Of a stretch of DNA of 32,341 bases, positions 1 to 32,341 are shown piece after piece. This DNA comes from Aneurinibacillus sp. (GTDB lineage Bacteria > Bacillota > UBA5301 > DYFA01): positions 1 to 32,341 of the forward strand of contig DYFA01000072.1 of the NCBI GenBank assembly GCA_020725425.1, written 5' to 3'. The stretch's first letter is position 1, and every line of letters starts with the position of its first letter. Made by a program: the position numbers and the translations under genes. Under the pieces are notes generated by a model. It ran no database searches. It was not told the DNA's origin and saw only the letters and a program-made list of their open reading frames with translations.

Positions 1-611
1 CGGGACGACTTGATGAAGACGTCAGAGAAGCAGTCCGGGTACTCGGGGAAGATCCGGTCGAGGATGCCCAGCACCCGCTGCTTAAGAGCCGCCACCTGAT
101 CCATGAAGGCGAAGCGGGTACGGGAAAGAGTCTGGAGCTTCGGCACGCTCTCCGAGGCCATCAGGGTTTCCTGGGTCTGGTTCATCCGCAGCAGGTCGGC
201 AAGGATGAAGGCGTCTTTGCGGTCCGTCTTGCTCTTGCGGATGTAGAGGTCCCGGGCGGCGTCGGACTGGATGGGGTTGACCACATGGACCTGGTATCCC
301 CGGTGCGTGAGGAACCCGTAGAGGGCGAGCCAGTAATGGCCGGTGGCCTCCAGGCAGAAGAGCACATTCTCAGGGGCTTTTCCACACTGGCCTTGGAGAG
401 CTCGGAGGAACCGTTCCGCCCCTTCCACCCCGCCTTGGACCAGGAGATCGTGGTGAACGCCCTGAGCGACGACCGGCAGCCGGGCTCCGTCCGCAAACTG
501 CCCTTCCGGGCCGTTACCACCCCGATCGAAGGACTGACGGCGCCCGAACTGCCCGACGCAGAAAGAGAGCGAGAGGGATCCCCCGCTCGGAGTATACCGG
601 TATACTTGCAT
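1..611 (-). pseudogene. IS110-family transposase (DEDD recombinase), N-terminal part, probably inactive; continues past left edge
   Basis: The minus-strand frame is open from an ATG at 611-609 to the window edge. It reads LFCLEATGHYW, then a Tyr/His-rich stretch, VNPIQSD, then RKSKTDRKDAF and LADLLRMNQ. These are hallmarks of the IS110 RuvC-like DEDD domain. Glu88 (LEATGH), Asp130 and Asp133 (KTDRKD) are intact. The first acidic residue, normally in a VGIDVSK-type motif, is missing: the frame reads VGQFGRR at residues 19-25, then QSFD. Surrounding residues still align with the family, so this looks like local decay rather than a wrong frame. The start is uncertain because no ribosome-binding site stands before 611. 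IS110 elements insert through a recombinase guided by a bridge RNA encoded in a non-coding end. Only about 80 bases separate this frame from glnA, so little of such an end could remain here. The C-terminal Tnp_20 domain is outside the window. Confidence 0.75.
591..606. repeat. Perfect 16-bp palindrome
   Basis: AGTATACCGGTATACT is a perfect inverted repeat about 90 bases before the glnA start, at the edge of the IS110 remnant. It could be an operator for a dimeric regulator or part of the element end. Its partner is unknown. A second, smaller inverted repeat (TCAAA-CTT-TTTGA) follows at 611-623. Confidence 0.5.
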
Positions 612-619
612 CAAACTTT

Positions 620-660
620 TTGACACACACTTGACACACACCTCCCCTTGTTGTTAATAT
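620..660 (+). promoter_or_regulatory. glnA promoter with tandem 11-bp repeat
   Basis: TTGACACACAC occurs twice in direct succession (620-630 and 631-641). The second copy supplies a perfect -35 TTGACA (631-636), 18 bases before TAATAT (655-660), a fair -10. Transcription would begin about 20 bases before the glnA ribosome-binding site. The duplicated -35 may also be a regulator site. A canonical GlnR/TnrA box (TGTNA-N7-TNACA) was looked for and not found. Confidence 0.6.
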
Positions 661-693
661 CGTGTCATAAACGTGGGAGGAGGTCGTGTTCAA

Positions 694-2109
694 ATGTCCC
701 GCTCACCCCAGGAGATCCTATCGTGGGCCAAGGCTCAACAGGTCCGGATGGTGGACTTGAAGTTCACCGATCTTCCTGGCGCCTGGCAGCACTTCACTAT
801 CCCGGTCGAGGAATTGAGCGAGGGGGCGTTCGTCGAAGGACTCGGTTTCGACGGCTCTTCTATCCGGGGCTTCAAAGCGATCAACGAAAGCGACATGCTC
901 CTTATCCCGGATCCCGACACCGCCGTGCTCGACCCCTTCACCGAAGTCCCTACCCTCAGCTTGATCTGCAACGTGGCCGATCCGCTCGACGGGGAGGGCT
1001 ATAGCCGCGACCCCCGGGCCGTGGCCCAGCGGGCCGAGGCGTACCTCAAATCCACCGGCGTCGCCGACCAAAGCTTCTGGGGTCCGGAAGCGGAGTTTTT
1101 CATTCTGGACCACGTCCGCTTCGACCAGAACCAGCACTTCGGGTACTACTTCATCGACTCCGACGAGGGCATCTGGAACTCGGGCAAGGACGATCCCGCC
1201 AACCACGGGTACCGGCCCCGCAACAAAGAGGGTTACTTCCCGGTCGCCCCGGTCGACACCCTGCACGACTTGCGCACGGCCATGGTGATGACCATGATGC
1301 AGGCCGGGATCGCAGTGGAATGCCAGCACCATGAGGTGGCCACGGCCGGCCAGTCAGAAATTGACATGAAATTCACAACACTGACGAAAATGGCCGACCA
1401 GCTTATGCTCTTCAAGTACATCGTGAAGAACACCGCCCGGAAGTACGGCAAGACAGCCACCTTCATGCCGAAACCGCTCTTCGGCGACAACGGCTCCGGG
1501 ATGCATGTGCACCAAAGCCTCTGGAAGGGCGACACGCCGCTCTTCGCCGACAGCGGAGGATACGCCGGGCTGAGCCAGCTTGCCCTGTACTACATCGGCG
1601 GGCTGTTGAAGCATGCCCCTGCCTTGGCCGGCCTCTGCAGCCCCACCACCAATTCCTTCAAGCGGCTGGTGCCGGGGTTCGAAGCGCCGGTGAATTTGGT
1701 CTACTCCCGGCGCAACCGGAGCGCGGCGGTGCGCATCCCGATGTACTCCAAGAACCCGAAGGCGAAGCGGGTCGAGTTCCGCCCGCCCGACCCCTCCGCC
1801 AACCCGTACCTGGCCTTCGCCGCCATGTTGATGGCCGGCCTGGACGGCATCCAGAACAAGATCGATCCGGGCCCGCCGATGGACACGAACCTCTACGAAC
1901 TGGGATCCGAGGCCAGGATCCCATCGTTGCCCGGGTCGCTCGAAGCGGCGTTGGACGCCCTCGAGGCGGATAAGGACTTTCTCCTCGCAGGCGGGGTGTT
2001 CAACGAGGATTTGCTGGCGACGTGGATCGAATACAAGCGGGCGAAGGAAGTGGACGCCGTGCGGATGCGGCCGCATCCCTTCGAGTTCGCCCTCTACTAC
2101 GACATCTAG
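694..2109 (+). CDS. glnA: Glutamine synthetase type I (GSI-beta subtype)
   Basis: ATP-dependent condensation of ammonia with glutamate; a cytoplasmic dodecamer and the main entry of nitrogen into glutamine. The 471-residue product carries the N-terminal beta-grasp ([11 protein letters not shown], then [12 protein letters not shown]), the metal-site motif [17 protein letters not shown], the NRSAAVRIP loop and [19 protein letters not shown]. The insert [16 protein letters not shown] and the length near 470 match GSI-beta rather than the roughly 445-residue GSI-alpha usual in Bacillus. Tyr401 in NLYEL lies where the adenylylated tyrosine of GSI-beta enzymes sits. The ATG at 694 follows GGAGGAGG (676-683); an upstream in-frame GTG lies inside that site and is unlikely. 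A GlnR-like gene follows 8 bases after the stop. Confidence 0.97.
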
Positions 2110-2117
2110 GTGAGGCC

Positions 2118-2423
2118 ATGAGTTCGCCGCGGCACGACGAGAAGGATCAGCCCGTCTATTCCATGGGGGTGGTGGAGCGCCTGACCGGTCTCACCGGGCG
2201 GCGCATCCGCTACTACGAGCAGATGGGCCTCGTGAGCCCCGCCCGTTCGCCAGGCAACCAGCGGCTGTACTCTGAACGTGACGTCGAGCGGCTCAAGCAG
2301 ATCGGTCGACTCATGGATCGGCGGTTGACCACCCGGAGGGTGAGGCGCCTGTTGGAAGACCAGGCCGGGCCGGGGGAGCGCCCGCTGTCCGTGGCGACAT
2401 CCAGCACCACCCAGTGGGGCTGA
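2118..2423 (+). CDS. glnR: GlnR/TnrA-like MerR-family regulator, C-terminally short
   Basis: Predicted DNA-binding repressor of nitrogen genes. In Bacillus, GlnR acts with feedback-inhibited glutamine synthetase. The 101-residue product has a MerR winged helix: YSMGVVERLTGLTGRRIRYYEQMGL, then PARSPGNQRLYSERDVERLKQI, closely matching GlnR/TnrA. After RVRRLLEDQ it stops within about 20 residues, so the 40-50 residue tail of typical GlnR, which senses glutamine synthetase, is absent or replaced. The last residues (about 2381-2420) are encoded antisense to a methyltransferase remnant, suggesting a rearrangement cut the original 3' end. It probably shares the glnA transcript, in reversed order from the Bacillus glnRA operon. 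Family assignment is firm; regulatory mode is inferred. Confidence 0.85.
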   Translation: MSSPRHDEKDQPVYSMGVVERLTGLTGRRIRYYEQMGLVSPARSPGNQRLYSERDVERLKQIGRLMDRRLTTRRVRRLLEDQAGPGERPLSVATSSTTQWG

Positions 2424-2479
2424 GGGTCCAGCCACTCGCCGAGCAGGGCCACGTCGTCCCCCTTGGCGTGGCCGGAAAT
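2381..2479 (-). pseudogene. Remnant of a class I SAM-dependent methyltransferase (motif I region)
   Basis: Read on the minus strand, this roughly 33-codon stretch gives GHAKGDDVALLGEWL, then DPQPHWVVLDVATDSG. It resembles the N-terminal region of UbiE/COQ5-type methyltransferases, where HxxG.DL.LL..L.P.P...VLDVATG.G forms the SAM site. Two stop codons lie just upstream (2483-2488 on plus coordinates), and no family match continues downstream, so it is not a functional gene. It underlies the 3' end of the glnR-like gene. Recognition is by motif only. Confidence 0.45.
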
Positions 2480-2540
2480 CGCTCATCATTCAGGATCCTC
2501 CTCGGGGACTCGGGGAAGACTTGAGCCTGAGGTGAACACG

Positions 2541-2891
2541 ATGAGCAAGACGGCTACTGCTCTGATCGTCAAGTTCCTGATGACTGCGGTGTTTGGGGCC
2601 ATCGTCTTCCGTCCGCTCGGCAACTCCTGGGGATGGATCCTGACCGTCGGTATGGTCGGAACCGCCTTGAACTACCTGTTGGGGGACCTGGCGATCCTTC
2701 CCTCGCTGGGAAATGTGGCGGCTTCGCTGGGTGACGGCCTGCTGGCAGCTTTGACAGCGCACGTGACGGGCTGGCTGACCCCGGCCTTCTTTACGACCTT
2801 CTCCTCTCTGCTCCTCTTTGCGGTGTTGATCGCCGTCGGCGAATACTTCTTTCACCTCTACCTCCTGTCCTCCAAGAAGGTCGCCCCATAG
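2541..2891 (+). CDS. DUF2512 (YndM-like) small membrane protein
   Basis: A 116-residue protein with about four hydrophobic segments. The start ALIVKFLMTAVFGAIVF, the middle NYLLGDLAILPSLGN and the end IAVGEYFFHLYLL match the DUF2512/YndM family of Bacillota, whose function is unknown. The ATG at 2541 follows GAGGTGA (2529-2535) at good spacing. An in-frame start at 2463 would add a non-family N-terminus and was not used. It is followed 18 bases later by a small coiled-coil gene. Confidence 0.85.
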   Translation: MSKTATALIVKFLMTAVFGAIVFRPLGNSWGWILTVGMVGTALNYLLGDLAILPSLGNVAASLGDGLLAALTAHVTGWLTPAFFTTFSSLLLFAVLIAVGEYFFHLYLLSSKKVAP

Positions 2892-2909
2892 GACGGTGGG
2901 GAGGGAGCC

Positions 2910-3155
2910 ATGCTAAGGGGTGTACAGGGGAAAGGGGGTGACGTGTTGGACAACATCCTCCAGGGTCTGGCCAGCATCAATCAGATCTGTAACCAGTTGG
3001 CTCAGGCCGAGGCCCAGAACGCCCAACTGCTGGCACAACTCGAGCAGAAGGAGAAGGCTGCGGCGCAACAACTCAGCCAGCTTCAGCAACTGGCCGGCCA
3101 ACTCAACCAGCAGGTACACCAGATTGCCGGGAAGGGAAAGGGGGCGCGACCTTGA
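2910..3155 (+). CDS. Small Gln/Ala-rich coiled-coil protein, unknown function
   Basis: The 81-residue product has no recognised family. From about residue 20 to 70 it is a heptad-like helix rich in Gln, Leu and Ala (NQLAQAEAQNAQLLAQLEQ, then QQLSQLQQLAGQLNQQ), ending in a Gly/Lys tail, so a coiled coil is likely. The ATG at 2910 has GGAGGGAG before it. A GTG at 2943, preceded by GGGGGTGA, would give a 70-residue protein starting at the conserved-looking helix and is equally credible. The stop codon lies in the loop of a terminator hairpin. Confidence 0.6.
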   Translation: MLRGVQGKGGDVLDNILQGLASINQICNQLAQAEAQNAQLLAQLEQKEKAAAQQLSQLQQLAGQLNQQVHQIAGKGKGARP

Positions 3156-3170
3156 GGGCACGCCCCTTTT
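3137..3170. terminator. Bidirectional intrinsic terminator between convergent genes
   Basis: The stem AAAGGGGCG (3137-3146, with one G-U pair) pairs with CGCCCCTTTT (3161-3170) around a 14-base loop. It ends in T4 on the plus strand, with a shorter T-run on the minus strand. The stop of the coiled-coil gene (3153-3155) is inside the loop. The gene at 3196-4158 converges on it. Confidence 0.6.
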
Positions 3171-3195
3171 CAGCAAACTCAGGCGATATACGCCG

Positions 3196-4158
3196 CTAAG
3201 CCAGTTTGACGAACCGGCAGACGAAGAAGCCCTCGAAGGTGCGGCTTGGAAGCAGGCGGAAGGCCCGGGCGACGGCGGGGGATAGAACCCGGTCGGCGAC
3301 CGCGGTCAACGGGGGAGCGGCGTCAGGCAGGGCGAGGGGCGAGGGTACGGTGGTCAGGCGGCTGTCGAACTCCCTCAGCGCCCAGTCCACCAGGAGTTCG
3401 TTTTCCTCGGGGGAGAGAGTGCAGGTCGAGTAGACCAGCGTTCCGCCGGGCTTGAGGGCCGCGAAGGCGCTGGCGAAGAGCTGGCGCTGGAGGGCGGCCA
3501 GCTTGCGGACTTGCTGCACGGACCAACGACGGTAGGTCGAGGGGTCGGCGGCGGAGAAGAGCCCCTCTCCACTGCACGGGGCGTCGAACAGGACTCGGTC
3601 GAAGGACTCGGGATACCGGCGGCCGATCAGCCGGCCGTCTTCAACGCTGGCCTCGGCGATCGTGACCCCCTGCAGACGCAGGTTGTATTTGAGGCGTTCG
3701 AGGCGGAGCGGGTTGCGGTCACTGGCCAGGATGTACCCCTGGTTTTGCATGGCCATGGCCATCTGGGTGGTCTTGCTCCCGGGAGCGGCAGCCAGGTCCA
3801 GGACTCGCTCGCCCGGTTGGGGATCGAGGACCAGGACCGGCACCATACTAGAGAGGCTCTGCAGGTAGAAGCGGCCTTCCTGATAGGCGGGAAGGGCCGC
3901 CAGCTCCCTTTCCCGTCGGTTCTTGATGACCAGAGCTTCGGGATACCAGAGGACCCGGTCGAACTTGACCCCGCTGTCCGATAGTTCGGCCATGAGCGAC
4001 CGGATGTCGGTCTTGAGGGTGTTGGCCCGTAGAGTGGCCGGCCGGTCCGCCCCGAAGCCGGCCAAGGTCCTCTCCTGGACGGGGGACGGGAAGAACTGCC
4101 CGAGCCTTGCCAGGAATTCCGGGGGAAGAGTTTTGCGCACTTGCCCGATTGACTTCAT
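3196..4158 (-). CDS. RsmB/NOP (NOL1/NOP2/Sun) family rRNA m5C methyltransferase
   Basis: Predicted SAM-dependent cytosine-5 methyltransferase acting on ribosomal RNA. The 320-residue product shows an N-terminal NOP/Sun segment (LRANTLKT at 43-50), SAM motif I DLAAAPGSKT (121-130), motif IV FDAPCSGEG with Cys195, and motif VI STCTLSPEENE with the catalytic nucleophile Cys246. It ends at the Rossmann domain, without the RNA-binding C-terminal extension of the roughly 450-residue RsmF/YebU enzymes. That suggests a minimal family member; which cytosine it modifies cannot be told. The ATG at 4158 has AGGGTGAG about 11 bases upstream. It lies downstream of a 66-residue gene on the same strand. Confidence 0.92.
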   Translation of the reverse strand: MKSIGQVRKTLPPEFLARLGQFFPSPVQERTLAGFGADRPATLRANTLKTDIRSLMAELSDSGVKFDRVLWYPEALVIKNRRERELAALPAYQEGRFYLQSLSSMVPVLVLDPQPGERVLDLAAAPGSKTTQMAMAMQNQGYILASDRNPLRLERLKYNLRLQGVTIAEASVEDGRLIGRRYPESFDRVLFDAPCSGEGLFSAADPSTYRRWSVQQVRKLAALQRQLFASAFAALKPGGTLVYSTCTLSPEENELLVDWALREFDSRLTTVPSPLALPDAAPPLTAVADRVLSPAVARAFRLLPSRTFEGFFVCRFVKLA

Positions 4159-4294
4159 CGGCGTGTCTCACCCTGGTTGCCGCTGGCAGCCAGGCGATCC
4201 CCCCCGAGCTGGTCTGCTTCCCTTCAGCCTACCACTTCCAGCACGACCAGGCAACAGGAAAGCAGGCGCAGCCGGCGGGCCCCGCTCACCGGAT

Positions 4295-4495
4295 TCACTT
4301 GGACTGGCTCAAGGCCTTCTCGATCACCTGGGCCAGCGCCATGATGGACTGCATGGTCTTGGGATCCGGTGGCGGCGCGTTGCGCAGACCCTCCGACACC
4401 TCTTTCGGCAAGGAAAGGGATTTCAACAAGGCGAAGGTGTGGGGGAACTGGGCAGCCAAGTTGGGCTGGCCCTCTGGGGGTCTGGTCTCGGTCAC
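4295..4495 (-). CDS. Small hypothetical protein (66 aa)
   Basis: A GTG start at 4495 is preceded by an excellent AGGAGGGA site, which is the main reason to call it real. The product is mostly polar with a helical C-terminus (MQSIMALAQVIEKAL) and a short Pro-rich turn (APPPDPKT). There is no signal peptide or membrane segment, and no family was recognised. It is divergent from the DNA methyltransferase and 136 bases upstream of the RsmB/NOP gene. Its leader holds a hairpin (4516-4539). Confidence 0.55.
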   Translation of the reverse strand: MTETRPPEGQPNLAAQFPHTFALLKSLSLPKEVSEGLRNAPPPDPKTMQSIMALAQVIEKALSQSK

Positions 4496-4515
4496 GGTGG
4501 TCCCTCCTCCGTTTC

Positions 4516-4557
4516 CCGGGCAGCCTCAAGGGTGCCCGGCTGGTTCATTGTACGCCC
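4516..4557 (-). promoter_or_regulatory. Putative -10 and leader hairpin of the 66-aa gene
   Basis: On the minus strand TACAAT (4556-4551) is a 5/6 match to a sigma-A -10, without a clear -35. Just downstream, CCGGGCA (4516-4522) and TGCCCGG (4533-4539) form a perfect 7-bp stem, with two further inner pairs and a TCAA loop. The ribosome-binding site follows. The hairpin could tune or stabilise the leader. Confidence 0.3.
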
Positions 4558-4664
4558 GCTCCGGCCGCGCCGCGCCGGGCCAGGCTCCTAAAAGGCCGAA
4601 GTCCCAACAAGGCAGGATTTGGCCCGCGACCACACGAATGGTTTCCGCAGGAGGGACGATTCGG

Positions 4665-5828
4665 TTGAAGCCCCGCGCCGGAGACGTGCACCTGCAGTGG
4701 CCGGGGAAGAAGGTCCGCCGCCCCCCGGAGGGGGTCCGGTTCGCCGTGCGCCTCACGGAGCAGGGGAGCTCCGGCTCCCCGGGGCGGTTGATCGCGGGGG
4801 ACAACCTGCTCGTGATGGCGGGGTTGTTGGATGAGGGCTACGCCGGCCGCTTCACCTTGATTTACCTGGATCCCCCCTACGGGACAGACAGCGAGTTTTC
4901 CCTGCGCCGCCAGGGCGCAGCCGAGGTGGCCTACCAGGACGCCTGGGGTGAGGGCGGTCTCAGGAGCTATCTCGGGGCGATCTACCGACGGCTGGGACTC
5001 CTCCGCCAGCTCCTGGCCGCCGAGGGGACACTCTACGTCCACCTCGACCGGAGGACCTGCCACTACGTTCAGGTGTTGCTGGATGAGGTCTTCGGGCGGG
5101 AATGTTGCCAAAACGTCATCGTCTGGCGGCGGGAGGTGGCCCGAGGCCGCAAGACTTCAGCCCGCTACTTCGGCAACAACGTCGAGTACCTCCTCTGCTA
5201 CACCAAATCGCCCCGGGGCGGGATCTGGAACCCGGTGAAGGGGGAGAAGGTGATCAGTCGGGAGGAGGCGGAGCGTCGATACCGCCGGGACGAGCGGGGG
5301 TACTTTTCCACCTCGCACCGGGGGACTTACTCCGATGCAGCTCTGCTCAACCTGGCCAAGGAGGGGCGGATCCACGTGACCCGGGGCGGGGAGATCCGGG
5401 TGGAGGATGGCCGCCTCAGCACCACCCGCGGCACCATCCGGATCAAGTACTACCTCGAGCCCCGGGGGGAAGGCTTCGTGAAGCGCTACGCCGTCGACAA
5501 CCTGTGGGACGATATCCGCGGAATCGCGGAGGCGGGGCGGGAAAGGTGCGGTTATCCCACCCAGAAGCCGGAGCGCCTGCTCGAGCGTATCATCGAGGCC
5601 TCGAGCCGGCCGGGCGATCTGGTGGGAGACTTCTATGCCGGCTCCGGGACGACGGGAGTGGTCGCGGCGCGGCTGGGCCGGCCGTGGGTGATGGCGGACG
5701 AAAGCTCGGCGGCGGTCGCCGTGTGCCAGTCACGGCTGCGGCAGCACGGCATCCCGTTCACTCTGGAGGTGGCCAGGCGCCTTCGCCGGGGAAGGGGGGG
5801 CTATACCGATGGGGAATCCTGCCGATAA
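4665..5828 (+). CDS. Orphan DNA methyltransferase, beta class (type III Mod-like, N6-adenine or N4-cytosine)
   Basis: Site-specific amino-methyltransferase of 387 residues. Catalytic motif IV, DPPYGTDSEF (Asp69), comes before the SAM motif DFYAGSGTTG (Asp322), the order of the beta class. NNVEYLLCYTKS and the PTQKPERLLERII stretch before motif I are typical of Mod and related enzymes. A variable target-recognition segment lies at about 170-290. The frame is open far upstream, but TTG at 4665 is chosen because AGGAGGG (4649-4655) lies 9 bases before it; an ATG at 4638 lacks a site. No restriction endonuclease gene lies next to it, so it may be a solitary regulatory or protective methylase. The next gene probably starts 22 bases after its stop. 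Confidence 0.88.
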   Translation: MKPRAGDVHLQWPGKKVRRPPEGVRFAVRLTEQGSSGSPGRLIAGDNLLVMAGLLDEGYAGRFTLIYLDPPYGTDSEFSLRRQGAAEVAYQDAWGEGGLRSYLGAIYRRLGLLRQLLAAEGTLYVHLDRRTCHYVQVLLDEVFGRECCQNVIVWRREVARGRKTSARYFGNNVEYLLCYTKSPRGGIWNPVKGEKVISREEAERRYRRDERGYFSTSHRGTYSDAALLNLAKEGRIHVTRGGEIRVEDGRLSTTRGTIRIKYYLEPRGEGFVKRYAVDNLWDDIRGIAEAGRERCGYPTQKPERLLERIIEASSRPGDLVGDFYAGSGTTGVVAARLGRPWVMADESSAAVAVCQSRLRQHGIPFTLEVARRLRRGRGGYTDGESCR

Positions 5829-5850
5829 CCGGAGCGAGGAGGGAGAGCGG

Positions 5851-6402
5851 ATGAGGCGCTTCGGGGGGATCGAAATCCGCAACCTGACCAGCGGGAACTA
5901 CGGTTTTCCCGTCGAGGCGATGATCGCCCAGCTCCTGGCGGACGTGCCGGCAGGGGATCTCAGGGGGTTGTACCAAGTGGCCCTGCTCGACTCAAGCCGC
6001 GGACGGGTGACCGACCGGACCCGATGGGTGGGCGTCTATTCGAACCGCGACGGGCGCCACGCCCTGATCGAGCTCTACCTGGAACCGATTCTCGGCACCG
6101 GCGCCAGCCGGCTGGACCGCTGGACCGGCTACCTCCTGAGTCGCCTCCGCCTGGGGCAGGCGCTGTTCCATCAAATCGGCGTTCACCGCCAGCGCATAGC
6201 CGGCAGGTCCTGGCTGTTCGGACCGGAACTCTATTCCCGCTACCTCTTGTTGCGGGTCTTTAACCCGGCCAAACTGCTTTTGTACTTTCCGGAGCGCATC
6301 CTGCGCCGGTGGCGGAAGGAGCTGCGCGACCAGGGGTTCCTGGATTCCGCGCCGCGAGGCGGGGGAGGGCGCCGGGACACCAGAATGGGGGGATTGAAGT
6401 GA
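5851..6402 (+). CDS. Hypothetical protein with degenerate HExxH-like motif
   Basis: The 183-residue protein has a family-like middle: GRHALIELYLEPIL, then LGQALFHQIGVHRQR. The latter resembles the LFHEIGHH metal site of small zinc-peptidase-like proteins, but Glu is replaced by Gln108 and the fourth position is Val111, so His107 and His112 are left without the catalytic acid. A Tyr/Leu-rich helix and a basic stretch follow (FPERILRRWRKEL). ATG at 5851 is favoured by GAGGAGGGAG (5836-5845). An alternative ATG at 5809 overlaps the methyltransferase by 20 bases. Its stop overlaps the next GTG start by 4 bases, implying translational coupling. The metalloprotease-like reading is tentative. Confidence 0.7.
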   Translation: MRRFGGIEIRNLTSGNYGFPVEAMIAQLLADVPAGDLRGLYQVALLDSSRGRVTDRTRWVGVYSNRDGRHALIELYLEPILGTGASRLDRWTGYLLSRLRLGQALFHQIGVHRQRIAGRSWLFGPELYSRYLLLRVFNPAKLLLYFPERILRRWRKELRDQGFLDSAPRGGGGRRDTRMGGLK

Positions 6403-6788
6403 ATCAGAAGGCCGAGCGTCGCCTGCGGGCGGTGTACATCGGAGGCACCGTCTTTTTTACTTTTCTCGCTTGGTTGTTCCGCATCAACCTGGTGATCGGG
6501 CTGGTGGCCATGCCGGTGGTGATCCATCTGATCATGGCGGAACGGGCCCGGCGGGCGGCGAAGGGGGTGGCCGGCACTCCGCTGGCCTCCCTCTACCGGC
6601 TGGTCATCGTCCGGGAGCTTCTGGCGACGGGGTTGTTCGCCGCGGCGGCCGGGTACGTAGCGGTGCGCATGGAGGGGAGCCCCCGTCTCGCCTGGTGGGA
6701 AGGGCTCGTGGCCGCCCTGCTGGTGGCCTACGCCCTCATGATCCGGACCATCGTTCAGCGGGCGCGGACGCTGGCTCCAGCGGAATAA
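6399..6788 (+). CDS. Small integral membrane protein, unknown function
   Basis: The 129-residue protein has two hydrophobic hairpins, one at about residues 14-46 (VYIGGTVFFTFLAWLF, then a second helix) and one at about 72-120 (LLATGLFAAAAGYVAV, then LVAALLVAYALMIRTI). A basic linker (ERARRAAKG) separates them. Four membrane spans are likely. GTG at 6399 overlaps the preceding stop (GTGA) and follows a G-rich site. It is the last gene before a terminator, so methyltransferase, HQIGVH protein and this protein probably form one operon. Confidence 0.7.
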   Translation: MNQKAERRLRAVYIGGTVFFTFLAWLFRINLVIGLVAMPVVIHLIMAERARRAAKGVAGTPLASLYRLVIVRELLATGLFAAAAGYVAVRMEGSPRLAWWEGLVAALLVAYALMIRTIVQRARTLAPAE

Positions 6789-6814
6789 GATGGTCTGAAT
6801 AGAATGACCGGTCA

Positions 6815-6857
6815 GGCCCGTGGCGGTTCGGACGCGTTCCGGGCCGCAATTTTTTTT
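6815..6857 (+). terminator. Intrinsic terminator before the dcw cluster
   Basis: GGCCCG (6815-6820) pairs with CGGGCC (6840-6845). The 19-base loop has room for a short inner stem. GCAA and a run of eight T (6850-6857) follow. It separates the methyltransferase trio from mraZ. Confidence 0.65.
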
Positions 6858-6912
6858 GCCCCGAGGGAGGGAAGAAGAAGGAAATGGAGGGGAGGGGGCG
6901 AAACGTTACAGC

Positions 6913-6939
6913 AAAGTGGTGAGAAGTGGAGCAAAGTGG
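6913..6939 (+). promoter_or_regulatory. MraZ box: three heptamers at 10-bp spacing
   Basis: AAAGTGG (6913-6919), GAAGTGG (6923-6929) and AAAGTGG (6933-6939) are spaced by exactly 3 bases. This is the repeat architecture described for MraZ operators upstream of dcw operons, so autoregulation by the next gene is expected. The last repeat merges with the GGAGG ribosome-binding site. No clear -10/-35 was found in 6858-6912. Confidence 0.85.
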
Positions 6940-6955
6940 AGGAGATGAGACGGCG

Positions 6956-7384
6956 GTGTTCATGGGGGAATTCGAGCATACCGTGGACGACAAGGGCCGT
7001 CTCATCGTTCCGGCGCGGTTCCGCGAGGAACTGGGCTTCAAGTTCGTCGTGACCCGGGGGCTGGACCGGTGCCTCTTCGTCTACCCCCTGGGCGAGTGGG
7101 AGAAGCTGGTGGGGGAGAAGCTCCAGGGGTTGCCGCTCGGCAAGACGGAAGCCCGGGCCTTCGTCCGGACTTTGATGTCGGGCGCCACCGAGTGTGAGCT
7201 GGATAAACAGGGCCGGATCGTGCTGCCGGCCAATCTGCGCGCCTATGCGGGGTTGGAGAAGGATGTTGTGGTGATCGGCGTCTCCACGCGGGTGGAGATC
7301 TGGGCCAAGGCCGAGTGGGAGAAGTACTCGGCCGCGGCGGAGGCTTCCTTCAGCGAGGTCGCTGAGACGGTGGTGGGCCTCTGA
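6956..7384 (+). CDS. mraZ: Transcriptional regulator MraZ
   Basis: AbrB-like (SpoVT/AbrB swapped-hairpin) DNA-binding protein that forms rings and autoregulates the division and cell-wall cluster. The 142-residue product starts [22 protein letters not shown] and repeats the motif as [17 protein letters not shown], the two DXXXR-type halves of MraZ. GTG at 6956 gives the usual MFMGE start and lies 11 bases after AGGAG; ATG at 6962 is the alternative. First gene of the dcw cluster; the MraZ box is immediately upstream. Confidence 0.96.
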
Positions 7385-7385
7385 A

Positions 7386-8372
7386 GTGGGTGAGCCGCTC
7401 CAGCACCGGCCGGTCATGCTGGCGGAGGCGCTCGCTTTCCTCAACTGCCGCCCCGGCGCAGTCTACGTGGACTGCACCGTCGGCGGGGGTGGTCATGCCG
7501 CCGCTATCCTGGCGGAGAGCGCGCCCGACGGACGCCTCATCGGGCTGGACCAGGATGAGACAGCGCTGGCGCAGGCGGGCGAGCGGCTGGCGGACGAGGT
7601 GCGAACCGGGCGGGCGGTTCTGGTGCAGGAGAACTTCGACGCGCTGACCGATGTCCTGGACCGCCTGAAGGTGGAAAAGGTGGACGGGGTCCTGTTCGAC
7701 CTCGGAGTCTCCTCGTTCCAGTTGGGGGAAGCGGAACGGGGGTTCAGCTATCAGATGGAGGCCCCCCTTGACATGCGGATGGACCGGCGGCGGCCGGTTA
7801 CGGCGGCCGACTTGGTGAACACGGCGTCCGAGGAGGAACTGGCCCGGCTGATCCGGACCTACGGCGAGGAACGCTGGGCCGGGCGGATCGCCGCCCTGAT
7901 CGTCGCGAAGCGGCGGGTCAGGCCCCTCCGGACGACTCGGGACCTGGTCGAGGTGGTCAAGGCGGCGATTCCGGCGGCGGCACGGCGGCGTGGGCCCCAT
8001 CCAGCCAAGCGGACGTTCCAGGCTCTCCGGATCGCGGTGAACGACGAGCTGGGGGCGCTGGAACGGGGGTTGGCAGGGGCGATCCGGGCCTTGCGCCCCG
8101 GGGGGCGGCTGGTGGCGATCAGTTTTCACTCGCTGGAGGACCGGATCGTCAAACAGGCCTTCGCCCTCTCCGCCAAGCGGTGCGTCTGTCCCCCGGAGAC
8201 TCCCGTGTGCGTCTGCGGGCACGTACCGGAACTGAGGATTCTGACGCGCCGCCCGCTGGAGCCGGCGGCGGACGAAATGGCGGAGAACCCGCGGGCCCGG
8301 AGCGCCAAACTCCGGGCGGCCGAGCGCCTGGACGGCGGGGGCGGCCGAATTAGCCAAGAGGAGAGGGAATAA
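7386..8372 (+). CDS. rsmH: 16S rRNA (cytosine-1402-N4) methyltransferase RsmH
   Basis: SAM-dependent methylation of C1402 in the ribosomal P site. The 328-residue product shows [10 protein letters not shown], the SAM loop [33 protein letters not shown], the [14 protein letters not shown] block and [12 protein letters not shown], all conserved in MraW/RsmH. A four-Cys patch near the C-terminus ([12 protein letters not shown]) is as in Firmicute homologues. GTG start directly after the mraZ stop; the ribosome-binding site is weak, so coupling to mraZ translation is likely. Confidence 0.97.
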
Positions 8373-8374
8373 AC

Positions 8375-8857
8375 ATGTTAGCGGCCAGGGCAGCGGTGGC
8401 AGGTGCGGAAGAAGGAAGCGGGCGACCGTGGGGGTACCGGGACCCGCGCCCGGCGCGGCACAGGGCGGCGCGGCGAAGGCCGTCGGGGGTGACCCGCCTG
8501 GCGGTTTTGTTCGGCGTCATCGGCGCGCTGCTCCTGTTATACGTCGCTGAACAGGCGTTCGTGATCAGCCTGAGCTACCGCCTGAACGGGGTCAAGGCCG
8601 CCCTTCATGCCGCGGCAGTGCAGACAGACCGGCTCCAGCTGCGGATCAGCGAGCTCTCTTCACCGGAGCGGATCGAGCGGGTGGCACGGGAGGAGCTCCA
8701 TCTGGTGGCACCGGGGGAGCCGGCGTACCTGACGGAGACGGTTCAGGTGGCGATGGTCAGGCCGGCGGAGGAGGATGAGCCGGGGTTCCCGGTGATCGCC
8801 CGGATTCAGCGCTTGCTGCGGGGATCGCTGGTTCAGGCGGCGCACGCCGCCGAGTGA
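8375..8857 (+). CDS. ftsL: Septum protein FtsL-like (bitopic)
   Basis: Bitopic division protein expected to join FtsQ/DivIB and DivIC at the septum. The 160-residue product has a basic cytoplasmic tail of about 40 residues, one membrane span at about 42-65 (LAVLFGVIGALLLLYV), then a periplasmic coiled coil and the RIERVAREELHLVAPGE block typical of FtsL/DivIC. Identity rests on topology and position between rsmH and the penicillin-binding protein. ATG at 8375 follows GAGGAGAGGGA. Confidence 0.88.
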   Translation: MLAARAAVAGAEEGSGRPWGYRDPRPARHRAARRRPSGVTRLAVLFGVIGALLLLYVAEQAFVISLSYRLNGVKAALHAAAVQTDRLQLRISELSSPERIERVAREELHLVAPGEPAYLTETVQVAMVRPAEEDEPGFPVIARIQRLLRGSLVQAAHAAE

Positions 8858-8875
8858 CGGGGAGGGCGCGGCCCG

Positions 8876-10849
8876 ATGCGCAAACTCAGCCAGCTGGTGG
8901 TCAGACGGCGGGTGGCATTCCTCTTCCTCTTGGCCACCGGTTGTCTCTTTTTTTTAGCCGGGCGCCTGTTCTGGGTCCAGGTGATCAAGAACTCGTTCCT
9001 GACCTCGCACGCCCTCGAGCAGCGGCTCCATCCGGTACCGATCGATCCTCGGCGGGGGACGATCTACGACCGCAACGGCGAGAAGCTGGCGGTGTCGATC
9101 TCGGCGGACGCGGTGTATGTGATTCCGGCCGAAGTGGGCCGGGACCGGCGGAAGGCCAAGGAGAACGCTGAGTTGGTCGCGCGGCGGCTGGCCCAACTCC
9201 TGCACATGGAGGACCGGGAGCGGGAAATCCTGGAGAAGGTCCAGCGGCGGTCGTCCTCCGAGTGGATCAAGAAAAAGGTCCCGCCCGACCAGGCGAGGGC
9301 GGTGCGTGAGGCCGACCTGCCCGGCGTCGGAGTGGTCGAGAACCCCCAGCGGTTTTATCCCAACCACTCCCTGGCCGCACAGGTCCTGGGGATCGCCGGC
9401 ATCGACAACCAGGGCCTGGAGGGGATCGAGGTCGCCTACGACCGCTACCTCAAGGGGCTTCCCGGCCGGGTGGAGGCGGAGCGCGACGCCCACGGGAACA
9501 TCATCCCCGGCGGGATCAAACGGTACATCCCGCCCCGTGACGGGGCGGACCTGTACCTCACCATCGACAAGGTGATCCAGTACATCGCCGAGCGGGAGCT
9601 GGGCAGAGCGCTCAAGGAGACGGGTGCCAAGAAGGGCGTGGTTCTGGTCGTCCGGCCCAAGACCGGGGAGATCCTGGCCCTGGCCAACCTCCCGTCCTTC
9701 GACCCGAACGACTACCCGGCGTATCCTGCCGAGAAGCGGCGGAACACCGCGATCTGCGACACCTACGAGCCTGGCTCCACTTTCAAGGTGATCACTGCCG
9801 CCACTGCCCTCGAGGAGCGGGTGACCACACCGGAGAGGCAGTTCCACGACCCCGGTTTCCTTCGTATCGGCAAGCACACCATTCACTGCTGGCGGGACGG
9901 GGGACACGGCACCCAGACCTTCGTCGAGGGCGTGGAGAACTCGTGCAATACCGTCTTTGGCACACTCGGGATGGAGATCGGCGAGGAACGGTTCTACAAT
10001 TACATCCGCGCCTTCGGTTTCGGGCAGCCGACCGGGATCGACTTTCCGGGCGAGGCCGACGGGGTGGTCCACGTGCCTGGCTCTATCGCCCTGGTGGGCT
10101 GGGTGAACGTCGGGTTCGGCCAGGGGATCACGGTGACGCCGCTTCAACTCCTGATGGCTGTCTCGGCGGTGGCCAACGACGGGCGTCTGATGCGCCCTTA
10201 CCTGGTCAAGGAGATCAGGGGGGCCAAAGGGGAACGCCTTGCGGTGACCCAGCCCACCGAGGTCCGGCAGGTCATCTCCGCCGCCACGGCGAGGGAGATG
10301 CGGCGCATCCTCCGCTCCGTGGTGGTCAACGGTTCGGGGAAGCGGGCAGACGTCCCGGGCTACCGGCCGGCGGGCAAGACCGGTACCGCCCAGGTGGCAG
10401 AGGCGGGAGGGTACTCCCACACGAAGGTCGTAGCATCATTTGTAGGTTTCGCCCCCTTCGACGACCCGGAAGTGGCCGTGCTGGTGGCGCTGTACGAACC
10501 GACCTGCGGGGTGACCTTCGGCGGGGTGATCGCCGCCCCGGTCTTCCAGGCGGTGGTGCGGGACACGCTCAGCTACCTGCGGGTGCCGCCGGTGGTGGAG
10601 CCCAAGGAGAAAGTCGAGGAGGACGCCGGGGCGCAGGTGGTCGTCGTGCCGAACGCCCGGAACTACCCGAGGGGCGAAGCCACCACCATCCTCGGGCGGG
10701 CGGGACTCTCCTTCGGCTTCGTCGGGGAAGGCGAAATCGTGGTGGACCAGGTGCCGAAGCCTGGGGCGCGGGTCGCCAGGGGAACCCGGGTGGTCCTGCA
10801 CACGGCCGGCCCGCTCAAGCCGGGAGACGGGCTGAACCCGCTGGAATAG
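8876..10849 (+). CDS. spoVD: Class B penicillin-binding protein with PASTA domain (SpoVD/FtsI type)
   Basis: Transpeptidase that crosslinks septal or spore-cortex peptidoglycan. The 657-residue protein has an N-terminal anchor at about 11-33, a dimerisation domain beginning RRGTIYDRNG, and the transpeptidase motifs STFK (Ser301, Lys304), SCN (356-358) and KTGT (501-504). One PASTA domain lies at about 580-645 (VVVPNARNYPRGEATTIL, ending VVLHTAGP). It is the only class B enzyme in the cluster, unlike Bacillus, where pbpB and spoVD are tandem. It could therefore serve both division and sporulation; whether it is FtsI or SpoVD cannot be decided from sequence alone. Confidence 0.93.
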   Translation: MRKLSQLVVRRRVAFLFLLATGCLFFLAGRLFWVQVIKNSFLTSHALEQRLHPVPIDPRRGTIYDRNGEKLAVSISADAVYVIPAEVGRDRRKAKENAELVARRLAQLLHMEDREREILEKVQRRSSSEWIKKKVPPDQARAVREADLPGVGVVENPQRFYPNHSLAAQVLGIAGIDNQGLEGIEVAYDRYLKGLPGRVEAERDAHGNIIPGGIKRYIPPRDGADLYLTIDKVIQYIAERELGRALKETGAKKGVVLVVRPKTGEILALANLPSFDPNDYPAYPAEKRRNTAICDTYEPGSTFKVITAATALEERVTTPERQFHDPGFLRIGKHTIHCWRDGGHGTQTFVEGVENSCNTVFGTLGMEIGEERFYNYIRAFGFGQPTGIDFPGEADGVVHVPGSIALVGWVNVGFGQGITVTPLQLLMAVSAVANDGRLMRPYLVKEIRGAKGERLAVTQPTEVRQVISAATAREMRRILRSVVVNGSGKRADVPGYRPAGKTGTAQVAEAGGYSHTKVVASFVGFAPFDDPEVAVLVALYEPTCGVTFGGVIAAPVFQAVVRDTLSYLRVPPVVEPKEKVEEDAGAQVVVVPNARNYPRGEATTILGRAGLSFGFVGEGEIVVDQVPKPGARVARGTRVVLHTAGPLKPGDGLNPLE

Positions 10850-10897
10850 GCGCTTGAAGGCCGGTAGGCGGGGGAAAGCTTAGCCGGGGAGTGGCAG

Positions 10898-12397
10898 ATG
10901 GAGACGCTGGACAATCTGGTGGCCGGACTGGCAGTGAGCGAGTCCCGGGGAGACCTGGGGGTGGAAGTGGGCGGGTTGGCCTACGACTCCCGCCGGGTGA
11001 AGCCGGGCGATGTCTTCGTCTGCATCCGCGGCTTGCGCACCGACGGCCACTTCTATGTGCGGGAGGCGGTGGAGAGGGGTGCGGTGGCCGTCGTGGCCGA
11101 GCGGGATCTGCCCGAGCCCGTCCAGGCGCCCTTCGTGCGCGTCGCCGACACCCGGCAGGCGCTGGGGTTGATGGCCGCCCGCCACTACGGGCACCCGTCG
11201 CGCTCCCTGCGGTTGATCGGCGTCACTGGGACCAACGGCAAGACCACCACGACTTACCTGGTCAAGTCGATCCTGGAGACGGCCGGCCACAAAGTGGGAC
11301 TGATCGGCACCATCCGCAACCTGGCGGGACAGGAGGAGATTCCCACGGAGCGGACGACTCCCGAGTCGCTGGATCTCCAGGCCCTGCTGGCCCACATGCG
11401 GGACGTCGGGTGCACCTACGTCGTCATGGAGGTGTCCTCTCACGCCGTCGAGTTGAAGCGGATCGCCGGGGCCGAGTTCGACGTCGGCCTCTTCACCAAC
11501 CTGACCCAGGATCACCTGGACTTCCACGGGACCTTTGAGGCGTACCGGGCGGCGAAAGGCAAGTTCTTCACCGGCCTCGGCCACAGCTCCAAGCCGGGGC
11601 CGCGGTGGGCGATCATCAACGCCGACGACCCGTCGGCGGAGTACTTCATCCGGGTCTCCACCGTGCCGGTGATGACCTATGGGCTGGCTCGGGGGTGCCG
11701 GGTCCGGGCGGAGGACGTCCGGTTGTCGCCGACCGGCCTCGGTTACCGGCTGGTGGCGCCGGAGGGGGTGGCGGACCTGGCCCTGCACCTCTCCGGGGAG
11801 TTCAACGTGTACAATTCCCTGGCGGCGGCGGCGGCGGGCCTCGCCGAGCGGTGTCCCCTGAACGTGGTCAAGCAGGGGCTCGAGGCCGTAGCCGGGGTGC
11901 CGGGGAGGTTCGAGGTGGTGGATCTGGGTCAGCCCTTTGCGGTGGTGGTGGACTACGCCCACACCCCGGACGGGCTGGAGAACCTCCTGCGAGCGGCGGA
12001 GAGCGTCAGCCGGGGCCGGAAGATCCTGGTCTTCGGGTGCGGCGGTGACCGGGACCGGGGCAAGCGACCCCTCATGGGAGAGATCGCCGGGAAGCTCGCC
12101 GACTACACCATCGTCACCAGCGACAACCCCCGGAGCGAGGATCCGGCGGCCATCTGTGCCGAGGTGGTGGCGGGGGTGGCCAGGACGGCTCCCGGCCCGG
12201 AGGCCTACCGGGTCCTGGTCGACCGGCGGAAGGCCATTCAGCACGCGGTGGAGGTCGCCCGCCCTGGAGACGTGGTCCTCCTGGCAGGCAAGGGACACGA
12301 GACCTACCAGATCTTCGCCGACCGGACCATCCACTTCGACGATCGGGAAGCGGCGCGGGAGGCGCTGGCCCGCCGGGGAGGTGCGGGGCGTGGATAG
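10898..12397 (+). CDS. murE: UDP-MurNAc-tripeptide synthetase MurE (meso-DAP type)
   Basis: Cytoplasmic ligase adding the third stem-peptide residue. The 499-residue product has the Mur N-terminal domain (GLAYDSRRVKPGDVFVCI), the ATP loop GTNGKTTT (Lys115), TTPESLDLQ, EVSSHAVELKR and HTPDGLENLL. DNPR (409-412) is the signature for meso-diaminopimelate over lysine, so an A1-gamma type wall is expected. ATG at 10898 follows GGGGAG. It overlaps murF by 8 bases. Confidence 0.97.
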   Translation: METLDNLVAGLAVSESRGDLGVEVGGLAYDSRRVKPGDVFVCIRGLRTDGHFYVREAVERGAVAVVAERDLPEPVQAPFVRVADTRQALGLMAARHYGHPSRSLRLIGVTGTNGKTTTTYLVKSILETAGHKVGLIGTIRNLAGQEEIPTERTTPESLDLQALLAHMRDVGCTYVVMEVSSHAVELKRIAGAEFDVGLFTNLTQDHLDFHGTFEAYRAAKGKFFTGLGHSSKPGPRWAIINADDPSAEYFIRVSTVPVMTYGLARGCRVRAEDVRLSPTGLGYRLVAPEGVADLALHLSGEFNVYNSLAAAAAGLAERCPLNVVKQGLEAVAGVPGRFEVVDLGQPFAVVVDYAHTPDGLENLLRAAESVSRGRKILVFGCGGDRDRGKRPLMGEIAGKLADYTIVTSDNPRSEDPAAICAEVVAGVARTAPGPEAYRVLVDRRKAIQHAVEVARPGDVVLLAGKGHETYQIFADRTIHFDDREAAREALARRGGAGRG

Positions 12398-13859
12398 TCT
12401 CACCGTCCGGGAACTGCTCGAGGCGACAGGCGGGGTGCTGGTCCGGGGAAAGGCCGTCGACCGGTTCACGGGTGTCTCCACCGACAGCCGCACCCTCCAG
12501 CCGGGGGACCTGTTCGTGCCGCTTGAGGGCGAGCGCTTCGACGGGCACCGGTTCATCGACCGGGCGCTGGCTGCCGGAGCGAGCGGCTTCCTGCTCCGTC
12601 TGGAGCGGGACCGGGGGGTCGAGGAACGTCTGGCCGAAGTCGGTGCGATCCGGCTTGAGAGTGCGGGAGGAAGTGAGCCCTTCATCGTTGGCGTCGAGGA
12701 CACGCTGGTCGCCCTGCACCACCTGGCCGCCTTCTACCGGCGCCGGTTCGCCTTCCCGGTCGTAGGGGTCACCGGCAGCGTCGGGAAGACCACGACCAAG
12801 GATCTGGTCGCGGCGGTGCTCGAGACCCGCTGGCGGACGGTGGCGACCCGGGGCAACCTCAACAACGAAATCGGCCTTCCTCTCACCGTGTTCCGGCTCG
12901 ACCGCACCACCGAAGCGGCCTGCTTCGAGTTGGGCATGCGGGGGCTCGGCCAGATCCGCCAGTTGGCGGAGATTGTCCGCCCCACGGTGGGAGTGGTCAC
13001 CAACGTCGGGGAGACCCACCTGGAGCTTCTGGGGTCCCGGGAGAACATCGCCCGCGCCAAGGCGGAGCTGATCGAGGCGCTGCCGCCCGACGGGGTGGCC
13101 GTCCTGAACGCCGACGATCCGCGAGTGGCGGCGATGGAGAGGCTGTCCCGGGCCCCGGTAGTGCGGTACGGCCTGCTGGAACCCGGCGAGCGACCAGGGG
13201 ACCGGCGGCTGGACGTGGCGGGGGACAAGGTGGAATCGTTCGGCGTCCGGGGGGTCAGGTTCACCCTCCTGGCGGGAAGGCGGCAGCAGGAAATCAGCTT
13301 GTCGGTCCCAGGGGTACACAACGCCCGCAACGCGCTGGCGGCGGCCGCGGTCGGGCTGGCGCTGGGGCTGGCCCTCAAAGAGGTGGCCCTGGGGCTGGGG
13401 CGGGCCCGGTTGACCGAGATGCGCCTCCAGGTCGGGAGGGGCCGGGAAGGGTTCCTCCTGATCAACGACGCCTACAACGCCAGCCCTGCTTCGGTTCGGG
13501 CCGCCTTGGACCTGTTGGTCGAGAGCCGCGCCGGAGGGGAGACGGTGGCCGTGCTCGGCGACATGCTGGAACTGGGTGGGGGGGCGGAAGAGGCTCACCG
13601 GCGGGTGGGGGAGTACGCCGCCACCCGCGGAGTCGACCGCCTGCTCGGGGTGGGGCCGCTATCCGCGCTTACGGTGCAAGGGGCCCGGGCAGCCGGGTTG
13701 AGCCGGGCCGAGGCTTACGCCACGACCGCGGCGGCGGCCGCGGCGCTGGCGGGGACTCTCCGGCCGAGCGACGTGGTTCTGGTGAAGGGGTCCCGGGCGA
13801 TGCACATGGAGGAGATCGTCCGGGAACTGGGGGGAGCGGAGGCAGGGACGCATGCATAG
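12390..13859 (+). CDS. murF: UDP-MurNAc-tripeptide:D-Ala-D-Ala ligase MurF
   Basis: Adds D-Ala-D-Ala to the UDP-MurNAc-tripeptide. The 489-residue product shows FTGVSTDSRTLQPGDLFVPL, the P-loop GVTGSVGKTTTKD (Lys133), NLNNEIGLPLT, FELGMRGLGQI, NVGETHLE and NDAYNASPASV, the MurF-specific block. GTG at 12390 is chosen because GGGGAGG (12375-12381) precedes it by 8 bases; the frame is open well upstream inside murE, but that part is a shadow. It overlaps both neighbours by 8 bases. Confidence 0.96.
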   Translation: MDSLTVRELLEATGGVLVRGKAVDRFTGVSTDSRTLQPGDLFVPLEGERFDGHRFIDRALAAGASGFLLRLERDRGVEERLAEVGAIRLESAGGSEPFIVGVEDTLVALHHLAAFYRRRFAFPVVGVTGSVGKTTTKDLVAAVLETRWRTVATRGNLNNEIGLPLTVFRLDRTTEAACFELGMRGLGQIRQLAEIVRPTVGVVTNVGETHLELLGSRENIARAKAELIEALPPDGVAVLNADDPRVAAMERLSRAPVVRYGLLEPGERPGDRRLDVAGDKVESFGVRGVRFTLLAGRRQQEISLSVPGVHNARNALAAAAVGLALGLALKEVALGLGRARLTEMRLQVGRGREGFLLINDAYNASPASVRAALDLLVESRAGGETVAVLGDMLELGGGAEEAHRRVGEYAATRGVDRLLGVGPLSALTVQGARAAGLSRAEAYATTAAAAAALAGTLRPSDVVLVKGSRAMHMEEIVRELGGAEAGTHA

Positions 13860-14826
13860 GGTGTTGTACGCCGGGCTTTTGGCGCTGGCGATCGTCCTGG
13901 GGCTGGGGCCGGTCACCATCGCCTACCTGCGGCGGTTGAAGTTCGGACAGGCGGTGCGGACCGACGGCCCGCAGTCCCACCTGAAGAAGTCGGGCATCCC
14001 CACCATGGGCGGCCTCTTGCTTGTGGCGGCGTTCATGGTGGCCACGGTGCTGGTGGCACCTCCCGGCGGCCGGCTCTCCCTGGCGCTGGCGGCGACCGCG
14101 GGGTACTTCTTCGTCGGCTTGACCGACGACCTGCTGATCGTGGTGCGCCGCCGCCCGCTCGGCCTTAAGGCTCGCCACAAGCTGTTCTGGCAGTGCCTCT
14201 TCGGTTTCGGGGTGGCTTACGCTGTAGCGGTCTCACCGGAGCTGGGGCCGCGGCTGTCCGTACCGGGGTGGTCCGGCACCATCGACCTGCCGGTCTGGGC
14301 CTACACCCTCTTCAGCGGGCTGGTCATCATGGCCGGCACCGCCAACGCCGTCAACCTGACCGACGGGCTGGACGGCCTGGCGGCGGGAGCCGTGACGATC
14401 GCCGCCGTGGCCTACGCCCTGATCGCCCTGGGCCGGGGGGCGGTCGACTTGGCGGTCTTCGCCGGGGCGGTCGCCGGCGCCTGCCTCGGCTTCATCTGGT
14501 TCAACGCTCCGCCGGCGCAGGTGTTCATGGGGGACACCGGCTCGCTGGCCCTGGGGGGTGCCCTCGGGTCCCTGGCCCTCCTGACCAAGGCCGAATTATG
14601 GCTTGCGCTCATCGGTGGGCTGTTCGTGCTGGAGACGCTCTCCGTCACCATCCAGGTGGTGTTCTTCCGCCTCACCGGGCGGCGGGTCTTCCGGATGGCC
14701 CCCCTGCACCACCACTTCGAGTTGTTGGGGTGGCCGGAGAGCAAGGTGGTGGCGCGGTTCTGGCTGATCGCGCTGGTCTTCGCCCTGGCTGGCCTGATGC
14801 TGGCACCGGGGCGGGCGGTGTTCTGA
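13852..14826 (+). CDS. mraY: Phospho-MurNAc-pentapeptide transferase MraY
   Basis: Integral membrane enzyme making lipid I from UDP-MurNAc-pentapeptide and undecaprenyl phosphate. The 324-residue product has about ten spans and the family motifs HLKKSGIPTMGG, TDDLLIV (Asp pair), NAVNLTDGLDGLA, FNAPPAQVFMGDTGS and the histidine triad PLHHHFEL, then GWPESKVVARFW. ATG at 13852 overlaps murF. murD, which usually follows in Firmicutes, is absent: ftsW starts 13 bases after this stop. Confidence 0.97.
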   Translation: MHRVLYAGLLALAIVLGLGPVTIAYLRRLKFGQAVRTDGPQSHLKKSGIPTMGGLLLVAAFMVATVLVAPPGGRLSLALAATAGYFFVGLTDDLLIVVRRRPLGLKARHKLFWQCLFGFGVAYAVAVSPELGPRLSVPGWSGTIDLPVWAYTLFSGLVIMAGTANAVNLTDGLDGLAAGAVTIAAVAYALIALGRGAVDLAVFAGAVAGACLGFIWFNAPPAQVFMGDTGSLALGGALGSLALLTKAELWLALIGGLFVLETLSVTIQVVFFRLTGRRVFRMAPLHHHFELLGWPESKVVARFWLIALVFALAGLMLAPGRAVF

Positions 14827-14839
14827 AGGGGTGGTTGGG

Positions 14840-15940
14840 GTGCGGAGGAAGCTGGTGACCGCCGACCTGATCCTGGTGGGGGCCACTTTCGGGCTGCTCT
14901 GCATAGGGGTGGTCATGGTCCTCTCGGCCAGTTCGTACGAGGCGATGCGGGACTACGGCGACCCCTTCCACTTCGGCCTGCACCAGCTCATGGCGGCGGT
15001 GGTGGGGCTTTTAGGAATGGCCTTCTTCATGAACTTCGACTACCACCGGCTGAGGCGGCTGGCTGCCCCGGGATTGGCGCTGGCGCTGATCCTTCTGGCG
15101 GCGGTGCTCTTGGGCGGCCGGAGCGCTTTGGGCGCGACCCGCTGGATCAACCTGGGGCCGCTTTCCATCCAGCCGACCGAAATCGCCAAGCTGGCGATGG
15201 TCGTCTTCCTCTCCGCCTACTTCGCCGGGCGTCCGGAGCGCGCCTTGACTCTCTCCGGCCTCCTGGTGCCGGCGGGAATCCTGGGGGCAGTTGCCTTCCT
15301 CGTGATGAAGCAGCCTGACTTCGGTTCGACCTTGATCATCATGGGTCTGACCACGGCAATGCTGGTTCTGGCGGGGATGCGCTTGAGCTGGCTTTTGGGC
15401 GCCGGCTTGGCGGTCCTCCCGGGCCTTATCTACCTGGCCAAGGCCAAACCTTACCGCGCCGCCCGGCTCACGGCTTTCCTCAACCCCTGGGCCCACCGCC
15501 AGGACATCGGCTACCAGACGATCCAGTCGCTCATCGCCCTCGGCTCCGGAGGGATCCTCGGGCTGGGCCTGGGGCAGAGCCGCCAGAAGTACCTCTACCT
15601 GCCGGAGCAGCACACCGACTTCATCTTCGCCATTCTCGGCGAGGAGCTGGGTCTCTTGGGCACCCTGACGGTGGTCGCCCTGTACTTCGTCTTTGCCTGG
15701 CGGGGCTACCGAATCGCCATCGGCGCCCCCGACGAGTTCGGCTCGCTCTTGGCAGCCGGCCTGACATCGATGGTGGTCTTCCAGGCGATCCTCAACATGC
15801 TGGTCATTTCAGGGTCCCTGCCCATCACCGGAGTGACCCTGCCGCTCCTGAGTTACGGCGGTTCGTCGCTCGCCATCACGTTGTCCTGCGTCGGGATCCT
15901 GCTGAACATCTCGAAGCACGGGAAAGAGCGGGGAGGGTGA
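14840..15940 (+). CDS. ftsW: Lipid II polymerase, FtsW/SpoVE (SEDS family)
   Basis: Multi-pass SEDS glycosyltransferase polymerising lipid II with its partner class B penicillin-binding protein. The 366-residue protein shows LSASSYEAMRDYGDPFHF, GATRWINLGPLSIQPTEIAKLAMV, KQPDFGSTLI, LTAFLNPWAHRQDIGYQTIQSL, PEQHTDFIFAILGEELG and PLLSYGGSSL, all signature blocks. GTG at 14840 follows GGGGTGG at about 7 bases; a GTG at 14831 has no site. Its place beside mraY and murG and the single class B enzyme suggest a shared division/sporulation role (SpoVE in Bacillus). Confidence 0.95.
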   Translation: MRRKLVTADLILVGATFGLLCIGVVMVLSASSYEAMRDYGDPFHFGLHQLMAAVVGLLGMAFFMNFDYHRLRRLAAPGLALALILLAAVLLGGRSALGATRWINLGPLSIQPTEIAKLAMVVFLSAYFAGRPERALTLSGLLVPAGILGAVAFLVMKQPDFGSTLIIMGLTTAMLVLAGMRLSWLLGAGLAVLPGLIYLAKAKPYRAARLTAFLNPWAHRQDIGYQTIQSLIALGSGGILGLGLGQSRQKYLYLPEQHTDFIFAILGEELGLLGTLTVVALYFVFAWRGYRIAIGAPDEFGSLLAAGLTSMVVFQAILNMLVISGSLPITGVTLPLLSYGGSSLAITLSCVGILLNISKHGKERGG

Positions 15941-15947
15941 GACGGGC

Positions 15948-17078
15948 GTGCGGGTGCTGATTGCCGGGGGCGGGACGGGTGGCCACATCTACCCCGGCCT
16001 GGCGGTGGCGGCGGAGCTCCGCCGGCGCGGGCCGGTGGAGCTGTTATGGGTCGGAGCGAACCGCGGGCTGGAGAAGGACCTGGTGCCGCGGGAGAACATC
16101 CCGCTGGTCACCTTCCCGGTACAAGCTTTTCAGCGCCGCCTCTCCCTGGACACGCTCCGGACCGCCTGGCGCGCCGCGGGCAGCCTGGCCGCCTCCCGCA
16201 CCACGCTCCGTCGCTTCCGGCCGGACGTCGTCCTCGGCACCGGCGGGTACGCCTGCGGGCCGGTGGTCCTCATGGCCATCCTCTTGCGGATACCGACCAT
16301 CATCCAGGAGCAGAACGCCCTACCCGGCTGGACCAACCGCCTCTTGGGCCGGTGGGTGAAGGTGGTGGCCCTCGGTTTCCCCGAAGCCAAGCCCTACTTC
16401 CCTCCCGGCAAGGTGGTGATCACCGGAAACCCCGTGCGGCCGGAGGTGGTCTGTGCCCGCCGGTCGGAGGGACAGGCCCGTTTCAACCTGGACCCGTCCT
16501 GCCGGACCTTGGTGGTGTTCGGCGGAAGCCAGGGGGCCCGGGCGATCAACGCCGCAGTGCGGGAAGGCTTGCCCCGCCTGCTGGCGCACCCGGCCCTCCA
16601 GGTCCTCTGGGTCACGGGAACCCGCTCTTTCTCCGAAGTGGAGGCCTTTCTAATGAAGGAGGGGGGCGTCGCCGGGGAGGGGTGCATTCGCCTCGGCCGC
16701 GTCCAGGCTTTTCCGTACCTGCACGACCTGCCGCTGGCCATGGCCGCGGCGGACCTGGCGGTCAGCCGGGCCAGCGCGATGGCTCTCTCGGAGATGGCGG
16801 TGCGGGGATTGCCGGCCATCCTGGTCCCCTTGCCGACTGCGGCCGAAAACCACCAGGAGCGGAACGCCCGGGCCTGGGAGGAGGCGGGGGCGGCGGTGAT
16901 GCTGCGCGAAGCCGAACTCAGCGGAGAGCGGCTGGCGCGAACGGTCGAGCACTTGTTGGCCGACCCGCGCAAACTGTGGCGCATGTCCGAGGCGAGCCGC
17001 GCTCTGGGTCGCCCGGAAGCAGCCGGAGCGGTGGCGGGTCTCGTCTGGCAGCTAGGACAGAGTCACCCGGGCGGGTAA
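15948..17078 (+). CDS. murG: UDP-GlcNAc transferase MurG
   Basis: Adds GlcNAc to lipid I to give lipid II on the inner membrane face. The 376-residue GT28 protein starts MRVLIAGGGTGGHIYPGLAVA, contains GTGGYACGPVVLMA, EQNALPGWTNRLL, ITGNPVRPEV and FGGSQGARAIN, and ends with the donor site SRASAMALSEMAVRGLPAILVPLP. GTG start 7 bases after ftsW. Confidence 0.97.
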   Translation: MRVLIAGGGTGGHIYPGLAVAAELRRRGPVELLWVGANRGLEKDLVPRENIPLVTFPVQAFQRRLSLDTLRTAWRAAGSLAASRTTLRRFRPDVVLGTGGYACGPVVLMAILLRIPTIIQEQNALPGWTNRLLGRWVKVVALGFPEAKPYFPPGKVVITGNPVRPEVVCARRSEGQARFNLDPSCRTLVVFGGSQGARAINAAVREGLPRLLAHPALQVLWVTGTRSFSEVEAFLMKEGGVAGEGCIRLGRVQAFPYLHDLPLAMAAADLAVSRASAMALSEMAVRGLPAILVPLPTAAENHQERNARAWEEAGAAVMLREAELSGERLARTVEHLLADPRKLWRMSEASRALGRPEAAGAVAGLVWQLGQSHPGG

Positions 17079-17103
17079 GTCATATGGTGTAGAGGGGAGC
17101 GGC

Positions 17104-18036
17104 ATGAAACAGACAATGGAGATGGAGCGCCACCTCTCAGAGCTGGCGGGACAGCTTGAAGGGGAGACCGGTTGCTCCGTGTGGGCGTTGGAACCGCTGG
17201 CGGCGCACACTTCCTTCCGGATCGGCGGTCCTGCTGACCTGTTCGCAGTGGTTCCGGGGGAGAAGGAGCTGTCGCGGCTCCTGCCGGCGTTGGGGCAATT
17301 GGGCCGGCCGTGGGTAGTGGTGGGTAACGGCACCAACCTCCTGGTGGCTGACGACGGGTACCGGGGGGTCGTGGTCCGGCTGGGCGTGGGGTTTCGCCAG
17401 TTGAGCCGGACGGCCCGGGGCCTGGCGGCGGGGGCAGCCGTGCCCCTTCCGGCCCTGACCCGGGCGGCGGTGGACGCCGAGTTGACCGGATGCGAGTTTC
17501 TCTCGGGGATTCCGGGGACGGTGGGAGGAGCGGTGGTGATGAACGCCGGGGCCTGGGGCGCCTCGCTCTCCGACATCCTGGCCGGCGTGACCACCTTCAG
17601 GCCGGACGGGACCGAGGCGGCCTACACCCCATCGGAGCTGGGGTTCGGCTACCGCACCTGCCTTCTGGCAGGGAGCGGCGAGGTGGTGACGCGGGTGGAG
17701 ACGGCCCTACGCCCCGGAGAGAGGGAGTCCATCCGCCACCGGACAGCGGAACTCCTGGCCGCCCGCCGCCGGACGCAGCCGCAGGGGCCCAGCGCCGGCA
17801 GCGTGTTCAAGAACCCGCCCGGAGCCAAGGCGGGACAGCTCCTGGAGGCGGTGGGAGCCAAGGGTTTGCGGCGGGGCGGAGCCGAGGTGTCGCGGGTGCA
17901 CGCCAACTTCATCGTGAACACCGGCGGCGCGACGGCGGCCGACGTGGCGTGGCTGATCAAGGAGCTGCAGCGGCGGGTGGAGGAACGGTTCGGGACCAGG
18001 CTCGAGCCGGAAGTGAAGTTCCTGGGCGAAGTGTGA
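17104..18036 (+). CDS. murB: UDP-N-acetylenolpyruvoylglucosamine reductase MurB
   Basis: FAD-dependent reduction of the enolpyruvyl group to give UDP-MurNAc. The 310-residue product has the FAD-binding blocks HTSFRIGGPADLF, VVGNGTNLLVAD and GIPGTVGGAVVMNAGA, and the catalytic GSVFKNP with the proton-donor serine. A final VHANFIVNTGGATAADV and LEPEVKFLG complete the family. ATG at 17104 follows GAGGGGAG. murC, a frequent partner before murB, is not here. Confidence 0.96.
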   Translation: MKQTMEMERHLSELAGQLEGETGCSVWALEPLAAHTSFRIGGPADLFAVVPGEKELSRLLPALGQLGRPWVVVGNGTNLLVADDGYRGVVVRLGVGFRQLSRTARGLAAGAAVPLPALTRAAVDAELTGCEFLSGIPGTVGGAVVMNAGAWGASLSDILAGVTTFRPDGTEAAYTPSELGFGYRTCLLAGSGEVVTRVETALRPGERESIRHRTAELLAARRRTQPQGPSAGSVFKNPPGAKAGQLLEAVGAKGLRRGGAEVSRVHANFIVNTGGATAADVAWLIKELQRRVEERFGTRLEPEVKFLGEV

Positions 18037-18061
18037 GGCGTCGGGGCGGGGGGAAGAGACG

Positions 18062-19351
18062 GTGGAGCGACTGTTGGTGGTGGGTGGACGAAGGTTGTCC
18101 GGGCAGGTGGTGGCGGCCGGCGCGAAGAACTCGGCGCTCCCCCTGATTGCCGCCTCCCTCCTGACCGAGGAGGCTTGCCTTCTGGACAGGGTGCCCCAGA
18201 TCCGGGACGTCTCCACCATGCTTCGGGTGGTCGAAGCGCTCGGGTGCACGGCGCGGTGGGAAGACGAACACGTCCTGTGGCTCAAGAGCGGGGCTTACCT
18301 CGCCCCACAGCCACCGGCCGACCTGGTGCGGGAGATGCGAGCCTCGGTGCAGGTGGTGGGGCCGCTCCTGGGGCGGTGCGGGGCGGCCACCATCACCACG
18401 CCGGGCGGCTGCGCCATCGGCCCTCGGCCGATCAACCTTCACGTTCAAGGGCTCCGGGCGATGGGCGCCAAGGTTGAGGAGGACGGAGCGGTCATTCACT
18501 TCCGGGCTGACCGGCTGCACGGGGCGGACATCCTGCTCGACTATCCCAGCGTGGGCGCGACGGAAAACCTGATGATGGCGGCCTGTCTGGCCGATGGCCG
18601 GACCTTCATCCGCAACGCCGCCCGGGAACCGGAAATTGTCGATTTGCAGAGCCTTCTGAACCAGATGGGGGCCCGGGTCCGGGGCGCCGGCACGGACGTG
18701 GTCCGGGTGGACGGCGTGAGCCGCCTCCGCGGCGCCCACCACGTGGTGATTCCCGATCGCATCGAGGTTGGGACGTATCTCGCCGCCGCCGCCATCACGC
18801 GGGGCGACGTGACCGTGACCGACGTGATCCCCCAACACTGCGAGGCCACTCTGGCCAAACTGGCGGAAATGGGAGCCGAGGTCAGCCGCGCCGAGAGCGC
18901 CGTGCGGGTGAAGGCGGGGTGGAGACTGCGCGGGACCACCATCCGCGCCCTGCCCTACCCGGGCTTCCCCACCGACCTTCAACCCCAGTTGACCTCGGTG
19001 GCGTGCCTGGCCGAGGGGGTCAGCTTCGTGCAGGAGGAAGTCTTCGCCAGCCGCTTCAAGCACGTGGAGGAGCTGGTGAGGATGGGGGCGGACATCCGGG
19101 TCGAGGGCCGGGTGGCGATCGTGCAAGGGGTGGATTACCTGACCGGCACGACCATCCACGCCCCCGACCTGCGCGCCGGCGCGGCACTGGTCCTGGCGGC
19201 CCTGGCGGCCCGGGGGGAATCCATAGTGGAGGGCGCCCACCACCTGGACCGGGGCTATGAGAACCTACCCGGCAAGCTGGCCGCCCTGGGGGCGGAGGTC
19301 CGGGCTTTCCCGGCCGCCGGCGGCCATCACACAACCCGCGTGACCGCCTGA
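18062..19351 (+). CDS. murA: UDP-GlcNAc 1-carboxyvinyltransferase MurA
   Basis: First committed step of peptidoglycan synthesis, transferring enolpyruvate from PEP. The 429-residue product shows AGAKNSALPLIAA, the catalytic loop GGCAIGPRPINLH with Cys117 (the fosfomycin target residue is kept), SVGATENLMMAA, EPEIVDLQ, IPDRIEVGTYL, PGFPTDLQPQ and DLRAGAALV. GTG at 18062 lies 25 bases after murB. A Bacillota genome often has two murA copies; this is the dcw-linked one. Confidence 0.97.
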   Translation: MERLLVVGGRRLSGQVVAAGAKNSALPLIAASLLTEEACLLDRVPQIRDVSTMLRVVEALGCTARWEDEHVLWLKSGAYLAPQPPADLVREMRASVQVVGPLLGRCGAATITTPGGCAIGPRPINLHVQGLRAMGAKVEEDGAVIHFRADRLHGADILLDYPSVGATENLMMAACLADGRTFIRNAAREPEIVDLQSLLNQMGARVRGAGTDVVRVDGVSRLRGAHHVVIPDRIEVGTYLAAAAITRGDVTVTDVIPQHCEATLAKLAEMGAEVSRAESAVRVKAGWRLRGTTIRALPYPGFPTDLQPQLTSVACLAEGVSFVQEEVFASRFKHVEELVRMGADIRVEGRVAIVQGVDYLTGTTIHAPDLRAGAALVLAALAARGESIVEGAHHLDRGYENLPGKLAALGAEVRAFPAAGGHHTTRVTA

Positions 19352-19379
19352 GATTGTGATTTTCCCGCCCGCGACAGCA

Positions 19380-19388
19380 TGCTATAAT
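19380..19388 (+). promoter_or_regulatory. Extended -10 promoter for ftsQ and downstream genes
   Basis: TGCTATAAT is a perfect extended -10 (TGN-TATAAT). The -35 position is weak (TTTTCC around 19360), as tolerated with an extended -10. The start point would fall near 19395, just before AGGAGG (19401-19406). It would allow ftsQ to ftsZ to be transcribed apart from the mur genes. Confidence 0.6.
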
Positions 19389-19412
19389 ATTGCCGCGGGA
19401 AGGAGGACCAAG

Positions 19413-20165
19413 GTGACTGCGGACAAGAAGCCGCAGGTACTTTTTTTATGGCTGCTCCTGGTGGTGGCGGGCGGCCTGGGCCTCAGCCAGTCCGCCTACT
19501 TCACCGTGCAGGCGGTGCATGTCGCGGGCCTTCGCCAGTTGAAGCGGGAGGAGGTCCTGTCGGTCGCTGGGATCAGCCTGCCGGCCAACGTCTTCGCCCT
19601 GAATCCCCGCGTGATCCAGGCCAGGCTGGCCGAGTACCCGCCGGTGGCCAAGGCCAGGGTGGTCCGCCGCTTTCCGGCTGAGCTCCGGATCGAGCTGGTG
19701 GAGCGGGAGGCGGTCGGGGCGCTGCCGTACGGGGAGCACTTCCTGCTGTTCGACGGCGCCGGAGTGCCGTTTGCGATCCGGCAGGCGTCGGGGGCCCGGA
19801 GCCTGCCGAAGGTGACCGGCTGCCGCCTGACCCCGGTCCGGCTGGGGAAGCCGGCCCGGGGAGAAGACCTGCGCTGGGTGGCGGCGGTGCTTCAGAGCTT
19901 GCCTCGACCGCTTTACCAGCGCCTGTCGCAGGTGGAGGTCGGCCGGGGCCTGACGCTGACCCTGGTGACGGAGGACGGCGTCCGCGCCTTGTTGGGCTCG
20001 CGGGAGCAGATCGAGCGGAAGCTGGGCCTGCTCCAGTCGATCCTGGCGGAAGCGGAGACTAACGGCTGGCTGGTGAGGGAGATCGACGTGCGTAACCCGG
20101 AGCGGCCGTTCCTGCGACAGGGCGGGGAAAACGCCGGAGAGTCCCGGGGGGAGAGTGGACGATGA
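19413..20165 (+). CDS. ftsQ: Cell division protein FtsQ/DivIB
   Basis: Bitopic septal protein that scaffolds FtsL/DivIC. The 250-residue product has one membrane span near residues 9-28, a POTRA domain (YFTVQAVHVAGLRQLKREEVL, then PPVAKARVVRRFPAELRIELVER) and the beta domain ending near VREIDVRNPERPFLR. GTG at 19413 follows AGGAGG by 6 bases; the longer in-frame start at 19356 lies upstream of the promoter and is rejected. It overlaps the next gene by 4 bases (ATGA). Confidence 0.92.
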   Translation: MTADKKPQVLFLWLLLVVAGGLGLSQSAYFTVQAVHVAGLRQLKREEVLSVAGISLPANVFALNPRVIQARLAEYPPVAKARVVRRFPAELRIELVEREAVGALPYGEHFLLFDGAGVPFAIRQASGARSLPKVTGCRLTPVRLGKPARGEDLRWVAAVLQSLPRPLYQRLSQVEVGRGLTLTLVTEDGVRALLGSREQIERKLGLLQSILAEAETNGWLVREIDVRNPERPFLRQGGENAGESRGESGR

Positions 20166-20893
20166 ACCGCAAGAAGTGGCAGGTCTCGGTCAGCCTTGTC
20201 TGCTTGGTCCTCGGGGTCCTGTTGGCCGTCCAGTTCCGCACCCAGAGTGCCAAGGAGCGCCTCCCGGCCGGCAATTCCGAGCTCTTGGTCCGGCTCTACA
20301 ACGAGGCCAAGGCGCAGGAGGCAGCGCTGGCCCACGAGGTGGAGACGCTCCGGGCGGAGCTGCGTCAGGCCGGCGAAGGGAAAAGCGTGCTCAGGGGGTT
20401 GAACTCCGAGTTGAGGAAGGCGCTTCTCCTCGCGGGCACCACCAAGGTTGCCGGGCCGGGCATCCAGATCACCCTGGAGAGCCCGGTGGCGGGGCGTAGG
20501 CAAAGTAAAGAGGAGCTCTTCCTGGTGCACGACGAGGACCTGCTGAACGTGGTCAACGAGCTGGTGGCGGCCGGGGCGGAGGCCATCGCCATCAACGGGG
20601 AGCGGCGGGTCGCCTTGACCGAGATCCGCCGGGCCGGAGCCCTCATCTCGGTGAACAACCGCAGCACCGGTGAGCCGTTCGTGATCAAGGCGATCGGCGA
20701 CCCGGAGAACCTGCTCCGGTCGCTGGAGATCCGGGGAGGGGTGCTGGACTCCCTGCGCGCCTGGGGGATCAACGTCACCGTTCAGCCGGTGAAGGAACTG
20801 TTGCTTCCAGCCTACCGGCCCGCGGCCGCCCCGGCCGCGGCCTCCCCCGGACCCGGAAAGGGCCGCGACGGCGAGGGGGCGGTGGAGCTGTGA
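20162..20893 (+). CDS. DUF881 family protein (first copy)
   Basis: Membrane-anchored protein of unknown function often found between ftsQ and ftsA/Z in Firmicutes. The 243-residue product has an N-terminal span (VSVSLVCLVLGVLLAVQF), a coiled coil at about 40-75, then the DUF881 core: VAGPGIQITLES, VHDEDLLNVVNELVAAGAEAIAING and PFVIKAIGDPENLLRSLEIRGG. An Ala/Pro-rich tail of about 20 residues ends the protein. It overlaps the second copy by 4 bases. Confidence 0.92.
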   Translation: MNRKKWQVSVSLVCLVLGVLLAVQFRTQSAKERLPAGNSELLVRLYNEAKAQEAALAHEVETLRAELRQAGEGKSVLRGLNSELRKALLLAGTTKVAGPGIQITLESPVAGRRQSKEELFLVHDEDLLNVVNELVAAGAEAIAINGERRVALTEIRRAGALISVNNRSTGEPFVIKAIGDPENLLRSLEIRGGVLDSLRAWGINVTVQPVKELLLPAYRPAAAPAAASPGPGKGRDGEGAVEL

Positions 20894-21618
20894 AAAGCCC
20901 GCGGCCGTGGGAAGTCACCGCCGCTCTCATCTGCCTTATCCTAGGCTTGCTGATGGTGGTCCAGTTCCGCACCCAGTCCCAGAAGACGCGGCTCTCGACC
21001 GCCCGGTCGGAGGTCCTGCTCAATCTATACGAGGAGACCGAGGCCCACCGCCGTTCGCTGGAGCGGGAGGTGGCGGTGCTCCGGATGGAGCTTGCCAAGG
21101 CAGCGGAGGGGCGAACCCTCCTGGCCGGCCTGACCAAGGCGGTCGCCGAGGCGCGGGAGCAGGCCGGGCTGACCGAGCTCGTGGGCCCAGGCATCATCGT
21201 GACCCTCAACGACAGCGAACGGGAGGCCCGCCCCGGCCAGGACCAGGGCCTGTACGTGATTCACGACGAGGACCTGCTCCTGGTCATCAACGAGCTGCTG
21301 GCCGGTGGAGCGGAAGGCCTCTCAGTCAACGGCCAGCGGTGGACGTCCCGCACCGAGATTCGCTGCGCCGGCCCAACCGCCTCGATCAACCGGACGCGGG
21401 TCGGGGCGCCCTTCGTAATCCGGGCCGTCGGCGACCCCGACACGCTGGAGAGCGCGATGCGGCTGCGCGGAGGTGTCCTGGACGCTCTCCGAACCTGGGG
21501 GATCCGAGTGCGGATCGAGCGGTCGGAGCGGATGGTGCTGCCCGAGTACACGGGGAGCCTGGAGTACGAGTACGCGCGCCCGGTGGACATGGCCTCCGGC
21601 GCCGAGAGGAGCGAGTAG
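20890..21618 (+). CDS. DUF881 family protein (second copy)
   Basis: A tandem paralogue of the preceding gene, 242 residues, with the same plan: membrane span (LICLILGLLMVVQFRTQSQ), coiled coil, and core blocks VGPGIIVTLND, VIHDEDLLLVINELLAGGAEGLSVNGQR and PFVIRAVGDPDTLESAMRLRGGVLDALRTWGI. The tail is acidic and aromatic (LEYEYARP) instead of Pro-rich, so the two probably have distinct partners. GTG start overlaps the first copy's stop. Confidence 0.92.
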   Translation: MKSPRPWEVTAALICLILGLLMVVQFRTQSQKTRLSTARSEVLLNLYEETEAHRRSLEREVAVLRMELAKAAEGRTLLAGLTKAVAEAREQAGLTELVGPGIIVTLNDSEREARPGQDQGLYVIHDEDLLLVINELLAGGAEGLSVNGQRWTSRTEIRCAGPTASINRTRVGAPFVIRAVGDPDTLESAMRLRGGVLDALRTWGIRVRIERSERMVLPEYTGSLEYEYARPVDMASGAERSE

Positions 21619-21620
21619 CG

Positions 21621-21986
21621 ATGTGGTTGCCGTTGCTCGGTTTGGCGCTCGGCATCGTGATCGGGATGTCGTCGCCGATCATCCTGCCGGTTGGTTACGC
21701 CAACTACATGGCAATCGCCATCCTGGCCGCGCTGGATTCGGTCTTCGGCGGCCTGCGGGCGGGGCTTGAGGAGAAGTACGATAACACTGTCTTCATCAGC
21801 GGTTTCTTCCTCAACATCGTCGCCGCCACTCTCCTGACCTATCTCGGGACCAAGCTGGGGGTGGACCTGATCCTCGGGGCGACTGTGGCGTTCAGCATCC
21901 GCATCTTTACCAACCTGGGCATCATCCGCCGCCACCTCCTGGACAGGTGGCGCAACCGTCCGAGCAAGGGGAAGAGCGCCGTCTAA
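21621..21986 (+). CDS. sbp: Small basic protein Sbp (DUF1290)
   Basis: The 121-residue membrane protein has about three spans. LGLALGIVIGMSS, YMAIAILAALDSVFGGLRAGLEEKYDN and GATVAFSIRIFTNLGIIRRHLL are the conserved DUF1290/Sbp blocks. It is regularly found just before ftsA in Bacillota, and its function is unknown. ATG at 21621 follows GAGGAG. Last gene before the ftsA leader hairpin. Confidence 0.92.
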   Translation: MWLPLLGLALGIVIGMSSPIILPVGYANYMAIAILAALDSVFGGLRAGLEEKYDNTVFISGFFLNIVAATLLTYLGTKLGVDLILGATVAFSIRIFTNLGIIRRHLLDRWRNRPSKGKSAV

Positions 21987-22000
21987 ATTTGCAGTGGAAG

Positions 22001-22058
22001 AGGAAAGGCCTCCCGCCCGTCGAATATGAAGCCTAGTATTCCGCCGGGAGGTCTTCCT
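22001..22058 (+). promoter_or_regulatory. Leader hairpin sequestering the ftsA ribosome-binding site
   Basis: AGGAAAGGCCTCCCG (22001-22015) pairs with CGGGAGGTCTTCCT (22045-22058) to give about 14 bp with one G-U pair and one bulged A. Inside the 29-base loop, GAATA (22022-22026) and TATTC (22037-22041) form a further stem. The 3' arm contains GGGAGGT (22046-22052), the only ribosome-binding site for the TTG start at 22061. No T-run follows, so it is not a terminator. Confidence 0.65.
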
Positions 22059-22060
22059 GC

Positions 22061-23338
22061 TTGCCCGAGCGACGGCTCATCACCGGGTTGGACGTGGGGA
22101 CCTCGAAGGTCTGCGCCATCATCGCCGAGGCGCATCCCTCGGGTCAACTGGACGTGCTCGGCTTTGGCGCGAGCCCCTCGCACGGTTTGCGCAAGGGCAT
22201 GGTAGTCGACCTGGAGCGGACGTCCGAGGCTATCGGCGAGGCCGTGGCGCAGGCGGAGCGGATGGCCGGCGCCGAGGTTCACCAGGTCTTCCTGGGAATC
22301 GCCGGCGGGCACATCGCCTCTCTGAACAGCCACGGAGTCGTGGCCGTTTCCCGGCCCGACTGGGAGATCACCCAGAGCGACGTCGGGCGCGCCGTGGAAG
22401 CCGCCCGGGCGGTCGCTCTGCCGGGCGACCGGCAAGTGATTCACGTCCTTCCCCGGGAGTTCGTAGTTGACGGCTGTCGCGGCATCCGGGACCCGGTGGG
22501 GATGTCCGGGGTTCGCCTGGAGGTTTACGTTCACATCGTCACCGGAGCGGTCACGGCGCTCCGCAACATGGTCAAGTGTGTGGAGCGGACCGGCCTCCAG
22601 GTGGCGGACATGATCCTGCAACCCCTGGCCTCAGCCGAGGCGGTGCTGGCGCCTGAGGAGCGCTACGGAAGCTGCGTGCTGGTGGACATCGGTGCCGGCA
22701 CCACGGATGTGGCCGTCTTCCACGAGGGGAGCATCTGGCACACCGCCGTGCTGGCCGTCGGTGGGAACCACGTCACCTCTGATCTCTCCTACGGCCTGCG
22801 TTTGCCGTGGGCGGAGGCGGAGCGCCTGAAGATCAATCACGGGCGGCCGCCGGTCCTCCCCGGCCTGGAAGCGGCGGGACAGGCCGCGGCAGCCGCTTAC
22901 CCCGGCTCCGGGAGCGGGCCCGCGGCTTGGCTGGCGGGAGCGGCCGAGGGATCTCCGGGGACCCTCGACCCGGCGTTCATCATCCGGGCGCGACTCGAGG
23001 AGATCCTTCAGCTGGTGGCGGACGAGGTGAAACGGGTGCCCCACCCGACCTTTGTTCCGGCGGGGGCAGTGGTGACGGGCGGCTCGTCCCAACTGGGCGG
23101 GCTGCTCGAGGTCGGCCGGCGGGTGCTGGGCCTTCCCATGCGCATCGGAATGCCCGAGAGGCTGGGAGGACTGCCGGACTTCGTCGCCAACCCCGCTTAC
23201 GCCACAGGCGTAGGGCTCGCTCTGTACGGCCGGCGGATCAATGCCGGAGCGCCGGCGGCGCCGCGCCGGGGGGACCGGCTGAAGACCGGGTTGGTCGGGC
23301 TCATTCGCCGGTGGTTCGGAGAGTTCTTTGCCGAGTAG
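22061..23338 (+). CDS. ftsA: Cell division protein FtsA
   Basis: Actin-like membrane tether for FtsZ. The 425-residue product opens with ITGLDVGTSKVCAII (phosphate 1), has the 1C subdomain (SHGVVAVSRPDWEITQSDV), VLVDIGAGTTDVAVF (phosphate 2) and VVTGGSSQLGGL (adenosine motif), and ends in an amphipathic helix (GLVGLIRRWFGEFF) for membrane binding. A Gly/Ala/Pro-rich insertion at about residues 268-300 is unusual. The start is TTG, 8 bases after a ribosome-binding site buried in a hairpin, so translation is probably kept low relative to ftsZ. Confidence 0.95.
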   Translation: MPERRLITGLDVGTSKVCAIIAEAHPSGQLDVLGFGASPSHGLRKGMVVDLERTSEAIGEAVAQAERMAGAEVHQVFLGIAGGHIASLNSHGVVAVSRPDWEITQSDVGRAVEAARAVALPGDRQVIHVLPREFVVDGCRGIRDPVGMSGVRLEVYVHIVTGAVTALRNMVKCVERTGLQVADMILQPLASAEAVLAPEERYGSCVLVDIGAGTTDVAVFHEGSIWHTAVLAVGGNHVTSDLSYGLRLPWAEAERLKINHGRPPVLPGLEAAGQAAAAAYPGSGSGPAAWLAGAAEGSPGTLDPAFIIRARLEEILQLVADEVKRVPHPTFVPAGAVVTGGSSQLGGLLEVGRRVLGLPMRIGMPERLGGLPDFVANPAYATGVGLALYGRRINAGAPAAPRRGDRLKTGLVGLIRRWFGEFFAE

Positions 23339-23389
23339 AGGTTGCCGGGAGATTCGCCAAGACAGCGTAGGCAAGGAGGAGCGTCGCCC

Positions 23390-24436
23390 ATGTTCGAGTT
23401 GGATGTAGAGACGGATCAACTGGCCAACATCAAGGTGGTCGGAATCGGGGGTGGAGGGTCCAACGCCGTCAACCGGATGATTGCGGCCGGGCTCACCGGG
23501 GTCGAGTTTCTGGCCATGAACACCGACGCTCAGGCGCTCCAGTGCTCCCGGGCCACCCACCGGCTCCAGATTGGCGAGAATCTCACCAAGGGGCTCGGAG
23601 CAGGGTCGAACCCGGATATCGGCCGGGACGCCGCCGAGGAGAGCCAGGAGGACATTCGCCGGTGTCTGGCCGGGGCGGACATGGTTTTCATCACCGCTGG
23701 CATGGGTGGCGGGACGGGCACGGGTGCTGCTCCGACCGTCGCCAAGCTGGCTCGGGAGCTTGGCGCCCTGACGGTGGCCGTGGTGACGAGGCCGTTCACC
23801 TTTGAGGGACGCCGCCGCCAACAGCAGGCGGAGGTAGGGGTCAACGCCCTCCGGGCTCACGTGGATACGCTGATCACCATCCCCAACGACCGGCTGCTCA
23901 CCGTCGTGGATAAGCGAACCCCCGTTCTCGAAGCCTTCCGGGTGGCGGACGACGTCCTGCGCCAGGGGGTGCAGGGCATCTCCGACCTGATCACCGTACC
24001 GGGTCTGATCAACCTGGACTTCGCCGACGTCCGGACGATCATGATGGACGCCGGCAGCGCCTTGATGGGCATCGGCATCGCCTCGGGCGAGGACCGCGCC
24101 GCGACGGCGGCCCGGGCGGCGATCTCCAGCCCCCTCTTGGAAGCCTCGATCGAAGGAGCGCGGGGAGTTCTGCTGAACATCACCGGCGGGGCCGACCTGG
24201 GACTGCACGAAGTGAACGAGGCGGCGGAAATCGTGGCCTCCTGCGCCGACGCGGACGCCAACATCATCTTTGGAGCGGTGATCGACGAGAAGCTGAAGGA
24301 CGAGGTGCGGGTGACCGTCATCGCCACTGGCTTCGAAGGCCCCAAGGCGGCAGAGAAGAAGGTCGAGGAGCTCGAAATCAAGCCCTTCGCCTCCAGCGAT
24401 GACCTGGACATTCCCGCTTTCCTCCGCCGCAAGTAG
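23390..24436 (+). CDS. ftsZ: Cell division GTPase FtsZ
   Basis: Tubulin-like GTPase forming the Z ring. The 348-residue product shows [16 protein letters not shown], the tubulin signature GGGTGTGAA (106-114), NDRLL, and the T7 loop [12 protein letters not shown] short linker leads to the C-terminal peptide [12 protein letters not shown], which binds FtsA. ATG at 23390 follows AAGGAGGAGC (23373-23382), a much stronger site than that of ftsA. A terminator-like hairpin follows. Confidence 0.98.
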
Positions 24437-24440
24437 TCTT

Positions 24441-24463
24441 CGCCGCCTCACCGATCGGCGGCG
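24441..24463 (+). other. Small hairpin after ftsZ
   Basis: CGCCGC (24441-24446) and GCGGCG (24458-24463) form a perfect 6-bp GC stem with an 11-base loop, without a T-run. It may protect or pause the transcript ahead of the next hairpin. Confidence 0.35.
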
Positions 24464-24471
24464 CAGTCGTC

Positions 24472-24505
24472 GAGGAGACCGCTACCAGGGGTCTCCTCTC
24501 TTCTT
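24472..24505 (+). terminator. Terminator-like hairpin between ftsZ and spoIIGA
   Basis: GAGGAGACC (24472-24480) and GGTCTCCTC (24490-24498) form a perfect 9-bp stem, followed by TCTTCTT. The T-run is impure, so termination may be partial. A second complementary pair downstream, GGAGAC (24536-24541) and GTCTCC (24555-24560), can form its own hairpin or pair with the first arm set. Confidence 0.55.
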
Positions 24506-24577
24506 GAGGCAGGGCTTGAAAGGAATCGCAACGGGGGAGACGGTAGTAACGGGTGTCTCCACCGGGGAGGAAGACCG

Positions 24578-25555
24578 ATGGTCCTGGAAGTGAACCTGGG
24601 GGCGTACCTCCTCCTTTTCGGCTTGCTGTGCGGACAGATGGCCGTTCTCCTGTGGGCCGCCGGGTCGGTGGTGGGTCTCCGCCCGGTTCCCGGCCGCCTG
24701 GCCGCGGGAGCGGTGGCTGGAGCGGTTTACACCGTCCTCACTGACCTGGCGGGGTTCGGCCTTTTCCCGCTGGGCTTCTTGAAAGCCTGGTACGGGATTG
24801 TGGGCGTTTCTCTGCTCACGCACGCCCTGGTCTACTGGCCGCTGCCGGCCGGACGCCTGCTCCAGGCGCTCGGGTCCTACTATTTCCTGGCGGTGATCGG
24901 CGCCGGCGTGGGTTATACCGCCTACAACCTCGGGGTTCGAGGCTGGCTTCTGCCGCTTTTGACGATAGGGGTCATCCTGGCGGCGGCCGAGTTGGGCTGG
25001 GGCGTGGTCCAGCGGTGGGTGTGGGACCGGGTGGTGTACCTCCCGCTCGAAATCGATCTGCTGGGCCGCACGGCGCGGGTGACAGCCCTTTTGGATACCG
25101 GCAACAGGCTCGTTGATCCGTTGACCGGGCAGCCGGTGGTGATTCTCGGGAGCGACCTGCGGGAGGCGTTGCTTCCGCCGGAAGCGGTGGAGGCCGTCGC
25201 CGCCGCGGCGACAAGCCCGGTCGAGGCGGTCGGTCGCTTGGCGGAGACGCCGCTCGCCACCCGGGTGCGCCTTATCCCCTATTCCACGCTGGGGCAGGAG
25301 AACGGCCTGCTCCTCTCCTTCCGGGCCGATGCCGTGCGCCTCGGGGGAGGGGCGACCGGGCCGGAGACCGGGCCGGAGACGGGAACCCTGGTGGCTTTCC
25401 ACGGCCAACCGCTGGACCCGGCCGGCGCCTACCGGGCGCTGGTCCATCCGGCCTTACTCCAGGCGGCGCTGGCCCGGGCCAGCCGGAGGCGGGGTCGCCT
25501 GACCGTCGGTTCCCGCCTCGACGCGGGTGATTCCATCTCCAGGCTGGGAGGGTGA
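24578..25555 (+). CDS. spoIIGA: Sporulation sigma-E factor-processing peptidase SpoIIGA
   Basis: Septal membrane aspartic protease that cleaves pro-sigma-E in the mother cell after the SpoIIR signal. The 325-residue product has five hydrophobic segments in residues 1-145, then the protease domain with the catalytic DTGN (Asp173) in [18 protein letters not shown], followed by [19 protein letters not shown] short Gly/Pro/Glu repeat ([10 protein letters not shown]) interrupts the domain near residue 270. ATG at 24578 follows GGGGAGG. sigE starts 2 bases after the stop. Confidence 0.95.
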
Positions 25556-25557
25556 AG

Positions 25558-26292
25558 ATGCACGCGGCCGTCCGACGCTGGACTCTGAGTCTGCGCCTCG
25601 CCGTCCTCCGGGCGCTTGCCCGGCTGGGGTGGCTGCCGCGTCCCCGCCTCTACTACGTCGGGACGAGCGAGGTGCTTCCCCCTCCGCTCACCAGCGAGGA
25701 GGAGGCCATCCTGTTGGGCCGGTTGAGCGCGGGCGACACGGCCGTCAAGGGGATCCTCATTGAGAGGAACCTCCGCCTGGTGGTGTACATCGCCCGTAAG
25801 TTCGACAACACCGGAGTCCATATCGAAGACCTGGTGTCCATCGGAACCATCGGGTTGATCAAGGCAGTCAACACCTTCGACCCCGAGAAGAGGATCAAGC
25901 TGGCGACGTATGCCTCCCGCTGTATCGAAAACGAGATCTTGATGTACCTCCGACGGAATAACAAGACCCGGGCCGAGGTGTCCTTCGACGAGCCGCTCAA
26001 CGTCGACTGGGACGGCAACGAACTCCTGCTCTCCGACGTCCTGGGAACGGAAACGGACATCATCTACAAGGACCTCGAGGAGACAGTGGACCGGAAACTC
26101 CTCGAGATCGCCCTGGACCGGCTTTCTCTGCGTGAGAAGCGCATCATGGAACTCCGCTTCGGGCTCAACGACGGGCAGGAAAAGACGCAGAAGGAAGTGG
26201 CCGACCTGCTCGGCATCTCCCAGTCCTACATCTCCCGCCTCGAAAAGCGCATCATCCGCAAGCTCCGCAAGGAGATCCGCCGGATGGAGTGA
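25558..26292 (+). CDS. sigE: RNA polymerase sporulation sigma factor SigE (pro-form)
   Basis: Mother-cell sigma factor made as an inactive precursor. The 244-residue product has a basic, amphipathic pro-sequence of about 30 residues up to [14 protein letters not shown], the conserved processing site. Region 2 follows ([45 protein letters not shown]) and region 4 ([19 protein letters not shown], then [13 protein letters not shown]). ATG at 25558 is set 5 bases after GGGAGGG; a GTG at 25552 would overlap that site. A strong terminator closes the spoIIGA-sigE operon. Confidence 0.96.
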
Positions 26293-26297
26293 ACCAC

Positions 26298-26328
26298 CCC
26301 CTACACAGGAGGCCCTCCCGGGTAGGGG
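26298..26328 (+). other. Hairpin directly after sigE
   Basis: CCCCTAC (26298-26304) and GTAGGGG (26322-26328) form a perfect stem; the interior can fold further as GGAG-GCC-CTCC. No T-run follows. It lies just upstream of the true terminator. Confidence 0.4.
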
Positions 26329-26354
26329 CTGTCCTATTGTGTGAACCCACCCTT

Positions 26355-26382
26355 AGGCAGGTTTACCTGTCTTATTTTTTTT
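26355..26382 (+). terminator. Intrinsic terminator of the spoIIGA-sigE operon
   Basis: AGGCAGG (26355-26361), loop TTTA, CCTGTCT (26366-26372, one G-U pair), then TATTTTTTTT (26373-26382). This is a textbook rho-independent terminator. It isolates the downstream L,D-transpeptidase from sigE. Confidence 0.88.
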
Positions 26383-26414
26383 GCCCCGGGAATCCTATGG
26401 GCGGAGGGTTGTCC

Positions 26415-27167
26415 GTGGCACGGGTCACCCGCTTCTCCCTGGCCGTAGCTTGGCTCGCCTGCCTGGCCTGGACGGCGGGAGGGCACGCCCTGGTTCCCGG
26501 AAAGCGAGGTTATCCCTGCGGGTGCCCGCGGCCGGCGACGGAGCGGGCACCGGTCGCCATGGCTCCGAAGAGCCTCTCCGGGAGGCAGCCCAGCCGGGTA
26601 CACGTGCTGATCGACCTCGAACGGCGCGAGCTCACTCTCTACTTTGACCACGTGCCGGTCCGGACCTACCCGGTGGCCGTCGGCAAACCGTCCACCCCGA
26701 CGCCGGTCGGAGACTGGCGGATCGTCGAGAAAGCCAAGTGGGGGGAGGGGTTCGGCTCCCGCTGGATGCAGATCTCGGTGCCCTGGGGCACTTACGGCAT
26801 CCACGGCACCAACAAGCCCTGGACGATCGGCGAGGCGGTTTCGGGGGGGTGCATCCGGATGTTCAACGAGGATGCCGACGAGGTGTACGAGTGGGTCAAG
26901 GTCGGCACCCCGGTCAAGATCATCGGTGACCCGCTGGCCCCTCTGGAGGAACGGCAAACGCTCGAGCCCGGCTACATGTCCTCCCGGGTGATGCTGGTCC
27001 AGCGAGCCTTGCGGGAGGCGGGATACTACGCGGGACCGCTCGACGGGGCATGGGGAGCGGCGTCGATCGCCGCGACCAAGGCTTTCCAGAAGGCCAAGGG
27101 GTTCCCGGTGACCGGGTCGTTCGACACGCTCTGCTACGACGCCCTCGGTTTAGTCCGGTTTGAATAA
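26415..27167 (+). CDS. Secreted L,D-transpeptidase (YkuD) with C-terminal peptidoglycan-binding domain
   Basis: Predicted to form 3-3 crosslinks or modify spore or cell-wall peptidoglycan outside the membrane. The 250-residue product has a signal peptide (residues 1-27, hydrophobic LAVAWLACLAWTAGG), a YkuD domain at about 60-170 with His130 (GIHGTNKP) and catalytic Cys146 in SGGCIRM, and a PG_binding_1 domain at about 185-245 (VQRALREAGYYAGPLDGAWG). GTG at 26415 is 6 bases after GGAGGG; an ATG at 26397 is a weaker choice. It sits between sigE and sigG, which are adjacent in Bacillus, and is cut off from sigE by a terminator. A cortex role under a sporulation sigma factor is inferred. Confidence 0.92.
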   Translation: MARVTRFSLAVAWLACLAWTAGGHALVPGKRGYPCGCPRPATERAPVAMAPKSLSGRQPSRVHVLIDLERRELTLYFDHVPVRTYPVAVGKPSTPTPVGDWRIVEKAKWGEGFGSRWMQISVPWGTYGIHGTNKPWTIGEAVSGGCIRMFNEDADEVYEWVKVGTPVKIIGDPLAPLEERQTLEPGYMSSRVMLVQRALREAGYYAGPLDGAWGAASIAATKAFQKAKGFPVTGSFDTLCYDALGLVRFE

Positions 27168-27190
27168 GCGGGAGGGGCACGACCCATAAT
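27162..27190 (+). promoter_or_regulatory. Putative sigma-F/sigma-G promoter of sigG
   Basis: GAATA (27162-27166), 18 bases, then CATAAT (27185-27190). This fits forespore consensus elements (-35 GHATR, -10 CATNMTA, the last base here G). It overlaps the end of the transpeptidase gene. In Bacillus sigG is first driven by sigma-F and then by sigma-G, which fits this placement. No strong sigma-A -35 is present. Confidence 0.4.
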
Positions 27191-27236
27191 GGGAATGACT
27201 GGAAGAGATGCCGCGGCCTTGGGGAGGAGTCGAGCG

Positions 27237-28016
27237 ATGAACAAGGTCGAGATCTGCGGGGTCAACACGTCCAAGCTGCCGGTGCTGACCAACGCCAAGA
27301 TGCGGGAGCTGCTGCAGCGGATGCGGAACGGCGAACGCTCGGCCCGGGATCAGTTGATCCAGGGGAATCTGCGGCTTGTGCTCTCGGTGATCCAGCGCTT
27401 CCACAACCGCGGCGAGTACGTGGACGACCTGTTCCAGGTCGGGTGCATCGGCCTGATGAAGGCGATCGACAACTTCGACCTGAACCAGAACGTCAAGTTC
27501 TCCACATACGCCGTGCCCATGATTATCGGGGAGATCCGGCGCTACCTCCGGGACAACAACCCGATCCGCGTCAGCCGCAGCTTGCGTGATATCGCCTACA
27601 AGGCGCTCCAGGTCCGGGACAATCTGGTCAACAAGTACGCCAAGGAGCCGACGGTCACCGAGATCGCGAAGGAGCTGAACCTCCCCCGGGAAGAGGTGGT
27701 CTACGCCTTGGACGCCATCCAGGAACCGATCTCGCTCTTCGAGCCGATCTATCACGACGGTGGAGACCCGATTTACGTGATGGACCAGGTGTCGGACGAG
27801 CGAAACCCCGACAGCGAGTGGCTCGAGGGGATTTCCATCCGCGAGGCGATGCAGAAGTTGACTGAGCGGGAGAAGCTCATTCTCACGCTCCGGTTCTTCG
27901 AAGGCCGGACGCAGATGGAGGTGGCCGAAGAGATCGGCATCTCCCAGGCTCAGGTGTCCCGTCTGGAGAAGGCGGCTCTGAAGCATATGCGCCGGCACAT
28001 CGCCCCGCAGGAGTAG
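27237..28016 (+). CDS. sigG: RNA polymerase sporulation sigma factor SigG
   Basis: Late forespore sigma factor. The 259-residue product starts MNKVEICGVNTSKLPVLTN, the anti-sigma-contact N-terminus unique to SigG. It has GNLRLVLSVIQRFHNRGEYVDDLFQVGCIGLMKAIDNFDL (region 2), RVSRSLRDIAYKALQ, SLFEPIYHDGGDPIYVMDQ and GRTQMEVAEEIGISQAQVSRLEK (region 4). ATG at 27237 follows GGGGAGGAG. An upstream in-frame ATG at 27189 lacks family residues and a ribosome-binding site. spoIIR follows 24 bases later. Confidence 0.97.
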   Translation: MNKVEICGVNTSKLPVLTNAKMRELLQRMRNGERSARDQLIQGNLRLVLSVIQRFHNRGEYVDDLFQVGCIGLMKAIDNFDLNQNVKFSTYAVPMIIGEIRRYLRDNNPIRVSRSLRDIAYKALQVRDNLVNKYAKEPTVTEIAKELNLPREEVVYALDAIQEPISLFEPIYHDGGDPIYVMDQVSDERNPDSEWLEGISIREAMQKLTEREKLILTLRFFEGRTQMEVAEEIGISQAQVSRLEKAALKHMRRHIAPQE

Positions 28017-28040
28017 AAGGAACGGGAAGGACAGCGGGAG

Positions 28041-28700
28041 ATGAAGAGCATGCGCCTGACGACGTTCTCCAGCCGCCTGCGCCTGGCCGGCCTGATCCTG
28101 GTGACACTTTTGGCCCTGGTCGGCCTGGGCCTCAGGGCCGCTGGCGCTGGCGAGACGGATGGGGTGGCTTACCGGGGAGGGAACCTGATCCGGTTGCACA
28201 TCCTCGCCAACAGCGACTCCCCCGCTGACCAGCGGGTGAAGCTTCAGGTCCGGGACGACCTGCTACGCGAGGCGGGGAAGCTGTTCCAGGGGGTCGAGGA
28301 AGCCGGCCGGGCCCGGGAAATAATCCGGCGCAACCTGCCCTTCTTCCGGCAGACTGCCGAACGGAGGCTCCGGCAAGAGGGGTTCGCCTATCCCGTGACG
28401 GTGCATTACGGCGTCTACCCCTTTCCTGTCCGGACGTACGGGAGGCTGACCCTTCCGGCGGGGCGCTACACCGCTCTCCGGGTCGTGCTGGGGGAAGGCC
28501 GGGGTCACAACTGGTGGTGCGTGCTGTTCCCGCCGCTCTGCTTCCTGGAGATCGACGCCCAACTGGCCCGGGACCGGGTCAAGCCGGCCAAGGGGACCGA
28601 GGGGCAGCACCGCGTGGCCATCCGCGTGAGGCTCCCGCGACCGCCGGGCCAGACTTCTCCGGTACCCCTGTCGGTTCTGGCCTCGCCGGTCTGGCCGTAG
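28041..28700 (+). CDS. spoIIR: Stage II sporulation protein SpoIIR
   Basis: Forespore-made secreted signal that activates SpoIIGA across the septum. The 219-residue product has a signal peptide or anchor at about 13-35, then LIRLHILANSDSPADQRVKLQVRDDLL, and the signature GEGRGHNWWCVLFPPLCF. The C-terminus is basic and Pro-rich. ATG at 28041 has GAAGGA 10 bases before; ATG at 28050 after GGGAG is nearly as good. Its position behind sigG differs from Bacillus, where spoIIR is elsewhere, and suggests forespore co-expression. Confidence 0.95.
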   Translation: MKSMRLTTFSSRLRLAGLILVTLLALVGLGLRAAGAGETDGVAYRGGNLIRLHILANSDSPADQRVKLQVRDDLLREAGKLFQGVEEAGRAREIIRRNLPFFRQTAERRLRQEGFAYPVTVHYGVYPFPVRTYGRLTLPAGRYTALRVVLGEGRGHNWWCVLFPPLCFLEIDAQLARDRVKPAKGTEGQHRVAIRVRLPRPPGQTSPVPLSVLASPVWP

Positions 28701-28762
28701 CTCCCGCATGTTCGACCCTGCCGCCTCATAGAATGAACCAGCCCGGCGCGGGAGGGGAAGCG

Positions 28763-29035
28763 ATGCTTGCCAGAATCTCAGACCTCCGACTCCGGGAGGT
28801 CATCAACGTGACCGACGGGCGCCGGCTTGGCTACATCGATGACCTTGAGCTCGACGCGACGACCGGCCAGGTGACAGCAATCATCCTTCCCGCCCGGGCG
28901 CGCTTTTTCCACCTCTTTCCCCGCAACGAAGAGATCGTCATTCCCTGGAAGCAGATCCGGCGTATCGGTACAGACGTGATCCTGGTGGAACCCGCCTACC
29001 TCGTGGACCACACCCTCCCGCGGCCGGAGAAGTAG
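28763..29035 (+). CDS. YlmC/YmxH family PRC-barrel protein
   Basis: The 90-residue PRC-barrel protein is typical of spore formers and has no defined biochemical role. It reads LREVINVTDGRRLGYIDDLELDATTGQVTAIILP, then EEIVIPWKQIRRIGTDVILVE. ATG at 28763 follows GGGAGGGGAAG. In Bacillota genomes it commonly lies near sigG and the ftsZ region, as here. Confidence 0.9.
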   Translation: MLARISDLRLREVINVTDGRRLGYIDDLELDATTGQVTAIILPARARFFHLFPRNEEIVIPWKQIRRIGTDVILVEPAYLVDHTLPRPEK

Positions 29036-29065
29036 GGCGCCGGTCGCAAGGCGAGGGCGCCTTCC

Positions 29066-29094
29066 TCGACAGGCCGGGTCGCGGCCGCTATAAT
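29066..29094 (+). promoter_or_regulatory. Sigma-A promoter of nrdR
   Basis: TCGACA (29066-29071, 5/6 match), 17 bases, then TATAAT (29089-29094, perfect). The start point would be near 29101, about 30 bases before nrdR. This is the best vegetative promoter in the window. Confidence 0.8.
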
Positions 29095-29131
29095 GGAAGG
29101 GAAAGGAACCAGGCGGGGTGGAGGCGGGCGG

Positions 29132-29587
29132 ATGAAGTGCCCTTTCTGCGGCGAACCCGACAGCAAGGTTCTCGATTCCCGGGCGATCGACAATGAAACC
29201 GCCATCCGGCGGCGGCGGGAGTGTCCCCGCTGCGGACGGCGGTTTACCACCTACGAGCGCCTGGACGAGCTTCCGCTCATCGTCGTGAAGAAAGACGGGC
29301 GTCGGGAGGCCTTCGACCGGAACAAGGTGCTCCACGGACTGATCCGTGCCTGCGAAAAAAGGACGGTGCCGATGGAGCGGCTGGAGGCGCTGGTCGACGA
29401 GGTGGAGAGGGACCTGTACGGCCGCCTCGACCGCGAGGTCAGCTCGGGGGAGATCGGCGAGATGGTCATGGAACGGCTGCGGGACGTGGATGAGGTGGCC
29501 TACGTGCGCTTCGCCTCGGTTTACCGCCAATTCAAGGACATCAACCGCTTCATGCAGGAACTGCAGAAGCTCCTCAACAAGCAGTGA
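29132..29587 (+). CDS. nrdR: Transcriptional repressor NrdR
   Basis: ATP/dATP-sensing repressor of ribonucleotide reductase genes. The 151-residue product has a zinc ribbon with Cys3, Cys6, Cys31 and Cys34 (CPFC and CPRC), the [18 protein letters not shown] block, and an ATP-cone at about 47-137 ([20 protein letters not shown]). The end [18 protein letters not shown] is characteristic. ATG at 29132 begins the conserved MKCPFC; an in-frame start at 29093 overlaps the promoter. It overlaps pgeF by 4 bases. Confidence 0.97.
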
Positions 29588-30462
29588 GCCGCAGGCAGGG
29601 AGTGATCCGGCGCGAACGGGCGGGGGTCTTTTGGCTGGAGGCGGAGGTGATCTCCGCCACTGGCCGGGTGATTCACGCCTTCTCCACCCGGCGGGGCGGG
29701 GTGAGCGAAGGCCCCTGGTCTGAACTGAACCTGGGGCACGGGACGGGCGACCGCCCGGAACGGGTGACGGAGAACCGGCGCCGCCTGCTGGCCGCGCTGG
29801 GGTTAGCCGGGCGGGAGTTCGTGACCGCCCGCCAGGTGCACGGCAGCCACCTGATGGTGGTTTCGGGGCCCCGGGAGGCGGCGGCGGTGGCGGCGGCGCC
29901 AGCCGACGGACTGCTGACGGCCAGCTCTGCAGTAGCCCTGGCCATCCTGACCGCCGACTGCCTGCCGGTACTGTTGGTGGACCCCCGGCGGTCGGCGGTG
30001 GCAGCAGTGCATTCGGGGTGGCGGGGGACGGTCCAGCGCATCGCCGGCCGGGCGGTCCGCCGGATGACCGAGGAGTTCGGTTCGGCCCCGGCGGACCTGC
30101 GGGTGGCGATTGGCCCCGGCATCGGCCCCTGCTGCTACGAAGTGGACTGGCCGGTTCTGGAGCAGGTAGCGGCGGCTTTCCCCGGAGCGGAAGATACCCT
30201 GATCACCCCGGTGAGGAAAGGGCGAGCCCTCTTCGACCTGCGGGCGGCCGTCCTGTACGATCTGAAGGAGACCGGTGTGCCCGGCGAGAATGTAACGGTC
30301 GTGGAAGAATGCACTGCCTGCCAGGCCGAATGGTTTTTCTCCTACCGCCGCGACGGGCAGTCCACGGGCCGTATGGCCGCGGTAATCGGTCTCCGGGAGG
30401 GAACAGGGTGCCGCGAGGGAAAAGGGTATCCGGAGGAAACGGGGGCCGGAAGAGAGCGGTAG
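29584..30462 (+). CDS. pgeF: Peptidoglycan editing factor / purine nucleoside phosphorylase PgeF (YfiH, laccase-domain)
   Basis: Family members are reported to cleave purine nucleosides and, in E. coli, to keep L-Ala at stem-peptide position 1. The 292-residue product has [21 protein letters not shown], a His in [27 protein letters not shown] and [11 protein letters not shown], with the zinc-ligand His and Cys residues in place. The C-terminus carries three hexapeptide repeats ([18 protein letters not shown]) encoded by an 18-bp tandem repeat. Its last 55 bases overlap spoIIIE. GTG at 29584 is coupled to nrdR; internal starts at 29602 or 29647 are possible. Confidence 0.92.
30394..30447 (+). 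repeat. Three degenerate 18-bp tandem units
   Basis: Units at 30394-30411, 30412-30429 and 30430-30447 share a GAGG(G)AA-A-GGG pattern and keep the pgeF reading frame as hexapeptides. The first unit contains the ribosome-binding site GGGAGGG and the GTG start of spoIIIE, so the repeat serves both genes. Confidence 0.6.
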
Positions 30463-32341
30463 CCCGCCCCGCCAGCCGGAGCGCGGGCGGTGTGCGGCGG
30501 GAGCTCCGCGCCGTGGCGGTCATCGCCGTGGCAGTGCTGGTCTTACTCACTCTGCACAGCAGCCCGACCGGGCTGGTCGGCCGGAATCTGGCTTATGGGC
30601 TGCGCTGGCTTCTGGGCGACGGCACGACCGCCGCCGCCTTCCTCGTGATTCTCCTCAACCTCCGCTCCCTGTTGGGCGAGGCCAGCTTGGCCGCACCCAA
30701 GCGGTGGGGCTTCCTGTTGTTATGGCTGGCGCTGGCCGCCGGCCTGAGCCTTCCCTTGTTGCTCGAAGGCAGGCTGGCCGCGCAAGTCGGAGTCGCCGAC
30801 GCCGTGCGCCTGGCGGAACAAGGGAGGGGCGGAGGGATCGTCGGCAGTCTGGTGGCGTGTATCCTGCTCCGCCTCCTGGATGGAGTTGGCACTCAGGTGG
30901 TGTTGGGAGCAGTGGCGCTGGCCGGCGTGATTCTCCTGACCACGGCCAGGGGTCGACAGACCTTCTGGCGGTTCCTCCGGGGGCTTCTGGGCTTGGCCTG
31001 GCAGGGAGTGGCCGCGCTGGCACGGTGGTCCGGCGGTGCCGTCGTCTGGCTGGCCGGCGGCCTCATCTCGTTCTTTGCTCCGGATGCTCCGGCGGAGGAC
31101 CGGCAGGAGGAACGGAGGACCGTTGCTCCATCCCCCGTCAAACCTGCCCGAGCCGAGCCGCCGGCCCGCCCGGAAATCCGCCTGCCCAGCTTCTCCTGGG
31201 GAGCGCCGAAGGACCGCGAGCAGGGCGGAGCGGAGGCGGCCCGGGAGGAAGAGGGAGAGGCGCCGACCATTCGCGCCTACGCCCCGCCTCTACTGGAAAA
31301 CCACCCGGCCGCGAGGACCGGGGAAGAGGCCGACCGCGGAGGGGCGGTCCACGGCGCTCAGTTGGCGCTCCTCTCCGGCCAGGCGGTTTATCAACTGCCA
31401 CCCCTCTCGCTCCTTTCCGAGCCGGTCCCCCTGACGCCGGCCAAGCAGCCAGTGCGCAACCTCACCGACCAGGCCCGCCTGCTCGAGGAGACGCTTGACA
31501 ACTTCGGGGTGAAGGCCAAGGTCGTGCACATCGACCAGGGGCCGGTGGTCACCCGGTTCGAGTTGCAGCCGGCGCCGGGAGTGAAGGTCAGCCGGATCGT
31601 CAGCCTGGCGGACGACATCGCTCTGTCGCTAGCCGCGGCCGACGTGCGGATCGAGGCGCCTATTCCGGGGAAAGCCGCGGTGGGCATCGAAGTGCCGAAC
31701 AAAGAGGTGGCCCTTGTTCACCTGCGGGAGGTTCTGGCTGCGCCCGAGTTCGACAATCCGAGAACCCGGCTGCCGCTGGCTTTGGGGAAGGATATCGCCG
31801 GGGTGCCGATCGTCTGCGACCTGGTGGACATGCCTCACCTGCTCATCGCCGGCGCCACCGGCTCAGGCAAGTCAGTGTGCCTGAACACGATGATCGCCAG
31901 CATCCTCTACCGGCTCCGGCCCAACGAGGTCAAGATGCTCATGATCGACCCGAAACGGGTCGAGCTCACGGTGTACGACGGTATCCCGCACCTCCTGGCA
32001 CCGGTGGTCACCGACCCCAAGCGGGCAGCGGTCGCCCTCAAGTGGGTGGTCGAGGAGATGGAGAAGCGCTATGAGCTTTTCGCCTCGAGCGGGGTGCGCA
32101 GCATCGACAAGTACAACGCTCTGATCGCCAGAGCGGCGGAGGAAGCCGCCGCCACCACCAGTGGAACTCCTGGTGGCGAAGGAGGCCCGGCGCCGGCAGC
32201 GCGGCCCCTGCCCGGCGTGATTGTGTTCATCGACGAGCTGGCGGATCTGATGATGGTCGCCGCGGCCGAGGTCGAGGACTCGATCTGCCGCCTGGCGCAA
32301 ATGGCCAGGGCGGCCGGCATCCACCTGGTCATCGCCACCCA
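30408..32341 (+). CDS. spoIIIE: DNA translocase SpoIIIE/FtsK, N-terminal 644 residues (continues past right edge)
   Basis: Membrane-anchored ATPase that pumps chromosomal DNA through the septum into the forespore. The frame starts at GTG 30408, 6 bases after GGGAGGG. A basic N-terminal tail of about 35 residues (MPRGKRVSG) is followed by about four spans (residues 36-205), and a Pro/Glu-rich linker follows to about 340. The motor alpha domain begins [17 protein letters not shown]. Walker A is GATGSGKS (Lys488), then [11 protein letters not shown], and Walker B is [10 protein letters not shown] (Asp609). An Ala/Gly/Pro-rich insert at about 583-600 sits just before Walker B. The gamma (KOPS/SRS-reading) domain would be beyond the window. 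Confidence 0.95.

Follow-up and report, generated by a model that had tools for sequence, protein, structure and literature searches.

In phage T4, the long early transcripts of gene e fold over the ribosome-binding site (RBS) and are silenced, and late promoters located in the DNA encoding the 5′ strand of this fold give transcripts that lack the strand and are well translated; the effect was measured and is 100-fold, as stated in the available part of the review describing it, where similar leaders are also mentioned as predicted in closely related T4-type phages (PMC3014915). For ftsAZ, the accessible portion of one source places a sigma-H site, linked to early sporulation, in the B. subtilis promoter region (PMC12421865, citing Gonzy-Treboul 1992). 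In C. difficile, promoters show the sigma-H consensus, and that of ftsZ reads AGGAAAA...GTGGAATAT, according to the excerpted text of a further study (PMC7438776).

The window, that is, the whole 32,341-nt stretch of DNA analyzed here, holds division and sporulation genes: a weak FtsQ match (32.8 bits, far below its cut-off), two DUF881 genes, sbp, ftsA and ftsZ. Profile searches further revealed a SpoIIGA homologue (below the strict NCBIfam cut-off, far above the Pfam cut-off), sigE, an L,D-transpeptidase, sigG and spoIIR, with sigE, sigG and spoIIR all above cut-off; judging from these genes, the host is probably a spore-forming bacterium of the Firmicutes type. sigH (TIGR02859, 371.5 bits; cut-off 294.8) and spoIIE (520.9 bits; cut-off 490.8) were both found in the genome. 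The L,D-transpeptidase, a YkuD protein with a peptidoglycan-binding domain (26289-27164), sits between sigE and sigG, which are direct neighbors in B. subtilis.

The gene upstream of ftsA is sbp (small basic protein, DUF1290; 21621-21986, + strand), which was assigned by PF06947 (E = 1.9e-34 on the frame 20907-21983, residues 261-345) with an ATG start read from the sequence and frame; an NCBIfam search of 21621-21983 gave no match. Its stop (21986) and the TTG start of ftsA (22061-22063) are separated by 74 nt. ftsA itself (22061-23338, + strand, 425 aa) matched TIGR01174 (380.6 bits; cut-off 175.85) as well as PF14450 and PF02491, and since an in-frame TAG lies at 22034-22036 and no start codon occurs between it and 22061, the TTG is the first possible start; the start residue is the same in three class relatives of family f5 (TTG, GTG and TTG). 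As the earlier note had read it, ftsZ (23390-24436, + strand; TIGR00065, 455 bits, cut-off 295.2, frame 23342-24433) has the Shine-Dalgarno sequence (SD) AAGGAGG at 23373-23379 and an ATG start at 23390. The computed cost of opening this SD is 1.6 kcal/mol.

A sigma-H promoter very probably lies before ftsAZ in the 74-nt gap. The motif, at 21999-22027, consists of a −35 element, AGAGGAAAG (21999-22007), a gap of 11 nt and a −10 element, GTCGAATAT (22019-22027), both on the + strand and identified from sequence, motif recurrence and consensus. The sigma-H consensus is RnAGGAWWW at −35 and RnnGAATWW at −10 with a spacing of 11-12 nt, and the site agrees with it, spacing included, its sole deviation being a G for the last W of the −35 element; compared with the motif RnAGGRWW-N10..13-RnnGAAW, it has no mismatch. 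Positions 22018-22024, in the −10 region, read CGTCGAA, one letter from the Spo0A box TGTCGAA; this is probably just the −10 element, because many relatives have GTTGAAT there.

Comparison of the same stretch in relatives revealed one common element, AGGAAA followed about 15 nt later by GAAT. The strict motif RnAGGRWW-N10..13-RnnGAAW occurred within 160 nt before ftsA in 64 of 90 upstream regions, the host's own included, versus a mean of 1.7 and a maximum of 4 across 20 shuffled sets; 81 of the 90 carried it when one mismatch was permitted, versus a shuffle mean of 20.9 and a maximum of 27. Over 250 nt, 89 upstream regions gave 68 strict matches versus 2 with reversed letters. The distance from AGGRWW to RNNGAAW was 12 in 57 and 13 in 9 of 66 strict-motif upstream regions, and the fixed-spacing form of the motif has 47 sites in the 2.38 Mb of the host's own genome. 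Among the six class members with ftsA, the strict motif is present in all except L005, where it carries one mismatch; in their alignment, several invariant columns coincide with the −35 and −10 letters. Across a wide sampling of the phylum, the sigma-H motif ahead of ftsAZ has been retained.

The sample comprised 91 upstream regions (L002, L005-L009, L029-L053 and L061-L120), namely 30 ftsA loci, the extra distant locus L029, and the next 60 places of the ranking of FtsA matches down to G252, with G316, the second place of G359, G282 and G089 skipped; L102 was dropped because of too little upstream DNA, which left 90 for the motif counts. All were picked before their sequence was seen, and the sample favors genomes with an FtsA like that of the host, some FtsA match being present in 389 of 398 genomes. 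The host's class is represented by 7 genomes including its own, 6 of them with a clear ftsA, and the class relatives compared are distant ones from other families.

Even with one mismatch, the motif was absent from L039, L046, L029, L092, L104, L114, L116, L118 and L120. Loss of sigma-H or of sporulation was rejected as the cause, because sigH and spoIIE were over cut-off in all 8 motif-less genomes searched; the motif is thus common, not universal, among probable sporulators. L114, L116, L118 and L120 (genomes G123, G364, G228 and G252) are four sampled members of one family; the ftsA sigma-H motif is missing from them, and sigH and spoIIE are kept. In total, sigH was over cut-off in 37 of 39 genomes and spoIIE in 15 of 20; the two genomes with sigH below cut-off, G003 (222.8 bits) and G036, both have the motif.

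Sequence and folding bore out the claim of the earlier note that a 14-bp hairpin locks the sole SD of ftsA ahead of its TTG start. The 5′ arm (22001-22015, + strand) overlaps the −35 element and the promoter spacer, and the 3′ arm (22045-22058, + strand) contains the whole of the only ftsA SD, GGGAGGT (22046-22052); the stem has 14 pairs, one of them G-U, with A22006 bulged. On top of it stands an inner stem-loop (22019-22044, + strand) of 8 pairs, in which the −10 element pairs with 22036-22044. The plain stability of this fold is ordinary in G+C-rich DNA, since an equally stable fold was seen in 15% of 3228 65-base windows; the leader has a folding z of −1.96, and 7 of 200 shuffles were as good. 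The position of the SD within the fold is what stands out: its modeled opening cost, about 16 (15.7-15.9) kcal/mol, is the highest of 173 SD-led starts (mean 4.0, SD of the distribution 2.5, ftsA included; next-highest 10.9), which were collected by a simple open-reading-frame and SD script from 15 stretches of the host's own genome including the window. The cost of opening the whole ribosome footprint is less extreme, with 5 of the 173 starts, ftsA included, at or above the ftsA value.

Sigma-H transcripts usually start 5-9 nt after the −10 element, which puts the predicted start at 22032-22036 (+ strand), inside the hairpin; transcripts from the sigma-H promoter would thus lack the 5′ arm, and only read-through RNA would form the stem. 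Folding of four lengths gave an SD opening cost of 14.5-17.4 kcal/mol for read-through RNA versus 6.0-10.0 kcal/mol for sigma-H transcripts, and the 30S footprint cost was 27-33 versus 14-19 kcal/mol in silico. In the short RNA, a weaker fold, formed partly with the first codons, covers the SD, which stays largely paired (unpaired 0.036 at 37 °C and 0.31 at 75 °C, and 0.06 in a separate calculation), and its cost is toward the high end of the values for other genes, whereas that of the long RNA lies outside their range. In these models the SD on the sigma-H transcript is relieved, not free. Read-through RNA into ftsA is plausible: a scan of 19300-23400 found no terminator between sbp and ftsA and no sigma-70-like promoter on the + strand. 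The same scan listed terminator-like sites at 19417-19436, 22505 and 23033 (3 versus 1.9 expected), of which 19417-19436, if real, could lower read-through. With 14 nt between the sbp stop and the 5′ arm, the stem would hardly be opened by a ribosome that terminates at this stop.

The leading reading of these folding results, to which we give an even chance, is a functional translation switch linked to the promoter. In this switch, the DNA of the sigma-H (Spo0H) promoter (−35, spacer and −10) is at the same time complementary to the SD region of ftsA. RNA reading through from the upstream division genes would carry the promoter as RNA, fold the 14-bp hairpin and hide the SD, and sigma-H-started RNA would begin within the hairpin, without the 5′ arm, and opening its SD would cost some 6-10 kcal/mol less. 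Both RNAs would serve to make FtsZ, whose gene has a strong SD of its own. Because sigma-H comes on at the onset of sporulation, FtsA would be raised twice, by more message and by better-translated message, and the arrangement would presumably be under selection. If this is true, one 60-nt stretch would couple the choice of sigma factor to division-protein translation at sporulation onset, and a phage timing strategy can arise in a bacterial operon through base changes in a promoter spacer. Besides the lack of conservation described below, one point against the switch is that growing cells would run short of FtsA if the read-through message were nearly silent, unless that message is leaky or another promoter acts.

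A real possibility, which we place somewhat below even, is that the sigma-H promoter alone is functional and that its G+C-rich spacer matches the SD by chance, as a neutral feature of this lineage with little effect, either because message from the upstream operon is scant or because the ribosome and helicases cope with the stem. The conservation data favor this explanation, since the promoter motif is conserved and the hairpin is not: among the class members and upstream regions compared, the strong hairpin was found in the host's own genome only. Pairing of the SD with RNA 5′ of the predicted start averaged 0.117 over 79 upstream regions, own included, versus 0.114 in shuffles, and 7 of the 79 were at 5% or below; the 79 are those of the 81 motif-bearing regions with a recognizable SD, the automatic choice of which is doubtful in some rows. 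The observed SD pairing was reached by none of 100 shuffles for the window, by 4 for the class relative L006 (pairing 0.66), which speaks for the switch, and by 35-94 for the other four class members. With hand-chosen SDs, the opening costs in the five other class members were 1.5, 6.1, 6.8, 2.4 and 7.8 versus 15.5 kcal/mol in the host. L006, L008 and L009, which belong to one family, have an SD followed immediately, just ahead of ftsA, by a short, wholly or partly complementary stretch, as in GGAGGGTCTCC; the two could pair into a very small hairpin that covers the SD.

The earlier note had named arms that vary without compensation in close relatives as the result that would speak against the hairpin, and essentially this pattern was seen over the six distant class members: the hairpin pairs were paired in 60.3% of cells versus 59.2% in shuffles, and covariation was 0.152 versus 0.149. 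The pairs did beat slid versions of themselves (35.8-47.1%), as is expected when a structure derives from one row of the alignment. A conserved RNA element was rejected, there being no match to an Rfam family at gathering score in the window, no covariation and no excess of SD burial in relatives. The conserved motif and the unconserved pairs together suggested an old promoter with a hairpin that is either recent or incidental; since the relatives are distant, from other families, the hairpin may be young and specific to the host's own lineage.

Two further results fit a chance match. Randomized upstream DNA reached the SD cost of ftsA in 2, 9 and 2 of 1000 cases (three designs), and these values, which stand without adjustment for the hairpin having been picked out of the whole window, are not tiny for a feature chosen in that way. 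The arrangement also failed to recur among other candidate sigma-H sites: of the 47 sites in the genome, 30 were looked at as loci, and none of the 11 other candidates that could be scored, those with a downstream SD start, showed it (long-RNA cost at most 5.5); an SD-hiding sigma-H promoter as a general strategy of this genome was rejected on these grounds. A chance match sits less well with the wide gap between ftsA and the next of the 173 starts (15.9 versus 10.9), and one would expect every RNA bearing a 14-bp stem across its SD to be affected by it.

We consider it improbable that the hairpin and the TTG are a constant brake, which would permanently keep FtsA scarce compared with FtsZ and involve no switching. 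Start codons, called by rough, uncurated SD-guided scripts, were TTG in 54, GTG in 23, ATG in 11 and CTG in 1 of the 91 ftsA upstream regions (no call in 2), versus ATG in 18, GTG in 7 and TTG in 5 of 30 ftsZ loci (ftsZ was located in 30 of 31). Non-ATG starts are thus widespread at ftsA and ftsZ starts mostly with ATG, so that low FtsA synthesis looks general, in line with a brake, as does the SD that stays largely folded even on the short RNA. However, the promoter lies inside the hairpin, and the two RNA forms would fold differently, which would make the brake unequal. The earlier note had proposed that the hairpin sets a low FtsA:FtsZ ratio; folding supports less translation on hairpin-bearing RNA, but the hairpin would belong to read-through RNA only, because its 5′ arm overlaps the conserved sigma-H motif. 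The TTG start that it had also named is confirmed and is separate from the hairpin; TTG, seen at 16 of the 173 scored starts in the host's own genome, is used by ftsA in 54 of the 91 regions. A weak ftsA start would be a widespread habit that keeps FtsA scarce, for which no link to the hairpin is needed. Regardless of the switch, the common TTG start fits a general need for scarce FtsA.

A thermosensor and a protein-bound leader, with FtsA or some other protein as the binder, go back to proposals of the earlier note; both are very unlikely. Such elements do generally carry the SD within a hairpin, and only uncatalogued types could apply, given the lack of an Rfam match; the six class members show no covariation, however, and what recurs among relatives is a promoter motif. 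The thermosensor is not supported by in-silico melting, in which the stem does not open in the growth range and the SD remains buried at 85 °C (unpaired 0.000 from 25 to 55 °C, 0.010 at 85 °C); an RNA thermometer was rejected on this basis. Least probable of all is that the stem, which is long, G+C-rich and intergenic, serves as a terminator or an RNase III-type cleavage site for upstream RNA and insulates ftsAZ; the hairpin was rejected as a terminator because no T-run follows the stem and the scan lists none there.

With the switch as the leading reading, the locus can be set beside the described systems. The B. subtilis ftsAZ operon, as far as the source available in part describes it, resembles the window in having a sigma-H site in its promoter region that is tied to early sporulation, and C. 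difficile ftsZ has, in the part of the study available, the same type of sigma-H element. The B. subtilis operon has further vegetative promoters, to which no consensus-like counterpart was found on the + strand of 19300-23400, and we know of no SD-hiding hairpin at B. subtilis ftsA. The transposase of IS10/Tn10 is shielded from read-through transcription by an RBS that is hidden only in RNA begun outside the element. The proposal for ftsA shares this feature; there, unlike here, it serves to keep a mobile element from being expressed by chance. A literature search, in which subscription journals were poorly covered and sources were seen in part, returned no described case of such a layout at ftsA or in bacterial operons, which is weak evidence of novelty.

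The likeness is closest to T4 gene e and to the I-TevI leader (td intron), where, as the available part of the review has it, promoter DNA likewise encodes the 5′ strand of a hairpin over the RBS. Two hallmarks of the gene e leader are found at ftsA in silico, namely a stable hairpin that carries the RBS in its 3′ arm and overlaps a promoter with its 5′ arm, and transcripts from the inner promoter that lack the 5′ arm and have a weaker fold over the RBS. A third, retention of the layout in relatives, was not found in the 5 class members or the 79 upstream regions compared; the T4-type layout is predicted in related phages, whereas that of ftsA occurs in one genome. The T4 effect was measured, whereas that at ftsA is predicted, and phage late promoters in T4 contrast with a sporulation sigma factor of the chromosome here. 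On the folding models, the ftsA leader may work like that of gene e, and we do not claim it as an established case. It is possible, although we hold it to be rather unlikely, that the gene e trick is used on a chromosome in development, with the sigma-H promoter of ftsAZ, as RNA, silencing ftsA in growth-phase read-through; if so, a change of sigma factor would alter how much message of a division gene there is and how well it is translated as the cell shifts from medial to polar septation.
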